From the NCBI RefSeq assembly GCF_030625865.1, contig NZ_DAOUQB010000006.1:1-64000 (forward strand): 64,000 nucleotides of DNA, given 5' to 3'. Position 1 is the first letter of the stretch, and the number at the start of each line of letters is the position of its first letter. The notes below the pieces were generated by a model. The model saw nothing but the letters and a program-made list of their open reading frames with translations. It searched no databases and was not told the DNA's origin. The stretch comes from Anaerotignum sp. GTDB lineage: Bacteria > Bacillota > Clostridia > Lachnospirales > Anaerotignaceae. Shown here piece by piece: positions 1-64,000 of this stretch. Both the position numbers and the translations under genes were made by a program.

Positions 1-5
1 GGGAG
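1..5 (+). tRNA. 3' tail of a tRNA-Asn cut by the window edge
   Basis: The first five bases match the last five bases of the complete tRNA-Asn at 291-362. They are followed by almost the same short spacer (tacatat against tatacatat) and then by an identical tRNA-Glu. This is inferred from the repeat arrangement only; five bases prove nothing alone. Confidence 0.45.
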
Positions 6-12
6 TACATAT

Positions 13-84
13 GGTCCGTTGGTCAAGGGGTTAAGACACCGCCCTTTCACGGCGGTAACGCGGGTTCGAATCCCGCACGGATCA
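13..84 (+). tRNA. tRNA-Glu (TTC), first copy
   Basis: A 72-nt cloverleaf. Acceptor GGTCCGT (13-19) pairs with ACGGATC (77-83), with A84 as discriminator. The anticodon TTC sits in the loop of the CCGCC/GGCGG stem, and the T arm reads CGGGTTCGAATCCCG. CCA is not encoded. It is identical to the copy at 372-443. Confidence 0.96.
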
Positions 85-95
85 TTTTTTAGATT

Positions 96-213
96 TTCGG
101 TGACGATGCGCTCAGGGGACACACCCGTTCCCATTCCGAACACGTCGGTTAAGACCTGAGCGGTCGATGATACTTGGTGGGAAGCTGCCTGGGAAAGTAG
201 ATGGTTGCCAGAT
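96..213 (+). rRNA. rrf: 5S ribosomal RNA
   Basis: The universal 5S core is present: GGGACACACCCG, CCATTCCGAACACG and GATGATACTTGG, then GGGAAAGTAG. Length is about 118 nt, as usual. The closing helix I is weak: C104-G204 to T96-A212 pairs only with several G-T wobbles and one C-A mismatch (98/210), so the ends are uncertain by a few bases. A run of T at 220-227 could terminate transcription. No 16S or 23S gene lies in the window; tRNAs flank it on both sides, so it is either the end of an rRNA operon starting to the left or an isolated 5S within a tRNA cluster. Confidence 0.93.
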
Positions 214-290
214 TTCAATTTTTTTTGCAACTTGATCGCTTAAATTTGCATTCTTTTAGGGGATGCTTTTGGGAGGCTCATTTGCATTGA

Positions 291-362
291 TCCTCGTTAG
301 CTCAGCGGTAGAGCATCCGGCTGTTAACCGGAGGGTCGTTGGTTCGAATCCAACACGGGGAG
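291..362 (+). tRNA. tRNA-Asn (GTT)
   Basis: A 72-nt cloverleaf. Acceptor TCCTCGT (291-297) pairs with ACGGGGA (355-361), with discriminator G362. The anticodon stem CCGGCTGTTAACCGG presents GTT. No separate promoter is evident in the 77 nt after the 5S, so it is probably co-transcribed with it. Confidence 0.95.
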
Positions 363-371
363 TATACATAT

Positions 372-443
372 GGTCCGTTGGTCAAGGGGTTAAGACACCG
401 CCCTTTCACGGCGGTAACGCGGGTTCGAATCCCGCACGGATCA
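372..443 (+). tRNA. tRNA-Glu (TTC), second copy
   Basis: Identical in sequence to 13-84 and lying nine bases after tRNA-Asn. Together with the fragment at the window start this shows a duplicated Asn-Glu unit with a 5S gene between the copies. Confidence 0.96.
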
Positions 444-450
444 TGTTTTT

Positions 451-521
451 GGCGCCATAGCCAAGTGGTAAGGCAAAGGTCTGCAACACCTCTATCCCCG
501 GTTCAAATCCGGGTGGCGCCT
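451..521 (+). tRNA. tRNA-Cys (GCA), first copy
   Basis: A 71-nt cloverleaf. Acceptor GGCGCCA pairs with TGGCGCC, discriminator T521. The anticodon is GCA in the loop of the AGGT/ACCT stem. It is the last gene of the first stable-RNA transcript, seven bases after tRNA-Glu. Confidence 0.96.
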
Positions 522-525
522 TGCT

Positions 526-568
526 AATACGTCTTAAAGAGTATTTCTCATTTAAGGCGTATTTTTTT
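526..568 (+). terminator. Rho-independent terminator of the tRNA/5S cluster
   Basis: Arms AATACGTCTTAAA (526-538) and TTTAAGGCGTATT (551-563) pair with one mismatch or wobble and are followed by a T run at 562-568. Confidence 0.8.
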
Positions 569-658
569 GTTTCATGAGCATATATTATAAAATAATAAAT
601 ATTAATTCCATAATTATTTAAACAAAAAACATGTCGGAAAAGAATAGCAAAAAGGGTA

Positions 659-687
659 TTGACGTTTTATATTCAAAATATTATAAT
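659..687 (+). promoter_or_regulatory. Promoter of the second tRNA-Cys
   Basis: TTGACG (659-664), a 17-nt spacer and TATAAT (682-687) form a near-consensus sigma-A promoter. The expected start is about 8 nt before the tRNA at 702. Confidence 0.85.
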
Positions 688-701
688 TATTTTATATTTA
701 T

Positions 702-772
702 GGCGCCATAGCCAAGTGGTAAGGCAAAGGTCTGCAACACCTCTATCCCCGGTTCAAATCCGGGTGGCGCCT
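702..772 (+). tRNA. tRNA-Cys (GCA), second copy
   Basis: Identical over 71 nt to the tRNA-Cys at 451-521, but expressed as a single-gene unit from its own promoter (659-687) and closed by its own terminator (784-817). Two tRNA-Cys genes so close together is a local duplication of a normally low-copy tRNA. Confidence 0.95.
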
Positions 773-783
773 TAAATGGAAGT

Positions 784-817
784 GACAAGTTTTCCTAGGA
801 AGCTTGTCGTTTTTTTA
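784..817 (+). terminator. Terminator of the second tRNA-Cys
   Basis: GACAAG (784-789) and CTTGTC (803-808) close a hairpin with an inner TTCC/GGAA pairing, followed by eight T. The hairpin shows that the frame extending the next gene upstream to 776 is not a real N-terminus. Confidence 0.75.
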
Positions 818-848
818 TGGAAAAAAGTGAAACTCTACGGAACGTGGA

Positions 849-877
849 TTGGATTAACAGGTCAATTCATCTATAAT
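849..877 (+). promoter_or_regulatory. Promoter of the HTH-superoxide reductase gene
   Basis: TTGGAT (849-854), a 17-nt spacer and TATAAT (872-877). The expected transcript has a very short leader of about 12 nt ahead of GGAGG and ATG 896. Confidence 0.65.
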
Positions 878-895
878 ATAAATATGGAGGTGACA

Positions 896-1483
896 ATGGT
901 GGATTGTAATAAGGTAGGTAAATTAATTTTTGCCTTACGCAAAGAAAAAGGTATGACACAAAGACAGCTTGCGGAACGCATGAATATAAGCGACAAAACC
1001 ATTTCAAAATGGGAGAGAGGATTGGGGTGTCCCGATGTATCCCTTTTACATGATTTATCTGTCGCATTAAATGTAAATATTGAAAAAATTTTGTTAGGGG
1101 ATTTAGAACCCAATAATATTGATGGAGGAAATATGAAAAGATTGAAATTCTATATGTGCCCCAATTGCGGAAATGTGATTACGGCAACCAGTGATGCAGA
1201 AGTTTGCTGCTGTGGACGCAAGATGGCACCTTTGGTGCCGAAGCCTGCAGAAGGAGAGCATTGTTTCAGTATGGAATATATTGAGAATGATTTATATATT
1301 ACTTTTCCCCACGAGATGAAGAAGGATCATTATATATCTTTTATTGCATATGTGACCTATGATAAGGTTCTTTTTGTAAAGCTTTATCCAGAGCAGGGCA
1401 GTGAGCTACGGATTCCAAGGCTTTCAAAAGGGAAGCTATATTTTGGATGCAGCAAACATGGATTGTGGGTGAATGAAGTTTGA
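896..1483 (+). CDS. XRE-type HTH regulator fused to a superoxide reductase (desulfoferrodoxin)-like domain
   Basis: 195 residues. The N-terminal part (about 5-65) is an XRE/Cro helix-turn-helix with the recognition segment ISDKTISKWERG. From residue 80 on it resembles desulfoferrodoxin: a rubredoxin-type site (CPNC, then CCCG 12 residues later) and all five ligands of the superoxide reductase iron centre in order (His in GEH, His in PHEM, His in DHYI, Cys and His in CSKHGLW). The usual lysine beside the first His is absent. The start at ATG 896 is set by GGAGG at 886-890; GTG 899 is also possible. A promoter TTGGAT-17 nt-TATAAT lies at 849-877. An in-frame ATG at 1133 has its own GGAGG (1124-1128) and would yield the iron domain alone. 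Function is unproven; inference: a regulator that senses superoxide, iron or redox state. I recall similar proteins in other Clostridia but know of no characterised one. Confidence 0.85.
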   Translation: MVDCNKVGKLIFALRKEKGMTQRQLAERMNISDKTISKWERGLGCPDVSLLHDLSVALNVNIEKILLGDLEPNNIDGGNMKRLKFYMCPNCGNVITATSDAEVCCCGRKMAPLVPKPAEGEHCFSMEYIENDLYITFPHEMKKDHYISFIAYVTYDKVLFVKLYPEQGSELRIPRLSKGKLYFGCSKHGLWVNEV

Positions 1484-1595
1484 TGAATGGGCAGGCAATG
1501 TATACTGTCTTTCCCCAATGATTGATGTAGGACTATGGAATGCTGCAGGAACGTAGGAATAAATTTTATTAAGAAAAAATTTAATTTGACCGTTG

Positions 1596-1627
1596 CCGCT
1601 AGATCATAAAGTCTGGCGGTTTTTTTA
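1596..1627 (+). terminator. Terminator after the HTH-superoxide reductase gene
   Basis: CCGCTAGA (1596-1603) pairs with TCTGGCGG (1612-1619) with one G-T wobble, followed by a T run (1620-1626). The 110 bases between the stop codon and this hairpin hold no convincing gene. Confidence 0.75.
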
Positions 1628-1698
1628 GATATGCCATTCAGGTTTTTCTATGGAAGTGCTTTCTATAAAATAAATAGAATTTTTCAAGTTCAGATAAT

Positions 1699-1718
1699 AT
1701 TTAGATAGATATCTAAAT
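1699..1718. promoter_or_regulatory. Probable SdpR-type operator, upstream copy
   Basis: A perfect inverted repeat, ATTTAGAT-4 nt-ATCTAAAT, lies just upstream of the -35 element of the ArsR-type regulator gene. An almost identical palindrome lies downstream of the -10. Symmetric AT-rich sites of this kind are typical for ArsR-family dimers; assignment to this regulator is inference. Confidence 0.7.
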
Positions 1719-1722
1719 GTTA

Positions 1723-1751
1723 TTGACGATTTTATATCTTTGTGTTATTTT
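1723..1751 (+). promoter_or_regulatory. Promoter of the sdpR-sdpI-like operon
   Basis: TTGACG (1723-1728), a 17-nt spacer and TATTTT (1746-1751). The two palindromes at 1699-1718 and 1754-1773 bracket it exactly, so a bound repressor would block the promoter. Confidence 0.7.
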
Positions 1752-1753
1752 AT

Positions 1754-1773
1754 ATTTAGATGAATGTCTAAAT
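1754..1773. promoter_or_regulatory. Probable SdpR-type operator, downstream copy
   Basis: ATTTAGAT-4 nt-GTCTAAAT, the same palindrome as at 1699-1718 with one mismatch, placed over the expected transcription start. Confidence 0.7.
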
Positions 1774-1789
1774 GAAATGAGGTGAGGAG

Positions 1790-2056
1790 TTGGGAATTCA
1801 ACAAACATTAAAAGCAATCAGCGATCCCTCCAGACGTGAAATTTTGGATTTACTCAAATCCGGAGAAAAAACAGCTGGGGAGATCGGGCAGCATTTCGAA
1901 GCAACAGGGGCAACAATTTCTCATCACTTGTCGGTTTTAAAAAATGCTGGGCTGATATTGGATGAGAAAAAGGGGAAGTATATTTATTATGAATTAAACA
2001 TGACTGTTTTTGAAGAAATTTTAAGTTGGATTACCGCTTTTACCGGAGGGGATTAG
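1790..2056 (+). CDS. ArsR/SdpR-family transcriptional repressor
   Basis: 88 residues, the normal size for a single winged-helix ArsR domain. The opening MGIQQTLKAISDPSRREI and the recognition helix region GATISHHLSVLKNAGL are typical of the SdpR branch; no metal-binding cysteine motif is present. The start is TTG 1790 behind GGTGAGGAG. The next gene follows after one base and encodes an SdpI-like membrane protein, the same pairing as Bacillus sdpR-sdpI. In that system the repressor autoregulates the pair and is sequestered at the membrane by SdpI when the toxin SdpC is present. The twin palindromes around the promoter support autorepression here. Confidence 0.88.
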   Translation: MGIQQTLKAISDPSRREILDLLKSGEKTAGEIGQHFEATGATISHHLSVLKNAGLILDEKKGKYIYYELNMTVFEEILSWITAFTGGD

Positions 2057-2057
2057 A

Positions 2058-2699
2058 ATGAGAAAAAAACAAATAGCTATTTATTTTTTTGCAGTATTAC
2101 CTTTTATCATGGTAAGTTTGGTATATCAAAAGTTGCCCGACCTGGTGCCAATGCAGTGGCAAGCGGGGAAAGGTGTACGTTATGACGAGAAGTGGCAACT
2201 GTTTATTCTCGCTGTACTATGCTTCGGCATGGGGGTTTTTATGCCGCTACTCGCAAAAATTGATCCAAGACGAAAAAACTATGAAAAATTTTATCCTGTT
2301 TACGAAAATTTCATTATTTTGATGGAAATATTCATGTCACTTATGATGGCGATTATAATTTCGGAAAGTTTTTATCCTGGAAGGATTCCTGTGGGTAGGG
2401 TTGTTTGTGGAGGTGTAGGACTTCTTTTTGTTTTCTTTGGAAATTTAATGCCAAAGGTAAAATCCAACTTTTTTACAGGTGTGAAAACACCATGGGCATT
2501 AAGCAGTGAAACGGTTTGGAACAAAACGCAAAGATTAGGAGGGAAGCTATTCTTTTTTGGTGGAATTCTTATGGTAATTGGGGCGCTCTTTGTTCCCATT
2601 GTGTTCATGCCTTATGTAGTTGGGGGATTGCTTGGTGTGATTGTACTACTACCTACGGTTATGTCTTATGTATGGTATCAGAAAGAGAGTTGTCGGTAA
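2058..2699 (+). CDS. SdpI-family membrane protein
   Basis: 213 residues with about six hydrophobic segments and the SdpI signature around GNLMPKVKSNFFTG followed by TPWALSSETVW. In Bacillus SdpI gives immunity to the peptide toxin SdpC and acts as its receptor for signalling. Here it sits one base after an SdpR-like repressor. No SdpC-like toxin gene is visible in the window, so it may protect against toxins of neighbours or have another envelope role. The start at ATG 2058 has GGAGGGG at 2045-2051. Confidence 0.85.
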   Translation: MRKKQIAIYFFAVLPFIMVSLVYQKLPDLVPMQWQAGKGVRYDEKWQLFILAVLCFGMGVFMPLLAKIDPRRKNYEKFYPVYENFIILMEIFMSLMMAIIISESFYPGRIPVGRVVCGGVGLLFVFFGNLMPKVKSNFFTGVKTPWALSSETVWNKTQRLGGKLFFFGGILMVIGALFVPIVFMPYVVGGLLGVIVLLPTVMSYVWYQKESCR

Positions 2700-2763
2700 A
2701 ATAACGGAAGGGGTGGTTGTTGTAAAGCTTTGTAAGAAATAGGGAGCATGCAAACAAAATAGG

Positions 2764-2832
2764 TTGACGGTAAAAAGATTTACGGCTATACTGAATTCAT
2801 TAATAGCCAAAAAGTTTTTGCCGTCATTTTTT
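2764..2832 (+). promoter_or_regulatory. Hairpin with T run that also contains promoter elements, between sdpI and the pyrophosphatase gene
   Basis: TGACGGTAAAAA (2765-2776) pairs with TTTTTGCCGTCA (2815-2826) and an inner stem GGCTAT/ATAGCC (2784-2789/2803-2808) extends it; TTTTTT follows, so it can terminate the upstream operon. The same bases hold TTGACG (2764-2769), 17 nt and TATACT (2787-2792), a good promoter for the next gene. Which role dominates cannot be read from sequence. Confidence 0.6.
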
Positions 2833-2925
2833 AATGGGCGATAAGAAGTCCTGGGCTTTTTCGGCTATGTGGAGTTACAATTATTTAAGCGGAGCGTTAA
2901 TTCCCTTTAGGAGGTTATAAAATAT

Positions 2926-4569
2926 ATGCAAAAAGAAAGAACTATTTTCGTAATCGGACATAAGAACCCTGATACCGATTCCATTTGTTCTGCCATTGCT
3001 TATGCAGCATTAAAGAATCAATTGAATGGGAACTGTTTTGTTCCCAAAAGGTCCGGAGAGATCAATAATGAAACAAAGTATGTTTTAGAATATTTTGGGG
3101 TGGATGTACCTGAATTTATTGGACATGTAGGAACTCAAGTAAGCGATGTCACCATAAAATCAACCCCACCCATTAGTAAAGAGTTTTCCTTGAAGAAAGC
3201 TTGGAATACCATGAGGGATCTGGGGGATGCTACCATGCCCGTTGTTCAAGATGAAAAGCTTGAGGGCATTATATCGGTAAAGGATATTGCTACGGCGAAT
3301 ATGGATGTTTATGAAACTCATATTTTAGCGATGTCCCACACAAGTTACACAAATATTTTAGAAACCATTGATGGCAAAATGATTGTTGGTGACCAGAATG
3401 ATATTGTGACAACAGGGAAAATTTTAATAGGTGCGGCAAATCCCGATTTATTGGAATCTTTTGTTGATGAAGGGGATATTGTAATTACCGGAAACCGTTT
3501 TGAAAGTCAGCTTTGCGGAATTGAAATGAATGCAGGATGTATTGTTGTTTGTATGGGTGCTCCAGTGTCTAAAACCATTCAAAAGCTTGCCATTGAAAAC
3601 AACTGTAAAATTATCAGTACGCCTCATGATACTTATATGACAGCAAGGTTAATGAGCCAGAGTACCCCTGTGGGTTATTTTATGCGCAAAGATGGGTTGA
3701 TTACTTTTCAAAAGGATGACTTTGTTTCTGATATTAAAACGGTATTATCTAAAATCAGGCACCGCGATTTCCCTGTTTTGGATCACGAGGGAAATTATTG
3801 CGGTATGCTTTCCAGACGTTCTTTATTAGATACAGAGAAGAAAAAGATTATATTAGTTGACCATAATGAAAAGGCACAGGCGGTAGATGGTATTGATGAG
3901 GCGGAAGTGATTGAGATTATAGATCATCACCGTTTAGGCAGCTTGGAAACGACCATGCCTGTGTATTTCCGCAATCAGCCTGTTGGTTGCACAGCTACAA
4001 TTATTTACGGAATGTATCTGGAAAACAGCATTGAAATTTCGCCTCCAATTGCAGGTTTATTATGCTCTGCCATATTATCTGATACCCTGATGTTCCGTTC
4101 TCCCACTTGCACGGAGAAGGACAGAACTGCGGCGGAGGCTACGGCGAAGATTGCTGGATTGGAGATTCAAGACTACGCCGAAAAAATGTTTCGGGCGGGC
4201 AGTTGTCTGGGAGACAAAGTCCCGGAAGAAATCTTCTATCAAGATTTTAAAAAATTCAGCGGTAGTGGCTTAAGTTTTGGCGTAGGACAGATTTCTTCCT
4301 TGGATCAAGAAGAACTAACGCAGTTACGCCCCAAAATAGCGGCTTATATGGAGTCCATTAAGGGCAGCTGCGATATACTGTTTTTCCTTTTGACCAATAT
4401 TTTAACTGAGTCCTCCGAGTTGGTTTTTGTTGGGGAAAAAGCAAAAAATGTTGTAGAGACTGCTTTTTGTGGTACGATAGAAGATAACTGGATATTCCTT
4501 CCCGGAATGGTTTCCAGGAAAAAACAGTTTGTTCCAAAAATATTGAATGGGATTCAACAAGTGCTATGA
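2926..4569 (+). CDS. ppaC: Manganese-dependent inorganic pyrophosphatase (family II) with regulatory CBS domains
   Basis: 547 residues, against about 310 for a plain family II enzyme; the extra length is an inserted regulatory block. It hydrolyses pyrophosphate to two phosphates in the cytoplasm. The DHH-family motifs are present: NPDTDS near residue 15, VDHNE and IIDHH in the middle. Between about residues 70 and 300 lies an insertion with CBS-type segments and a DRTGG-type domain, which in such enzymes binds adenine nucleotides. The DHHA2 domain forms the C-terminus. AGGAGG precedes ATG 2926. It overlaps truA by four bases (ATGA), so the two are translationally coupled. Confidence 0.95.
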   Translation: MQKERTIFVIGHKNPDTDSICSAIAYAALKNQLNGNCFVPKRSGEINNETKYVLEYFGVDVPEFIGHVGTQVSDVTIKSTPPISKEFSLKKAWNTMRDLGDATMPVVQDEKLEGIISVKDIATANMDVYETHILAMSHTSYTNILETIDGKMIVGDQNDIVTTGKILIGAANPDLLESFVDEGDIVITGNRFESQLCGIEMNAGCIVVCMGAPVSKTIQKLAIENNCKIISTPHDTYMTARLMSQSTPVGYFMRKDGLITFQKDDFVSDIKTVLSKIRHRDFPVLDHEGNYCGMLSRRSLLDTEKKKIILVDHNEKAQAVDGIDEAEVIEIIDHHRLGSLETTMPVYFRNQPVGCTATIIYGMYLENSIEISPPIAGLLCSAILSDTLMFRSPTCTEKDRTAAEATAKIAGLEIQDYAEKMFRAGSCLGDKVPEEIFYQDFKKFSGSGLSFGVGQISSLDQEELTQLRPKIAAYMESIKGSCDILFFLLTNILTESSELVFVGEKAKNVVETAFCGTIEDNWIFLPGMVSRKKQFVPKILNGIQQVL

Positions 4570-5330
4570 TGAAAAATTATAAAATGATACTTGCTTATGA
4601 TGGCGGTCGATATAACGGCTGGCAAAAGCAGGGCAATACAGAAAATACGATACAAGAAAAATTAGAGGGGATTGTTTCTGCTTTGGCAGGGGGTCCTATT
4701 GAGGTTTATGGTTCAGGGCGAACCGATGGGGGAACCCATGCCTATGGTCAGGTTGCTAATTTTCATATGGATTGGCGGGGTACGGCGGAAGAACTTATGG
4801 ACTGCATTAATGAAAAACTACCGGAGGATATCGCGGTGCTTTCGTTAGAATCTGTGCATCCAAGGTTCCACAGTCGGCTAAGTGCAAAAGCGAAAACTTA
4901 TGAATATACCATTTGGAACAGTAAAAAGCCGCCGGTATTTGAAAGAAAGTATGTTTTTTGGTGTGAAAAACCCTTAAATGTGGAAAGAATGAAAGAGGCT
5001 TCAAAAGCTTTCCTTGGAGAACAGGATTTTAAAAGCTTTTGTGCCAATAAGCGGATGAAAAAATCTACGGTGCGTAAAATTTATGAGATTCAGTTTATCT
5101 GTACGAAAGACAAAATCACCATTGCATATCACGGAAATGGTTTTTTATATCAAATGGTGAGAATTATAACGGGAACGTTGATCGAGGTTGGGGAGGGGAA
5201 AAAAGACCCTAAGGAAATCCCTTCTATTTTAGCGGCCTTGGATAGAGAAAAGGCGGGTTTTACTGCCCCGGCAAAAGGCCTTGCTTTAAAGGAAGTATTT
5301 TATGAAGAAGGGCTGGAGGAAAATGATTAG
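4566..5330 (+). CDS. truA: tRNA pseudouridine(38-40) synthase TruA
   Basis: 254 residues, full length. It converts uridines 38-40 in the tRNA anticodon arm to pseudouridine. The catalytic aspartate lies in GSGRTDGGTHA near residue 53, and the opening YDGGRYNGWQ and the C-terminal GNGFLYQMVR motif are typical. The start ATG 4566 overlaps the pyrophosphatase stop by four bases; a second ATG follows directly at 4569. Confidence 0.96.
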   Translation: MMKNYKMILAYDGGRYNGWQKQGNTENTIQEKLEGIVSALAGGPIEVYGSGRTDGGTHAYGQVANFHMDWRGTAEELMDCINEKLPEDIAVLSLESVHPRFHSRLSAKAKTYEYTIWNSKKPPVFERKYVFWCEKPLNVERMKEASKAFLGEQDFKSFCANKRMKKSTVRKIYEIQFICTKDKITIAYHGNGFLYQMVRIITGTLIEVGEGKKDPKEIPSILAALDREKAGFTAPAKGLALKEVFYEEGLEEND

Positions 5331-6900
5331 AATGACAGATTTAAAATTGCCTGTGGATGGAACGGAAGGGCAACTTAAGAAGAAGGCAGCAAAAGCCCTT
5401 GGAATTACCGTTGAGGATTTGTTAGAAATGCAAATTTTTCGTCGCTCTTTAGACGCAAGAAAAAAAGACCAAATTCACTATGTTTATGTTTTGGATGTAG
5501 CCGTTGCCGATGAAAAAAAGGTTCTATCAAAGGCAAAAGGTAAAAATATTTCCCAAACACCTGATTTATCCTATGCCTTTCCTCAGGGAAAAGCCCAATG
5601 CAACAAACGTCCGGTGGTGGTTGGTTTTGGCCCCGGTGGGATGTTTGCTGCCTTGCTTTTGGCAGAAATGGGACTAAACCCCATTGTTCTGGAGCGAGGG
5701 GGCGACGTGGAGAGCCGTCAAAAGGCCATTTCTCTTTTTTGGGAAGAAGGCAGGCTGGATACGGAAAATAATGTGCAGTTTGGCGAAGGTGGTGCAGGAA
5801 CCTTTTCTGATGGAAAACTGACGACTCGGATTAAAGACCCTCGTTGCCGCAAGGTACTAGAGGAGATGGTAGAAGCGAATGCACCAAAGGAGATTTTATA
5901 TGATGCTAAGCCCCATATTGGGACAGACTTACTGCGGGGTGTTGTGAAGCGAATTCGGGAAAAGATCGTTTCTCTTGGGGGTGAAGTTCGTTTTTTTGCT
6001 AAGGTGACGGACATTTTAGTTGAAGGCAACCAAGTAAAAGGCGTTACCCTTGAAAATGGAGAAAAAATTGAAACCCATGATGTTATTTTGGCTATTGGCC
6101 ATAGTGCAAGAGATACCTTTGAAATGTTGCATAAGAAGGGGGTTTTTTTGGAACAAAAACCCTTTGCCATGGGAGTACGCATTGAGCATCCTCAGAAAAT
6201 GATTGATTTTGCCCAATACGGTGATGCGGCGGCAAAGCTTCCCCCTGCAGATTATCGTTTGACTTATACCACGAAAAAAGGAAGGGGGGTTTATACATTT
6301 TGTATGTGCCCCGGTGGATATGTGGTTGCGGCGGCTTCGGAGGAGGGGCGGTTGGCCATAAATGGTATGAGTGAACATGCCCGTGATGGAGAAAATGCCA
6401 ATTCTGCCCTTCTGGTTCAGGTATTCCCCAAGGATTTTGGTTCTGACCACCCTTTGGAAGGGATGTATTTCCAACGCCGATTAGAGGAAAAAGCCTTTGC
6501 TTTGGGAGGAGGAGACTATACTGCACCCATACAAAGCGTAGGTGCATTTTTGGGAACTTCAAAAAAGAACCCAAAGGTTTGCCCCACTTATCGTCCTAAA
6601 ACAAAAGAAGGAAATCTGGATGAAATTTTACCACCTTTTATGACGGAGGCTATGCGGGAGACGATCCCTGAAATGGGAAAAAGGCTGAAAGGCTTTGATA
6701 GAGAAGATGCTGTATTAACGGCTGTGGAAAGCAGAAGCTCTTCCCCCGTCCGTATTCTGCGAAATGGGGATGGAGTGAGCCCCTGGGCAGAAGGACTATA
6801 TCCTGTAGGTGAGGGCGCAGGTTATGCTGGAGGTATTGTTTCTGCTGCTGTGGATGGGATTCTGGTGGCAGAGAATATTTTTCACAAATATAAAATATAA
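5323..6900 (+). CDS. NAD(P)/FAD-dependent oxidoreductase, uncharacterised (COG2509-like)
   Basis: 525 residues. After about 100 N-terminal residues comes the dinucleotide-binding motif GFGPGGMFAALLLAE followed by a strand ending in ERGG, then the NVQFGEGGAGTFSDGKL segment typical of this family, and near the C-terminus EGAGYAGGIVSAAVDG, the second FAD contact. The substrate of this widespread family is not known to me. ATG 5323 is chosen because of GGAGG at 5315-5319 and overlaps the truA stop by eight bases; ATG 5332 is possible. It ends the ppaC-truA transcript, with a terminator 26 bases after the stop. Confidence 0.88.
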   Translation: MIRMTDLKLPVDGTEGQLKKKAAKALGITVEDLLEMQIFRRSLDARKKDQIHYVYVLDVAVADEKKVLSKAKGKNISQTPDLSYAFPQGKAQCNKRPVVVGFGPGGMFAALLLAEMGLNPIVLERGGDVESRQKAISLFWEEGRLDTENNVQFGEGGAGTFSDGKLTTRIKDPRCRKVLEEMVEANAPKEILYDAKPHIGTDLLRGVVKRIREKIVSLGGEVRFFAKVTDILVEGNQVKGVTLENGEKIETHDVILAIGHSARDTFEMLHKKGVFLEQKPFAMGVRIEHPQKMIDFAQYGDAAAKLPPADYRLTYTTKKGRGVYTFCMCPGGYVVAAASEEGRLAINGMSEHARDGENANSALLVQVFPKDFGSDHPLEGMYFQRRLEEKAFALGGGDYTAPIQSVGAFLGTSKKNPKVCPTYRPKTKEGNLDEILPPFMTEAMRETIPEMGKRLKGFDREDAVLTAVESRSSSPVRILRNGDGVSPWAEGLYPVGEGAGYAGGIVSAAVDGILVAENIFHKYKI

Positions 6901-6925
6901 AATAAAGATATAAGATATAAAAAAG

Positions 6926-6961
6926 GAGACATCCAATTGAAATGAAGGATGTCTCTTTTTT
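6926..6961. terminator. Bidirectional terminator
   Basis: GAGACATCC (6926-6934) and GGATGTCTC (6947-6955) pair perfectly. T run follows on the plus strand and A run precedes, so it can serve both the plus-strand oxidoreductase and the minus-strand feo operon. Confidence 0.9.
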
Positions 6962-6996
6962 GTGGTTGAATAAAATCCTAAAAGGCAGAAAAAGTT

Positions 6997-7140
6997 TCAA
7001 GACTTCGTGTCTTTTTCTTTTTTACAATGGCTGCAATTTCCTGCACAGCCGCAACAGCCACCTTTTTTTTTCATGCGACGAATTGCCAATAATATACCAA
7101 TTGCAATCAGGCCTAAAATAATGAAATCCAAAATATGCAT
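6997..7140 (-). CDS. FeoB-associated Cys-rich small membrane protein
   Basis: 47 residues, beginning MHILDFIILGLIAIG. One transmembrane segment (about 4-20) is followed by a basic stretch (RRMKKK) and a cysteine cluster GCCGCAGNCSHC with six nearby cysteines. Small proteins of this kind are often encoded directly after feoB, and a role in iron delivery or in the FeoB complex is assumed for the group, not proven. The start has GGAGC seven bases ahead. It is 12 bases from the feoB stop, in the same operon. Confidence 0.85.
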   Translation of the reverse strand: MHILDFIILGLIAIGILLAIRRMKKKGGCCGCAGNCSHCKKEKDTKS

Positions 7141-7152
7141 TGTTTCAGCTCC

Positions 7153-9159
7153 TTATATAAACAACTGCAATAGTTGATATACCCCAAAAGAAACAATCCA
7201 TGCAACACCACATTGCAATAATACAACACCCAAGGCTAACAGGCCGGAATCCAGTTCTCTTTTTACTGCGGCAATGGCCGCCACACAAGGGGTATATAAT
7301 AATGTGAATACCAGAAAGCTAATGGCAGAAACAGGGGTAAATATAGTTGCCAATGCTCCATTTAGCTCAGATACAGAGGTTCCCAGCAAAACACTCATGG
7401 TACTTATTACAGCTTCTTTTGCAGTAAAACCCGTTATCAAAGCAGTAGGAATTCTCCAATCTGCAAAACCCAAGGGGACAAATAACGGTGCCAAGAACTG
7501 CCCAATCATAGCAAGCAGGCTGTCAGCACTGTCCGTCACAATATTAAAATGATTGTCAAAGCTTTGCAAAAACCAAATGATAATGGTTGCAACGAAGATA
7601 ACAGTAAAAGCTTTTTGCAAGAAATCTTTCGCTTTATCCCACATCAACAATAATACGCTTTTAAAGGAAGGAAAACGATAATTAGGCAGTTCCATTACAA
7701 AGGGAATGGGTTTGCCTTCAAAAACGGTTTTTCCGAATAACAATGCCACAACAATACCAATAATAATTCCCGTTAAATATAATCCGATCATAACAAAGGC
7801 TGCATACCTTTTGAAAAAGGCCGCTGTAAAAACCGCATAAATAGGTATTTTTGCGGAACAGCTCATAAAGGGCGTTAGAAGCATAGTCATTTTTCTATCT
7901 CGATTAGAAGAAAGAGTTCGTGTTGCCATAACAGCGGGCACCGTACAGCCAAAACCGATTAGTAATGGCACAATACTTCGGCCGGAAAGACCAATTTTTC
8001 TAAGAAGCTTGTCCATAACAAAGGCAACTCTTGCCATATATCCTGTATCTTCCAAAATGGAGAGAAAGAAAAACAAAACAACGATTATTGGCAAGAAGCT
8101 TAAAACACTTCCTACTCCGGCAAAAATACCGTCAATCACCAAACTGTGTACTACAGGATTTATTGCGTATAGCGTCAGGCTATGATCCACCCAGCCTGTA
8201 ATTCCATCAATTAAGACAGATAGCCAATCGCTCAAGATTGCTCCAAACACATTAAATGTGAGGAAAAATATCATAAACATAATTCCAATAAAAATTGGAA
8301 TTGCCCCCAATTTATGTGTCAAAATGTTATCTATTTGAACGCTGCGGATATGTTCTTTACTTTCTTGACATTTAATTACCGTTCCGGCACAAACTTTTTC
8401 AATAAAAGAATAACGCATATCAGCTAAAGCCGCATTACGATCCATAGAAAGCTCTGTTTCCATTTCAATAATGCTGTGCTCAATCAATTCTAACTCGTTT
8501 TGACTTAAATTTAATCGTTGGATAATATCATCATCATTTTCAATGACTTTCATGGCACTAAAACGCAAAGGCAAGCAAGCATTTTCCGCATGATCCTCTA
8601 ACTGATGACAAACGGAGTGGATACAACGATGAACAGGCCCCTGAGGGCAAAAATCCAATCGTTCAGGGAGTTTTTTAAGCTTTGTTTGATGCAAAGCACA
8701 ATTAAGAAGTTCTTCAACCCCCTCATTTTTAACGGCACTGATGGGGATTACCGGAATACCCAGTTCTGCGGACATTTTTGCAACGTCTATGGTTCCACCA
8801 TTATTTCGTACCTCATCCATCATATTCAATGCCAAAACCATGGGGATTCTCATTTCCATCAATTGCAGGGTCAAATATAAATTTCGTTCAATATTTGTTG
8901 CATCCACAATATTAATGAGTCCATCCGGTTTTTCGTTCAGAATAAAGTCTCGGGTAACAATTTCTTCGCTGGTATAGGGGCGAATGGAATAAATTCCTGG
9001 GAGATCCACAACTTTGCAGTCTTTATGCCCTCGAATTTCGCCGACTTTTTGATCTACAGTAACTCCGGGGAAATTCCCCACATGTTGGTTAGATCCCGTT
9101 AACTGGTTAAACAGCGTTGTTTTACCACAATTTTGATTTCCAGCCAAAGCAAATATCAT
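7153..9159 (-). CDS. feoB: Ferrous iron transport protein B
   Basis: 668 residues, full length. The N-terminal G domain has the P-loop GNQNCGKTT near residue 7, the G2-type region GNFPGVTVD, and DLPG as G3. The C-terminal half contains the Gate/core membrane domains with the cysteine-containing GFGCTVPA motif. FeoB imports Fe2+ across the cytoplasmic membrane. It overlaps feoA by four bases and is followed by the small Cys-rich protein; the operon is driven by the promoter at 9443-9471. Confidence 0.96.
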   Translation of the reverse strand: MIFALAGNQNCGKTTLFNQLTGSNQHVGNFPGVTVDQKVGEIRGHKDCKVVDLPGIYSIRPYTSEEIVTRDFILNEKPDGLINIVDATNIERNLYLTLQLMEMRIPMVLALNMMDEVRNNGGTIDVAKMSAELGIPVIPISAVKNEGVEELLNCALHQTKLKKLPERLDFCPQGPVHRCIHSVCHQLEDHAENACLPLRFSAMKVIENDDDIIQRLNLSQNELELIEHSIIEMETELSMDRNAALADMRYSFIEKVCAGTVIKCQESKEHIRSVQIDNILTHKLGAIPIFIGIMFMIFFLTFNVFGAILSDWLSVLIDGITGWVDHSLTLYAINPVVHSLVIDGIFAGVGSVLSFLPIIVVLFFFLSILEDTGYMARVAFVMDKLLRKIGLSGRSIVPLLIGFGCTVPAVMATRTLSSNRDRKMTMLLTPFMSCSAKIPIYAVFTAAFFKRYAAFVMIGLYLTGIIIGIVVALLFGKTVFEGKPIPFVMELPNYRFPSFKSVLLLMWDKAKDFLQKAFTVIFVATIIIWFLQSFDNHFNIVTDSADSLLAMIGQFLAPLFVPLGFADWRIPTALITGFTAKEAVISTMSVLLGTSVSELNGALATIFTPVSAISFLVFTLLYTPCVAAIAAVKRELDSGLLALGVVLLQCGVAWIVSFGVYQLLQLFI

Positions 9160-9389
9160 TTTGCTGCCCCCTCAACCACATGAATATTTCTTGCATCCTC
9201 CATTCGGATGGTAAGGGTGTATCCTCTTAAGCGTAATTCTATGGGATCGCCCATAGGCGCAATTTTTGTTACCGTAATTTTAGTTTTGGGGATCAGCCCC
9301 ATATCCAAAAGACGACAGCGTAAAATTCCCTCGCCCCCAACTTGTGTAATCACTGCTTCTTTGCCAATCGGCAATTCATCTAACGTCAT
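9156..9389 (-). CDS. feoA: Ferrous iron transport protein A
   Basis: 77 residues, a single FeoA/SH3-like domain with the typical segments LLDMGLIPKTKI and PIELRLRGYTLTIR. FeoA is a small cytoplasmic partner required for FeoB activity. First gene of the feoA-feoB-small protein operon, with its stop overlapping the feoB start (ATGA). Confidence 0.93.
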   Translation of the reverse strand: MTLDELPIGKEAVITQVGGEGILRCRLLDMGLIPKTKITVTKIAPMGDPIELRLRGYTLTIRMEDARNIHVVEGAAK

Positions 9390-9415
9390 AATCGTCCCTC
9401 AATCTTGTAAATTAA

Positions 9416-9471
9416 TTAGAACTAACTTATAATTCTGGTGAAAGTATAGCACACAGCTGGGTTAGTGTCAA
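9416..9471 (-). promoter_or_regulatory. Promoter of feoAB with a possible metal-regulator site
   Basis: On the minus strand TTGACA (9466-9471), 17 nt and TATACT (9443-9448) form an excellent promoter. Between it and feoA, TTAGAACTAA (9416-9425) is a perfect short palindrome. Its TTAG...CTAA ends resemble sites of DtxR/IdeR-type iron regulators, which often control feo operons; the operator assignment is a guess. Confidence 0.75.
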
Positions 9472-9537
9472 TTAAGGTGCAGTTTAATGGCTGTAAAAGG
9501 GGAATATTGTTTAATTTAGAAGAAAATGTCGCATTTG

Positions 9538-9591
9538 AAAAGCCCAATTCAATCTTTTATGATTTATGTTGTAGAAGTGAATTGGGCTTTT
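9538..9591. terminator. Bidirectional terminator of the ABC operon
   Basis: AAAAGCCCAATTCA (9538-9551) and TGAATTGGGCTTTT (9578-9591) are perfect complements. On the minus strand it closes the operon that ends at 9644; T runs occur on both sides. Confidence 0.85.
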
Positions 9592-9643
9592 GTCATTCAT
9601 TTCGATTATTTTTATATGCTTACGACAGAAAACATTCTGAGGT

Positions 9644-10369
9644 TTATTTTGTTTTATCTAGAAGGGAACAAAGGCTATTTTCCTGATAGCCGATGGTTTC
9701 CTTCATCAATTCTTGAATCGTTTTTCCTTGTAGCCTTAGTTCATCCAAAGTGATATCTATGGCAATATGACTTTCTTTTAATATTATGACACGATCCACA
9801 AAGTTTTCAATTTCATTGATTTCGTGGGTTGTGATAAAAATTGTTTCTTCTCCTGTCAATGTTCCTGCCAGAGCCTGCATAAAATCTTGACGGGTAAACA
9901 TATCTTTTCCCACAAATGGTTCATCCATAATGATATAGGGGGTTCTTTTTGCCATGCCTGCCGCGATTTCCACTTTTGCTTTTTGTCCTTTTGACATTTT
10001 TTTAATGGGTCGTTCCTCTAACTGAAAAAAATCCAGTAACATATCAAAATAAGTGCTATCAAAAGAGGGGAAAAAATCTTGTAAAAAATTTCCATATGAT
10101 TTGGGCGTTAAATCATTAAAATAAGTTCCGGCTTCACTGATAAAGGCAATTTCTCCTGAAATTTCTTGGGGCGTTTTACCGCCGATTTTTACTTGTACAT
10201 TTCCATCGGGTACTAACAAACCTGCAATAAGCTTTAAAAGGGTAGTTTTTCCGGCTCCATTTGTGCCCAAAACTGCTACAATCTGCCCTGTTGGAACAGA
10301 AAAAGTGATATTCTCCAAAACTGTTTTATAATTTGGATAGGTAAAATATAATTTCTCTATCTCCACCAT
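9644..10369 (-). CDS. ABC transporter ATP-binding protein
   Basis: 241 residues, one nucleotide-binding domain. Walker A is GTNGAGKTT near residue 36, the signature is MSKGQKAKV, Walker B is YIIMDEPF, and the switch histidine lies in ITTHE. Overall it resembles the ATPases of YtrB-type systems paired with short GntR regulators. It is the last gene of the minus-strand operon and overlaps the preceding gene by 13 bases. The substrate is unknown. Confidence 0.9.
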   Translation of the reverse strand: MVEIEKLYFTYPNYKTVLENITFSVPTGQIVAVLGTNGAGKTTLLKLIAGLLVPDGNVQVKIGGKTPQEISGEIAFISEAGTYFNDLTPKSYGNFLQDFFPSFDSTYFDMLLDFFQLEERPIKKMSKGQKAKVEIAAGMAKRTPYIIMDEPFVGKDMFTRQDFMQALAGTLTGEETIFITTHEINEIENFVDRVIILKESHIAIDITLDELRLQGKTIQELMKETIGYQENSLCSLLDKTK

Positions 10370-11883
10370 ACATTTTCCACCTTTCCATTTATGGGTAAAA
10401 CATTGGTAATCTGCCGTTGCCTTTGTGTAATAATTCCATCAACATTATATGCTTTCATAGCTTCTTCCAGATAAGGGGCATCTTTGGCAATATTATATGG
10501 AGAAAAAAGTTTATAGAGATCCTCGTCATAGTCGGTTTCAAATTTTCCTCGATATAAAATTTTCCCTGTATCTCCGTTAATTACACTTACATACACCTGA
10601 TACCCATAATAGTAAGGAAGCTGCCTTTGCTCATCACTTACCATAGATACATCCAAAATTAAATTATTCCTGCAAACCGATAGTAATTTTCCACCGTTAT
10701 CCCCATAACAATGCATTCTTTTCAAACCTTTTTCATCGAATTGATACATTCCGTCTATTATACCTTCCCAGCGCTCATAATTATCCTCATCTTTCACAAC
10801 CTGATACGTTCTAAAGTAAATGGATACATCATTTTCATTCCAAGCAACCACATTCGCTTCAATTTGGTCTACTTTGCTGCCTTGCTCTTTTGTAAGCAAA
10901 TCCTGAGCAATCATATTTCCTTCTGTATCATAAATTTCAAAAAATAAGCTTTCATTTTGAACTCTAAATATTCCAAGGGAATGATCACCAACAGCAAACG
11001 CTTCCAACACTCGGTTGTTTTCATCCACAGGGAAAGTACACAGAACCTCTGCATTACCGTATTCCCTCTGCTGATATAACTCCTCTTCCTTATCCAGTTC
11101 GGGAGGTTCAATCATGTTTTCTTGCTTAATGCGAAAAAGGGATGTGTCTCCTTGGCATTCCCCATGAATCTCCATACCATAAATTTCCGCACTAGGAATT
11201 GCCATACAATAATATGCATCCCCAATTTCCGCACAAAATCCATCTACTTCCTGCATACCATCATTAAGAAAAGAATGAGTAAAAGAAGTTAATCCATCTT
11301 CATAATCTCCTCTTGTGTAGTAATACACTTGATCTTGATTCTGCAAGGTCATTCCCGTACGAATCCTTGCTTGACCTTCAAAATCCATCCCCCAAATGTC
11401 CAAATAAACATCAACTTTATCTGCTATGTCGGTTTCACCCCCAACAAACTCGTCACCGTAGAAATCCATATCATCCATAATTTCTTCATAAAAACTGTCC
11501 ATATGCTGTATTTTGGCATCTTTAGAGGGTGCAGAATCGGTTGAGGCAAATATTCCTTTGCGGAAATCTTGATTATAATAGTTATAGTTGTATTTTTCCA
11601 TCCCTTTTATGCCTTCTCTTTCAGCAAAAAAAAGGTTGTTCACCTGTTCAGAGTCAAAGGGATAAAACTTCGTGGAAAGCGCTCCGTCCTCTAAACGAAA
11701 GATGATCCCTTGGGTACCATCCCCCGCAACACCTTCTATTGGGAAAAGATTTAAGTATTCCCGTTGTCCTTCGATGTCTTTTAAATAAAAAATACCATTA
11801 TCCTTCAATTGAGACATTTTGCCCATAAATCCCCCAAAAATCAAGATGGATAAGGCCACTGCCCAAATTACTTTATTTTTCAT
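10357..11883 (-). CDS. Signal-anchored extracellular protein of the ABC operon, unknown function
   Basis: 508 residues. One hydrophobic segment at the N-terminus (about 5-22) is followed by a long, acidic, tyrosine- and aspartate-rich part with no further membrane segments, so it is probably exposed outside. Short motifs suggest repeated beta-strand units but I recognise no family. The start ATG 11883 is chosen for AAGGGGG six bases ahead; the longest frame would begin at 11973 inside the preceding gene. It lies between the permease (11 bases upstream) and the ATPase (13-base overlap), so it is likely a dedicated partner of this ABC system, for example a sensor or cargo-binding part. That is inference. 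Confidence 0.75.
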   Translation of the reverse strand: MKNKVIWAVALSILIFGGFMGKMSQLKDNGIFYLKDIEGQREYLNLFPIEGVAGDGTQGIIFRLEDGALSTKFYPFDSEQVNNLFFAEREGIKGMEKYNYNYYNQDFRKGIFASTDSAPSKDAKIQHMDSFYEEIMDDMDFYGDEFVGGETDIADKVDVYLDIWGMDFEGQARIRTGMTLQNQDQVYYYTRGDYEDGLTSFTHSFLNDGMQEVDGFCAEIGDAYYCMAIPSAEIYGMEIHGECQGDTSLFRIKQENMIEPPELDKEEELYQQREYGNAEVLCTFPVDENNRVLEAFAVGDHSLGIFRVQNESLFFEIYDTEGNMIAQDLLTKEQGSKVDQIEANVVAWNENDVSIYFRTYQVVKDEDNYERWEGIIDGMYQFDEKGLKRMHCYGDNGGKLLSVCRNNLILDVSMVSDEQRQLPYYYGYQVYVSVINGDTGKILYRGKFETDYDEDLYKLFSPYNIAKDAPYLEEAMKAYNVDGIITQRQRQITNVLPINGKVENVWWR

Positions 11884-11894
11884 ATCCATCCCCC

Positions 11895-12746
11895 TTAGAT
11901 ATCTTTTCTCTGCTTCAATTTGCCTAATGCAACAAAAATCAATATGATCCCAAGGAATAGTGCAAGACCACATAAGTATAGACTTTGAGGCATTACTGTT
12001 TTCATAGAATAGCCAAACTGATCTTCAATAAAAATCCAAACGCAATAAAATGCTGCACAAAATCCGCCCAGCACTACCATAAACAGTGCTACCCGAGCAA
12101 AAACATATTCATTATATAATCCCGCAAATACAATTGCTGTGATTGACAGGAACATTCCTCCGCATAAAGACAGCGCCTGTATCCAGGAAACCGGAAAGCA
12201 CGCTGATAAAAATGCACTCCTGTGGAAGGCTAAAAATAAGCCATTGGTAATGGAAACGTTCAAATTATTAAGGGTTACTTCCTCTGAGATATATAGAATC
12301 GCCTTTGAAGCCTCTTTTTCATACATGGAAGTTATGGGAAAATATAGCAGCACCATAGTCACAAGCCAAACTGCAAAATATAACAAAACAGCAGCAACGG
12401 CAGATAAGAAGAAGGAGAAAAAAATCTCATGCCGTTTCATAGGTAATGTAAAAATAGAATACATTCCCTTTCCATTGGTGTAAAATCCATTTATTTGAAT
12501 AAAGAGTGAAACAAACAAAGAAACCAATCCAAGAAAAAAGACAATTCCTACGCCGCTGTAATCCACAACCAAATCATAGGTACGGAATTCTATGGCAATA
12601 TGTTCATACAAATTTCCACTGTATAAACTGTTGACCACAAAAAGCATAATAATAGAAATTGCCAAAGAAATTCCTAATATAAATCTCTCACTTTTATGAA
12701 AAAACCAGCCAAACAAATAGTTACTAAGCTTTAATGTATTTTTCAT
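11895..12746 (-). CDS. ABC transporter permease
   Basis: 283 residues with about six hydrophobic segments and a cytoplasmic N-terminus. The stretch around KGMYSIFTLPMKRHEIFFS is typical of ABC-2-type permeases in clostridial GntR/ABC operons. The start ATG 12746 has GGGGGAAAAT ahead and overlaps the GntR gene by 23 bases. With the ATPase it would form an exporter-like complex; the substrate is not evident. Confidence 0.8.
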   Translation of the reverse strand: MKNTLKLSNYLFGWFFHKSERFILGISLAISIIMLFVVNSLYSGNLYEHIAIEFRTYDLVVDYSGVGIVFFLGLVSLFVSLFIQINGFYTNGKGMYSIFTLPMKRHEIFFSFFLSAVAAVLLYFAVWLVTMVLLYFPITSMYEKEASKAILYISEEVTLNNLNVSITNGLFLAFHRSAFLSACFPVSWIQALSLCGGMFLSITAIVFAGLYNEYVFARVALFMVVLGGFCAAFYCVWIFIEDQFGYSMKTVMPQSLYLCGLALFLGIILIFVALGKLKQRKDI

Positions 12747-13128
12747 TATTTTCCCCCTTTTCCCACTCTTGACGAAGCAAGGTCATTACTTCATCAAAGG
12801 ATAGTTTATTTTCTTTTGATTTTTTTACAAACTCTGCAACAATATCCGCTGTCATCTCCCGTTGTATTTCCAGCATCATGTCTTCATCAAAATATAAAAT
12901 GCTTACGGTGTTTTTGGGAGTTAAAACCAAACCTGCCTCCTCCATGGCACGAAATGCTCTTTGCGCAGTATTTGGATTGATTTTCAACTGGGTTGCCAGT
13001 TCCCGCCTAGATGGTAAGGGATCTCCTTTTTTTGCCGTTCCCAGAAAGATTTGTCGCTTCACAAATTTATTGATTTGGGTATAAACCGGTTCTGATGTAT
13101 TCAAAACCATCTCAGTAAAATCCAACAT
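12724..13128 (-). CDS. GntR-family regulator (YtrA type)
   Basis: 134 residues: a winged helix (about 10-75) with SRRELATQLKINPNTAQRAF, followed by a short C-terminal dimerisation tail, as in the YtrA subfamily that lacks a large ligand domain. ATG 13128 follows AGGAGGG by five bases; the longer frame to 13203 would start within the promoter. It is the first gene of the ABC operon. Two palindromes of the form GTGTA...TACAC flank the start of transcription, consistent with autorepression. Confidence 0.9.
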   Translation of the reverse strand: MLDFTEMVLNTSEPVYTQINKFVKRQIFLGTAKKGDPLPSRRELATQLKINPNTAQRAFRAMEEAGLVLTPKNTVSILYFDEDMMLEIQREMTADIVAEFVKKSKENKLSFDEVMTLLRQEWEKGENNEKYIKA

Positions 13129-13143
13129 ATGAACCCTCCTTGA

Positions 13144-13203
13144 GTGTATTATATAAATAGTACACTTTGAGTGTATTATATATTTAATACATTTATGTGT
13201 CAA
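13144..13203 (-). promoter_or_regulatory. Promoter and twin operators of the GntR/ABC operon
   Basis: On the minus strand TTGACA (13198-13203), 17 nt and TATAAT (13175-13180) form a full consensus promoter. Two near-palindromes, 13144-13165 (GTGTA to TACAC) and 13171-13192 (GTGTATTA to TAATACAT), share the same half site and overlap the -10 and start region. YtrA-type repressors bind such sites. Confidence 0.8.
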
Positions 13204-13311
13204 TAAAAAAAGGGGGTTTTGTCGAAAAGTTTTTTGGGGAAAGGGAAACCAATATGGAAAGAAATTTTTTATAGAATGGGTTTTGAAATGGGTAGGTATT
13301 TTTTAATGAAA

Positions 13312-13348
13312 AAGCCCGTATTGCAATGAATACAAAGCAATCGGGCTT
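13312..13348 (-). terminator. Terminator of glmS
   Basis: AAGCCCG (13312-13318) and CGGGCTT (13342-13348) close a hairpin with inner pairing of TTGC/GCAA; on the minus strand a T run follows. It belongs to the same AAAGCCC-type set as the hairpins at 9538 and 27701. Confidence 0.8.
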
Positions 13349-13367
13349 ATTTAATAATGGGATTAAA

Positions 13368-15191
13368 TTATTCTACTGTAACTGATTTTGCTAAGTTTCT
13401 GGGCTTATCTACATCACAGCCTCTTTCCACTGCTGTGTAATATGCAAAAAGCTGCATGGGCAAAACGTTGTAAGAGCTTGTGAAAATATCTGCTGATTTA
13501 GGCAAATAAATTACCTCATCGGCAACATCTTCCATGGCATGACTGTCTTCAATTGCAATGGCAATCACGTTTGCACCTCTTGCTTTTACTTCTTTTACAT
13601 TGCTTACCAGCTTTTCAAACAGCTTTTCCTGGGTTGCAATGGCGATTACTAAGGTTCCTTCCTCAATCAAAGAGATGGTACCATGTTTCAATTCTCCTGC
13701 TGCATAGGCTTCGCTATGAATATAAGAGATTTCTTTCAGCTTCAAAGAGGATTCCATGGCAGCGGCGTAGTCCAATCCACGGCCAATAATAAATACATCT
13801 TGGCTTTGCGCATATTTTTTGGCAAGCTCCTTCATTCCAGCATCCAGCTTTAAAACTTCGCTGGTTTTTTCAGGCAGCAAGCGCAGTTCTTCTAAACATT
13901 GCTGTAAACGTTCTTCTCCAATGGTCCCCCGAACTTTAGCAAAATAGAGTGCCACCAAATACAGCATGGAAAGCTGAGTTGTATAGCCTTTTGTGGTTGC
14001 AACTGCAATTTCCGGCCCTGCCCATGTGTAGAGGACATCGTCGCTTTCTCTTGCAATAGAGCTGCCTACCACATTAACAATGGAAAGCACTTTCACACCT
14101 TGTTTTTTCGCTTCTCTTAAGGCTGCCAGAGTGTCCGCTGTTTCACCTGACTGGCTAATAATGATGCATAGGTCGTTTTTATTCAAAATAGGGTTGCGGT
14201 AACGAAATTCAGAGGCAATATCCACCTCTACTGGAACTCGGCATACTTCCTCCAGCACATATCGACCCACAATTCCCGCATGCCAAGCACTGCCGCAAGC
14301 AACAATGTGAATACGGTTAAAATTCTTTATTTCTTCCTCTGTTAGGGAAAGTGCCTCTAAATTGATGCCTTTTTCAGTTAATCTTGGGAATACGGTTTTT
14401 CTTAATGCTTGGGGCTGTTCCATAATTTCTTTCATCATGAAATAATCATAGCCGCCTTTTTCTGCCGCATCGATGTCCCAAGTAACATGGAAGATATCCT
14501 TTTGGATTTGATTTCCATCCAAATCGTAGAGGGTAACCCCTTCTTTTGTTAGGAGTACGATTTCATTTTCATTCAGCAGGTAATAGTCTCTTGTATATTC
14601 CAACAAAGCCGGAATGTCTGAGGCAACATAATTTCCGTCATGGCTTAAGCCAACTAAAAGAGGGCTGTCCTTACGTACAGCAACCAGGCTGTCAGGGTGA
14701 TCGTTGCACATAATAGCTAGGGCATATGCTCCACGGATTTTTTTGATTACTTTTTGCAACGTACCAATGGGATCACCATCATAATAAAAATCAAACAATT
14801 GTGCAACGACTTCCGTATCGGTTTCGGATACAAAATGGTAACCGTTTTCCTCTAAGAAAGCTTTCAGTTCCATATAATTTTCAATAATTCCGTTATGAAC
14901 CACTGAAATTTTACCGCTTTGGCTATTATGGGGATGACTGTTACGGTCACTGGGTGCACCATGGGTCGCCCATCTTGTATGTCCAATCCCCACATGGGAG
15001 GAAACCGTACCTTCTCCAACAATTTTATCCGACAACACGGCCAATCTTCCTTTTGCTTTGATTGTGCAAATTCCATCATGATAAACGGAAATTCCTGCTG
15101 AATCATAGCCACGGTATTCCAATTTAGCCAGTCCGTTAAGCAAAACGGGCACAGCCTCCTCGTTACCGATATATCCAACAATTCCACACAT
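13368..15191 (-). CDS. glmS: Glutamine-fructose-6-phosphate aminotransferase
   Basis: 607 residues, full length. It makes glucosamine-6-phosphate from fructose-6-phosphate and glutamine, the first step toward peptidoglycan amino sugars. The N-terminal glutaminase has the catalytic Cys2 in MCGIVGYIGN, HTRWATHG and the SETDTE region. The C-terminal half holds two SIS domains, with SQSGETADT and the ending LAKSVTVE. Its own product controls its mRNA through the ribozyme at 15217-15366. Confidence 0.98.
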   Translation of the reverse strand: MCGIVGYIGNEEAVPVLLNGLAKLEYRGYDSAGISVYHDGICTIKAKGRLAVLSDKIVGEGTVSSHVGIGHTRWATHGAPSDRNSHPHNSQSGKISVVHNGIIENYMELKAFLEENGYHFVSETDTEVVAQLFDFYYDGDPIGTLQKVIKKIRGAYALAIMCNDHPDSLVAVRKDSPLLVGLSHDGNYVASDIPALLEYTRDYYLLNENEIVLLTKEGVTLYDLDGNQIQKDIFHVTWDIDAAEKGGYDYFMMKEIMEQPQALRKTVFPRLTEKGINLEALSLTEEEIKNFNRIHIVACGSAWHAGIVGRYVLEEVCRVPVEVDIASEFRYRNPILNKNDLCIIISQSGETADTLAALREAKKQGVKVLSIVNVVGSSIARESDDVLYTWAGPEIAVATTKGYTTQLSMLYLVALYFAKVRGTIGEERLQQCLEELRLLPEKTSEVLKLDAGMKELAKKYAQSQDVFIIGRGLDYAAAMESSLKLKEISYIHSEAYAAGELKHGTISLIEEGTLVIAIATQEKLFEKLVSNVKEVKARGANVIAIAIEDSHAMEDVADEVIYLPKSADIFTSSYNVLPMQLFAYYTAVERGCDVDKPRNLAKSVTVE

Positions 15192-15216
15192 AATTAAAGT
15201 TCTCCTTCACTATTTT

Positions 15217-15366
15217 ATTCGTCCGTTGTCTTTCCCTTTGTCGGGAGAATTTTCTTCTCCTATTTGTAGAAAGACCTGCGTCCCTGAACGAATGGGCGAG
15301 AAGCATCCGCCGAAAAATTCGATCACTTCTACCTCGTCAACCGCCCTATCTGCGGTTCTGGCGCTT
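15217..15366 (-). ncRNA. glmS ribozyme-riboswitch
   Basis: On the minus strand the leader contains the diagnostic core: AGCGCCAGAAC at the cleavage site, then GACGAGGTAGAAGTGATCG and TTTCGGCGGATGCTTCT, which match the conserved P2-P2.1 pseudoknot core. ATTCGT/ACGAAT closes the 3' P3-P4 part. Cleavage is expected 5' of the G complementary to C15364. In characterised examples glucosamine-6-phosphate is the catalytic cofactor, and cleaved mRNA is degraded by RNase J, lowering GlmS. Confidence 0.95.
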
Positions 15367-15466
15367 CAATGAAAATAAACCGTCCTTTCTATATAAATTG
15401 ACTGATAGGAAGCCACGAATTGACTTGTCGATTTCTTTAGACATGATTAGACAATATCGTTTGGAT

Positions 15467-15495
15467 AGTATAACATTTTTTTTAAAAAGGGTAAA
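15467..15495 (-). promoter_or_regulatory. Probable promoter of glmS
   Basis: On the minus strand TTTACC (15490-15495), 17 nt, TATACT (15467-15472), about 100 bases ahead of the ribozyme. The -10 is good, the -35 moderate. Confidence 0.5.
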
Positions 15496-15643
15496 GAGTT
15501 TCTCTTTATGATATTCTATGAGTGTTAATAAAAGATTTGCAGAAAAATTTATAAAGATGAAAGACTTTTGTTATCTTTCATTTACAAAATAGGAATATAC
15601 TATTATTAAAATGATTTTGATACTAGCCCAAGGAGGACTTAAT

Positions 15644-16495
15644 ATGAAAAAGTACATAGTATATTTGATTTCTGCTTTATTGCTTTTGGGAACGGCGGGG
15701 TGCAGCGGAAAAGAAAAGGATGCTGAGCCCCAGCAAGCCCAGATGGAAGGGGGGCAGCTTCAGGATATGGCCACTATGAAGGAACCCATTGATTCTTTGG
15801 TTCGTTGTATGCTGGAAAACGATAAAACTTATGACCCCACAAATCCGGAATTTTTCTGGAGTGCCTTGTACTACTTCTTAGGGAATTACGGTACCCAAAA
15901 TCCCCTTGTGACAACGACAGAAGAAGGGCAAATAAAAGTGCCCAAAAAGGTAGTTCAAGAGTATGCCATTGCCCTTTTTGCAAACTATGATGACCTGTTA
16001 CCATTACCTGGAGATGTCTCCAATTCCATTAGCTACGATGAAGATTTGGATGCTTATTTATTAAGCCCGGGAGATGCCGGCCTTTCTGATACCGTTTTAT
16101 CTGATTATAAAGCTGGGGAGGATAGCTATACCGTTACCGCAAAGCTTCTTAATGACGTGGGGGAGAAAGAGACTTTAGGGGAATGGACAGTAACCATGCA
16201 AAAGAACGTATTTGCCGATGGCATTGAAGATCCCAGATATTTTTATAGTGTGTCAAGTGTGACGCCTGTAGAGGGATTGACTACTCCACTGAAAAATGCT
16301 TCCGCCTTTTACAATGGTTTGTCTGATAATCATACTGTTGAGGTAACTTTAGAAGACGGTACAATTGAAGCCTTTCAGTTTTATGATGCTGCGGTGTCGG
16401 AAAAGTTACATTCTTTAAAAGAGGGGGATGCCTTTTCCTTTGTTTATACTTGTGATGATGAAACGGGAGCAATGACGATTCAGGAAATCAATTGA
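15644..16495 (+). CDS. Predicted lipoprotein of unknown function
   Basis: 283 residues. A lipoprotein signal (MKKYIVYLISALLLLG then TAGC) makes it membrane-anchored on the outside after processing by Lgt, which is encoded at 50.7 kb, and LspA. The mature part is acidic and has no family I recognise; it carries a proline/threonine-poor alpha-beta composition and ends in a strand-rich segment. ATG 15644 follows AGGAGG by seven bases. It is a single-gene unit with its own terminator, divergent from glmS. A short inverted repeat ATGAAAGA/TCTTTCAT lies upstream at 15558-15581. Confidence 0.8.
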   Translation: MKKYIVYLISALLLLGTAGCSGKEKDAEPQQAQMEGGQLQDMATMKEPIDSLVRCMLENDKTYDPTNPEFFWSALYYFLGNYGTQNPLVTTTEEGQIKVPKKVVQEYAIALFANYDDLLPLPGDVSNSISYDEDLDAYLLSPGDAGLSDTVLSDYKAGEDSYTVTAKLLNDVGEKETLGEWTVTMQKNVFADGIEDPRYFYSVSSVTPVEGLTTPLKNASAFYNGLSDNHTVEVTLEDGTIEAFQFYDAAVSEKLHSLKEGDAFSFVYTCDDETGAMTIQEIN

Positions 16496-16512
16496 GTACA
16501 GTTTTTATCGTG

Positions 16513-16542
16513 AAAAAGGTGTACCCAAGGGTACACCTTTTT
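16513..16542. terminator. Bidirectional terminator between the lipoprotein and CAP genes
   Basis: AAAAAGGTGTACCC (16513-16526) and GGGTACACCTTTTT (16529-16542) are perfect complements with a two-base spacer; it lies between convergent genes and suits both. Confidence 0.9.
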
Positions 16543-16561
16543 CAATTTTTCTACCTAATTA

Positions 16562-17491
16562 TTAATAAGTAAAGAGCTGTGTCCAAGCGTTGCCGTCAAC
16601 GCCAACGCCGATATACTTAAAGTTAGGATTCATAATGTTTCTTCTATGGCCATCGGAATTCATCCAATCGTTCATAACCTGTTCGGGTGTCCTTTGTCCA
16701 AGGGCGATGTTTTCGCCGGCGCCTCTATAAGATACACCTGCTTCATCAAGGGCGGTAAAGCAGCTTCTACCATCAGGTCTTGTATGAGAAAAGCTGGACT
16801 GAATTTCTTTTGCTCTAACTTGAGCGGCTTTTGTAACACTTAAATCCAGCTGCAATGGGCTTAAACCTGCTTTTGCTCTTTCTGCATTTACAAGATCCAC
16901 AACTTGTTGTGCATATGCAGAAACAGATGAAGATGTATCTACAGTGTTGCCGTTAGTAGTTGTTTCATTAGTAGTTGTTTCATTAGTAGTTGTTTCATTA
17001 GTAGTTGTTTCATTAGTAGTTGTTTCATTAGTAGTTGTTTCGTTAGTAGTTGTTTCGTTAGTAGTTGTTTCGTTAGTAGTTGTTTCATTAGTGGTTGTTT
17101 CGTTAGTGGTTGTTTCATTAGTGCTGTCATTTGTTGCAACACTGTTATCTACGCAATCAGCACCGGTGCAGTCGCTATTCTCGTTAACACAGCTTGTATC
17201 TCCTGAGCCAACATTTAAATCGCAGTTAAAGTTTGGAATTACAACGGAAATGTTCTTGTCAGAGCAGTTTAAGTTATTTAATATGGCTTTAACGTCAACG
17301 GAGTTTAAGCATAGATCTTTGATGCTCTCGATGTCTTGGCAACTGTTTAAGGCGCAGTTTTTTAATGCTGCATTGCTTAAACAATTTGCGCGGGTGATGT
17401 ATGCATTTGTGTCAAGGGGCATGGCAATGGCCTGAACAGACATGGAAACCACTGCAACGGAAACAGCTGAGAATAATTGAAGTTTTTTCAT
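16562..17491 (-). CDS. Secreted CAP (SCP/PR1-like) domain protein with a TNETT tandem repeat
   Basis: 309 residues. A Sec signal peptide (about 1-23) is followed by a Cys/Asn-rich region (about 30-115, ten or more cysteines), eleven tandem copies of TNETT, and a C-terminal CAP domain (about 190-309) with the family marks FSHTRPDGR, GENIA and GHRRNIM. Similar YkwD-type proteins are secreted and wall-associated; their biochemical role is unclear. The Thr-rich repeat is likely an extended linker that spans the wall and could be glycosylated. AGGAGG precedes ATG 17491. A WalR-like site lies 66-82 bases upstream. The opposite strand is open across the repeat, an artefact of repeat composition. Confidence 0.9.
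   Translation of the reverse strand: MKKLQLFSAVSVAVVSMSVQAIAMPLDTNAYITRANCLSNAALKNCALNSCQDIESIKDLCLNSVDVKAILNNLNCSDKNISVVIPNFNCDLNVGSGDTSCVNENSDCTGADCVDNSVATNDSTNETTTNETTTNETTTNETTTNETTTNETTTNETTTNETTTNETTTNETTTNETTTNGNTVDTSSSVSAYAQQVVDLVNAERAKAGLSPLQLDLSVTKAAQVRAKEIQSSFSHTRPDGRSCFTALDEAGVSYRGAGENIALGQRTPEQVMNDWMNSDGHRRNIMNPNFKYIGVGVDGNAWTQLFTY
16956..17122 (-). repeat. 15-bp tandem repeat (about 11 copies) inside the CAP gene
   Basis: The unit on the plus strand is gttgtttcattagta with A/G variation at two positions. It keeps the reading frame and encodes TNETT. The central copies are almost identical, so copy number is likely to vary by slippage or recombination. Confidence 0.95.
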
Positions 17492-17544
17492 AGGGTAGTT
17501 CCTCCTTTAAAGTGAAAATTAAACATAATTAAATATTTCCAAAA

Positions 17545-17573
17545 TGTTATGTAATTGTTACAAATTTGTTACA
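17545..17573 (-). promoter_or_regulatory. WalR (YycF)-like binding site upstream of the CAP gene
   Basis: On the minus strand TGTAAC occurs twice with an 11-base period (complement of 17568-17573 and 17557-17562), followed by CATAAC one period later. The WalR consensus in Bacillus and Staphylococcus is two TGTWAH hexamers separated by five bases, and the fit is exact. WalR controls cell-wall hydrolases and secreted wall proteins. Binding here is inferred. Confidence 0.6.
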
Positions 17574-17874
17574 CAAACATATTAACATAGTAAATTACGA
17601 AAGAAAAGCGGAAACGAATGGCAATTTTTTAGACTTCTTGCATTCTGTTATTTTTGTGCCATAAAGCTCACAAGATCTAGTCAGTCAAGCCATTGGAGTA
17701 TCAGAATATAGTGAAAAAACTTTCGTACCGCAAATAATAGTATAATTTAGGTAGTCATAACCAGTTTGATTTTTGTAATGTTTCAGGGAAAGAAATCATT
17801 AGAAAAAAACATAAACATATATAAGGAAGGAAAAGGAGCTAAAAATATTATGGATTGGTAATAAAAATAATTGC
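17574..17874. other. Intergenic region without a recognised gene
   Basis: AT-rich sequence between the CAP gene control region and the tRNA-Gly promoter. I see no frame with a ribosome binding site, no clear hairpin with T run and no repeat. Confidence 0.6.
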
Positions 17875-17903
17875 TTGACAAACCTGTCAAAATAAGGTAT
17901 CAT
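17875..17903 (+). promoter_or_regulatory. Promoter of tRNA-Gly
   Basis: TTGACA (17875-17880), 17 nt, TATCAT (17898-17903). The -35 is part of a palindrome TTGACA-4 nt-TGTCAA (17875-17890). Confidence 0.8.
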
Positions 17904-17922
17904 TTTTACTGCAATTAATTAT

Positions 17923-17994
17923 GCGCGAGTGGCTCAGTGGTAGAGCATCGCCTTGCCAAGGCGAGGGTCGCGAGTTCGAATCTCGTCTCGCGCT
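17923..17994 (+). tRNA. tRNA-Gly (GCC)
   Basis: A 72-nt cloverleaf. Acceptor GCGCGAG (17923-17929) pairs with CTCGCGC (17987-17993), discriminator T17994. The anticodon loop in TCGCCTTGCCAAGGCGA shows GCC. It is a single-gene transcript with its own promoter and terminator. Confidence 0.95.
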
Positions 17995-18000
17995 GTTTAG

Positions 18001-18032
18001 ATCGGTTTTGAGAATTCAAGACCGATTTTTTT
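18001..18032 (+). terminator. Terminator of tRNA-Gly
   Basis: ATCGGT (18001-18006) pairs with ACCGAT (18021-18026); inner TTGA/TCAA extends the stem; a T run follows. Confidence 0.85.
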
Positions 18033-18164
18033 GTTACTTAAAAAATACATAAAATTCAGGTTTTTTTGTGAAGAAAAAGGGTTTTTGTTAGAAAAAGAAC
18101 TGTTTATTGAATTTTTGTTTTCAATAATATAAACCGTTTGTGTAATGATAAAAGGAGTGTTATT

Positions 18165-19289
18165 ATGGAAAAAAGGCAGTTTGAAAACCTAGGAGTGGAA
18201 ACTTCGTTATTGGGATTTGGTTGTATGCGCTTTCCCGTAACGGAGGATGGGAAGATTGATGAAGAGCAATCTCAAAAAATGATAGACTACGCTTTGGCCA
18301 ATGGGGTGCACTATATTGATACAGCTTATTTTTATCATGATGGGGAAAGCGAATCTTTTGTAGGAAAAGCATTGGAGAAATATGACCGTTCTTCTTATTT
18401 TCTGGCAACAAAACTACCCGTTTGGATTTTAAAAGACAGACAGGAAACAAAAAAGGTGGTAGAAGAGCAACTGCACCGCCTGCGTACAGATTATATTGAT
18501 TTTTATTTATTGCATACGCTAGATCGCAAAAAGTGGGATATTGTTTTAGAGAATGATATTTTATCTATTTTGGAGGAACTACGAGAGGAAGGGAAAATTC
18601 GATATATTGGGTTTTCTTTCCACGATGAATATGAGGTGTTTCAGGAAATTATTCAATATCGAAAATGGGACTTTTGCCAAATCCAGTTGAATTATATGGA
18701 TACGGAAATACAAGCCGGTTTAAAGGGATATCATCTTGCGGAAAGTTTAGGCGTTCCCATGGTTATTATGGAACCGGTCAGGGGCGGAGCCTTGGCGAAT
18801 TTCTCAGAAGAGATGAATGCAAAGTTCACTGCATTAGATGAACAGGCCACGATTGCTTCCTATGCCTTGCGTTATGTTGCAGGATTGCCTAACGTAAAAG
18901 TAATTTTAAGCGGAATGAGTTCCATGGAACATGTAAAGGATAACATAAAAACATTCTCTCCCTTCATACCGTTAAACGAGAGGGAAAGTAGCGTGATTGA
19001 AGAAGTACGAGATATTTTACAAGCAAGAGTGCAAAACGGTTGTACGGGATGCGGTTATTGTATGCCTTGTCCTCAAGGGGTAAATATACCCGATAACTTT
19101 AAAGTATGGAATACCTATCATATGTATCAAAATTTTGATCCTGTTCGTTTTGAATGGGCGAGGATTGGGAAAAAGAGTAGGGCAGAACATTGTATCCAGT
19201 GTGGCGAATGCGAAAAGAAATGTCCCCAAAAGATAAAAATTTCCCAAGATATGCCCCGTGTCTGGGCAGATTTTAATGGGAAAAAATGA
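18165..19289 (+). CDS. Aldo/keto reductase with C-terminal 4Fe-4S ferredoxin domain
   Basis: 374 residues. The first 270 form an aldo/keto reductase barrel with the tetrad region IDTAYFYH (Asp, Tyr), ATKLP (Lys) and YLLHTLD (His). The tail has two iron-sulfur clusters of cysteines: CTGCGYCMPC with a further Cys-Pro pattern, and CIQCGECEKKC. Such proteins reduce carbonyls with NAD(P)H, and the ferredoxin part implies electron exchange with low-potential carriers. The substrate is unknown. ATG 18165 follows AGGAG. It is first of three closely spaced genes with a DUF1893 protein and a radical SAM protein. Confidence 0.92.
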   Translation: MEKRQFENLGVETSLLGFGCMRFPVTEDGKIDEEQSQKMIDYALANGVHYIDTAYFYHDGESESFVGKALEKYDRSSYFLATKLPVWILKDRQETKKVVEEQLHRLRTDYIDFYLLHTLDRKKWDIVLENDILSILEELREEGKIRYIGFSFHDEYEVFQEIIQYRKWDFCQIQLNYMDTEIQAGLKGYHLAESLGVPMVIMEPVRGGALANFSEEMNAKFTALDEQATIASYALRYVAGLPNVKVILSGMSSMEHVKDNIKTFSPFIPLNERESSVIEEVRDILQARVQNGCTGCGYCMPCPQGVNIPDNFKVWNTYHMYQNFDPVRFEWARIGKKSRAEHCIQCGECEKKCPQKIKISQDMPRVWADFNGKK

Positions 19290-19307
19290 GAATGAGGTGG
19301 AAAGAAT

Positions 19308-19739
19308 TTGGATCAAATTGAGCAGGCAAAAGCCTCATTATCAGGTGAGAAAATAACCTTTGCAGCGGTTTCTGCCAAGGGAGAGCTGCGAACGTCAATG
19401 GAAAAGGGGATTGCCCCGATTATGGAGCTTTTAACAGTAGAACCCGAATTTTTAGAAAGTGCCGGTGTGGCAGATCGGGTCATTGGAAAAGCAGCAGCAT
19501 TTTTACTTGTGAAAGGGAAGATAACCCATTTATATGCAGAAGTAATCAGCAAGCATGCAGCAGAGGTTTTGAAGAATAATCATATCCCCTTTGAATACAA
19601 AACAATGGTTCCCTATATTATCAATCGTGCCAAAGATGGAATGTGTCCTTTCGAGGCTTCTGTTTTGGAAGAAACAGATATCGAGGGTGCATATATGAAG
19701 ATAAAAATGAAACGAGCGGAACTGTCAGGGAGAAAATAA
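19308..19739 (+). CDS. DUF1893-family protein
   Basis: 143 residues, one DUF1893 domain (TM1506-like, whose fold resembles cytidine deaminases; from memory). Visible features are the VIGKAAAFLLVKGKITHLYAEVIS core, which holds the Gly-Lys-Ala motif of the family, and a conserved-looking MCPFE near residue 118. The start is TTG 19308, seven bases after GAGGTGG. It is 18 bases after the aldo/keto reductase stop and one base before the radical SAM gene, so all three are probably one transcript. Function unknown. Confidence 0.82.
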   Translation: MDQIEQAKASLSGEKITFAAVSAKGELRTSMEKGIAPIMELLTVEPEFLESAGVADRVIGKAAAFLLVKGKITHLYAEVISKHAAEVLKNNHIPFEYKTMVPYIINRAKDGMCPFEASVLEETDIEGAYMKIKMKRAELSGRK

Positions 19740-19740
19740 T

Positions 19741-20637
19741 ATGAAGGCTTGTATCCCCATTCGTTGTAATACGGCTTGTAATTTTGTAAAAGGAAAATTT
19801 CCTTACCACTGGGATTTGAATGTTTACAGAGGATGTACCCATGATTGTAAATATTGCTATGCCCGTTATTCTCATAAGTATTTGCAGGAAGAGGGAGAGT
19901 TTTCCGACGCCATTTTTGTGAAAACAAATATTGCAGAAGCTTTGGAGAAACAATTGAGAAGCCCCAAATGGGATAAAAGTGTAATCAATTTGGGTGGTGT
20001 TACAGACAGTTATCAGGGGGCAGAAGCAATTGAGAAACAAATGCCTGGAATATTGCGTTTAATGATTCGGTATAATAACCCTATTATTATTTCCACGAAA
20101 TCCGATTTCATTTTGCGAGATTTTGATCTAATCGACGAGCTTTCCCGAAAAACGTATGTAAATATTGCCTCAACCATTACAACAGCAGATGAAGTTTTGC
20201 AAAAAAAATTGGAACCCGGAGCAGTAAGCCCAAAGCGTCGATTTTTGATGCTAAAGGAATTTGGGAAAACCAAAGCCTCAACAGCAGTGCATATGATGCC
20301 CTTGCTTCCTTATCTTACGGATGGAGAAGAAAATTTAAATGCTGTTTTTTCGCAGGCAAAGGAAGCGGGCGTGGATTATTTATTGACCGGGTTTTTATAT
20401 TTAAGGGGAGAGACTAAAAAAGTTTTTTATCATTTTCTGAAAGAAGAGTATCCTCATTTATGGGCTGAATATCAAAATCTCTATGGAAATGGCGGGCTAA
20501 AAGACTATAAAAAGCCCATATACGAAAAAATATGGAGGATTCGCCAGAAATATCAGGTTTCTGCCGACTACAAAAGTAGATTGGACAGAGAGGTTTATGG
20601 AAAAATGCAACCAATCCAGCTTACTCTTTTTGATTAG
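19741..20637 (+). CDS. Radical SAM protein of the spore photoproduct lyase-like (SPL) family
   Basis: 298 residues. The cluster-binding motif is CTHDCKYC (CX3CX2C) near residue 33, in the context YRGCTHDCKYCYARYSH that marks SplB-like proteins. In characterised SplB the enzyme repairs the spore photoproduct thymine dimer, but shorter relatives of this size have no proven substrate. The extra conserved cysteine of true SplB cannot be placed here with confidence. It follows the DUF1893 gene after one base. A weak hairpin (ACTCC/GGAGT) lies about 35 bases after the stop. Confidence 0.88.
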   Translation: MKACIPIRCNTACNFVKGKFPYHWDLNVYRGCTHDCKYCYARYSHKYLQEEGEFSDAIFVKTNIAEALEKQLRSPKWDKSVINLGGVTDSYQGAEAIEKQMPGILRLMIRYNNPIIISTKSDFILRDFDLIDELSRKTYVNIASTITTADEVLQKKLEPGAVSPKRRFLMLKEFGKTKASTAVHMMPLLPYLTDGEENLNAVFSQAKEAGVDYLLTGFLYLRGETKKVFYHFLKEEYPHLWAEYQNLYGNGGLKDYKKPIYEKIWRIRQKYQVSADYKSRLDREVYGKMQPIQLTLFD

Positions 20638-20762
20638 AGATGAGATGAAAAAACCTTAAATGTTAATTGCGACTCCTTTTTCAAAGTAGGAGTAATCTAA
20701 TTGAAAATAATTTTTTACATTTCACGCTTCTCTATTTTTGATACATAAGGGAGGGAAGTTCT

Positions 20763-21044
20763 ATGATTATCGGCAGTTGCGAAGTAACGTTTTATGCAGA
20801 TTGGGTAACATCCCTAAAGGAAAAGCGTATGGTTGTCAAGAGCCTTGTGGAAAAAACCAAGCACAAATTTAATGTTTCTGTTGCGGAAGTGGATTGCCAG
20901 GATGTGCATAAAACCATCGTGATCGGTTTTGCCTGTGTAACCAACGAAAAACGACAGGCCGACAGCGTGATACAGCATATTTTGAACTATATGGAGCAAA
21001 TCACAGAAGCGGAAATGATTTCGGTGGAAATTGAAGTATTTTAG
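20763..21044 (+). CDS. DUF503 (YlxP-like) family protein
   Basis: 93 residues covering a full DUF503 domain, with the typical SLKEKRMVVKSLVEK segment after the first strand. YlxP relatives are often encoded with translation factors and rbfA; a ribosome-related role is suspected only. Here it stands alone between the radical SAM operon and tig. GGGAGG lies ten bases before ATG 20763. Confidence 0.88.
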   Translation: MIIGSCEVTFYADWVTSLKEKRMVVKSLVEKTKHKFNVSVAEVDCQDVHKTIVIGFACVTNEKRQADSVIQHILNYMEQITEAEMISVEIEVF

Positions 21045-21219
21045 GGATGATTTTTGGCTGAAACGGTGGTTTTTTTTATATTTAACTGTAGATTTTCAAA
21101 ATACCGTGTGCTATAATAAGCCTTGATTGTGCAGTTTTTTAAACTGAATTTGACAACGGCTTGTTGATGATAAAAAGATTGGTTGTCTAAGAAACAAATT
21201 TTAAGGAGGAACTTCGAAC

Positions 21220-22521
21220 ATGAATGCAACATTGTTGAACAAGGAAAAAACAGAAGTAAAGTTTTCTTTTGAAGTAAGCGCAGAAGTATTGGAAAAAGGT
21301 ATGGCTTTTGCTTATAACAAGCATAAAAATCAGATTTCTATCCCCGGTTTTAGAAAGGGCAAAGTACCCAGAAAATTAATCGAGGCACAGTATGGTGAAG
21401 GCTTCTTCTATGAAGATGCGGTAAACCATATTTTCCCCGACGAATATATGGCGGCTGTTAAGGAGTTGGATTTGGATGTAGTTTCTGCACCTACTTTGGA
21501 TGTAGAATACATTGGTACCGACAAAGGTGCAAAGTTTGTTGTAGATGTTACGATTAAACCTGAAGTGAAATTAGGTCAGTACAAGGGCCTTTCCACTGAA
21601 AAGGTTGTATCCGAAGTAGCGGAAGAAGAAGTATTGGCTGAATTGAAAAAGGTTCAGACAAAAAATGCAAGAAATGTAGAAGTTACTGACAGACCTGCAG
21701 AAACGGGCGATGTTGTAAAAATGAGCTATGAAGGCTCTGTAGATGGTGTTCCTTTTGAAGGCGGCAAGTCTGATGAGCATGATTTGGAATTGGGCAGCGG
21801 TATGTTCATTCCCGGCTTTGAAGAACAAGTTGTAGGCCATTCTTTAGGCGAAAAATTTGATATTAATGTTAAATTCCCCGAAGAGTATCATTCCGAAGAA
21901 TTAGCCGGAAAAGATGCAGTTTTCGCAATTGAAATTAAGGGGATTACAAAGAAAGAGATGCCTGAATTGGATGATGCTTTTGCAGAAGATGTTTCTGAAT
22001 TTTCCACTTTGGATGAATATAAAGCAAGCATTCTGGAAAAGCTTGCAAAGGAGAAAACAGAAAAGGCAAAACAGGTTCAGGGCGATAAGCTTTTGGATGC
22101 TGCTGTTGCGAACTGTGAAATGGAAGTACCTCAGGTTATGTATGATAACAAGATTAACAGTATGATGAAGGATTTTGAAGACAATATCGTTCGTCAGGGC
22201 TTATCTTTGGATATTTATTGCCAGTATATGGGCACTACTCCTGAAGAAATGAAAGAAAACTTCAAGGAAACCAGCGAAAAGAGCGTAAATGCTAGACTGA
22301 TGCTGGAAGCAATTGCAAAAGAAGAAGGCTTGGCAGTTTCTCAGGAAGAACTGGAAGCAGAAATTTGCAAGTATGGTGAAAGCTATGGTATTGACGGTAA
22401 AACTATGCTGGAAATGATTACCGGAGAAGATAAAGAAGCGCTGGAAAAAGATATGCTTGTCAGAGCGGCAATGCAGCTGATTGAAGATACAGCCATTTTA
22501 ACTGATCCTAAGGCTGAATAA
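21220..22521 (+). CDS. tig: Trigger factor, ribosome-associated chaperone and peptidyl-prolyl isomerase
   Basis: 433 residues, full length. The N-terminal ribosome-binding domain has the signature GFRKGKVPRK (about 43-52). The FKBP-type isomerase domain (about 150-245) includes GDVVKMSYEG and the C-terminal domain is long, charged and helical. It binds nascent chains at the ribosome exit. AAGGAGG precedes ATG 21220. It is followed by clpP and clpX, the usual tig-clpP-clpX order. A -10-like TATAAT lies at 21112-21117. Confidence 0.98.
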   Translation: MNATLLNKEKTEVKFSFEVSAEVLEKGMAFAYNKHKNQISIPGFRKGKVPRKLIEAQYGEGFFYEDAVNHIFPDEYMAAVKELDLDVVSAPTLDVEYIGTDKGAKFVVDVTIKPEVKLGQYKGLSTEKVVSEVAEEEVLAELKKVQTKNARNVEVTDRPAETGDVVKMSYEGSVDGVPFEGGKSDEHDLELGSGMFIPGFEEQVVGHSLGEKFDINVKFPEEYHSEELAGKDAVFAIEIKGITKKEMPELDDAFAEDVSEFSTLDEYKASILEKLAKEKTEKAKQVQGDKLLDAAVANCEMEVPQVMYDNKINSMMKDFEDNIVRQGLSLDIYCQYMGTTPEEMKENFKETSEKSVNARLMLEAIAKEEGLAVSQEELEAEICKYGESYGIDGKTMLEMITGEDKEALEKDMLVRAAMQLIEDTAILTDPKAE

Positions 22522-22621
22522 GACCATCCGATTAGGCACAGGACTACTGTGCCTAATTTAGCTTATAGAGTTATGGTATTTCAATGTAATAAAAAAATAA
22601 ATGGGAATGGAGGGAGTTCAT

Positions 22622-23221
22622 ATGAGTTTAGTGCCTATGGTAGTAGAACAATCAAACCGTGGAGAGCGTTCTTATGATATTTATTCCAGACTGTTAAAGG
22701 ACAGAATTATATTTCTGGGTGAAGAAGTAAATGATGCGACGGCAAGCCTTGTTGTGGCACAGCTGTTATTTTTAGCGGCGGAGGACCCGGACAAAGATAT
22801 TAGTCTTTATATCAACAGCCCTGGCGGTGTTGTAACCGCAGGTCTTGCAATTTACGATACTATGCAGTATATCAAGCCGGATGTATCTACAATTTGTATC
22901 GGTATGGCAGCCAGTATGGGAGCTTTTTTATTGTCGGGTGGAGCAAAGGGAAAGAGATACGCATTGCCGAATGCGGAGATTATGATTCACCAGCCTAGTG
23001 GCGGGGCAAGAGGTCAGGCAACGGATATTTTTATTCATGCTGAAAATATTTTACGGTCAAAAAAGAGATTAAATCAGATTTTATCAGGAAACACAGGCAA
23101 AACTGTTGACGAAATCGAAAGAGATACGGAAAGAGATAATTTTATGACGGCTGAGGAAGCAAAGGCTTATGGTCTTATTGATGATGTAATCACAAAACCT
23201 CAGACAAAGGAGAGAAGCTAA
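22622..23221 (+). CDS. clpP: ATP-dependent Clp protease proteolytic subunit
   Basis: 199 residues. Serine peptidase with the nucleophile in GMAASMGAF, the catalytic His in MIHQPSGG and the Asp near the C-terminal ERDTERDN. It forms a two-ring tetradecamer that degrades proteins unfolded by ClpX or other Clp ATPases. ATG 22622 is chosen for GGAGGGAG; the upstream ATG 22601 is part of the leader. clpX starts two bases after the stop. Confidence 0.98.
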
Positions 23222-23223
23222 AT

Positions 23224-24519
23224 ATGGCAGGAAAAACAGAAGATACGAACAAATTACGTTGTTCCTTCTGCGGGAAAACTCAGGATCAGGTGAAAAAACT
23301 GATTGCCGGGCCGAATGTATATATTTGTGACGAATGTATTGATCTTTGTGCCGAAATTATTGATGAAGAATATGATGTTTTAGCAAATAAGGAAGATAAT
23401 TTTAATGTTCCTAAGCCAAAAGAAATAAAAGATACTTTGGATCAATATGTTGTTGGTCAAGAGAAGGCAAAGCAGGCTTTGGCCGTAGCCGTTTATAATC
23501 ACTATAAGCGTGTATTTATGGATGTTAAGGCTGAAGATGTTGAACTGCAAAAAAGTAATATTCTTTTGGTGGGGCCTACGGGTACAGGTAAAACTTTGCT
23601 GGCCCAGACCTTAGCTAAAGTATTAAATGTTCCTTTTGCTATCGCAGATGCTACCTCTTTAACAGAAGCAGGTTATGTGGGCGAGGATGTGGAAAATATC
23701 CTTTTAAAGCTGATTCAAGCAGCGGACTACGATATTGAACGTGCGGAAAGAGGCATCATTTATATTGATGAAATTGATAAGATTACAAAAAAATCTGAAA
23801 ATGTATCAATTACGAGGGATGTAAGTGGTGAGGGCGTACAGCAGGCATTACTGAAAATTTTGGAAAGCACAACGGCAAGTGTTCCACCTCAGGGGGGGAG
23901 AAAACATCCCCATCAGGAGTTTATCCAAATAGATACAACCAATATTTTGTTTATTTGCGGCGGTGCTTTCGGCGGAATTGATAAAATTATTGAGAACCGC
24001 ATGGGGCATAAAGTAATTGGTTTTGGGGCTGAGGTGCATAGTAAGGTGGATAAGAAAGAAGACGAGCTTCTTCGCTCTTTGATGCCTCAGGATTTGTTGA
24101 AATATGGCCTTATTCCGGAATTTATAGGACGTTTGCCGGTAGTGGTAACTTTAGACAATTTAGATGAGGATGCATTTATTCATATTTTGACTGAACCAAA
24201 GAATGCGTTAACAAAGCAATATGAGTATTTATTTGCTTTGGATGATGTTATTTTGGAGTTTGAGCAGGAGGCACTGGTCGCCATTGCACAAAAGGCAATG
24301 GAAAGAGAAATTGGGGCCAGGGGATTACGGGCCATCATGGAGGAATTCATTAATCCAATTATGTATGAAATCCCTGCGGAAACAACGGTTGAAAAGTGCA
24401 TCATTACCCGAGGGGTTGTTGAAGGTCAAGAAGAACCAACGTATATTTATAACGAAAACAGGGAGCCTTTACAGCGTATGCGTAGACGTAAGCATGCTAG
24501 AAAGGTTCATGCATCTTAG
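23224..24519 (+). CDS. clpX: ATP-dependent Clp protease ATP-binding subunit ClpX
   Basis: 431 residues. The N-terminal zinc-binding domain has CSFC and CDEC pairs, followed by the AAA+ module with Walker A GPTGTGKT near residue 116, Walker [10 protein letters not shown] and the [11 protein letters not shown] pore region. It unfolds substrates and feeds them to ClpP. It ends the tig-clpP-clpX cluster; a terminator follows about 40 bases on. The lon gene often found next is absent here. Confidence 0.98.
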
Positions 24520-24557
24520 TTTGAGAAACGAATATTTTTGAATTTAATGAGATTTTA

Positions 24558-24589
24558 CCCTCTATGAGAATATCATAGGGGTTTTTTTT
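24558..24589 (+). terminator. Terminator of tig-clpP-clpX
   Basis: CCC-T-CTATGA and TCATAG-GGG pair with one bulged T, followed by T8. The rest of the gap to ilvA (24590-24843) holds the promoter at 24745-24773 and no gene that I can see. Confidence 0.85.
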
Positions 24590-24744
24590 ATTGGAATTTG
24601 TGGAATAAATATCAAGTGTTTTTATGCATAACGTCATAGAAGAAAGGAAATGGTTTGTTTTGAGTGGAAGAATGTACATGAAGTGTGGAATGAATAGCAA
24701 TTATCACAAAAATGCAAAATAAAGAAAAAATGTTTGGAAATAAG

Positions 24745-24773
24745 TTGACGTTACAAAAATGCAATCTTATAAT
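24745..24773 (+). promoter_or_regulatory. Promoter of the threonine dehydratase gene
   Basis: TTGACG (24745-24750), 17 nt, TATAAT (24768-24773), giving a leader of about 65 bases. Confidence 0.8.
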
Positions 24774-24843
24774 AATGTGTATACGAGACGGAGACAAAAA
24801 TAAACATTTGTACGTCAAAAAAAGACATAGGAGTGAATGGATA

Positions 24844-26037
24844 ATGTTATCTTTAGAAATGATTCAAAATGCAAAAGAGGTTTTAAAGGGAGTGGCAACT
24901 GAAACACCATTATTTCAGTCCAAAGTGATCAATCCTGATGGGGATGTGTATATTAAGTGTGAAAATATGCAGGTTACCGGTTCATTTAAGTTAAGAGGCG
25001 CTTACTATAAAACGGCGAATTTAACAGATGAAGAAGCAAAACATGGCGTTGTGGCTTGTTCCGCAGGAAACCATGCTCAAGGCGTTGCACTGGCTGCTCA
25101 GAAAAAAGGAATTCCTTCTGTTATTTGTATGCCTGCTGGAGCACCGTTGGCTAAGGTTGAGGCTACAAAAAGCTATGGTGCTGAGGTTGTATTAGTGCCG
25201 GGAGTTTATGATGATGCGGCGGCAAAAGCGGCTGAACTCAGAGATGAAAAAGGATATACATTTTTACATCCTTTCAATGATGAATATGTTATGGCAGGAC
25301 AAGGAACCGTTGGTCTGGAAATTTTAGAACGCTTGGAGGATGCTGAAGTTGTTTTGGTACCCATTGGCGGCGGCGGATTAATCAGTGGTATTGCTTGCGC
25401 AATTAAGTCATTAAAACCTAATTGCAAAGTTTATGGTGTTCAGGCAGAAGGTGCACCTTCCATGTATAATTCCATTCTTCATGGTAAAGTTGAAACACTG
25501 CCAAGTGTAAGTACAGTTGCTGATGGTATTGCTGTAAAACAGCCTGGAGATAAAACATTTGAAATGTGCCAGAAGTATGTAGATGGGATTGTAACGGTAT
25601 CAGAGGAAGAAATTGCATCAGCCATCTTATTGTTGTTGGAAAAACACAAAATGGTAGCAGAAGGAGCAGGCGCAGTTTCTGTTGCAGCTGCAATGCACAA
25701 TAAAGTGGACATTAAGGGTAAAAAGACAGTTTGTGTTATTTCAGGCGGAAATGTGGATATTAACTTTTTAGATCGTATCATTGATAAAGGATTACAGGTA
25801 AACGGACGTTTAACAAAATTTGCTGTAACAATGATGGATAAACCCGGTCAACTTACTCAGTTGCTTCAAGTAATTGCGGAGGCGGGTGCTAATATCTTTA
25901 ATATTAACCATGATCGTATGGTGCGTAACATCGCCGTAGGAAAATGTTTAGTTGATGTGACGGTGGAAACAAGAAATAAAGAACATAGCGAAGCATTGAT
26001 TGAATTACTTGTTTCAAAGGGCTATGACGTAAAATAA
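24844..26037 (+). CDS. ilvA: Threonine ammonia-lyase (dehydratase) with ACT domain
   Basis: 397 residues. PLP enzyme that deaminates threonine (and serine) to 2-oxobutyrate. The lysine that binds PLP lies in GSFKLRGA, the phosphate loop is GGGGLISG, and SAGNHAQG is the substrate loop. A C-terminal ACT-like domain (about 325-397) begins TKFAVTMMDKPGQL. The length fits the single-ACT type used in isoleucine synthesis or threonine fermentation (ilvA/tdcB class); which one is not decidable here. ATG 24844 follows AGGAG; the longer frame to 24712 crosses the promoter. Confidence 0.94.
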   Translation: MLSLEMIQNAKEVLKGVATETPLFQSKVINPDGDVYIKCENMQVTGSFKLRGAYYKTANLTDEEAKHGVVACSAGNHAQGVALAAQKKGIPSVICMPAGAPLAKVEATKSYGAEVVLVPGVYDDAAAKAAELRDEKGYTFLHPFNDEYVMAGQGTVGLEILERLEDAEVVLVPIGGGGLISGIACAIKSLKPNCKVYGVQAEGAPSMYNSILHGKVETLPSVSTVADGIAVKQPGDKTFEMCQKYVDGIVTVSEEEIASAILLLLEKHKMVAEGAGAVSVAAAMHNKVDIKGKKTVCVISGGNVDINFLDRIIDKGLQVNGRLTKFAVTMMDKPGQLTQLLQVIAEAGANIFNINHDRMVRNIAVGKCLVDVTVETRNKEHSEALIELLVSKGYDVK

Positions 26038-26083
26038 TGAAAAACGGGTATGGTCAATATACCCTTATTTTCTCATAAGTTTT

Positions 26084-26118
26084 AACATCCTTTTGTTTCG
26101 ACAAAAGGATGTTTTTTA
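26084..26118 (+). terminator. Terminator of the threonine dehydratase gene
   Basis: AACATCCTTTTGT (26084-26096) and ACAAAAGGATGTT (26101-26113) pair perfectly around a TTCG tetraloop, with T6 following. Confidence 0.95.
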
Positions 26119-26178
26119 TATTGCATAGAAAAGGGATACCCACTATACTAGAAATTAACTTGACAGTGGGGGGATATC

Positions 26179-27117
26179 ATGGATGGGAAGAAGAAGGCAG
26201 GAGTTGTTATTACCCTCAGTGGTGGGATTTGCTGGGGAATTTCAGGGTGCTTTGGACAGTATTTATTTGTAGAAAAAGGAATTACGGCGGAGTGGCTGGT
26301 TACAATACGTCTTATTTTAGCGGGAATTTTACTGATTTTAATGGGATTTTCTTTAAAAGGGCGAAAGATGTGGGAAATTTTTAAAAATAAGGCGGATCGC
26401 AAGCTGTTCTTTGTTTTTTCTATGTTGGGTATGCTTATGTGTCAATATACATATTTTGCGGCAATACAGCATTCTAATGCCGGAACAGCGACAGTGCTAC
26501 AGTCTTTAAATCCCTTGGTTGTATTGGGGGTTGTTTGTGTAAGGGAAATAAGACACCCTGACAAAGTGGAGATTGGTGCCATATTCTCTGCTCTTTTAGG
26601 TACCTTCTTCATTAGCACCCATGGTGATATTCATAATATGTCATTAACGGGAACTGCGCTGTTTTTCGGGCTAAGTTCTGCCATCGGAGCGGCACTTTAT
26701 AACCTGCTTTCCGGAGATTTGATGAATAAGTACGGTGTATACGTTGTTGTTGGATTTGGAATGCTCTTGGCTGGTGTTGTGATGTTGCCGTTTGTTCATC
26801 CTTGGGAATACGAAATTCTATGGGACAGAGAAACAATTTTGGCTGTTGTGGGCGTTGTGGTGATCGGGACAGCTTTGGCTTTTTCGCTGTATTTAAAAGG
26901 AGTTAGTATGGTGGGGCCTTTTTTAGGCAGTCTTTTGGGAAGCATAGAACCGGTTACTGCCGTTGTTGTGTCATTTCTATTTCTGGGGTCTGCATTTCAT
27001 CCCCTTGAATTGGTAGGGTTTATTTTGATTTTAGGCACTGTATTGGGTTTGTCTTTCTATTCCAAAAAAGATACCGAACAGAAGGAGGGGATGGGGCATG
27101 AAACTGAGAAGATATGA
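26179..27117 (+). CDS. EamA/DMT-family transporter
   Basis: 312 residues with ten predicted membrane segments in two five-helix repeats, each an EamA domain (about 10-145 and 160-300). The ending of the second repeat, GSIEPVTAVVVSFLFLG, is the usual family mark. Drug/metabolite transporters of this type export amino acids or other small molecules; the substrate is unknown. Its proximity to threonine dehydratase is suggestive only, because a terminator separates them. It overlaps the GNAT gene by 20 bases. Confidence 0.9.
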   Translation: MDGKKKAGVVITLSGGICWGISGCFGQYLFVEKGITAEWLVTIRLILAGILLILMGFSLKGRKMWEIFKNKADRKLFFVFSMLGMLMCQYTYFAAIQHSNAGTATVLQSLNPLVVLGVVCVREIRHPDKVEIGAIFSALLGTFFISTHGDIHNMSLTGTALFFGLSSAIGAALYNLLSGDLMNKYGVYVVVGFGMLLAGVVMLPFVHPWEYEILWDRETILAVVGVVVIGTALAFSLYLKGVSMVGPFLGSLLGSIEPVTAVVVSFLFLGSAFHPLELVGFILILGTVLGLSFYSKKDTEQKEGMGHETEKI

Positions 27118-27610
27118 AGAGTTTGATGCAAAATATGTAGTAGCATGGGTGCAGGATGAGATCGTATATTATCAATGGTGCGCAGGTTTATTGGGTGAAT
27201 ATCCCCTTACAGAGGAAAAGATAAATGCATATTACAATAATCTCCCCAAAGACGTTACTTTTTGGGCTATGACCGCTGAGATCGAGGATGAGGTTGTGGG
27301 ACATATCACCTTGCGTTTTGCAGACGAGGAAAGGAAAACTGTTCGCTTAGGCTTTGTGCTGATAGCTCATGCGCGGAGGGGGCAGGGGATTGGAAAAGAA
27401 CTGGTATCTGTTGCAATAAGGTATGCACAGCAGGTTTTGGGAGCACAGCAAATTACCTTGGGCGTATTTGAGGAAAATATTTTTGCAAGAAAATGTTATG
27501 AGTCTTTGGGGTTTATACAGAATGAGGAACGCATTGAAAAGTATCAGATTAAAGATGAGGTATGGGATTTTATTGAGATGATATATATGTGCCCTGTAGG
27601 AATTGAATAG
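27098..27610 (+). CDS. GNAT-family N-acetyltransferase
   Basis: 170 residues. GNAT fold with the acetyl-CoA loop region RRGQGIGKEL (motif A, R/Q-x-x-G-x-G/A) near residue 93 and the NIFARKCYESLGF segment of motif B. The acceptor is unknown. AGGAGGGG lies just before ATG 27098, inside the transporter gene, so the two are translationally coupled. Confidence 0.9.
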   Translation: MKLRRYEEFDAKYVVAWVQDEIVYYQWCAGLLGEYPLTEEKINAYYNNLPKDVTFWAMTAEIEDEVVGHITLRFADEERKTVRLGFVLIAHARRGQGIGKELVSVAIRYAQQVLGAQQITLGVFEENIFARKCYESLGFIQNEERIEKYQIKDEVWDFIEMIYMCPVGIE

Positions 27611-27700
27611 GAAAAGACCCTTAAAGTGGAAACTTCAAAATGATTTTTGAAGCAAAGAATATGAAAATCGACGATTTGTTATATAAATTTTAAATAAATA

Positions 27701-27747
27701 AAAGCCCGAATTGCAAAGTGGATTTTACTGCAAGTAATCGGGCTTTT
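27701..27747. terminator. Bidirectional terminator between convergent genes
   Basis: AAAGCCCGA (27701-27709) pairs with TCGGGCTTT (27738-27746) and further inner bases (TTGCA/TGCAA). It suits the GNAT gene on plus and the DUF2148 gene on minus and resembles the hairpin at 13312. Confidence 0.85.
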
Positions 27748-27776
27748 ATGAGGTATAACTTTGTGAATAGTATTAA

Positions 27777-28355
27777 TTATTTCGCATTACAGCCAGGTGC
27801 GGCCACAGATGATGCGGAGGCTGTTGCCGGACGATCAAAATAAGGGCTCTTCTCAGATACAGAAAGGGGAATGCCGTAACCCAGGAATACTTTTTCGGAG
27901 AAAAGGCCTAGGGATAACGCCGCTTTTCCTGCGGAAAACATGATTCGATTATCGATATGATGTGCTGCTGCCACGGAAACGGCAGAGCCCATGGCAATGC
28001 CCAAATCACCCACGGCAAAGGCGCAATGTGTACCGCTTTTATTTGCACCGAAGCAATCTCCTGCACCGCAGTAATTGCAGTAAGGCAGGCCTCGGTAGGT
28101 TTCCTGCGCACCAAAAAGAACGACACAAGCAGATAAATCTACATTTTCTGCATCTCTTAAATAAAAAGGCTGGCGGGTTTCCTCACCGATTTTTCTCATT
28201 TCTGCCGCAAGGGCATCTTTATCTGTTCCATCAATAATCAAGGCTTCCATGCTGTCTTTGCCGCAACCTTTAGGAGCGGTTTTTGCCGCTGCAATCATAA
28301 GAGAAGCCACTGTTTCAATTGCTCTTAGCTGAAGTTTTTCTCCGCTGTATTTCAT
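27777..28355 (-). CDS. DUF2148 ferredoxin-like domain protein
   Basis: 192 residues. The family mark is a compact cysteine group, CNYCGAGDC near residue 110, which probably binds an iron-sulfur cluster, with a further cysteine in KTAPKGCGKDS near residue 30 and a C-terminal Cys (PGCNAK). Function is unknown; such proteins are common in strict anaerobes. AGGAGG precedes ATG 28355. It is a single-gene unit divergent from ftsK. Confidence 0.88.
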   Translation of the reverse strand: MKYSGEKLQLRAIETVASLMIAAAKTAPKGCGKDSMEALIIDGTDKDALAAEMRKIGEETRQPFYLRDAENVDLSACVVLFGAQETYRGLPYCNYCGAGDCFGANKSGTHCAFAVGDLGIAMGSAVSVAAAHHIDNRIMFSAGKAALSLGLFSEKVFLGYGIPLSVSEKSPYFDRPATASASSVAAPGCNAK

Positions 28356-28550
28356 CTTATATTCCTCCTTTTTCCTTTTGTAAATTAAATCATCTTTATT
28401 ATACAGTATTGTCCATAAACCATGCAATATAGCAACAAGAAATGCATCTATGAAAAAGTGATGCGTAAGTTGTATATTTATGGTATAATTTTTTATTAAG
28501 CAAACGAATGTTTAGTTTTTTTGATGCAAGAGATAGATGGGGTGAGAAGC

Positions 28551-31313
28551 TTGGCAGAACAGAAAAAGACAACAGCAAAAAGCGGTGCAAAAAGTGGGAC
28601 CGCTAAATCTACTGCCGTGAAAAAAAATACAAATTCAAAAAGTGGGACGGGAAAAGGGAATTCGGAATTAAGCTCGCACAAGGGAACAACGAAAATATCG
28701 GCAAATAGCAGCCGTTTTGGAGACAGTATCTTGGACGAAATAATTCTGATTATTATAATGCTGATTTCATTAGTGGCTGAAATTAGCCTTATCACGGAAA
28801 AAATGGGCGTGATTGGGCATATGTTTAACAGCTTGTTTAAAGGCCTGTTTGGCTTTGCAGGTGCATTGTTGCCTTTGTTCATCATTGTTTACTGTGGATG
28901 GTTGCTGGCAAGTGAAGAACGGAAAATGCCTGTGGTTCGTGGGATTGGCGGACTATTGTTTCTTCTTTGCGTTTCCGCAGGGGTACAACTAATTAATCCC
29001 ATTGATGTCACGGCAAATATGAAGTTTTTCCAGAAAGTGGCGTTATACTACGGGGAAGGTTCTATCACCAACGGCGGGTTGTTTGGCGGCATTTTTGGAA
29101 GTATATTACATAGTGCCCTAGATACCCTTGGGAGTACGCTGGTATTACTTGTTTTATTGCTGATTTCTTTGATTATGACAACGGGAAAATCCTTTTTTCA
29201 AGCCGTTGGTGATTACTTTGACCACCGTAAGGCAAAGCAAAAGGTGAAGTATGAAAAAATAAAAAGTAAGGCGGAACAGATTCGGCTGAAAGAGTTGGCG
29301 GAAGCAGAAAAAATGGAGCGACGCCGCAAGCGAAAAAACAAACAAAACAGTTATAATATTGAGTTGAATGATGAGGAAGGGAGTCCGGTCGAGGCCCCTG
29401 AGATAGAAGAAACTGTCTTTCGAAAAAAAGAACCGACAGAGTTCAAGAAAGCCACCCCTCTTTATAACTTTACTTTTGAGGAGGGGGAAGAACAAGAATT
29501 AACTTCTATGGAACAGTTGGAGACAGATTTTGAAGTGGAAGCAGATCATGAAGAGCGGCCTAACGAAGAAGAGGAAATTCCTGTAATCGTAGATGCCAAA
29601 GGGGATATGGATGACGGGGATCAGATGATCGAAGAAATTTTCAAGGAAGTGTCAGAGGAAATTTCAATAGAGGAAGAAACAAGCCATACAGAGGACGAGT
29701 CTCAGCCTGAAACAGAGGAAATTCCTATCGGCGTGTTAGAGGAGGAAGCCCCTACAAAGGAATCAACTGATGCAGATGAAGAAGGATTGCAGAATAAATC
29801 TTCGGCAGATGGGAAAGATGCAAAAGAGGCAGAAATTCCTGCTGCACCTGCGGAGGAAGAGATACCTTATGTATTTCCTCCCGTTGATCTTTTGGGAAAA
29901 GATCCCAAAACCGGTGGGGGCGACTCAAAAGCAGAGATGTTGGCCAATGCAAGAAAGTTAGAGTCTACATTAAAAAGTTTCGGTGTAGATGCAAAAGTGA
30001 TTCAAATAAACAAAGGGCCAACGGTTACCCGTTATGAATTATCGCCCAGCCAAGGGGTGAAGGTGAGCAAAATCGTAAATTTGGCAGATGACATTGCCTT
30101 GAATTTGGCGGCAAGTGGGATCCGAATTGAAGCACCTATTCCCGGAAAGGCGGCAGTAGGTATTGAAGTGCCCAACAAAGAAACCCAATCGGTGTTTCTT
30201 AGAACTGTACTGGATAGTGACACATTTCAAAAACATGCTTCCAAGCTGGCATTTGCTTTGGGTGAGGATATTGCGGGGAACCCTGTGGTTACGGATATTG
30301 CCAAGATGCCCCATTTGTTGATTGCAGGGGCAACAGGCAGTGGCAAGAGTGTTTGTATTAATACTTTGATTACTAGTATTTTATATAAAGCGGATCCAAA
30401 AGAAGTAAAGCTATTATTGGTTGACCCTAAGGTGGTGGAATTAAGTGTTTATAACGGCATTCCCCATTTGCTTATTCCCGTAGTTACCGATCCGAAAAAG
30501 GCTTCGGCAGCACTGAACTGGGCAGTTCGGGAAATGCTGGAAAGATATAACGATTTCGCTGCCTGTGGAGTTAGAGATATGAAGGGCTTTAACGCTATGA
30601 AGGACAAGGAGGGGGACGAAAAAGGGAAGATGCCCCAAATTGTAATTGTGATTGACGAGTTGGCGGATTTAATGATGGCGGCTCCCGGAGAGGTGGAAGA
30701 CTCCATTTGTCGTTTGGCTCAGATGGCCCGTGCGGCGGGGATGCATTTGATTATTGCAACCCAAAGACCTTCTGTAGACGTTATTACAGGTGTCATTAAA
30801 GCGAATATTCCATCTCGTTTGGCCTTTGCTGTATCTTCGGGGATTGATTCCAGAACGATTTTAGATATGGTAGGGGCAGAAAAACTTTTGGGTAAAGGGG
30901 ATATGCTCTTCTATCCTGCGGGACAAAGCAAGCCTTCCCGTTTGCAAGGGGCTTTTGTTACGGATAAAGAGGTGGAAGATATTGTTTCTTTCTTGAAAAA
31001 GAGTGGACGACCCGGTTATACCCAAGAAACCATAGATCAAATTACCAAGGTTAGTAAATCTGGCATGGATTCTGATGAAGACAGTGATGAATATTTTGAA
31101 CAAGCGGTAGACTTAATTATTGAGAAGGAAAAAGCATCGGTTTCTATGTTGCAACGGCAATTTCGTATTGGCTATAACCGTGCTGCAAGGCTTATGGATG
31201 AATTGGAACGTAAAGGACTGGTGGGTTCTGAGGAGGGCAGTAAACCAAGGAAGGTACTTATTACGCATGCCCAGTGGGAAGCCATGAAAGAGCCTGTGGA
31301 AGAAGAGATTTAG
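28551..31313 (+). CDS. ftsK: DNA translocase FtsK/SpoIIIE
   Basis: 920 residues. A basic Ser/Lys-rich N-terminus, about four membrane helices (about 65-210), a long acidic Glu-rich linker (about 270-440), then the motor domain with Walker [10 protein letters not shown] near residue 593 and Walker [13 protein letters not shown], and a C-terminal winged-helix gamma domain that reads KOPS/SRS-type sequences. It pumps chromosomal DNA through the closing septum. The TTG at 28551 is chosen for GGGGTGAG at 28539-28546; ATG 28524 has no ribosome binding site. FtsK and SpoIIIE are not separable by sequence alone here. Confidence 0.93.
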
Positions 31314-31452
31314 CGGATTTCCAACATGAGCCGCTTGGGGATTGGGTAAAATATAGTGCTTTTTTATCGAATCTATCATAAGGATTATGTAAGAAGATTT
31401 GTTAAAAAGGTGATAAATTCATATTCCGGCGGAGTGAAAGGATAATTGTCTG

Positions 31453-31481
31453 TTGACAAAAATTTCGGCATATAGTACCAT
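31453..31481 (+). promoter_or_regulatory. Promoter of the fhs-folD transcript
   Basis: TTGACA (31453-31458), 17 nt, TACCAT (31476-31481). Transcription would begin just before the riboswitch. Confidence 0.65.
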
Positions 31482-31487
31482 TTTCCT

Positions 31488-31564
31488 AGAGGTCATATGA
31501 CTGACGGAAGTGGAGTTAACCACATGGAGTATGACTAGAATAAATGCCGACCGTCTGGGCGATG
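31488..31564 (+). ncRNA. ZTP (pfl) riboswitch aptamer
   Basis: The RNA shows the pfl consensus: a closing helix with GGTCAT and ATGACT, an internal ACTGACGGA loop, a GTGG/CCAC hairpin followed by TGGAGTATGACT, a linker, and the conserved 3' block GCCGACCGTCTGGGC. In known examples ZTP or ZMP (AICAR-5'-phosphate) builds up when 10-formyl-tetrahydrofolate runs short, binds the RNA, and turns on genes of folate and purine metabolism. The genes behind it, fhs and folD, are standard targets. Confidence 0.9.
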
Positions 31565-31587
31565 ACGCTTGGACTGTCGGCTTTTTT
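31546..31587 (+). terminator. Riboswitch-controlled terminator ahead of fhs
   Basis: GCCGAC/GTCGGC (31546-31551/31576-31581) with inner GTC/GAC and GCG/CGC pairs, then T7. The 5' arm uses the same bases as the last aptamer helix (CCGTCTGGGC), so ligand binding and termination exclude each other, giving activation by ZTP. Confidence 0.88.
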
Positions 31588-31646
31588 ATTTGCGGTTCAA
31601 GACGTATGGAAACCGGTTAAACAACGGAAAGGAGTTTGTTTATCAC

Positions 31647-33317
31647 ATGAAAACGGATTTACAGATTGCACAGGAGTGTACCATGGAACCGATTACGGCA
31701 ATTGCCGCAAAAGCAGGGATTCCCGAAGAATTTGTGGAATGCTATGGGAAGTACAAGGCAAAAATCAGCGATAAGTACTATAATCAGATTAAGAACAACC
31801 CCGATGGGAAGTTGATTCTGGTGACGGCCGTAAACCCTACCCCTGCAGGTGAGGGGAAAACCACGGTGACCATTGGCTTGACACAGGCATTACAGAAACT
31901 TGGAAAAAATGCCATTACCTGCTTGAGGGAGCCTTCTCTTGGTCCTTGTATGGGGATCAAAGGCGGTGCTGCGGGGGGCGGTTATGCGCAGGTTGTACCC
32001 ATGGAGGATATTAACCTGCATTTTACAGGGGATCTTCATGCCATTACAACGGCAAATAACCTTTTGGCATCTATGGTGGATAACCATATTCAACAGGGGA
32101 ATGAATTAAATATTGACCCCAGAAAAATCACTTGGAAAAGAACCGTTGACTTGAATGACAGACAGCTTCGTAACGTCATTTCCGGTTTGGGCGGTAAGGT
32201 AAACGGCACCCCCCGTGAGGATGGCTTCCAGATTACCGTTGCATCTGAAATTATGGCAATTTTTTGCTTGGCCAATGATTTAAAACATTTAAAAGAAATG
32301 TTAGGGCAGATTATTATTGGTTATACTTACAATGATGAGCCTGTTACAGCAAAGCAAATCGGTGCAGATGGTGCAATGACTGTTTTATTGAAAGATGCAC
32401 TTCAGCCTAATTTGGTGCAAACTTTGGAGCATACCGCGGCGATTATTCATGGAGGCCCTTTTGCAAATATTGCCCATGGCTGCAATAGCGTTCGTGCCAC
32501 AAAAGTTGCGATGAAAATTGCGGACTATGTGGTGACAGAAGCCGGCTTCGGTGCGGATTTAGGTGCGGAAAAGTTTTTTGATATCAAGTGCCGTAAGGCG
32601 GGGATTCAGCCGGATGCCGTTGTTTTGGTTGCAACAATCCGCGCAATGAAATATAATGGTGGTATTGCCAAGGTTGATTTGAGCAATGAAAATGTGGAAG
32701 CTTTGAAAAAGGGCTTTGCAAATTTGGAAAAACATATTGAGAATATACAGAAATACGGCGTTCCTGTTGTGGTAACATTGAACCATTTTGTTGCGGATAC
32801 CGAAGCGGAAGTTGCCTTTGTGAAAGAGCGTTGTGAGGCCTTGGGTGCAACCTTTGCCATTGCAAAAGTTTGGGCAGAAGGTGGCGAAGGCGGTCGTGCT
32901 TTGGCTGAAAAGGTTTTGGAAACTTTGGAGACGAAGGAAAATCATTTCCATACCTTATATGGGGATGAATTGACCATAGAGGAAAAAATAAACTGTGTAT
33001 GTAAGGAAATTTATGGTGCAGGTGCTGTAAACTTTTCAGGTGCGGCAAGAAAGACCTTAGCACAGATTGAAAAGCTGGGCTTTGGACATTTCCCTGTGTG
33101 CATTGCAAAAACACAGTATTCCCTTTCAGATGATCCCAAGGTTTTGGGGCGTCCACAAGGTTTTGAAGTAACGGTAAAGGAATTACGTATTTCTGCAGGT
33201 GCAGGCTTTATTGTTGCAATGCTTGGCGATATTATGACAATGCCGGGGTTGCCGAAAAAACCTGCAGCTTTAGATATTGATATTGATGACGATGGCAACA
33301 TCGTAGGATTATTCTAA
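31647..33317 (+). CDS. fhs: Formate-tetrahydrofolate ligase
   Basis: 556 residues, full length. It makes 10-formyl-tetrahydrofolate from formate, ATP and tetrahydrofolate. The P-loop-like [10 protein letters not shown] lies near residue 64, with [10 protein letters not shown] and NIAHGCNS as further family motifs. ATG 31647 is the first start after the riboswitch terminator and has AAAGGAG; the longer frame would begin inside the terminator. folD follows after 14 bases. Confidence 0.97.
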
Positions 33318-33331
33318 GGAGTAGTGAGGAC

Positions 33332-34189
33332 ATGACAGCACAATTGATTGATGGTAAGTTGATTTCGGCACAGATTAAACAAGAGGCGGCAGTAGAGGCG
33401 GCGAAGATAAAAGAGGCAGGAGTGATTCCTTGTCTTGCCGTTGTTTTGGTGGGAAACGATTCTGCCTCTCAAGTTTATGTAAATAATAAAAAGAAGGCAT
33501 GCGAGGTTGTGGGCATTCGCTCTGTATCCTATGAATTAGATGGGGGAACAACAGAAGAAGAACTGCTCCGTCTTGTTGCACAGTTGAATGCCGATGAAGC
33601 CGTTCATGGAATTTTGGTGCAGATGCCTCTGCCGAAGCAGATCAATGAGGAAAAAGTAATCCTTGCCATTGATGCCAAAAAGGATGTGGATTGCTTTCAC
33701 CCTATGAATGTGGGGTTGTTGCATACAGGGGGGAAGGGCTTTTTACCATGTACGCCTGCGGGAATTATTGAGCTGATCAAGCGCAGTGGGCATACCATCC
33801 AAGGGCAAAATTGTGTAATCATTGGAAGAAGTAATATTGTAGGAAAGCCTGTGGCTATGCTGTTGATGCAGGAGAACGGAACGGTGACCATTTGCCATTC
33901 AAAGACCCGAAATTTGGCGGAAGTTTGCCGGGGGGCAGACATTATCGTCAGTGCAACGGGAAAGGTAAATACCGTTACGGCTGATATGGTTAAGGCGGGT
34001 GCGGTAGTGATTGACGTAGGCATGAACCGCAACGAGGCAGGCAAACTTTGTGGCGATGTAGACTTTGAACATGTAAAAGAAATTGCGGGGGCAATCACAC
34101 CTGTGCCGGGGGGCGTAGGACCGATGACCATAGCAATGCTTATCAAAAATTGTCTGGTTGCTGCAAAAATGCAGAACAACTTGAAGTAA
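33332..34189 (+). CDS. folD: Bifunctional methylene-THF dehydrogenase/methenyl-THF cyclohydrolase
   Basis: 285 residues. The two folate-binding motifs are present: QVYVNNKKKACEVVGI with the catalytic-region Lys, and PGGVGPMTIAML near the C-terminus; the NADP loop is IGRSNIVGKP. With fhs it interconverts formyl- and methylene-tetrahydrofolate. It shares the ZTP-riboswitch transcript. Confidence 0.97.
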   Translation: MTAQLIDGKLISAQIKQEAAVEAAKIKEAGVIPCLAVVLVGNDSASQVYVNNKKKACEVVGIRSVSYELDGGTTEEELLRLVAQLNADEAVHGILVQMPLPKQINEEKVILAIDAKKDVDCFHPMNVGLLHTGGKGFLPCTPAGIIELIKRSGHTIQGQNCVIIGRSNIVGKPVAMLLMQENGTVTICHSKTRNLAEVCRGADIIVSATGKVNTVTADMVKAGAVVIDVGMNRNEAGKLCGDVDFEHVKEIAGAITPVPGGVGPMTIAMLIKNCLVAAKMQNNLK

Positions 34190-34205
34190 ATTTGGGGAGG
34201 TAAAC

Positions 34206-35564
34206 ATGAAAGGAACCGTAGCATTCACTTCTTTAGGGTGTGACAAAAATAGAGTAGACAGCGAGGTTATGCTGGGCATATTGGCACAAAATGGCTTTCA
34301 AGCCATTGCTGATGAAGCACAGGCAGACATTATTGTTGTAAATACTTGTTGTTTTATTAAGGATGCCTTAGAGGAAAGTATTGAAACCATTTTGGAGATG
34401 GCGGAATATAAAAAGACAGGCAAGTGTAAAGGCTTAATCGTGGCTGGCTGTTTGGGACAGCGCTATGAGAAGGAATTTTTTCAGGAGTTGCCTGAGGTGG
34501 ATGCAATCATTGGTACTGCGGCATATGAATCTGTGGCAGAGGTGGCAGCGGATATTTTGGCGGGTAAAATGGGTGAGAAATATTTGGAAGATATTAACCG
34601 CCCTATGGAAAATGCCAATGGAAAATTACGGGTTCTTTCCACTGCCCCTTATTTTGCGTATTTAAAAATTTCCGAAGGCTGTGATAACCACTGCACTTAT
34701 TGTGTAATTCCCAAGCTTAGAGGAAAGCACCGCAGCCGTACCATGGAAAGCCTCGTGGAGGAGGCAGAAGTGTTGGCACAAAACGGGGTAAAGGAACTTG
34801 TGATTGTAGCTCAAGATACTTCTATTTATGGCCGAGATTTATATGGGGAACCAAAGCTCCATGTTTTGCTGGAGAAATTATCAAAAGTAGATGGGATAGA
34901 ATGGATTCGTTTGCTTTACTGTTATCCGGAAACCCTAACTCAGGAAACCATTGATGTAATGTTGAAAAATGAGAAAATATGTCATTACATTGATATGCCT
35001 ATTCAGCATGGAAACGATGCTGTATTGAAGCGTATGGGAAGAAAGAGCAATCAAGCTTTAATCAAAGAAAAAGTGACGGCATTGCGTAGGGCGATGCCCG
35101 ATATTGCCATTCGGACGACGCTAATTGTGGGCTTTCCAGGTGAAACGGAGGAGGAGTTCCAGGATTTGGTTCAGTTTGTTGAGGAAATGCGCTTTGATCG
35201 TTTGGGCGTATTTTCTTATTCCAGAGAAGACGGTACGCCTGCGGCAAACATGGAGAACCAGGTTGATGACCAGCTTAAGGAAATCAGACGGGATACCATT
35301 ATGGACATTCAAAAAAATATTGCTGCCTCCCTTTGTGAAAAAGAAGTTGGGAAGGTGGTACAGGTTTTGGTGGAAGGCAAGCTTCCGGGAGAAAACATTT
35401 ATTGCGGCCGTACCCGCAGGGATGCACCTGATATTGATGGATTGGTGTTTCTAAACGCCGAAGAAGAAATTTACTCCGGGGATTTTGTAACGGCAAGAAT
35501 TCGAGAAGCCGGAGATTATGATTTGATGGGAGATGTAATTTATGCAGATGAACCTGCCGAATAA
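34206..35564 (+). CDS. rimO: Ribosomal protein S12 methylthiotransferase RimO
   Basis: 452 residues. N-terminal UPF0004 domain with cysteines in SLGCDKNRVDSE, NTCCFI and GCLGQR, the radical SAM motif CDNHCTYC (CX3CX2C) near residue 160, and a C-terminal TRAM domain. It methylthiolates an aspartate of ribosomal protein S12; the SEGCDNHCTYCVIP form and lack of an MiaB-type start favour RimO over MiaB. GGGGAGG precedes ATG 34206, 16 bases after folD. It overlaps pgsA by 23 bases. Confidence 0.93.
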   Translation: MKGTVAFTSLGCDKNRVDSEVMLGILAQNGFQAIADEAQADIIVVNTCCFIKDALEESIETILEMAEYKKTGKCKGLIVAGCLGQRYEKEFFQELPEVDAIIGTAAYESVAEVAADILAGKMGEKYLEDINRPMENANGKLRVLSTAPYFAYLKISEGCDNHCTYCVIPKLRGKHRSRTMESLVEEAEVLAQNGVKELVIVAQDTSIYGRDLYGEPKLHVLLEKLSKVDGIEWIRLLYCYPETLTQETIDVMLKNEKICHYIDMPIQHGNDAVLKRMGRKSNQALIKEKVTALRRAMPDIAIRTTLIVGFPGETEEEFQDLVQFVEEMRFDRLGVFSYSREDGTPAANMENQVDDQLKEIRRDTIMDIQKNIAASLCEKEVGKVVQVLVEGKLPGENIYCGRTRRDAPDIDGLVFLNAEEEIYSGDFVTARIREAGDYDLMGDVIYADEPAE

Positions 35565-36081
35565 ACTGACAATGTTACGGGTAATTTTAATACCGGTATT
35601 CCTATTGGTACTGTTTTTGGCGCCTTCGCCCATAAATCGATATATCTCTGTTGCAATATTTATGATTGCCTCTCTAACAGATTTTTTGGACGGACATCTT
35701 GCGAGAAAATGGAATTTAGTAAGTAATTTCGGAAAATTTATGGATCCTTTGGCAGATAAGCTTTTGGTTATGGCTGCTTTGGTTTCTATGGTTCAGTTAG
35801 GAGATTTAGCAAGCTGGGTGGTTATTATTATTTTAGCCCGTGAGTTTGCGATCACAGGTTTTCGTACCCTTGCCATGGAGGCGAATATTGTAATGGCGGC
35901 AAGCTGGTGGGGAAAAGTAAAGACTACGGTGCAGATGATTATGATTATTGTAGTTCTTTTGGATTTACCCTTTGTGGGCATTTCTGTGGTAGAAGATATT
36001 TTAATTGGACTTGCAGTATTTTTCACCATTCTTTCCGGTGGAGATTATATTATAAAAAATAAACAGGTACTAAAGGGTTGA
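35542..36081 (+). CDS. pgsA: CDP-diacylglycerol-glycerol-3-phosphate 3-phosphatidyltransferase
   Basis: 179 residues with four to five membrane helices. The CDP-alcohol phosphotransferase motif is visible as SLTDFLDGHLARKWN followed by GKFMDPLADK (D-G-x2-A-R-x8-G-x3-D-x3-D). It makes phosphatidylglycerol phosphate at the membrane. ATG 35542 has GGGAG nine bases ahead; ATG 35548 is an alternative. The start lies inside rimO. Confidence 0.95.
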   Translation: MQMNLPNKLTMLRVILIPVFLLVLFLAPSPINRYISVAIFMIASLTDFLDGHLARKWNLVSNFGKFMDPLADKLLVMAALVSMVQLGDLASWVVIIILAREFAITGFRTLAMEANIVMAASWWGKVKTTVQMIMIIVVLLDLPFVGISVVEDILIGLAVFFTILSGGDYIIKNKQVLKG

Positions 36082-36084
36082 GGG

Positions 36085-36270
36085 TAGACCTTGGGGCGTT
36101 GCCCCAACTCCCCACTTGCTTTTTGTAAAAAGCAAGACCAAAAACTTTTATACAAACCCCATGTACATGCGGTTTAAAATAGGTTAAGGATGCAATGGCA
36201 AAGAAGTGCCATCTGTCCGAAGGACAGCTTTGCTGAGCAAAGTGCTGACCTGAACCCTTGTGGGTGTTTG
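36085..36270. repeat. Structured intergenic repeat element between pgsA and cinA
   Basis: A row of short perfect hairpins: TTGGGGC/GCCCCAA, CTTGCTTTTT/AAAAAGCAAG, ATGGCA/TGCCAT (36195/36207), CTGTCC/GGACAG (36213/36222) and CTTTGC/GCAAAG (36228/36237). The minus strand contains AAAGTTTTTGGTC (36136-36148), almost the same as 44415-44426, and both loci share GCAAAGTGCTGA-like bases. This suggests a degenerate dispersed repeat in opposite orientations. No coding potential is evident. Confidence 0.55.
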
Positions 36271-36337
36271 AGGGCAAAGCTTTCAAGGTTTTGTCTTTGT
36301 CTTTTGTGATTGAGGAAAGCCTTCAAGGTTTTCAACG

Positions 36338-36363
36338 AAAAAGAGCAGAATTGCTCTTTTTTT
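36338..36363 (+). terminator. Terminator ahead of cinA
   Basis: AAAAAGAGCA (36338-36347) and TGCTCTTTTT (36352-36361) pair perfectly with a T run. Probable end of the fhs-folD-rimO-pgsA transcript. Confidence 0.8.
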
Positions 36364-36377
36364 CTTTTTAAAAAGAC

Positions 36378-36406
36378 TTGGAAATTTTTCGTAAAGAGAA
36401 TACAAT
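36378..36406 (+). promoter_or_regulatory. Promoter of cinA
   Basis: TTGGAA (36378-36383), 17 nt, TACAAT (36401-36406), directly after the terminator. Confidence 0.65.
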
Positions 36407-36446
36407 GGAAGAGAACAGGTTGAAACATAAGATAAGGAGGAACGAT

Positions 36447-37688
36447 ATGAAAGCAGAAATTTTAGCAGTAGGCACAGAGCTATTGCTTGGAGATATCTTA
36501 AATACCAATGCCCAATATTTAGCCAGAGAGCTGGCAGCCTTAGGCATAGAGGTGTATTATCAAACGGTGGTGGGGGATAACCCAAAAAGATTGGAAGAAA
36601 CCATATATCATGCTTTTTCCAGAGCAGACTTGGTAATTACTACAGGGGGGTTAGGCCCAACAGAGGATGACCTGACCAAGGAAACAGCGGCAAAATATTT
36701 TGGTGAGCCTCTTGTTTTGGATGAAAAGGCATTGGCACAGATTCAAGTGTTTTTTGACCGTATTGGCAGAACCATGACAGAAAACAACAAAAAGCAGGCA
36801 TTTGTTCCTGAACATAACAGTGTTGTCATGTATAACGCAAACGGAACAGCCCCGGGAATTATCATAGAAAAAAATGGGAAAATAATGATTATGCTTCCCG
36901 GCCCGCCCAAAGAGGTTATGCCTATGTTTGAAGGACAGGCAAAACCTTATCTGGCAAGGAAACAGGAATATACCTTTATTTCCAGAGTGCTGCGGGTGGC
37001 TAGTGTTGGAGAGAGCGCTATGGAAGAAATGGTGAAGGACATTATTGATGCTCAAACAAATCCTACTATTGCCCCCTATGCGAAAGAAGGGGAGGCACTT
37101 TTACGTATTACGGCAAAAGCAAAGGACGAAGATGAGGCGAATCGTTTGATAGACCCCGTTGCAGCGGCGTTAAAGGAACGACTGGGAAAATCCGTTTACG
37201 CGGAAGGGGAAACAAATATGGAAACAGAGGTTGCCAAGTTATTGTTGGCTCAGAAGAAAACCATTGCTGTTGCGGAATCCTGTACAGGAGGGGAGATTTC
37301 TTCTCGACTGGTTCGTTTTCCCGGTATTTCAGAGGTGTTTTTGGAAGGCTGTGTAACCTACTCTAACGAGGCAAAGATGAAGCGTTTGGGCGTTGCGCAG
37401 GAAACCCTTGCAAAATTCAGTGCAGTAAGTAAGGAAACGGCTATGGAAATGGCGGCAGGCATTGCCAAAACTGCAGGAGCCCAAATCGGTATTGCAACAA
37501 CGGGTATCGCAGGCCCTGACGGAGGAAGTGAGGACAAGCCTGTGGGGTTGGTTTATATTGGTATCTACAAAGATGGAATGTCAGAGGCAAGAGAGTTTCA
37601 CTTTGTGGGTAACAGAAATAAAATAAGAGAACGGGCAACCTTCCAGGCTTTGGATTGGTTGCGGAGAAAATTGCAATATGAGAAATAA
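36447..37688 (+). CDS. cinA: CinA-family protein (NMN amidohydrolase / competence-damage type)
   Basis: 413 residues. The N-terminal molybdopterin-binding-like (COG1058) domain opens with AEILAVGTELLLGDI and has TTGGLGPTEDDLT. The C-terminal CinA domain has AVAESCTGG and GIATTGIAGPDGG and in other bacteria deamidates nicotinamide mononucleotide in pyridine nucleotide recycling. ATG 36447 follows AAGGAGG by six bases; the longer frame to 36378 covers the promoter. It stands upstream of recA, as in many Gram-positives, with one transporter gene between. Confidence 0.94.
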   Translation: MKAEILAVGTELLLGDILNTNAQYLARELAALGIEVYYQTVVGDNPKRLEETIYHAFSRADLVITTGGLGPTEDDLTKETAAKYFGEPLVLDEKALAQIQVFFDRIGRTMTENNKKQAFVPEHNSVVMYNANGTAPGIIIEKNGKIMIMLPGPPKEVMPMFEGQAKPYLARKQEYTFISRVLRVASVGESAMEEMVKDIIDAQTNPTIAPYAKEGEALLRITAKAKDEDEANRLIDPVAAALKERLGKSVYAEGETNMETEVAKLLLAQKKTIAVAESCTGGEISSRLVRFPGISEVFLEGCVTYSNEAKMKRLGVAQETLAKFSAVSKETAMEMAAGIAKTAGAQIGIATTGIAGPDGGSEDKPVGLVYIGIYKDGMSEAREFHFVGNRNKIRERATFQALDWLRRKLQYEK

Positions 37689-38556
37689 AGGGGATTGGAT
37701 GTTACTAATTGCCGCTGCCGTTGGCGGAGGTGGTTTCATCGGTGTAAAATTTTTGTTGGATTGGGGCTATACCCCCTATCAAGTAATGCTAGGCAGGTTT
37801 TTGATTGCTACGGCGTGTTTAAGCATTATCTATCACAAAAGATATCTGCAAATTACGAAGAATGAATGGAAAATGGGCAGTATTTTAGGTGCGCTTTTGG
37901 CAGCTACATTTCTACTGCTGACAGTGGGATTGCAATATACCTCACCATCGGTTAATGCATTTTTATGTAATACCCAGGCAGCCATTGTCCCCTTTCTTTG
38001 TTGGGCGGTTTTTGGAGAAAAGCCCTTACCCAGGTGTTTTTTAGCAGCCTTTTTCACGCTTTTTGGAGTAGCCCTTCTTTCCGTGACGGAAGATTTCAGA
38101 ATTGAGCTTGGGGCAATTTTGTCCTTTGGTGCAGCGGTGGCTTTTTCCATGCAAATGGCTTTTATGGGAAAAGCAGTACAGGAATGCGATTCTGTAAATA
38201 TTGCTTTGGTTGAACATTTAGCTGTAGCGGTGATTTCTTGCGTTATTGTGGCTGCAACGGAAATGCATATGCCACCTTTGAACGGACAGGCTATGGGCAG
38301 TTTTTTGTTTGTTGGTATACTCTGTACGGCAGTTTATTTTGTTTTGCAGTCTGTAGGGCAAAAGTTTACCTCTGCCAACAAAACTGCAATTATTATCACC
38401 TCAGAGTCTATCTTCGCGGCAATCATATCGGCGTTGTTTTATGGTGAACGTATGGGGTGGCGTGGCCTTATTGGGTGTGCTGTTATATTTGGGGCAATGA
38501 TATTGGCAGAAAAGCCAATAAGAAAAACAGTTGACACAGAGGGAGAAATAGGTTAA
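37678..38556 (+). CDS. EamA/DMT-family transporter, second
   Basis: 292 residues with about ten membrane segments in two EamA repeats; SESIFAAIISALFYGE is the end of the second one. Exporter of unknown substrate. It overlaps cinA by 11 bases and lies 42 bases before recA, thus interrupts the usual cinA-recA pair. It is not a near copy of the transporter at 26.2 kb. Confidence 0.88.
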   Translation: MRNKGDWMLLIAAAVGGGGFIGVKFLLDWGYTPYQVMLGRFLIATACLSIIYHKRYLQITKNEWKMGSILGALLAATFLLLTVGLQYTSPSVNAFLCNTQAAIVPFLCWAVFGEKPLPRCFLAAFFTLFGVALLSVTEDFRIELGAILSFGAAVAFSMQMAFMGKAVQECDSVNIALVEHLAVAVISCVIVAATEMHMPPLNGQAMGSFLFVGILCTAVYFVLQSVGQKFTSANKTAIIITSESIFAAIISALFYGERMGWRGLIGCAVIFGAMILAEKPIRKTVDTEGEIG

Positions 38557-38598
38557 CATAGGAACATGAGTTCGTTATTTAGAGAGGGTGGATATAAA

Positions 38599-39717
38599 TT
38601 GGCAAAAAAGGATGAATCCAAAAAAGATGATATACGTTTTGAAGATAAGGACAAGGCATTATCTGCTGCTTTAGGTTATATTGAAAAGCAATTTGGCAAG
38701 GGAGCTGTCATGAAGCTGGGAGATGGCAACCAGCAAATGAATGTTGAGGTTGTGCCAACAGGTTCCTTGAGCCTTGATGTGGCTTTGGGTGTTGGTGGCG
38801 TGCCGAAGGGCAGAATTATTGAAGTATATGGTCCCGAAGCTTCCGGTAAAACAACGGTTGCCCTACATATTGTTGCGGAAGTGCAAAAAAGGGGTGGCAT
38901 TGCAGGTTATATTGATGCAGAGCATGCACTGGATCCTGTTTACGCAAAGGCTTTGGGCGTAGATATTGACAACTTATATATTTCTCAACCTGATAACGGT
39001 GAACAGGCTTTGGAAATTGCGGAAACAATGGTGCGTTGTGGTGCTATTGATATTGTTATTGTTGACTCTGTGGCGGCGCTGGTTCCCAAAGCAGAAATCG
39101 AAGGTGAAATGGGTGACTCCCACGTTGGTTTGCAAGCCAGATTAATGAGCCAGGCATTAAGAAAGCTTACCGGTATTACCAATAAATCCAAGTGTACTGT
39201 GGTTTTTATTAATCAGTTAAGAGAGAAAATCGGCGTTACTTACGGTAACCCTGAAACCACTACAGGTGGACGGGCATTAAAGTTTTATGCATCGGTTCGT
39301 ATTGACATCAGAAAAGCAGATGTACTAAAACAAGGCACGGAATTGGTTGGGAACCGTGTTAGGGTTAAGGTTGCAAAAAATAAAGTGGCGCCTCCTTTTA
39401 AAACCGCAGAGTTTGACATTGTATATGGTCAAGGAATTTCTAAGGAAGGGGATATTTTAGATTTAGCCGCAGAGGTAAGTATTATTAATAAAAGCGGTTC
39501 ATGGTATTCCTATAAAGAAACCAGAATTGGTCAGGGCAGAGAGAATGCAAAACAGTTTTTAAAAGAGCATCCGGATATCTGTACTGAGGTGGAAAATGCG
39601 GTAAGAGTGGAATATGGATTGCCTACTTTGACAGAGATAAAGAATCCGGAGAAACAAGAAGGACAGGAAACGGAAGATAACAAGGATACTTCAGTTGTAG
39701 AGTTGGATTTGGAATAA
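38599..39717 (+). CDS. recA: Recombinase RecA
   Basis: 372 residues. RecA core with Walker [10 protein letters not shown] near residue 78, the [12 protein letters not shown] segment and the L2 loop region [20 protein letters not shown]. It carries out strand exchange in recombinational repair and stimulates LexA cleavage. TTG 38599 is preferred for GAGGGTGG at 38583-38590 and gives the usual start LAKKDE; ATG 38566 would add 11 residues with a weaker site. No LexA-type box is recognised upstream. Confidence 0.97.
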
Positions 39718-39720
39718 CAT

Positions 39721-39752
39721 AAAAGCCGGCTATCATAAGATAGTCGGTTTTT
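39721..39752 (+). terminator. Terminator of recA
   Basis: AAAAGCCGGCTATC pairs with GATAGTCGGTTTTT across an ATAA loop, with a T run, directly after the stop. Confidence 0.9.
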
Positions 39753-39824
39753 ATAGTTATAATTATCGTAGTGTATGTAAAAAGATTATGTTATAATAAT
39801 GAAAAAGCGAGGAGAAGACGCATA

Positions 39825-40451
39825 ATGTTGGTTACAAAAATGATTCCCCAAAAGAGAGATCCTGCAAAATATAACATTTATATTGATGGGGAATATCTAT
39901 TTGCCCTTCCTGCGCAAGATTTAGCGTATTTTAATATTAAGGAGGGAAAGGAGATACCTGAAAAAACCGTTTCATTTATACAAAAAAATTTGATTTATAT
40001 GCAGGCACAGGATAAAGCCCTGAATTTTATCGGATATAAAATGCGGACGGAAAAAGAAGTGCGGCAGAAGCTGTTAGAAAATGATTTTACACATGAAATT
40101 ATTGAAGAAGTTATGGTCTTTTTATGCAAATATAAATATATTAATGATAGGGACTACGCACAAAAATATATAAAAGAACGTTTACGTCTAAGTCCCAGAG
40201 GTGCTTATGCATTGCGTATGGAACTGCTGCAAAGAGGAATTTCTGACCAAATTTGCCAAGAGGTATTGGAGTTGACGGAGTTTTCCGAAACAGAAGATGC
40301 CATAAAGTGGTTGGAGAGAAAAACAAAGGGGCAGTGGCCGCCAGACGAAAAAAAGAAAAAGCAACTTTATGTTTTTTTGCAACGGAAAGGCTATTCCTAC
40401 AGTGTGATTAAGGAAGCCTTTGTAGAAATGGATCAAGAACAGGCGAAATAG
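39825..40451 (+). CDS. recX: Regulatory protein RecX
   Basis: 208 residues. Three-helix RecX repeats with RTEKEVRQKLLEN near residue 75 and YINDRDYAQKYI, the typical core. RecX binds RecA filaments and modulates them. ATG 39825 follows GAGGAG; the longer frame to 39771 has no ribosome site. It is separated from recA by a terminator but keeps the usual neighbourhood. Confidence 0.93.
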   Translation: MLVTKMIPQKRDPAKYNIYIDGEYLFALPAQDLAYFNIKEGKEIPEKTVSFIQKNLIYMQAQDKALNFIGYKMRTEKEVRQKLLENDFTHEIIEEVMVFLCKYKYINDRDYAQKYIKERLRLSPRGAYALRMELLQRGISDQICQEVLELTEFSETEDAIKWLERKTKGQWPPDEKKKKQLYVFLQRKGYSYSVIKEAFVEMDQEQAK

Positions 40452-40462
40452 GATGTGAGAGC

Positions 40463-43234
40463 ATGAGTTTTTATTTAGCTGAAATAAGAGAGCTTCGGAA
40501 AAACTTTATGGAATCATATAAGGACGGTGATTTCAAAAAGGCTTTATTTCTGGGAAAATATTTATTAGATATTTATAAAGAAACCGGGGATATGGAGCAT
40601 CCGGGGCTTGCAGAGGATACCCATAATGTTGGGGTTATTTTTGATGAATTGGGCTTATATGATAAAGCTGCGGAGTATTATCGTCAGGCAGCTGCATTGA
40701 AAAAAGTTCGTTTCGGCGAATCAGCCACATTTGCCGATACATTAAATAATTTAGCCATTGCTTATAACAATTTAGGTCTGCACGAAGAAGCTTTAAAAAC
40801 CCATGTGCGTGTATTAGAAGTACGTGAAAAAAAGCTGGGACGAGAGCACATTGACTATATACATTCGTTATATAATTTGGGTAATACTTATGAAGCCTTG
40901 AAGCAATACGAAAAGGCTCTTGAAAGCCATAGAAAGGCACTGGAGAAGAGCCGTAAATGCAAGACATTGAAAATGATGGATGTAGCGGATATCCATGCAT
41001 CCATGGCACGTTCCTTTGAAAAAGTTGGGAATTATAAAAAAACAATTTATTATTATGAATTTGCCTTGGATATTATTGAAAAAAGGATAGGTTCACGTAG
41101 TCTCCCTTATATTATTAATGCGCTTTCTCTGGCTTTCGTTTGCGAAAAGAGTGAGTTTACAGGACTTGCGGTGGAATACTTTGAGCGTGCAGTGGACATT
41201 CGCAGAAAGATGTTTCCCGAAGGGCAGATAGACTATGTGAATAACTTAAATTATCTTGCTGACCTATGCCTTAAAGATGGTCAAACTGAAAAATCCTTAC
41301 AATTACACAAGACTGCATTAGAGTTGGTGGAGCAGGAATTTGAACAAACACATTTATTATATATGGATATATTGGATCGAATTGCTCTTGACCATTGTGC
41401 TCTCCAGGATTTTAAGGGGGCATTGGAATTTAGCCAAAAGGCACTGGAGTTACGAAAAACGACGGCGCCGGAAGATGGAATTGAAATTACAAAAAGCTAC
41501 ATAACATTGGGTGAAATTTCTATCCAAATGAATAATTGTATGCAGGCCTTAATTTATTATAAAAAAGCACTGGACATTCTGGGAGAGGACAGTGGTGAAA
41601 ACGCAAGTATCATTGATGATATTTGGTGTAAAATTGCTCAATTATTTGACCATCAAGGAGTATATGAGGCAGCAGCCTTTCTTTATGAGACTGTATTAAA
41701 ACGGAAGAGAGCACTTTCTACTTTCAATAGGGAAGATGAAATTATGCTGATGAGAGCCCTTGCACAAACGCGCCGAAAGCAGGAAGAATATATGAAGGCG
41801 GTAGTGATTTGCCTAGAAATGGAAATCGCTGCAAAGGAGCTTTTTGGGAAAGAACATTTCAAGTATGCTGAGGTGCTAAAGCAGTTGGGGGTTGCATATG
41901 GAAAATCGGGAGATTTGGTAGCTGCATCAAAATGCTTGGAAGAGGCACTGATGATTCAAAAGGAAACATTAGATGAGGATAATCCTATTTACATAAAAAC
42001 ATTAGTGACTTTTGGTCAGGTTTGTTTTTACCGAGGAAATTGTACTCGGGCGATTCAGCTTTTCAAGGAACGTAATGATGTGAATTTTGAGGAAACAGCC
42101 GAGGAGCAAAGGGAGGCTGCCTGTACGCTGTTGGCGATTGGGAACTGCTACCTGAAATTTGGGGATAGAGAACGGGCAGAAGCTTATCTGACAGAGGCAG
42201 AGGGCAAAATTATTCGAAGCAGGCTAGTGCCAAATGAAAAATATAATCGCTTAAAAGAGATTTATGCAGAAGCTAAAAATGGTAAATTTTCTTTCATCAG
42301 ACAGCAAAGACGGCGTATGCTGGACGGGGAGCGCAAATGTTTGGAGGAAACCGTTATTTTTATGACGCGGTTTTATCACGAAAATATTAATAAAGACAGA
42401 GGGGAAAGGGTAAGAAGGGCATTTGCTGCTTTTTCATTGGGTGAAATGTGTCAACGCCTTGGGAAAAAGGAAGAAGCGGTATATTGGTATATTTTGGCGG
42501 AAAAACAAGCGGAACCGGAATATTATGTGCGGACTTGTACACGATTAGGGGAAGCTTATCTGCTATATGGAGAAGAAGAAAAAGCATTTCAAAAATTTAT
42601 TAATGCCAAAGAGTATATTGGAGAATACGGTGATAAAAATACTCTGGAATATTGTCGTATATTGGGTTACATTGGTGATTATTTTTACAGAAAAGGCAGT
42701 AAGGAAATGGCACTGAGTTTTTATCTTTTATGGAAACAGATTTATAAAGAATTAAGCTTACCTGATTGCCCATATTATAATGAGAGACTGGAAAAAGTCG
42801 CAAAAATTTTGGAGGCTTTGGAAAAATACAAAGAGGCCTTGGAACTGTATTATGTTTTGTCGGTGTCGGTAAGAAACCGGGAGGGTGAAACTACCAAGTA
42901 TGGGAAGCTGCTTTTGCGTGGCGCAAGTCTTCATATTCATTTAGGCCATACGAAAGAAGCGGAAACATTGCTGGATCATGTTTTGGTTTTGGCAGGAAAA
43001 AATGGAATCACAACGGAAAGTTTCGGAAAACTCTGTGACAAGGTTGGAAGGCTTTATAATTTGGCGGGGTTAAACGAAAAAGCCCTTGAAGCTTTAAAAT
43101 TGGCATACCAGGAAAGCCTGGATGGAAAAAAATGTATAACAAAGGAAGGCGTACAGCTTTTATGTGAGCTTCTTTGGAAAATGGGAGATAATCAGGCTTA
43201 TTTTTCCGTAAAAAATGGGTGTGAAATAGAATAG
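40463..43234 (+). CDS. Large tetratricopeptide repeat (TPR) protein
   Basis: 923 residues made almost entirely of helical TPR units of about 42 residues, many of the kinesin light chain-like type with A-x-x-x-N-N-L-A-x-A-Y-x-N-L-G spacing (LNNLAIAYNNLGLHEEAL near 95) and YNLGNTYEALKQYEKALE. No signal peptide, membrane segment, HTH or enzymatic domain is seen, so it is a cytosolic scaffold of unknown partner. It begins 11 bases after recX and lies before the rplU promoter. TPR proteins bind peptides or other proteins in stress and signalling complexes; the role here is unknown. Confidence 0.85.
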   Translation: MSFYLAEIRELRKNFMESYKDGDFKKALFLGKYLLDIYKETGDMEHPGLAEDTHNVGVIFDELGLYDKAAEYYRQAAALKKVRFGESATFADTLNNLAIAYNNLGLHEEALKTHVRVLEVREKKLGREHIDYIHSLYNLGNTYEALKQYEKALESHRKALEKSRKCKTLKMMDVADIHASMARSFEKVGNYKKTIYYYEFALDIIEKRIGSRSLPYIINALSLAFVCEKSEFTGLAVEYFERAVDIRRKMFPEGQIDYVNNLNYLADLCLKDGQTEKSLQLHKTALELVEQEFEQTHLLYMDILDRIALDHCALQDFKGALEFSQKALELRKTTAPEDGIEITKSYITLGEISIQMNNCMQALIYYKKALDILGEDSGENASIIDDIWCKIAQLFDHQGVYEAAAFLYETVLKRKRALSTFNREDEIMLMRALAQTRRKQEEYMKAVVICLEMEIAAKELFGKEHFKYAEVLKQLGVAYGKSGDLVAASKCLEEALMIQKETLDEDNPIYIKTLVTFGQVCFYRGNCTRAIQLFKERNDVNFEETAEEQREAACTLLAIGNCYLKFGDRERAEAYLTEAEGKIIRSRLVPNEKYNRLKEIYAEAKNGKFSFIRQQRRRMLDGERKCLEETVIFMTRFYHENINKDRGERVRRAFAAFSLGEMCQRLGKKEEAVYWYILAEKQAEPEYYVRTCTRLGEAYLLYGEEEKAFQKFINAKEYIGEYGDKNTLEYCRILGYIGDYFYRKGSKEMALSFYLLWKQIYKELSLPDCPYYNERLEKVAKILEALEKYKEALELYYVLSVSVRNREGETTKYGKLLLRGASLHIHLGHTKEAETLLDHVLVLAGKNGITTESFGKLCDKVGRLYNLAGLNEKALEALKLAYQESLDGKKCITKEGVQLLCELLWKMGDNQAYFSVKNGCEIE

Positions 43235-43240
43235 TTTTTG

Positions 43241-43269
43241 TTGACATGGTTTTTTTGCTGTGATACTAT
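43241..43269 (+). promoter_or_regulatory. Promoter of rplU-prp-rpmA
   Basis: TTGACA (43241-43246), 17 nt, TACTAT (43264-43269), right after the TPR gene stop. Confidence 0.75.
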
Positions 43270-43282
43270 ATTGTAGTATGTT

Positions 43283-43340
43283 CAGCCGCACGAAGAGGTT
43301 TTAAAATCAAAGAAAGGCTTTGGTTACCACATTCGGCGAG
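43283..43340 (+). ncRNA. Probable L21 leader (ribosomal protein autoregulatory RNA)
   Basis: A GCCG/CGGC outer pair (43285/43334) and a CAAAG-CTTTG inner hairpin, followed by a purine-rich stretch up to the GGAGG of rplU. Position and shape fit the L21 leader motif of Firmicutes, which binds L21 or another ribosomal protein to limit its own synthesis. I could not check the covariance model. Confidence 0.5.
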
Positions 43341-43362
43341 TAAATTGCGAGGAGGTGTTCGG

Positions 43363-43668
43363 ATGTACGCAATTATTGAAACAGGCGGAAAGCAGTACAA
43401 GGTAGCTGAAGGTGATGTGATCACAGTTGAAAAGTTAGGCGTAGAAGCTGGTCAGGAATTTACTTTTGACAAGGTTCTTGTTTTGGCAAAAGACGGTGAC
43501 GTGAAAGTAGGCGCTCCTTATGTTGAAGGTGCTGCTGTTACAGCTTCTGTAATTGGTGATGGAAGAGAAAAAAAGGTTATTGTTTATAAGTACAAACCTA
43601 AAAAGGGCTTTCATAAGAAAAGAGGCCATAGACAGCCTTTTACAAAATTACAGATTAAATCTATCTAA
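43363..43668 (+). CDS. rplU: 50S ribosomal protein L21
   Basis: 101 residues. The opening [14 protein letters not shown] and the C-terminal [13 protein letters not shown] are typical of L21. ATG 43363 follows GGAGGTG; an upstream ATG at 43345 is in the leader. First gene of the conserved rplU-prp-rpmA cluster. Confidence 0.98.
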
Positions 43669-43670
43669 TT

Positions 43671-44003
43671 ATGATAAACGCTACTATTTATCGTAAAGAC
43701 GGAAAAATTTGCGGAGTTGAGCTAACCGGGCATGCGGGATATGCAAAAAGCGGAAAAGATATCGTTTGTTCTGCTGTATCTGCATTGACATTGAATACGG
43801 TAAATGCCATTGAGCACTTTACAGAAATTCCATTTCGCTGTGAGGCGGATGAGAAAAAAGGCGGTTTTCTCAAAATCCTTTTCCCTTTAGAGGGTATGGC
43901 TGACCATGACACACAGCTTTTATTGCAAACGCTGGAGATGGGTCTGTCAGCAATAGAAACAGAATATAATCAGTATTTTACTTTGAATTATAAGGAGGTG
44001 TAA
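43671..44003 (+). CDS. prp: Ribosomal-processing cysteine protease Prp
   Basis: 110 residues. The catalytic His lies in GHAGYAKSG near residue 22 and the Cys in DIVCSAVSAL near residue 34. In Firmicutes Prp removes the N-terminal extension of ribosomal protein L27, and the neighbouring rpmA has such an extension. It is located two bases after rplU and overlaps nothing; rpmA starts four bases after its stop. Confidence 0.94.
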   Translation: MINATIYRKDGKICGVELTGHAGYAKSGKDIVCSAVSALTLNTVNAIEHFTEIPFRCEADEKKGGFLKILFPLEGMADHDTQLLLQTLEMGLSAIETEYNQYFTLNYKEV

Positions 44004-44006
44004 GTG

Positions 44007-44297
44007 ATGTTCAGATTAAACCTTCAGTTCTTCGCGCATCATAAGGGCGGCGGTTCCACAAAGAATGGTCGTGATTCTAATGCGAAAAGACTTGGTGCAA
44101 AACGTGCAGATGGTCAGTTTGTATTGGCTGGCAATATCTTATACACACAGAGAGGCACAAAAATTCACCCCGGTATCAACGTTGGCAGAGGTGGTAATGA
44201 CACTTTATTTGCTTTGGTTGACGGCCGTGTGAAATATGAAAGAAAAGGTAGAGATAAAAAACAGGTTTCTGTTTACCCTATCGAAATCGCTGAATAA
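44007..44297 (+). CDS. rpmA: 50S ribosomal protein L27 with Prp-cleavable N-terminus
   Basis: 96 residues. The N-terminus [17 protein letters not shown] carries the Firmicute-specific extension; cleavage after the Phe-Ala (LQFFA) by Prp exposes the functional tail near the peptidyl transferase centre. ATG 44007 follows AGGAGG by eight bases; GTG 44004 is an in-frame alternative. A terminator follows nine bases after the stop. Confidence 0.97.
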
Positions 44298-44305
44298 GAA
44301 TTGCG

Positions 44306-44338
44306 AAGGCTTCAAATGATACCATTTGAAGCCTTTTT
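44306..44338 (+). terminator. Terminator of rpmA
   Basis: AAGGCTTCAAATG (44306-44318) and CATTTGAAGCCTT (44323-44335) pair perfectly, with T5 following. Confidence 0.95.
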
Positions 44339-44376
44339 CGTGAAAAGCAAAAAAATTTTGCTTTTGACGAAAAAGG
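44332..44376. repeat. Long palindrome overlapping the rpmA terminator
   Basis: Two arms of 21 bases, 44332-44352 and 44356-44376, are complementary except for one G-G pair: CCTTTTTCGT, then AAAAGCAAAA, loop AAA, and the reverse. The first arm shares the T run with the terminator, so the two hairpins compete for the same bases. Confidence 0.75.
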
Positions 44377-44404
44377 CGGAAGCTAGAAGTAGTGAAATAA
44401 AAAT

Positions 44405-44560
44405 TTTTGCATATAAAGTTTTGGTCAAGCCTTTTTAAAACTGCACGGCTCAAGACAGGGCGGCAGTAAACTTGCTAGCTTTTGCGAAGCAAAAGTGCTT
44501 GAACGGCTTGAAAGGGTTGGGGACAGTGTCCTACGACTCTGTGGTTTAAGGTAAATAAAA
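44405..44560. repeat. Structured intergenic repeat element, second member
   Basis: Contains AAAGTTTTGGTC (44415-44426), the hairpin CTTTTGCgaaGCAAAAG (44479-44495) followed by TGCTTGA, and GGACAGTGTCC. It shares these marks with the element at 36.1 kb in a loosely conserved order, one block inverted. No gene is evident. It separates the rpmA terminator from obg. Confidence 0.5.
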
Positions 44561-44569
44561 AAGAGGTGA

Positions 44570-45853
<1,284 letters not shown>

Positions 45854-45863
45854 AAGATTTGTA

Positions 45864-45902
45864 AACCCCTATGAGAAGAATCCCTCTCATAGGGGTTTTT
45901 TG
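45864..45902 (+). terminator. Terminator of obg
   Basis: AACCCCTATGAGA (45864-45876) pairs with TCTCATAGGGGTT (45885-45897), then T run. Confidence 0.95.
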
Positions 45903-46004
45903 TCGATAAAGTACGGAATGTTTTCAGAGAAAAATGCCTTATTTTTATACATTTTATAGAGAAAGCATATATAATTAAAGTATAAGAATAAGGAGTAGTT
46001 GCAG

Positions 46005-47702
46005 ATGAGAAGAAAACGATTCATTCTTATACTTTATGTGTCAGTAATAGTGGTGTTTACTTTGGTATGCGCTGATGGGGTGGGAATGTTGTATTATGGT
46101 ACAAGTCAACAACAACCCGGAAAAACGGCGGAAATAAATAAAGGTTGGACGCTGTTGCAGAATGAAACTTCACATCCTATTGAGAATTTACCGAAGGTAG
46201 TACAAGATACAGCAAACGGGGAGGTGATTACGCGCAAGTTACCTAAAAATTTAAATAACAACTCTGTTTTAGCTTTTCAAAATGGTTTTCAAGATGTACA
46301 AGTTAAAATTGACGGAGTGGAGCGTTATTCTTATAATGGGCAGTTGCCTAATATAGCGCGACAGATGAATACGAATTTTTTATGTATGGTTGCTCTGGAA
46401 AAAGAGGACAGCGGAAAAGCGATTACAATTTCTTTCCATTCTCCATTAAAAAGGGAGCGTATATATTTGCCTGGATTTTTTATCGGTACGGAAACGGGAA
46501 TATTTTTGCAGAATTTTCGTTCTGATGTATCTTCGTTGGTTTTTTCCGGAATTATGATTTTCTTTGCCATTTTGCTTTTCGCAATGTTTATTAGGGAGCA
46601 AGTTGGCAAGGGAGAAAATTTACCTATTTTGGCTCATTCGGCAATTTTAATGTCATTAAGTGGAATCTGGTCTATTTCCAATTCAGCGGCTGCACATATG
46701 TGCGTTCATAATGAGATGGTGTTGGCGTATCTCTCGTTTAATTCGTTTATGTTAATACCTGTTGCGGTACCTATTTTTTATTGTGATCTGTTGGGTGGAT
46801 ATAAGAAATTTTTGTATCAATTAGCATGGGTAGCCTCTATAAATTTTGTTTTACAGAATATATTTTACTTTTCCGGCAAGCTTCAATATATTGAGATGAT
46901 GCCTATTACATATATTGTCCTCTTGCTTTGTATTTTCGCGCTTATTGGCATTTCTTTCGGTGAGTTTACAAGGGGAACTTCATTTTATGTGGGAGGATTC
47001 TTGATCGCAACTGTCGTTTTTGGAGGATTTTATACGATAGACGTTTTTCGATTTTTCCATTATGCGTCCTTAGACAATGCAAAGTTTTTTCGTTATGGCG
47101 TTTTAGCTTTTATTGTTATCGTTTTCTGGATTTGTGCCAAAAGGGTGTTATGTTATGTTGAGGTGGAGGTTGAAAATCGAGTTTATAAAGAATTGGCACT
47201 AAGGGATGTATTAACCCATCTGCCAAACAGAGCCGCACTTGAAAAACGAATTGAAAGCTTAGAGGAAAATGAGACGGTTTGCAGCACGTTAACTGTGATA
47301 TTAATGGATGTGAATGGACTAAAACCTGTAAATGACAGAGGAGGACATGGCGCTGGGGATCGGCTTTTATGTGAGGCTGCAAAAAGCATTAAGGATGCTT
47401 TTCCGGAAGAAAAGGACGCCTGGTATCGTTTAGGCGGGGACGAATTTGTGGTATTGATGACTGAAACCGAACTTAGCAATGAGGAGTGTGAGCAAAGATT
47501 GCTAAAAGCTACGGAGAAATGGAAGAATCATGAGCATGGGCCTGTTTCCATTTCTTGTGGAAGTAAAACGGTGAAAAATTTAAAAATAACAAAAGAAGTT
47601 GTTCAGCATTTAATGCAAGAGGCCGATCAAATGATGTATAAAAATAAACTTCAGTATTATCAGAAAAAAATAAACAAAAGGAATTCCCAAGAAACCGTTT
47701 AA
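46005..47702 (+). CDS. Membrane-bound diguanylate cyclase (GGDEF)
   Basis: 565 residues. One N-terminal membrane segment, an extracellular domain of about 150 residues resembling the 7TMR-DISM sensor part, then about seven membrane helices (about 175-385) and a C-terminal GGDEF domain with LTHLPNRAALEKRI, MDVNGLKPVND and the intact active site RLGGDEF. It should make cyclic di-GMP from two GTP in response to an external signal. The RxxD inhibitory site ahead of GGDEF is not conserved (EEKD). No EAL domain. ATG 46005 follows AGGAG by nine bases; TTG 45999 is also in frame. Confidence 0.88.
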   Translation: MRRKRFILILYVSVIVVFTLVCADGVGMLYYGTSQQQPGKTAEINKGWTLLQNETSHPIENLPKVVQDTANGEVITRKLPKNLNNNSVLAFQNGFQDVQVKIDGVERYSYNGQLPNIARQMNTNFLCMVALEKEDSGKAITISFHSPLKRERIYLPGFFIGTETGIFLQNFRSDVSSLVFSGIMIFFAILLFAMFIREQVGKGENLPILAHSAILMSLSGIWSISNSAAAHMCVHNEMVLAYLSFNSFMLIPVAVPIFYCDLLGGYKKFLYQLAWVASINFVLQNIFYFSGKLQYIEMMPITYIVLLLCIFALIGISFGEFTRGTSFYVGGFLIATVVFGGFYTIDVFRFFHYASLDNAKFFRYGVLAFIVIVFWICAKRVLCYVEVEVENRVYKELALRDVLTHLPNRAALEKRIESLEENETVCSTLTVILMDVNGLKPVNDRGGHGAGDRLLCEAAKSIKDAFPEEKDAWYRLGGDEFVVLMTETELSNEECEQRLLKATEKWKNHEHGPVSISCGSKTVKNLKITKEVVQHLMQEADQMMYKNKLQYYQKKINKRNSQETV

Positions 47703-47723
47703 GAGTATCTCTTAAACGGTTTC
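47691..47723 (+). terminator. Hairpin overlapping the end of the diguanylate cyclase gene
   Basis: GAAACCGTTTAAGAG (47691-47705) and CTCTTAAACGGTTTC (47709-47723) are perfect complements; the stop codon is inside the stem and only a short T stretch follows, so it may act as a weak terminator or as a 3' stabiliser. Confidence 0.6.
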
Positions 47724-47844
47724 TTACGGCGATGGGGGTGTTTTGAAAATTTTTTATAGCTGAAAATTAATTTTCAGGCAAGTCACTGCTTATTTTTCCT
47801 TCTTTGGGAAAGAATAATCCAAAAGAAGAATTTGAGGTGATGAA

Positions 47845-49104
47845 ATGAACTCCTTGGAAAGAAAGATGCCAAGATGCAGAATTTACTGGCTGGATGGAGA
47901 AAAGTTTAAAACAAATTTATTTGTGCTATTTTTTGAGCTGCCGTTGAAGCGTGAAACGGCTACGCAAACGGCACTATTGGCAGAGGTGTTAAAAGAGGGG
48001 TGTAAGGTTTATCCCGATGCCCGAGCCATCGCTATGGCGGCAGAGGAATTATATGGTGCTTTATGGGATATTTCAATTGTAAAAAAAGGCGATAAACAGT
48101 TATTACTATTTTCTTTAGAAACGGCAAAGGCGGTGGAGGTAGAGGATGCCATGGCATTTTTAAAAGCCTTATTTGCAGAGCCGTTGACCAAGGACGATGC
48201 TTTTTTGGAAGATGTTGTGAAACGTCGTAAAGAAATTTTGGCTAAAAGATTGGCTTCCTTAAAGGATGACAAACGGGGGTATGCCCAAAAACGGTGTTTA
48301 GAGGAAGCGGCAAAGGGCACACCTATGGAGATTTCTGCCGATGGATATGCAGAAGATTTGGATCAGATCGACGGAAAGACGTTGTATAAGCATTATCGTA
48401 ATATATTTGGCCAGGGTACGGTAAAGGTGTTCTTCTGTGGAGACGAGGGCGAGAAAAGAAAACTAACGGCGTTTCGGAAAATTTTTCGGGGCGAGGCATC
48501 TTTGGCAGACTTAGAGGATAGGAAGGCGCTACCTAAGCAGGAGCCGGTTTTCATAAAAGAAAATACGCCGATGGAGCAGGCTAGGCTATTGTTGGCTTTT
48601 GATACGAAAGCCGAATGGGGCAAACGAAGTTATGCCGCAATGCTGGTTCTAAATCAGCTTTTTGGCGGGGACCCGGATTCTTTGCTTTTTCAAAACTTAC
48701 GGGAGAGAGATGGTCTTTGTTATGACATAAAATCCTATATTTATCCATTGACAGGGCTTTTGTTTGTACAGACCGGGATAAAAGCGGAGAATGCAAAAGA
48801 AGCCGCAGTGGGAATTTTGAAGGCACTGGAAGAACTGGAAGAGGATTCGGTGGATGAGAAAAAATTGGAGCAGGCCAAAAACGGATTGTTACGGCAATAC
48901 AATACCATTGCCGATCAGCCATGGGGGATGGTTGACTTTTCTGTAGAACAGGTTTTGGCAGAAGGCGAACGTGGATTGAATCCTTTTTTACGGCAAATTC
49001 AATGTGTAACGGCAGAAGATGTCATCCGCATGGCAAGCAGAGCCAAATTAAGAACCATTTATTTATTAAGCGGTAAGGAGGCAGATAAAAATGCAGGAAA
49101 GTGA
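47845..49104 (+). CDS. yfmF: M16-family peptidase-like protein, YfmF type
   Basis: 419 residues with the two-domain M16 fold, but without the zinc motif HxxEH, as in YfmF. In Bacillus YfmF and YfmH are linked to the 5-aminopentanol modification of elongation factor P. Visible marks are EELYGALWDIS near residue 68 and the FGGDPDSLLFQNLRERDGLCYDI segment split over residues 274-296. It overlaps the active partner by 14 bases, so the two are expected in one complex. Confidence 0.85.
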   Translation: MNSLERKMPRCRIYWLDGEKFKTNLFVLFFELPLKRETATQTALLAEVLKEGCKVYPDARAIAMAAEELYGALWDISIVKKGDKQLLLFSLETAKAVEVEDAMAFLKALFAEPLTKDDAFLEDVVKRRKEILAKRLASLKDDKRGYAQKRCLEEAAKGTPMEISADGYAEDLDQIDGKTLYKHYRNIFGQGTVKVFFCGDEGEKRKLTAFRKIFRGEASLADLEDRKALPKQEPVFIKENTPMEQARLLLAFDTKAEWGKRSYAAMLVLNQLFGGDPDSLLFQNLRERDGLCYDIKSYIYPLTGLLFVQTGIKAENAKEAAVGILKALEELEEDSVDEKKLEQAKNGLLRQYNTIADQPWGMVDFSVEQVLAEGERGLNPFLRQIQCVTAEDVIRMASRAKLRTIYLLSGKEADKNAGK

Positions 49105-50338
49105 TGCAAATAAAAACGGAACCATGTGGCGTAAACTACCATCAGGATTGGACTGCTATTTTATCCCTATGCCAAATTATGAAGAAAAAATGGCGGCAAT
49201 TGTGGTGAAAGCTGGATCCAATTTTTTGGCATGTAACCATAGTAAAGAGGAAAGGCCTTTGCAATTTCCCCAAGGAACGGCACATTTTATTGAACACAGG
49301 CTTTTTCGGCAAAGATGGGGGGATGCTTTTATTGCATTCAGCAAGCAAGGGGCTTCTGCCAATGCGTTTACCGATTCGGAAAAAACAGTATATTACTTTA
49401 GTTGTCAGGATAATTTTTTTGAAAACTTACGCCTGCTTTTAAGCTTTGTACAAAATCCTTATTTTCTGGAAGAAGAAACAGAACAGGAAAAGAGTATTAT
49501 TCAAAACGAAATTACCATGTATGACGATAATCCGGATTGGCGGGTATATTATCAGTTGCTGCAAGCCATGTATCATAACCACCCCGTCAGAAACCCCATT
49601 GCGGGAGATCATAATGCCTTGGAGAAAATTGATGATAAGGTGCTTCAGCTAGCATACGATTGTATGTATACACCAGACCGTTTTAGCTTAATTTGTGCCG
49701 GAGATATTTCCCCACGGAAAATCATAGAAGCTGCCTGCATGATAAAAAAGAGAAAAAGTGGGGAAAAACCTCTTTTTGAACGGGAACCCGAAGGAGTTAA
49801 GGAAAGCTATGGGGAAGGAAAACTTGGCGTTAGCCGTCCAATTTTTCAAATGGGATTTAAAATGGCACCGGTAGAAGAGGAGCCTCTGCGTCAACGTATT
49901 TTAATGGGCATATTAATGGATGTTTTAGCGGGAGAAACCAGTGTATTTTATCAAGAGGCGTATTCCAAAAACTATTTAGATGAGCCTTTGGGTAGTGCAT
50001 ACTTTAGTGGAACGGGATATGCATTTTGTGCTTTTTCGGGATCTGGAGAACATGGAAAAGAAGTGAGTGAGCTTCTTTTACAGCATCTGGATCGTTTACG
50101 CACCCAAGGCGTGAGGGATGAGGATTTCCGTAGAATACACAAAAAACAAATTGGCCGTTTTATCCGAAAAAGCCAATCGGTTTCAGGAATGGTCCTTAGT
50201 CAAATTGAATGGGCTATGGATGATATGCCTGCCGGTGAAGTGTTTCACTTAATCAAGACGGTGAAGAAAAGCGAGATTGAAAAGCTTTTAAACAAAGAAT
50301 TTGAAAAGGACAAAATGGTACTTTCGGTGATAAGATAA
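49091..50338 (+). CDS. yfmH: M16-family zinc peptidase, YfmH type
   Basis: 415 residues. The inverted zinc motif HFIEH lies near residue 66 with the distal Glu in IIQNEI about 75 residues on, so this partner is catalytically competent. FTDSEKTVYYFS and the central VYYQLLQAMYHNHP match the YfmH group. With YfmF it forms the pair that in Bacillus acts in elongation factor P modification. GTAAGGAGG lies ahead of ATG 49091 within the yfmF end; 14-base overlap. A terminator follows. Confidence 0.88.
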   Translation: MQESDANKNGTMWRKLPSGLDCYFIPMPNYEEKMAAIVVKAGSNFLACNHSKEERPLQFPQGTAHFIEHRLFRQRWGDAFIAFSKQGASANAFTDSEKTVYYFSCQDNFFENLRLLLSFVQNPYFLEEETEQEKSIIQNEITMYDDNPDWRVYYQLLQAMYHNHPVRNPIAGDHNALEKIDDKVLQLAYDCMYTPDRFSLICAGDISPRKIIEAACMIKKRKSGEKPLFEREPEGVKESYGEGKLGVSRPIFQMGFKMAPVEEEPLRQRILMGILMDVLAGETSVFYQEAYSKNYLDEPLGSAYFSGTGYAFCAFSGSGEHGKEVSELLLQHLDRLRTQGVRDEDFRRIHKKQIGRFIRKSQSVSGMVLSQIEWAMDDMPAGEVFHLIKTVKKSEIEKLLNKEFEKDKMVLSVIR

Positions 50339-50351
50339 TGAATCAAAACAA

Positions 50352-50383
50352 AAAACACAGAATCTAAAGTTTCTGTGTTTTTT
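50352..50383 (+). terminator. Terminator of yfmF-yfmH
   Basis: AAAACACAGAA (50352-50362) and TTCTGTGTTTT (50371-50381) pair perfectly, with T run. The rest of the gap to lgt holds the promoter at 50501-50529 and no gene I can support. Confidence 0.88.
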
Positions 50384-50500
50384 ACTGGTGAAAAGACTAG
50401 TTTTTTTGATATAAGGCTTATATGTAAGAGAGATATCAAAAAAATCATGATGAAGAAATGTTTTTTGGTGTAGCAGAAGGGGTTTTTCCGCAAGAATTCA

Positions 50501-50529
50501 TTGAGTTACCAGCTTTGTTGTGGTATGAT
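50501..50529 (+). promoter_or_regulatory. Probable promoter of lgt
   Basis: TTGAGT (50501-50506), 17 nt, TATGAT (50524-50529). Confidence 0.6.
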
Positions 50530-50682
50530 TTTTTTTAAACAGATAAAAGGGTAATTCATTTATAAGAAAACACAATTCATGATAAAACTGAAAATTGGTT
50601 AGAATACGATAATACGCTTTTGTTTTGAAAAATCAAATTTTGGTATTTTATATGAACTAGCAGGAGAAAGGTAGGTTGGCTT

Positions 50683-51588
50683 ATGCCTGAAATATGGTTT
50701 CCCAATTTAGGGATAGAAATAAATCATTTAAGCAGAGTGGCATTTACAGTGTTTGGCAAAGAAGTATATTGGTATGGAATTTTTATTGGGACAGGGGTTT
50801 TGCTTGCGCTGATCTTAGCCATGAAGGAGGCAAAAAGAACAGGTCAGAATCCGGATACTTTTTTGGATTTTGCCCTATATGCGTTGATTTTTTCAATTAT
50901 TGGCGCAAGGTTATATTATGTTGCCTTTTCATGGGATAATTACAACCAGGATCTGATAAAAATTTTTGCCATTCGTGAAGGTGGGCTTGCCATTTACGGC
51001 GGTGTCATCGGTGGCGTTTTAACTGCTTTGGTATACTGCAAAATAAAAAAATTGAATTTTTGGCAGTTGGCAGACACTGCTGCCCCCAGCTTGGTTTTGG
51101 GGCAGATATTAGGCCGTTGGGGCAATTTTTTTAACAGAGAGGCATTTGGCGATTTTACGAATAATTTGTTTGCCATGCGTTATCAGCTTTCGCAGGTTCG
51201 TCTTGGGGATATTTCCGAGAAAACACTGAGTCAGCTTCAAATGGTTAATGGTGTTGAGTACATTCAGGTTCACCCTACCTTTTTATATGAATCCCTTTGG
51301 AATATTGGGGTGTTTGCCCTATTAATTTTTGTTAGCCGCAGAAAGAAATTTCACGGACAAATTGCAGGGCTTTACTTCCTTGGCTATGGACTGGGTAGAG
51401 TTTGGATTGAAGGCTTGCGGACAGATCAATTGAGATTAGGGGGATTTGCAGTTTCTCAAGTCCTTTCTGCAGTATTGATTGTTGCGGCAGCGGTATTTTT
51501 AGTTTGGAAGAACAAACAGGAAAAACTTATTCCTGCGACCCCTGGGGTAGAAATGCCCTCGGTGAAGGAAGAAGAAAAACAAGATTAA
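50683..51588 (+). CDS. lgt: Prolipoprotein diacylglyceryl transferase
   Basis: 301 residues with seven membrane helices. The signature region is GRWGNFFNREAFG near residue 145; GGLAIYGGVIGG near 105 and YESLWN are also typical. It attaches diacylglycerol to the lipobox Cys of prolipoproteins, including the three predicted lipoproteins of this window. AGGAGAAAGG precedes ATG 50683. The C-terminal tail is charged and cytoplasmic. Confidence 0.97.
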   Translation: MPEIWFPNLGIEINHLSRVAFTVFGKEVYWYGIFIGTGVLLALILAMKEAKRTGQNPDTFLDFALYALIFSIIGARLYYVAFSWDNYNQDLIKIFAIREGGLAIYGGVIGGVLTALVYCKIKKLNFWQLADTAAPSLVLGQILGRWGNFFNREAFGDFTNNLFAMRYQLSQVRLGDISEKTLSQLQMVNGVEYIQVHPTFLYESLWNIGVFALLIFVSRRKKFHGQIAGLYFLGYGLGRVWIEGLRTDQLRLGGFAVSQVLSAVLIVAAAVFLVWKNKQEKLIPATPGVEMPSVKEEEKQD

Positions 51589-51652
51589 GTATGTTCAACT
51601 TATGCCTCTGTCATTTTTGGCAGAGGCAATGCTACATATTGGAGGAAAAGAT

Positions 51653-53563
51653 ATGGTTTTATTAACGGCCGAGCAAATACGGAAAAGCTACGGAACAAGG
51701 GTTATTTTTGATGATATTTCATTTAGTATCCATGAAGGAGATAAAATTGGTTTGATCGGTGTAAATGGTGCGGGAAAATCCACGCTTTTGAAAATAGTGG
51801 CGGGCGTTGGCCATGCAGACAGCGGTGAAATGATTACCATGAATGGGATAAGAATGGCATATCTTTCTCAAAATCCGGAATTTACAGTGGGAACGACGGT
51901 ATTACAACAGGTTTTTGCAGGGGATAATCCAAAGCTGTCTTTGGTAAGGGATTATGAAGAGACCATGGAACAATTAAGTAAGAATCCCGGTGACGAAAAA
52001 CTCATTGCATTAGCGGCAAGGCTGGCGGAAGAAATGGATAAAACAGAAGCCTGGTCTTTGGAAAGTGAAGCAAAAAATATTCTTACTCGTCTTGGAATTT
52101 GCGACTTTGGGCAGATAGTAGATACTCTTTCGGGGGGACAAAAGAAAAGAGTGGCTTTGGCAGGAGCACTCATTGCCCCTGTGGATCTTTTGATATTAGA
52201 CGAGCCAACCAACCACATTGATCATGATACGGTTGAGTGGTTGGAGAAGCATCTTGAAAAATATTCCAAAGCGTTGCTTATGGTTACCCACGATAGATAT
52301 TTTCTGGATCGTGTTGCCAACAGAACCTTAGAACTGGAAAAAGGGAAGATTTATTCCTATCAAGCAAATTATACAAAATTTTTAGAGATGAAGGCAGAGC
52401 GTGAAGAACTTGAGGCAGCAGGAGAAAGAAAACGTCAAAACTTTTTGCGCACGGAATTGGAATGGGTACGTCGTGGTGCCCAAGCAAGATCAACAAAGCA
52501 AAAAGCAAGGCTCCAGCGTTTTGAGGAAGTAGCATCCCAAAAAGCACCTGAGGAAAAGCAAAATGTAGAGCTTTCTTCTGTGGGGAGCCGTTTAGGCAAA
52601 AAGACCATTGAATTGGAAAACGTTTATAAATCTTATGATGGGAAAGAATATATTAAAGATTTCAGTTATATTGTATTGCGGCATGACCGCATTGGCATCA
52701 CCGGGGATAACGGCTGCGGCAAGACAACATTATTAAAGATTATGACGGGAAAATTACAACCAGACAGGGGAATGGTTCACTTTGGTGAAACGGTTAAAAT
52801 TGGTGTATTCTCCCAAGAAAATGAAGAAATGGACGAAAGCATAAAAGTGTTGGATTATATTCGGGAAACTGCGGAGTATATCCAGACGGGAGATGGAAGA
52901 ATCAGTGCATCCCAAATGCTTGAAAAATTTTTATTCCCTGTGGACATGCAAAGAGGTCCCATTTCCATGCTATCCGGTGGGGAGAAAAGAAGGCTCTACT
53001 TGGCAAAAGTTTTAATGAGTGCACCTAATATCCTTTTCCTGGACGAGCCTACCAATGACTTGGATTTGGAAACGCTGATGATTTTAGAGGACTATTTGGA
53101 AGGCTTTCAAGGGGCTGTCATAGCCGTTTCCCATGATAGGTATTTTTTGGACAAGACTGTGAATCGTATTTTTGCTTTTCTGGGGAAAGGTAGAATAAAA
53201 CAATACGAGGGGGGTTATACAGACTACAAGACTGCCAGGGAAAAAGAATCACCCGCCAAAGAAGTAGCAAAGCCGCAAAAAACAGAAGCTGTAAAAGAGA
53301 AAGGCTCTGCTCTTATTACAAAAATGAGTTATAAGGATCAGCGTGAGTATGATACCATTGGGGATGAAATTGCAAAATTAGAAGAAAAAGTGGGGCAGAT
53401 TAACCAGGCAATGGAGTCTTGCACCACGGATTACACAGAACTGCAACGCCTTTCTCAAGAGAAAGAAACATTGGAAAGTAAACTGGAAAGCAGAATGGAG
53501 CGTTGGATGGAATTAATGGAATTGGCGGAGGAAATTGAGAAAAACCGCTTAGAACGGGGCTGA
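51653..53563 (+). CDS. ABC-F family ATPase (ribosome-associated type)
   Basis: 636 residues: two ABC domains in one chain and no membrane segments, with Walker A GVNGAGKST and GDNGCGKTT, signatures LSGGQKKR and LSGGEKRR, and Walker B ILDEPTNH and FLDEPTND. The linker between the domains is rich in Arg/Lys (about 245-300) and a C-terminal coiled coil (about 555-636) follows, as in the Uup/YdiF group. ABC-F proteins act on the ribosome during translation stalls, some giving antibiotic resistance. ATG 51653 follows GGAGG. A GCCTCTG/CAGAGGC hairpin without T run lies at 51604-51627 in its leader. Confidence 0.92.
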   Translation: MVLLTAEQIRKSYGTRVIFDDISFSIHEGDKIGLIGVNGAGKSTLLKIVAGVGHADSGEMITMNGIRMAYLSQNPEFTVGTTVLQQVFAGDNPKLSLVRDYEETMEQLSKNPGDEKLIALAARLAEEMDKTEAWSLESEAKNILTRLGICDFGQIVDTLSGGQKKRVALAGALIAPVDLLILDEPTNHIDHDTVEWLEKHLEKYSKALLMVTHDRYFLDRVANRTLELEKGKIYSYQANYTKFLEMKAEREELEAAGERKRQNFLRTELEWVRRGAQARSTKQKARLQRFEEVASQKAPEEKQNVELSSVGSRLGKKTIELENVYKSYDGKEYIKDFSYIVLRHDRIGITGDNGCGKTTLLKIMTGKLQPDRGMVHFGETVKIGVFSQENEEMDESIKVLDYIRETAEYIQTGDGRISASQMLEKFLFPVDMQRGPISMLSGGEKRRLYLAKVLMSAPNILFLDEPTNDLDLETLMILEDYLEGFQGAVIAVSHDRYFLDKTVNRIFAFLGKGRIKQYEGGYTDYKTAREKESPAKEVAKPQKTEAVKEKGSALITKMSYKDQREYDTIGDEIAKLEEKVGQINQAMESCTTDYTELQRLSQEKETLESKLESRMERWMELMELAEEIEKNRLERG

Positions 53564-53653
53564 TTTTTCATTTTTTCTGGACGCAATAAAGCTTTTATGA
53601 TATCTTGAATTTATATGATTAGAGATATGTTTTAGAAATGGAGAGTGATTTTA

Positions 53654-54928
53654 GTGGACGGTGCCAGTCCGTACCTGATAGGGCTTTTGGTTTTTTTAAT
53701 TGGATGTTCTGCGTTTTTTTCTGCATCAGAAACCGCATTGACTTCTTTAAACAAAATTCGCTTGCGGAATATGGTGGAGGATAAAATTAAGAATGCCGAT
53801 AAACTCAGCAGGCTTTTGGAGGATCCCAATGGGTTGCTAAGCTCTATCCTCGTAGGCAATAACTTGGTAAATAACGGTGCATCTGCTTTGACAACGGCGT
53901 TGGCTATCCAACTGTTTCATGGCGATGCAGGCAGTGGTGCCAGTGTTGCAACGGCATTTATCACAGTTGTTATTTTGATTTTCGGTGAAATTACTCCGAA
54001 AACCATAGCGGCGCAACAAGCGGAAAAAGTAGCTTTGGTTGTTATAAATATTATTGCCGCCGTTGTTTTTATTTTTCGTCCGGTGGTTCTGGTTTTAAAT
54101 GTGGTAACAAGTGCCCTGATTCGTCTTTTTGGAGGAAAGCCCGGTATGAAACTTCCGTTAATTACTGAGGCGGAGTTGAAAACAATTGTGAATGTCAGCC
54201 ATGAAGAAGGCGTTTTGGAAACGGAAGAAAGGATCATGATAGATAACATTTTTAACTTTGGGGATGCGAAAGCCAAAGATGTTATGACGCCCAGAACAGA
54301 TATGGTAGCAGTTCCCTGCGATGTACCTTATGAGGACTTTGTTGCGTTGGTGAAAGAAGAAGGATTTTCTCGTTTCCCCGTTTATGATGAAGACATGGAT
54401 GATATTGTGGGGATTCTTTATGTAAAGGATGTATTTTTTGTGGCAGAAAAGGATTTTTCCGCTGCAAAGTATATGAGAGAGCCTTTCTTTACTTATGAAA
54501 GCAAGCCTGTAGCGGGACTCTTCGCAGAAATGCGCCAAAATCGTTTAGCGGTTGCCATTGTATTAGACGAATACGGCGGAACCTCAGGTTTAGCAACCAT
54601 GGAGGATATTATAGAAGAGATTATGGGCGAGATTGCCGACGAATATGATGATGAACAGGATGAAATCGAAGTCATCAAGGAAGATGAATTCGTGGTAGAC
54701 GGCAGTACACGTCTGGAGGAATTCAATAAAATGGTGGGAAGTCATTTGGAGTCAGATGAAGTTGATACCATTGCGGGATATGTTTTAATGGTTTTAGGTA
54801 ATTTCCCGGAAGGCGGAGAAGTCTTAGAGTTTGACGGATTGAAGTTTGTTGTGGAAGAAATGGATAAGAATCGAATTTCTAAATTGCGGGTATATATCAA
54901 TCAAGCCTCGGAAGGGGAAGAAGAATAA
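53654..54928 (+). CDS. Hemolysin C/CorC-like CNNM-domain membrane protein with CBS domains
   Basis: 424 residues. An N-terminal CNNM domain with three to four helices (about 1-190), two CBS domains (about 200-325) with TPRTDMVAVP and DEYGGTSGLATMED, and a C-terminal CorC/HlyC transporter-associated domain (about 340-420). Such proteins are linked to Mg2+ or Na+ homeostasis. GTG 53654 is chosen for GGAGAG at 53640-53645; GTG 53645 is possible but lies on that site. Convergent with the LysM-GH18 gene, with the element at 55 kb between them. Confidence 0.9.
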   Translation: MDGASPYLIGLLVFLIGCSAFFSASETALTSLNKIRLRNMVEDKIKNADKLSRLLEDPNGLLSSILVGNNLVNNGASALTTALAIQLFHGDAGSGASVATAFITVVILIFGEITPKTIAAQQAEKVALVVINIIAAVVFIFRPVVLVLNVVTSALIRLFGGKPGMKLPLITEAELKTIVNVSHEEGVLETEERIMIDNIFNFGDAKAKDVMTPRTDMVAVPCDVPYEDFVALVKEEGFSRFPVYDEDMDDIVGILYVKDVFFVAEKDFSAAKYMREPFFTYESKPVAGLFAEMRQNRLAVAIVLDEYGGTSGLATMEDIIEEIMGEIADEYDDEQDEIEVIKEDEFVVDGSTRLEEFNKMVGSHLESDEVDTIAGYVLMVLGNFPEGGEVLEFDGLKFVVEEMDKNRISKLRVYINQASEGEEE

Positions 54929-54931
54929 TCA

Positions 54932-55203
54932 CAAAAGAAAAGCGATAGCCTAAATGCAGACGATCGCTTCAGACTTTTGAAAAACCTATTTAAAAAACGG
55001 AAGAGTTTCCCAACTAGAATCCGCAGGATGAGCTTTGCCCATCCGAGGAAAATAGGGCGTTTCAAGACTTTTGGGTCGCAGGAACACATCTATTTGTCCT
55101 CTGTCAACTTGAAAAAAGCTTGAAGAAACTGAGCTTTTTTCAAAGGGTGTCGATTTTATCGACACTCTGAAGCGATAGCCTAAGGGGCTATCGCTTTTGT
55201 TTT
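54932..55203. repeat. Structured 270-bp intergenic element with inverted ends
   Basis: The two ends are inverted copies: AAAAGCGATAGCC at 54938-54950 and GGCTATCGCTTTT at 55186-55198, with imperfect similarity reaching about 38 bases (the left end also has GATCGCTTCAG, the right CTGAAGCGATAG). Each end can fold alone. Inside are GGATG/CATCC, CCTATTT/AAATAGG, GTGTCGATTTTATCGACAC and AAGCT-rich hairpins. It reads like a small palindromic insertion (MITE-like) or a structured RNA; the right hairpin can end transcription. No target duplication is obvious. Confidence 0.6.
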
Positions 55204-55214
55204 CTATAATTTAA

Positions 55215-56501
55215 CTATACACCAAACTTTTTAATATCATAAGCGTTGGACAGGAGCATCCAATTTTGCACAAATGGCCGCATGATATTCCAATAGCCAA
55301 AACCAATAAAACCATATTCCTCAGCAAGTCGTATTTTTGCATCAATACTTCTTGCATCCTCAAACCAAACGACATGGGCGCTGCCCTCTTCATCGGTATA
55401 GAAGAAATAGGGGCTTTGCCCGATTTCGTCAAAAAGAATTTCGGCACGAAGATCCATGGCCATTTGAACAGCTTCCTGATTCCCCAAGGTTACCGCTCTG
55501 TTTTCACCTCTCAGGAAAGGAAGGGTCCAGTCGTAGCCGTAATTTGGAATGCCCATAATAATTTTTTCCGGAGGTATCTCCTGAACTGCATAGTCATAAA
55601 CCTCCCGTACTTTATTTAAGGGAGCCACAGCCATAGGAGGGCCATAGGCGTATCCCCATTCATAGGTCATAAGAAATATATAATCGGCAATTTCACCGAT
55701 GCGCTTGTAATCATGGGCTTCATATAATAAGCCCTGTTGTGTTGCTGAAGTTTTTGGAGCCAAGGCAACAAAAACCTTATAGCCTGCTTCGCTCATTGCA
55801 CCTTTTAATTGAGAAATAAAACTGATAAAGCCCTCTTTATCCGTTGGTAGGACAAATTCAAAGTCTACATCTACGCCGTAGTATCCTTTTTGTCCCATTA
55901 CAGTTAAAAGATTGTTAATTAAATTTTCTCTGGCGGCAGGATCATTGACTACTTGAGAGATTAATTTATTACTGAACTTTTCATTTTCATCTAAGGGTGT
56001 TAATACCAGAATGGGAGCGGCATGATATTCTCTTGCCGCAAGAAGAAGGCCTTCGTCATCCGGAGGAATCAGTTGTCCATCAGGATAGAAACCATAGGAA
56101 AAAATAGATAAAAACGATAAATAGGGTACCGTTTGATTCAATACGGTGGACTCGATATATGGGTATGCATAGCCATTCACCAGATAGCTTTCCCCAGGGC
56201 TCTTTTTAAATGAAATAATCAGGGTTTGCCCCGGATAGAGGGTACTTGTGGATGCTAGCTGTGGGTTGTTTTGCAGCAATTGGATTTCTGATGTTCCGAA
56301 TTTTTGTGCAATGGAAAATAAGCTGTCTCCTTGCTGTACCTGATAAATTTCTTCCGGTTCTAAAATCAAAAGGGCTTGCCCCAAAGTTAAAAGGTTTGGG
56401 TTCCCAATTGCGTTGTTTTCCATGATCAGTCTTGGAGTTACATTATATTGTTCTGCAATTGAATAAATTGTGTCGCCGGCACTTACGATATGGATTGTCA
56501 T
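55215..56501 (-). CDS. LysM-GH18 glycosidase (spore cortex-lytic YaaH/SleL type)
   Basis: 428 residues. Two LysM peptidoglycan-binding domains (about 2-45 and 51-95, each with YxVQxGDSLFSIAQ-like starts) and a glycoside hydrolase 18 barrel (about 105-428) with the catalytic signature GVDVDFEF (DxxDxDxE type). No signal peptide, as in YaaH/SleL, which are located in spores and hydrolyse muramic-lactam cortex as N-acetylglucosaminidases. This suggests a spore-forming ancestry, though other roles are possible. GGGGAGG precedes ATG 56501. Confidence 0.9.
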   Translation of the reverse strand: MTIHIVSAGDTIYSIAEQYNVTPRLIMENNAIGNPNLLTLGQALLILEPEEIYQVQQGDSLFSIAQKFGTSEIQLLQNNPQLASTSTLYPGQTLIISFKKSPGESYLVNGYAYPYIESTVLNQTVPYLSFLSIFSYGFYPDGQLIPPDDEGLLLAAREYHAAPILVLTPLDENEKFSNKLISQVVNDPAARENLINNLLTVMGQKGYYGVDVDFEFVLPTDKEGFISFISQLKGAMSEAGYKVFVALAPKTSATQQGLLYEAHDYKRIGEIADYIFLMTYEWGYAYGPPMAVAPLNKVREVYDYAVQEIPPEKIIMGIPNYGYDWTLPFLRGENRAVTLGNQEAVQMAMDLRAEILFDEIGQSPYFFYTDEEGSAHVVWFEDARSIDAKIRLAEEYGFIGFGYWNIMRPFVQNWMLLSNAYDIKKFGV

Positions 56502-56549
56502 TGGCCCACCTCCCCTAATAGTTTATGCGTAATTTCATAAAAAAGAATT

Positions 56550-56580
56550 TAAAAAGAACGCATTCTTTAGATGCGTTCTT
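56550..56580 (-). terminator. Terminator of the thioredoxin-like lipoprotein gene
   Basis: AAGAACGCAT (56554-56563) and ATGCGTTCTT (56571-56580) pair perfectly; T run on the minus strand. Confidence 0.85.
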
Positions 56581-56586
56581 CATAAA

Positions 56587-57630
56587 TTATTCGCCTGTTT
56601 TTATCTTTTCCAACATAGATTGTGTTGTTTCCATATAATAATCAAGATCTTGTACGCCTTCAATTTTTGTAGAGAAAGGTTTTCCTGTGTTATCTACAAA
56701 AATTGTGGTAGGCAATCCGTTCAAATTGTCAATAATCCAAGAGGCCATATTTTGATCCGGTACTATTGTGGTAAAGGTTACTCCTGCTTCTTGATATGCT
56801 TGCTCCACTACTTTTTCTGCTTCTTCCCCTGGAGTATCAATGACAACTTGTACAAAATTAATGTTTGTATATTTTTGTTTTAGCTGTTCGTAGAAAGTCT
56901 GTAAAGTGGTTAGCTCGTTGATGTCAGGGTAGCAATAGGATGCCCAAAAGTTTATCACAGTTAAATCATAATCATAAAACACGGTGCTTGTAATAGGATC
57001 GCCTTTTAAAGTGGTAGACATAAAATTAAGGTGTTCTTTATCTTCAGCAACCTGTGCCTGCACGGTGCTTTCATCCGGTGGAAAGGTTTCGACGGTTTGT
57101 CGTAACGAAGGCAACTCGGATTTCAAGGTATCAAACATCTTTGCAGAGTCTTCAGAAAATTTGGGGGTGCTACCAATATAGTCTGTCAAGTAATAAAAGT
57201 GAAAGCCTTCTTGTGCGGGTAACTCTTCACAATTTTTAAACAACGCCAGTTCATCCTTCATTGCTTGGGAATCAACATTTTCGTCTCTTATTACTAAGAG
57301 GGTGAAAATTGGAATCATTAGCTCTTCCACCGGGGTTTGAGAATCTATGTTATTCAATTCATCCATGTTTTCGTTTGGCGTGTAATCATATTCAATCTTA
57401 GCATAGATTGCCCCTGCAACATCAACAAAGGTAACAGGAATTAAATTCACATTATCTCGTTGAAGCCATTCTTTTGGAAGGCGATAGGCCAGGCCACATT
57501 GTTCAAAGCGGTAATTGGTTTTTAATTCTTCAGCGCCATCCGTTGGCTCTGGGGTATCTTCTTTCCCACATCCTCCTAACATGTTAAGGGATAGCAGCAA
57601 TGCAAGAAAAAGAGCAATTTTTTTTCTCAT
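56587..57630 (-). CDS. Lipoprotein with C-terminal TlpA/thioredoxin-like domain lacking the second cysteine
   Basis: 347 residues. A lipoprotein signal with lipobox LGGC near residue 21, a middle part of unknown fold (about 40-190), and a TlpA-like thioredoxin domain (about 200-345) recognised by VINFWASYC, the LPTTIFVD cis-proline segment and the overall order. The active site reads WASYCYPD where TlpA/ResA have CxPC, so only one cysteine remains. Thiol-disulfide exchange would need a partner thiol, or the domain binds without catalysis. AGGAGG precedes ATG 57630. Confidence 0.85.
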   Translation of the reverse strand: MRKKIALFLALLLSLNMLGGCGKEDTPEPTDGAEELKTNYRFEQCGLAYRLPKEWLQRDNVNLIPVTFVDVAGAIYAKIEYDYTPNENMDELNNIDSQTPVEELMIPIFTLLVIRDENVDSQAMKDELALFKNCEELPAQEGFHFYYLTDYIGSTPKFSEDSAKMFDTLKSELPSLRQTVETFPPDESTVQAQVAEDKEHLNFMSTTLKGDPITSTVFYDYDLTVINFWASYCYPDINELTTLQTFYEQLKQKYTNINFVQVVIDTPGEEAEKVVEQAYQEAGVTFTTIVPDQNMASWIIDNLNGLPTTIFVDNTGKPFSTKIEGVQDLDYYMETTQSMLEKIKTGE

Positions 57631-58105
57631 TATTAATCCTCCTAAAAATCATAAAATAAAACAAACATTTCCGTATATTTATTCTATTTTTTATTAAATT
57701 AAGCGTATCTCTCAAAGGCAGCATAAACATTTTCATGGATAAGTGAAAAGTGATTCCTAATTATGGGATATTATCCAAATTATGATTTATGTGTTACATC
57801 ATTATACAAAAAAAACATAGTAGCCGCAATGGGCAAGGTAATAGAAATTTTTAAGGTTTTTTTTAATTACTTTTTAATCCGTAAGCAATCCCGTTTTAAC
57901 TGCATCAGCGTATACTTTTTTAAATGTAAAATAAAAAATCTATATGCGAATATGACGGAAAATTTACGAGGGTTTCCTTTAGGATATTAGGTAAAGCATG
58001 TAATGGCATACTTTGGTAAAAAATGGAGTTTAAATTTGTCAGTTTTACTTAATTTCCCCGTTTTTATGGTATAATATACCTATACTAAGAAAAGGAGAAT
58101 GGAAA
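57631..58105. other. Intergenic region between divergent genes
   Basis: 475 AT-rich bases. A TATAAT at 58070-58075 suits the response-regulator gene at 58106 and no clear -35 goes with it. A 75-codon frame (57763-57990) has no ribosome site and an unnatural composition. Nothing else is recognised. Confidence 0.5.
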
Positions 58106-58789
58106 ATGGCACAGAAAAAGGTTCTTTTAATAGAAGATGAAGTGAAATTGGCCCGATTTGTAGAACTGGAACTCAGATATGAAGGATACGAGGTGACTGT
58201 GTGCCATAATGGAAGAGATGGCATGACTTTAATCAATGAAGGAAATTTTGATATGATTCTTTTGGATCTGATGCTACCCGGTTTAACGGGGATAGAGATT
58301 TGCCGAAGAGTGCGCAAAACATCTAATGTCCCCATAATCATGTTGACGGCTAAAGATGAGGTGATTGATAAAGTGGCGGGGCTTGACAGCGGTGCCGATG
58401 ATTATTTAACCAAGCCGTTTGCCATTGAAGAGCTTTTGGCAAGAATGCGTGTAGCGTTTAAACATTGTGAGGACAAGCTGACAAAAAAAGTTCTGCTACA
58501 GGTGCAGGATTTGGAAATTGATACAGAGAAGCGCTTGGTTACTGTTGGCGGAACAACGGTTGAGCTGACGAAGAAGGAGTATGAGCTTCTTTTGTATTTG
58601 GTGCAAAATAAAAATATTGTATTAACAAGAGAACAGATTTTAAACGAAGTTTGGGGATACAGCTATATTGGAGAAACAAATGTTGTGGATGTTTACGTGC
58701 GTTATTTACGGGCAAAAATAGATGAAACCTTTCAGAAAAAGTTTATCCATACCATACGAGGGGTAGGGTACTATGTCAAAGAAGAATAA
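58106..58789 (+). CDS. OmpR-family two-component response regulator
   Basis: 227 residues. A receiver domain with phospho-acceptor Asp54 in ILLDLMLPG, the conserved Lys in LTKPF, then an OmpR/PhoB winged helix (about 130-225) with YELLLYLVQNKN and VDVYVRYLRAKID. Activated by the histidine kinase that follows and overlaps it by 17 bases. AAAGGAG precedes ATG 58106. Target genes are unknown; the lipoprotein downstream is a candidate. Confidence 0.95.
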   Translation: MAQKKVLLIEDEVKLARFVELELRYEGYEVTVCHNGRDGMTLINEGNFDMILLDLMLPGLTGIEICRRVRKTSNVPIIMLTAKDEVIDKVAGLDSGADDYLTKPFAIEELLARMRVAFKHCEDKLTKKVLLQVQDLEIDTEKRLVTVGGTTVELTKKEYELLLYLVQNKNIVLTREQILNEVWGYSYIGETNVVDVYVRYLRAKIDETFQKKFIHTIRGVGYYVKEE

Positions 58790-60317
58790 AAGTTTATTGT
58801 TTGGTGGAATCAAGCACATGGCAATCGCCAGAAAAATCACACTATTATATGGAGGGATTTTCTCCTTTTCTCTCCTTATTATTAGTTTGTTTATGATACT
58901 GAATATTACTGCGATACAGCAACAAACCATAAGAAGGGAACTTACTGCCACCATTTCCAATATTGAGAATTATTTGCGACAAGGAAACTCACTGAGTAAC
59001 GATGCGCTGCAAGGTTTATTGGACAATAAGTACGTAGAGGTAAGTATATATTCCCAAGAGGAAAAAGTATATTATTACAGTCATTTTGGAGAAGGCCCTT
59101 TTTTTACACAATCCAATGAGTTCAACTTGCAAGGTTCCAATGTATATTTTGTAAAAGAAGAAGAATTGGCGGCGCAGAAGCAACGTGCATTTGCGGAAAA
59201 GGGATTTAAAATCAATGTGCAAAAAGAAGACCCGGAAAACTGCACAGAGTATATTCTGGAAAATAGCAAAAGGCAACAATTGATGCTGATTTCTACGGTT
59301 ATGCCTAGTAAAAAAAGTTTTTATCGTGTAGATGTATTTAAATCAATTGGATTAAATACAAATTTTCTTCGGGGGTTTATTATAAAACTTGGAACCGTAG
59401 ATTTTATTGGAATTTTTTGTGCTTTTTTAATTGGCCGCTATATCAGCCGTCGGATGTTGCAGCCGGTAGAGGCAATTCGTTCTGCGGCGGAGCGTATTAC
59501 CATTGAAGATTTGAGCCAACGTATAGAGACGGAAGGGCCGGAAGATGAAATGAAGGAGTTGACGGTAACGTTTAACTCTATGATTGATCGTTTGGAAAGT
59601 TCTTTTCAGCGGCAGAACCAGTTTGTTTCGGATGCTTCCCATGAATTAAGAACACCGATTTCTGTAATTCAGGGTTATGCAAATTTAATTAATCGCTGGG
59701 GCAAAAGTGATCCGGATATTTTACAGGAGTCTATAGATTCTATTTTGGGTGAAACGGAGCACATGAGTGCGTTAATTCGAAAGCTTCTGTTTTTAGCAAA
59801 AGGAGATCAGAACCGTATGCTTGTGCAGAAGAAATTTGTTTCCTTGAACGAAATTGCAGGGGAAATTGTAAAGGAGCTGGAGATATTAGAGGTTCCTCGG
59901 GAAATTATATTTGAAGAAAAAGATAGAGTTGAGATATGGGGTGATCCTGACCTGATAAAACAGTTACTTTGGATTCATGCGGAAAATGCTTTAAAATATA
60001 CAAAGGATGGCGGGTTAATCACCGTTCGAGTCTGGAAAGATAAAAAAAATGCCTATGTTTCTGTAAGCGATAATGGGGTGGGAATTTCTCAACAGCATTT
60101 GCCTCGGATATTTGATCGGTTTTATCGTGTGGATCAATCAAGAAACAAGGGGATTTCCGGTACAGGTTTAGGGCTTTCCATTGCAAAATGGATTGCAGAT
60201 AGCCATTTTGGATATATTTCCGTAGAAAGCAAGAAAGGGGAAGGAACAACCTTTATGAATGCCTTTGCTCTTTGTGGTAACTCAAAGAAAGATGGGGGAA
60301 AGAAGAACAGCCAGTGA
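58773..60317 (+). CDS. Two-component sensor histidine kinase
   Basis: 514 residues. A first membrane helix (about 25-50), an extracellular sensor of about 150 residues, a second helix (about 205-225), a HAMP domain, HisKA with the phospho-acceptor His in ASHELRTP near residue 289, and the ATP-binding N, G1 (DNGVGI) and G2 (GTGLGLSI) boxes. It is translationally coupled to the response regulator. The sensor part is not recognised; inference: it reads an envelope signal. Confidence 0.94.
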   Translation: MSKKNKSLLFGGIKHMAIARKITLLYGGIFSFSLLIISLFMILNITAIQQQTIRRELTATISNIENYLRQGNSLSNDALQGLLDNKYVEVSIYSQEEKVYYYSHFGEGPFFTQSNEFNLQGSNVYFVKEEELAAQKQRAFAEKGFKINVQKEDPENCTEYILENSKRQQLMLISTVMPSKKSFYRVDVFKSIGLNTNFLRGFIIKLGTVDFIGIFCAFLIGRYISRRMLQPVEAIRSAAERITIEDLSQRIETEGPEDEMKELTVTFNSMIDRLESSFQRQNQFVSDASHELRTPISVIQGYANLINRWGKSDPDILQESIDSILGETEHMSALIRKLLFLAKGDQNRMLVQKKFVSLNEIAGEIVKELEILEVPREIIFEEKDRVEIWGDPDLIKQLLWIHAENALKYTKDGGLITVRVWKDKKNAYVSVSDNGVGISQQHLPRIFDRFYRVDQSRNKGISGTGLGLSIAKWIADSHFGYISVESKKGEGTTFMNAFALCGNSKKDGGKKNSQ

Positions 60318-60431
60318 AAGAGTTTTAAAATTTCCTTAATTTTTCTTTTTTTGTTTGTAATGGGAAACATTAGGGAGTATAATCTAAAAACACGTGTATG
60401 TGTGACAAACATTTTTAAGGGGGAAATACTT

Positions 60432-61970
60432 ATGAGAAAAAAACTAGCCGCACTTCTGTGCGCGGTAATGTGCATTGCAGCATTTAGCGGATGTTCTAAC
60501 ACGGAACTGGGTTATCTGCAGATGAGTGCGGATATGTTGAACAAACTTGAGGTTTGTGAAGCATCAGGCAAGGTGAATGTAGATGTAGACGTTGATGCAA
60601 TGAAGGAATATGTTACAGATATTTCTAAAGCTGCAGGGTATACAGACGAGATGATTCAGGAATCCTTACAGGGCTTGAAAGAGTTTGAAGGCAAGAAAAC
60701 TGTTGTAGTGGATTATACAATCAAGATGGACATGAATGACCTGAGCTACTATTTAAACATGGATGTAACTTACGGTGGTAAAAAATACGACATGGGCGAT
60801 ATGTACTTTGCAATGAAAGATGGTATTTATGTTTCAGGAGATACCGTTTGGGGTGTATATCAGCTGATGAAAGATATGGCAGATGAAAATGAAGGAAGCT
60901 ATCTCTTAAATGAAGATTTTGGAAAAGAGCTGAAAGCAGCATTAGGCGAAAGTAAATATATTAGCTTAATGTCTATGAAGGAAATGGGTCTGACAGACGA
61001 AGAAATGAAAGATATCGTTCCAGAAGGCGGCTTTGGCGATTTGTATGCTTCCGTAATGACCTTCTACAAAAATGCTTTCTCCGGATTTACTACAAATATG
61101 GTAAGTGAAGTTTCCGGCGGATACAAGATCCAAGCGGATGGCAAGGCAGTAGCACAGTTATTGGTTGACTTATTAGATTATGTTGGCAATAACCCTGATA
61201 CAGTGTTATCTGCAACAACAACATACATGATGGATGTTATGAAGGCTATGGATTCTTCTCAGGAAGATATGGATGCATTTAAAGAAGCGATGGACGCTGC
61301 AAAGGAAGAGACTGCTTCTATTAAAGCGACAACAGATTCTTTAAAAGCTATGCTTCAAGAAGCAATTAAAGAGCCTGCTGTTTCCAAAACACTGGATAGT
61401 ATGGCATATGAAGCAACAGTCACAAAAAATGGTGCTGCTTTTAATTCCAAAGAAGTTTTCTCTATTACAAATGGTAGCAAGAGTGTGTTGAAATTAACTA
61501 CCGATGGAACAGTTAAAGCAGGCAGCGGAAAGATCACTGCACCTACAACAAGCATCAGCACAGCTGACTTTGAAGAAAAAATGGCAGAAGTGGAGGAAAA
61601 ATACAATCCTGTTACCGGAGTAACTGTTCTTTGGGGCTGGGAAGGTGATTCCGAAGCTATGCTGACAAAAGAAAGAGCAGAAGAATCTTTCTTTTCAAGT
61701 GCCGATGATTATGACACAGCAGAGTTTGTTGTTGAAGACGGTCGCGTTTATTTGCCTTTGCGTGTAATTTGCGAAGCAATGGGCGAGAATGTTGAATGGA
61801 ACAACGCAGAAAAAACAGCTTATATCGTTCGTGGAGAAGAAAAGACTGCATTGGATGGTATTATACAGGATGGTAAATCCTTTATCAGTGTGCGTGATTT
61901 TGAAAAATTAGGCTACAAAGTAGATTATCAGAAAGTAGATGGCTTAAAGCAAGTAACTGTATCTAAATAA
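60432..61970 (+). CDS. Lipoprotein with C-terminal copper amine oxidase-like (stalk) domain
   Basis: 512 residues. Signal with lipobox FSGC near residue 20. The middle is helical and acidic with repeats of Met/Asp-rich segments; the C-terminus (about 430-512) has the stalk-domain pattern VYLPLRVICEAMG, VEWNN and YIVRG, found in many surface proteins of Firmicutes. It is 114 bases downstream of the histidine kinase, possibly in the same regulon. ATG 60432 follows AAGGGGG. Substrate and partner unknown. Confidence 0.85.
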   Translation: MRKKLAALLCAVMCIAAFSGCSNTELGYLQMSADMLNKLEVCEASGKVNVDVDVDAMKEYVTDISKAAGYTDEMIQESLQGLKEFEGKKTVVVDYTIKMDMNDLSYYLNMDVTYGGKKYDMGDMYFAMKDGIYVSGDTVWGVYQLMKDMADENEGSYLLNEDFGKELKAALGESKYISLMSMKEMGLTDEEMKDIVPEGGFGDLYASVMTFYKNAFSGFTTNMVSEVSGGYKIQADGKAVAQLLVDLLDYVGNNPDTVLSATTTYMMDVMKAMDSSQEDMDAFKEAMDAAKEETASIKATTDSLKAMLQEAIKEPAVSKTLDSMAYEATVTKNGAAFNSKEVFSITNGSKSVLKLTTDGTVKAGSGKITAPTTSISTADFEEKMAEVEEKYNPVTGVTVLWGWEGDSEAMLTKERAEESFFSSADDYDTAEFVVEDGRVYLPLRVICEAMGENVEWNNAEKTAYIVRGEEKTALDGIIQDGKSFISVRDFEKLGYKVDYQKVDGLKQVTVSK

Positions 61971-61989
61971 GAATTGAAACGTTAAAAAT

Positions 61990-62023
61990 AAAAGAGCAGC
62001 ATCTTAGATGCTGCTCTTTTTGT
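61990..62023 (+). terminator. Terminator of the stalk-domain lipoprotein gene
   Basis: AAAAGAGCAGCATC (61990-62003) and GATGCTGCTCTTTT (62007-62020) are perfect complements with a three-base loop, then T run. Confidence 0.95.
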
Positions 62024-62046
62024 ATAAAAAAACATTGTAAGTTCCT

Positions 62047-62931
62047 TTATTGCAAATTGCATTTTTTCAATTCTTTTATTTTGGGTTTCATATTTTCCCA
62101 TAAAATATAGGGGATGGACAAATTTCCTTTGCCTGTTCCCAAAGAGATAAGCGGTTTGTTATTACCGTGAAAATCACTGCCGCCGGAGGGGAAAAGATGG
62201 TGTTTTTTCGCTAATTTCATCATATTTTTTCTTTGGGATGGGGAGTAGGTTGAGTAAAAGCATTCAATTCCGTCTAGGCCCAAAGGCACTAATTCAGAAC
62301 AAAGGGAATCCAGTTGGTCTTGAGCGAGGTTATAGAGCGTAGGATGGGCGAGGATGCTGATGCCTCCTGCCAGATGAATTGTTTGTATGCATTCAGTGGG
62401 TGTTAAAAGAATTTTGGGGACATAGCCGGGAAGTCCTTGAGAGAGATATTTAGAAAAAGCTTCTTGTCGTGTATAGACATATCTTTTTTTCAAAAGAATG
62501 TTAGCAAAATGGGCACGAGTTACGATTTCTCCCCCTGCATTTTCCATAACTTCTTCCATGGTTACAGGAAGACCGATTTGGGTTAGTTGAGAGGCCATTT
62601 TTATATTTCTGTTTTGCCGATTGTTTTTCATGCGCTCCATCTGTTCAGTCCAAACGGGTGCTTTTGGGTCAAACCCTAAACCAACAATATGCAGTTCAGG
62701 TTGGTGAAAGCTAGGGCACTTTGCAGCCAGTTCAATGCCCGCAATAGTTTCCACCTCGTGTTTTTTTCCTGCCATAAGGAATTGTTCTAATCCATCTATG
62801 GTATCATGATCTGTAAGGGCGATGGCACAAAGTCCCTGTTTTTTTGCCAGTAGTACAAGACCCTCAGGTGAAAAGGTGCCATCGGAGCAATAAGAGTGGG
62901 TATGCAAGTCGATAATGCCATTTTTTTCCAT
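62047..62931 (-). CDS. PHP-domain phosphoesterase
   Basis: 294 residues. PHP superfamily metal site: DLHTHSYCSDG near the start, LTDHDT near residue 37 and SGGSDFHG near the C-terminus. Related proteins hydrolyse nucleoside 3',5'-bisphosphates or act on short oligonucleotides (TrpH/YciV group). ATG 62931 follows GGAGG; the longer frame to 63066 has no signal. A single-gene unit between convergent and divergent neighbours. Confidence 0.92.
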   Translation of the reverse strand: MEKNGIIDLHTHSYCSDGTFSPEGLVLLAKKQGLCAIALTDHDTIDGLEQFLMAGKKHEVETIAGIELAAKCPSFHQPELHIVGLGFDPKAPVWTEQMERMKNNRQNRNIKMASQLTQIGLPVTMEEVMENAGGEIVTRAHFANILLKKRYVYTRQEAFSKYLSQGLPGYVPKILLTPTECIQTIHLAGGISILAHPTLYNLAQDQLDSLCSELVPLGLDGIECFYSTYSPSQRKNMMKLAKKHHLFPSGGSDFHGNNKPLISLGTGKGNLSIPYILWENMKPKIKELKKCNLQ

Positions 62932-63083
62932 ATTCCTGCCTCCTTTACTGTCAAGTATACCACAAAAAAGAGTGGAAAGTAACTTTTTATGGAAGGTAGG
63001 GGTGGGAAGGATTTTAAAGATAGTATCATATTTCATGAGCTTCTCCCATAAAATAAACCAAAGCAAACTGGGAGAGGATAGTA

Positions 63084-63512
63084 TTGAAAAAGAAAGAGAA
63101 GATGAAAAAAATACAGAAAAAAAGAGAAGTAATGGAAAATCAAGGAAGTAAAGGCTGGGTCTGCATGATGAAAGGAATGGCCATCGCTTATGCCATTACT
63201 TGTATTTTCTTTATTGCTTATGGGCTAATTCTTACATACACGAATATTTCTGAGCAGAGCCTGCCTATGGTTGCATTGGTATGTACGGCCATTTCTTCGG
63301 CCATAGCCGGGTATGACTGGGCAAAATGTCGCAAGAAAAAAGGACTACTTATGGGATTGGCCGCTGGTCTGGTGTACACAATCCTTTTATTTATTATAAC
63401 AGCCTTAGCAAGTGACACCTTTACTATGGGAATATCGAAAATTATGACTTTAATTGTTGCTCTAGCAGGCGGTGGAATAGGCGGTATTTTGGGTGTTAAT
63501 GGGAAAAAATGA
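63084..63512 (+). CDS. TIGR04086-type small membrane protein
   Basis: 142 residues with a charged N-terminus and four membrane helices, the last ending AGGGIGGILGVNGKK. It matches the family usually found next to secD/SCIFF genes in Clostridia; function unknown. The start is uncertain: TTG 63084 has GGGAGAGG ahead, ATG 63102 and ATG 63132 are alternatives. It precedes secD here, though with a separate promoter between. Confidence 0.75.
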   Translation: MKKKEKMKKIQKKREVMENQGSKGWVCMMKGMAIAYAITCIFFIAYGLILTYTNISEQSLPMVALVCTAISSAIAGYDWAKCRKKKGLLMGLAAGLVYTILLFIITALASDTFTMGISKIMTLIVALAGGGIGGILGVNGKK

Positions 63513-63530
63513 AAAAAGACTTGAAAAATT

Positions 63531-63558
63531 TGCACAGTGTGATATACTAACTGCTATG
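63531..63558 (+). promoter_or_regulatory. Probable promoter of secD
   Basis: TTGAAA (63531-63536), 16 nt, TATACT (63553-63558), giving a leader of about 145 bases. Confidence 0.6.
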
Positions 63559-63623
63559 AGAGGCTGTAATTTCCCACATTACATAGGGTTTTGGAGACTT
63601 TCTAATTAAAAAAATTTGAAATA

Positions 63624-63668
63624 GGCTGGTTTCTCCTTCCTTCTATAAAGGAGAACCGCCTTTCTTTT
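63624..63668 (+). terminator. Terminator-like hairpin in the secD leader
   Basis: GGCTGGTTTCTCCTT (63624-63638) pairs with AAGGAGAACCGCC (63648-63660) with two bulged positions, followed by TTTCTTTT. It lies inside the leader, 43 bases before the secD start, so it could act as an attenuator. Confidence 0.55.
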
Positions 63669-63710
63669 GTGCAAAATCACTTTGGCACAAAGATTTCAGG
63701 AGGGCTCAAA

Positions 63711-64000
63711 ATGAAAACAAAGGGAAGATTAATGTTACTGCTAATGCTTATTATTGCATTAGGCCTAAGCGCATTAACCTATTACGGAATTGGTAAGGAC
63801 AAGCAGCTTAGTGTTAATGATATCAAACAAGGCTTGGATTTAAGCGGTGGTGTTGATATTTTGTATGAGGCTGAGAAGGATACTGTTACAGACCAGGAAA
63901 TGTCTGCTGCGATTTCTTTACTGCAAGGCCGTTTGGATTGGAATGGTTGGACAGAGGCAGAGGCAGCGCAGGAAGGTACTAAGCGTATTCGTGTTCAGAT
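63711..64000 (+). CDS. secD: Protein translocase subunit SecD, N-terminal part (cut by window end)
   Basis: The first 96 residues are visible. A membrane helix (about 8-27) is followed by QGLDLSGGVDILYE, the SecD signature, and the start of the P1 ectodomain. SecD with SecF uses the proton or sodium gradient to help Sec export. CAGGAGGG precedes ATG 63711. The gene continues beyond the window. Confidence 0.93.
   Translation, partial: MKTKGRLMLLLMLIIALGLSALTYYGIGKDKQLSVNDIKQGLDLSGGVDILYEAEKDTVTDQEMSAAISLLQGRLDWNGWTEAEAAQEGTKRIRVQ

Follow-up and report, generated by a model that had tools for sequence, protein, structure and literature searches.

The window, a stretch of 64,000 nucleotides from Anaerotignum sp. 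(contig NZ_DAOUQB010000006.1), encodes near its start a 195-residue protein (896..1483; this gene and the parts of it and of its promoter given below lie on the forward strand) in which a predicted DNA-binding domain is followed by a desulforedoxin (Dx) and superoxide reductase (SOR)-like module. A GGAGG Shine–Dalgarno (SD) sequence at 886..890 precedes two candidate full-length starts, ATG 896 and GTG 899, and the alignment of relatives favours 899. Five tRNA genes lie shortly upstream (12-85, 291-362, 371-444, 451-521 and 702-772; two tRNA-Glu, two tRNA-Cys and one tRNA-Asn), and downstream of it 1790-2699 encodes an ArsR-family regulator and an SdpI-family membrane protein, with repeated ATTTAGA-type stretches in their promoter. 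In two other genomes (G020 and G024) the contig likewise starts shortly upstream of the fusion gene.

The N-terminal half matches the Pfam family HTH_3 (PF01381) with 58 bits against a gathering cut-off of 23. In an AlphaFold model built from 49 sequences (mean pLDDT 86.7), the helices of this XRE domain span residues 4-67 (905..1096), and residues 5-69 resemble the P22 c2 repressor (VIA Z 12.0). A linker of low model confidence (residues 68-79, 1097..1132; pLDDT below 50 at residues 72-76) leads to the C-terminal domain, of which residues 79-195 resemble superoxide reductases in the model (VIA Z 13.1-14.1) and residues 81-192 match desulfoferrodoxin 1dfx (phmmer, E 1e-6). Alignment places a Dx-like set of four cysteines at C88, C91, C105 and C106 (1157..1213) and the four His and one Cys ligands of SOR centre II at H122, H139, H145, C185 and H188 (1259..1459). 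The original prediction of an XRE domain joined to a C-terminal half with all five iron-centre ligands and a rubredoxin-like Cys set is thus borne out in this protein. Residues 32-40, the region of the recognition helix, are invariant except for T35 in 49 aligned close relatives. The organism is close to Anaerotignum neopropionicum, whose version of the protein is 84% identical.

The fold, the five centre II ligands and the four Dx cysteines are shared with desulfoferrodoxin/2Fe-SOR (1dfx and 2ji1), from which the window protein differs in its fused HTH, in lacking the Lys before the first His and in falling below family cut-offs: Pfam Desulfoferrodox scores 16.3 bits (curated cut-off 22.2) and TIGR00320 (dfx_rbo) 33.2 bits (cut-off 146.9). 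In the phmmer alignment to 1dfx, H122 stands opposite the first His ligand and E121 opposite the preceding Lys, so that the window protein reads G-E-H where 28 of the 29 canonical SORs examined read E-K-H. The genome that carries the fusion also encodes a canonical Dx-SOR, and the window protein has three residues fewer between the first and second His than that enzyme. Judged by sequence, the C-terminal domain is an atypical SOR in which the catalytic Lys is replaced, a description that we present as new. Compared with XRE/lambda-repressor-like regulators such as P22 c2 and SinR, the HTH_3 fold is shared and the metal-site domain takes the place of their C-terminal parts.

The order of N-terminal HTH, desulforedoxin and SOR module is that of the HTH-Dx-SOR class named by SORGOdb in 2011, which comprises 19 proteins and is presented by architecture, without a function, in the available portion of that paper (PMC3116461). 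The same portion writes the Dx metal residues as CXXCX15CC, whereas the window protein has CX2C-X13-CC with all four Cys present, a two-residue gap relative to canonical SORs that is common to 42 aligned fusion-type proteins; a role of Glu47 and Lys48 in SOR appears there as the title of a cited reference (PMC3116461). The available portions of PMC12724145, PMC3828012 and PMC5047918 do not mention the fused regulator. Like the original prediction, we found no functional study of an HTH-Dx-SOR regulator in the open-licence PubMed Central literature (preprints lay outside the search). The fused architecture was already known; new here, besides the atypical C-domain, are a predicted operator with its phase and target genes, the suggestion that it serves an activator, and the conservation of the internal start in part of the class.

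Metal sites across relatives of the fusion protein

The original prediction suspected similar fusions in other Clostridia, and their distribution proves wide. The fused type (C-domain E <= 1e-16) is present in 103 of 392 genomes drawn from the order of the window. At least 583 stretches in a collection of named genomes code for proteins related to the query, although in some the resemblance may lie in the HTH only; among the best 80 of these all 80 have the C-domain, and Bacilli and Negativicutes are represented. In nine Bacilli genomes, which we take to belong to aerobes, the fusion is present and nothing else scores as an SOR above the Pfam cut-off; G396 has a weak SOR match of 20.2 bits with an internal stop.

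To the five-ligand alignment that had been proposed as a check we brought 106 distinct fusion-type ORFs from the order and, for comparison, 29 of its 49 canonical-type matches. Adding the best 80 of at least 583 named relatives, a set biased to close relatives, gave 177 distinct C-domains including that of the window. Some positions are conserved beyond chance: the first three Dx cysteines (C1-C3) and His139 are each invariant (177/177). In the same set, the fourth Dx position is Cys in 152 and His in 25. All five centre II ligands are intact in 107 of the 177 and altered in 70; among the order's ORFs they are intact in 50 of 106, compared with all 29 canonical SORs. H188 is replaced by Asp or Glu with the other four ligands kept in 44 of 177, and the first His is lost in 26 of 177. 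The SOR iron site that had been called complete is so in the window protein; it is not a property of the class, as H188 is already Asp in two proteins from the window's own genus (L007 and L008). In 12 of the 106 ORFs, Cys185 or the third His (His145) is replaced, so that centre II cannot bind metal there as in SOR and is not the sole input across the class. On a tree of 118 columns with 49 of its 112 inner branches open, which we used for counting changes and for main groups rather than for branching order, the five-ligand state has changed at least 10 times.

These alignments indicate that the C-domain is not kept as a standard SOR and that the Dx-like site and His139 are its constant parts. 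They bear on whether the protein might simply be a superoxide reductase whose DNA-binding half only autoregulates and whose internal start supplies free enzyme. The intact ligands and Dx Cys set of the window protein agree with such a role. Against it, a Lys before the first His is found in only 6 of 106 fusion-type ORFs, compared with 28 of 29 canonical SORs, centre II is altered in 70 of 177 C-domains, and a canonical Dx-SOR is already encoded in the same genome. A metal-based input for a regulator appears plausible, since C1-C3 and His139 are invariant and HHHC plus H, D or E at centre II is kept in 151 of 177 C-domains, Bacilli included. Direct sensing of superoxide or iron by the fusion protein, as first proposed, is a plausible hypothesis.

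In one clade, nearly all of one family (for example L102, L107-L110 and L116), the fourth Dx Cys has become His (25/177), and in 24 of these 25 H188 is also Asp; by sequence, the two metal sites are altered in step in this Cys3His clade. An intact in-frame HTH is missing from at least 11 of the 106 ORFs (L024, L025, L026, L029, L038, L040, L042, L080, L099, L117 and L119). In three of these (L029, L080 and L026) a stop codon or a shift breaks the frame within the HTH or behind it, and they are pseudogenes or assembly errors. In five genomes of two genera (L024, L025, L038, L040 and L042) an insertion breaks the HTH at identical codons, following KWE or KWERG, and the end of the inserted element in L042 encodes a DUF4368 protein, which we take to be of the large serine recombinase type. 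In genome G002 some 14 kb separate the two parts of the gene, L223 being the other end. The HTH sequence of the fusion gene seems to be the integration site of an element.

A partly conserved putative internal start

As originally noted, an in-frame ATG (Met80, 1133..1135) is preceded by its own GGAGG (1124..1128). The spacing is 4 nt, giving GGAGG-AAAT-ATG, and the ATG lies close to where stand-alone Dx-SORs begin. An internal start codon with an SD of five or more is found in 71 of 177 sequences. Where the protein reads GGN-M, GGA encodes the first Gly in 63 of 68 sequences, which are related to one another, against a background of 39%; within the first set, 14 of 15 genera show this preference. 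GGAGG is spelled even in five sequences whose amino acids differ (L-E-G-N or P-E-G-N). The internal SD is absent from a 50-row clade of the tree, in which the codon varies, and its state has changed at least 10 times. On these grounds the internal GGAGG-ATG would either have been selected at the nucleotide level or be a fossil in very good preservation.

The original prediction held that this start could yield the iron domain alone. The start is conserved in part of the class, and the apparent selection on it would suit a protein that works as a reductase. Release of the domain as a free reductase is nevertheless unlikely: the internal SD is kept in 10 of the 12 sequences with a destroyed centre II (Cys or third His replaced) and in only 16 of the 50 with five ligands, being absent from the other 34, so the start does not mainly supply free SOR. 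The spacing of 4 nt is also short, as 14 of 16 long ORFs of the window with a GGAGG have spacings of 5-11. We therefore rejected the internal start as chiefly a source of free reductase and regard the enzyme reading as a whole as quite improbable. If used, the internal start more likely makes a partner that lacks the DNA-binding half than an enzyme.

A predicted operator in fixed phase with the promoter

Upstream alignment of near relatives first revealed a conserved block, AACTCTACGGAGCGT..ATTG. It belongs to a 20-bp element, ACTCTACGGAGCGTTTATTG, with the dyad CTACG-N3-CGTAG, that precedes most fusion genes and keeps a constant spacing to the -10 box. In the window the predicted operator ACTCTACGGAACGTGGATTG occupies 832..851 with its dyad CTACGGAACGTGG at 835-847; its end overlaps a predicted -35 hexamer, TTGGAT (849..854), and a predicted -10 hexamer, TATAAT (872..877), follows 17 bp after the -35. 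A dyad operator adjoining the -35 would be typical of XRE/lambda-repressor-like regulators. The motif scores at least 11/14 in 124 of 186 fusion loci (7 of which repeat a C-domain), compared with 1 of 177 control segments, and below 11/14 in the other 62. We found no mention of the motif string in open-licence PubMed Central papers (preprints lay outside the search). The conserved dyad before fusion genes indirectly but strongly supports DNA binding by the fused protein.

Seven loci in the upstream scan of 186 (L033, L085, L086, L088, L091, L092 and L094) form a clade without the motif, and the members of this operator-less clade also lack the first His ligand. In three of them (L033, L085 and L092) the fusion gene stands directly behind the same unrelated upstream gene, which suggests a different use or mobility.

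Among 140 distinct promoters, selected by motif score, the dyad is perfect in 17, and a -10 hexamer (at least 4/6) stands at the fixed distance from the operator in 86%, compared with 10% and 1% one base to either side. In 19 further promoters, belonging to 17 other genes and 2 fusion operons, the best -10 stands at the fixed distance in 16, ties counted. TTG occupies the -35 place in 116 of the 140 and is missing in 24. These 24 match TTGACA at no more than 2/6 positions in 17 cases and have a good -10 in 21, and their dyad arms pair at four or more of five positions in all 24, against 47 of the 116 promoters with TTG. The position of the operator, the loss of the -35 in one clade with a better dyad and the fixed phase suggest that the regulator acts as an activator, repression from the same operator being less likely.

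Predicted targets and neighbouring genes

At up to three mismatches the genome of the window contains only two motif sites, one at 833-851 and one on contig 69. The second precedes a module encoding an HTH-only paralogue (HTH_3), a GIY-YIG-like protein, DUF2087 and a CAT-family protein. Across the order, the main pattern at up to one mismatch gives 38 matches in 27 of 392 genomes and its reversed form 2. By coordinates, 24 of the 38 are promoters of fusion genes or operons, including one gene split by insertion (G002), and 14 stand before other genes: CAT genes (G015, G144, G231, G284 and G334), HTH-only/GIY-YIG-like modules (G000, G020, G022 and G025), GIY-YIG-like genes (G023, G026 and G364), an FMN reductase gene (G022) and another XRE gene (G236). 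The unlinked CAT targets (PF00302, 186-202 bits) thus come from 5 genomes of 2 genera, to which Anaerovorax is added by the named genomes; the HTH-only modules come from 4 genomes of the window's genus, with DUF2087 in 2 of them and CAT in the window's own; and FMN_red is an unlinked target in 2 genomes, the second of which (G012) was matched by a shorter pattern. The GIY-YIG name denotes a resemblance, since a scan of four such proteins gave one Pfam match below cut-off (20.0 against 22.6 bits) and three none. No report of DUF2087 together with GIY-YIG was found in open-licence PubMed Central papers (preprints lay outside the search).

Most of the order's fusion genomes (77 of 103) lack a main-pattern site at up to one mismatch; 13 of these 77 have a Lachnospiraceae-type variant, CTCTACTNTCCGTAGGTACC. 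The variant gives 14 matches in 13 genomes, all 14 before fusion genes, compared with 1 for the reversed control. In 19 named genomes, 14 of 16 motif matches are fusion promoters; the two others precede a CAT gene with a flavodoxin-type gene in Anaerovorax and a GIY-YIG-like gene with DUF6530 in Paraclostridium. The fusion is present in 12 of the 13 genomes with unlinked sites, compared with 103 of 392 overall (p 7e-7 on the assumption of independent genomes, which does not hold: the co-occurrence covers 4 of 5 genera and does not amount to 13 independent cases). No fusion was found in the genome of G236, which has a main-pattern site, or in that of G012.

Such sites raise the alternative that a different regulator, such as an HTH-only paralogue, recognises the motif and has the fusion gene among its targets. 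The paralogue module carries the same motif in four genomes of the window's genus, so that in the window's genome and three relatives the HTH-only protein behind the second copy could be the binder, and G236 and G012 have the motif without the fusion. All 14 variant matches nevertheless stand before fusion genes, the fusion promoter is the only site in 14 of the 26 fusion genomes with a main-pattern site and in 14 of the 16 named genomes that have a site, and the recognition helix region is invariant in close relatives, T35 apart. We judge this alternative very unlikely and take the fusion protein as the probable reader of the motif.

The gene neighbourhood draws on the same protein families. 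A CAT gene lies close to the fusion gene in 21 loci (17 distinct genomes) and a GIY-YIG-like gene in 13; HHxxxDG is found in 21 of 21 neighbouring CAT proteins, one with Glu for Asp. A CAT-family gene is next in the fusion operon in Anaerotignum and Sedimentibacter, and an isochorismatase gene stands directly behind the fusion in six Paenibacillus and one Priestia. Rubrerythrin is the one classical oxidative-defence neighbour with a Pfam match and was seen once, behind the fusion in G164 (L257); in G037 (L233) the gene behind weakly matches ODP/metallo-beta-lactamase and is flavodiiron-like. Five sister genomes (L003-L007) have a CAT gene after the fusion that is absent in the window and in L008. 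By BLASTN, what the window shares with L003-L007 is the last 40 nt or so of the gene and the stretch ahead of the downstream ArsR-family gene, all other matches being short and of no weight, and the one CAT gene of its genome lies within the other module. An operon partner was accordingly set aside as an explanation of function in the window.

These enzymes lend some weight to a reading in which the C-domain is only a structural metal ribbon that serves dimerisation or forms a pocket for small molecules, the signal being a xenobiotic and not redox state. The targets and neighbours are CAT-family and isochorismatase-family enzymes, with rubrerythrin in one case, and the Dx-type site is the most constant part of the domain, its Cys3His form in 25 of 177 being like a zinc ribbon. 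A structural role would not obviously need the HHHC plus H, D or E set kept in 151 of 177 C-domains, Bacilli included, and we consider xenobiotic sensing unlikely.

Discussion

Drawing on the fold, the ligands, the phase-locked motif, the shared target families and the co-occurrence of sites with the fusion, all read from the sequences, we consider it probable that the protein is a one-component regulator, built round a metal centre, of its own gene and of a small detoxification-type regulon, likely an activator, with an SOR-derived input domain. That it would be a regulator and not an enzyme is argued by the invariant residues 32-40 (T35 apart), the conserved operator, the loss of the catalytic Lys, the presence of another SOR in the host and the nine Bacilli with the fusion alone. 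DNA binding by this protein, activation, metal content and signal are what we infer. A dimer of the XRE domain would bind the CTACG-N3-CGTAG dyad, centred near -43 of its own and a few other promoters, and binding would most likely activate them in a geometry resembling that of a class II activator. The C-terminal desulforedoxin and SOR-like domain would be the input module, a SOR-derived metal site without the catalytic Lys, and its input would probably be redox state, with superoxide or O2 acting either directly or by oxidising an Fe(Cys)4-type site, or else the metal occupancy of the domain. As output we propose its own gene and CAT-family acetyltransferases, GIY-YIG-like/DUF2087 proteins and FMN reductases.

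SoxR and PerR couple a metal-based redox input to a detoxification output. We propose that the fusion would work likewise, although its fold and metal sites are unrelated to theirs. A more specific version, which we hold only tentatively and think rather doubtful as a whole, is that an Fe(His)4Cys centre of SOR type, once enzymatic, now serves as a sensor, making the protein a superoxide- or O2-responsive class II activator of Firmicutes and a counterpart of SoxR with an unrelated fold, acting at the operator CTACG-N3-CGTAG; in part of the class, a short form without the DNA-binding half, made from the internal start, would be its own antagonist.

To our knowledge, how superoxide is sensed without SoxR in strict anaerobes and in many Bacilli is an open question, and if a widespread regulator itself contains the SOR centre, it becomes a direct candidate for such a sensor. 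This regulator is found in many Firmicutes, and the strongly conserved DNA tag before its own gene and before a few detoxification-type genes predicts what it controls. The operator, its phase and the target genes make testable a class that, in the literature searched, has so far been a name since 2011.
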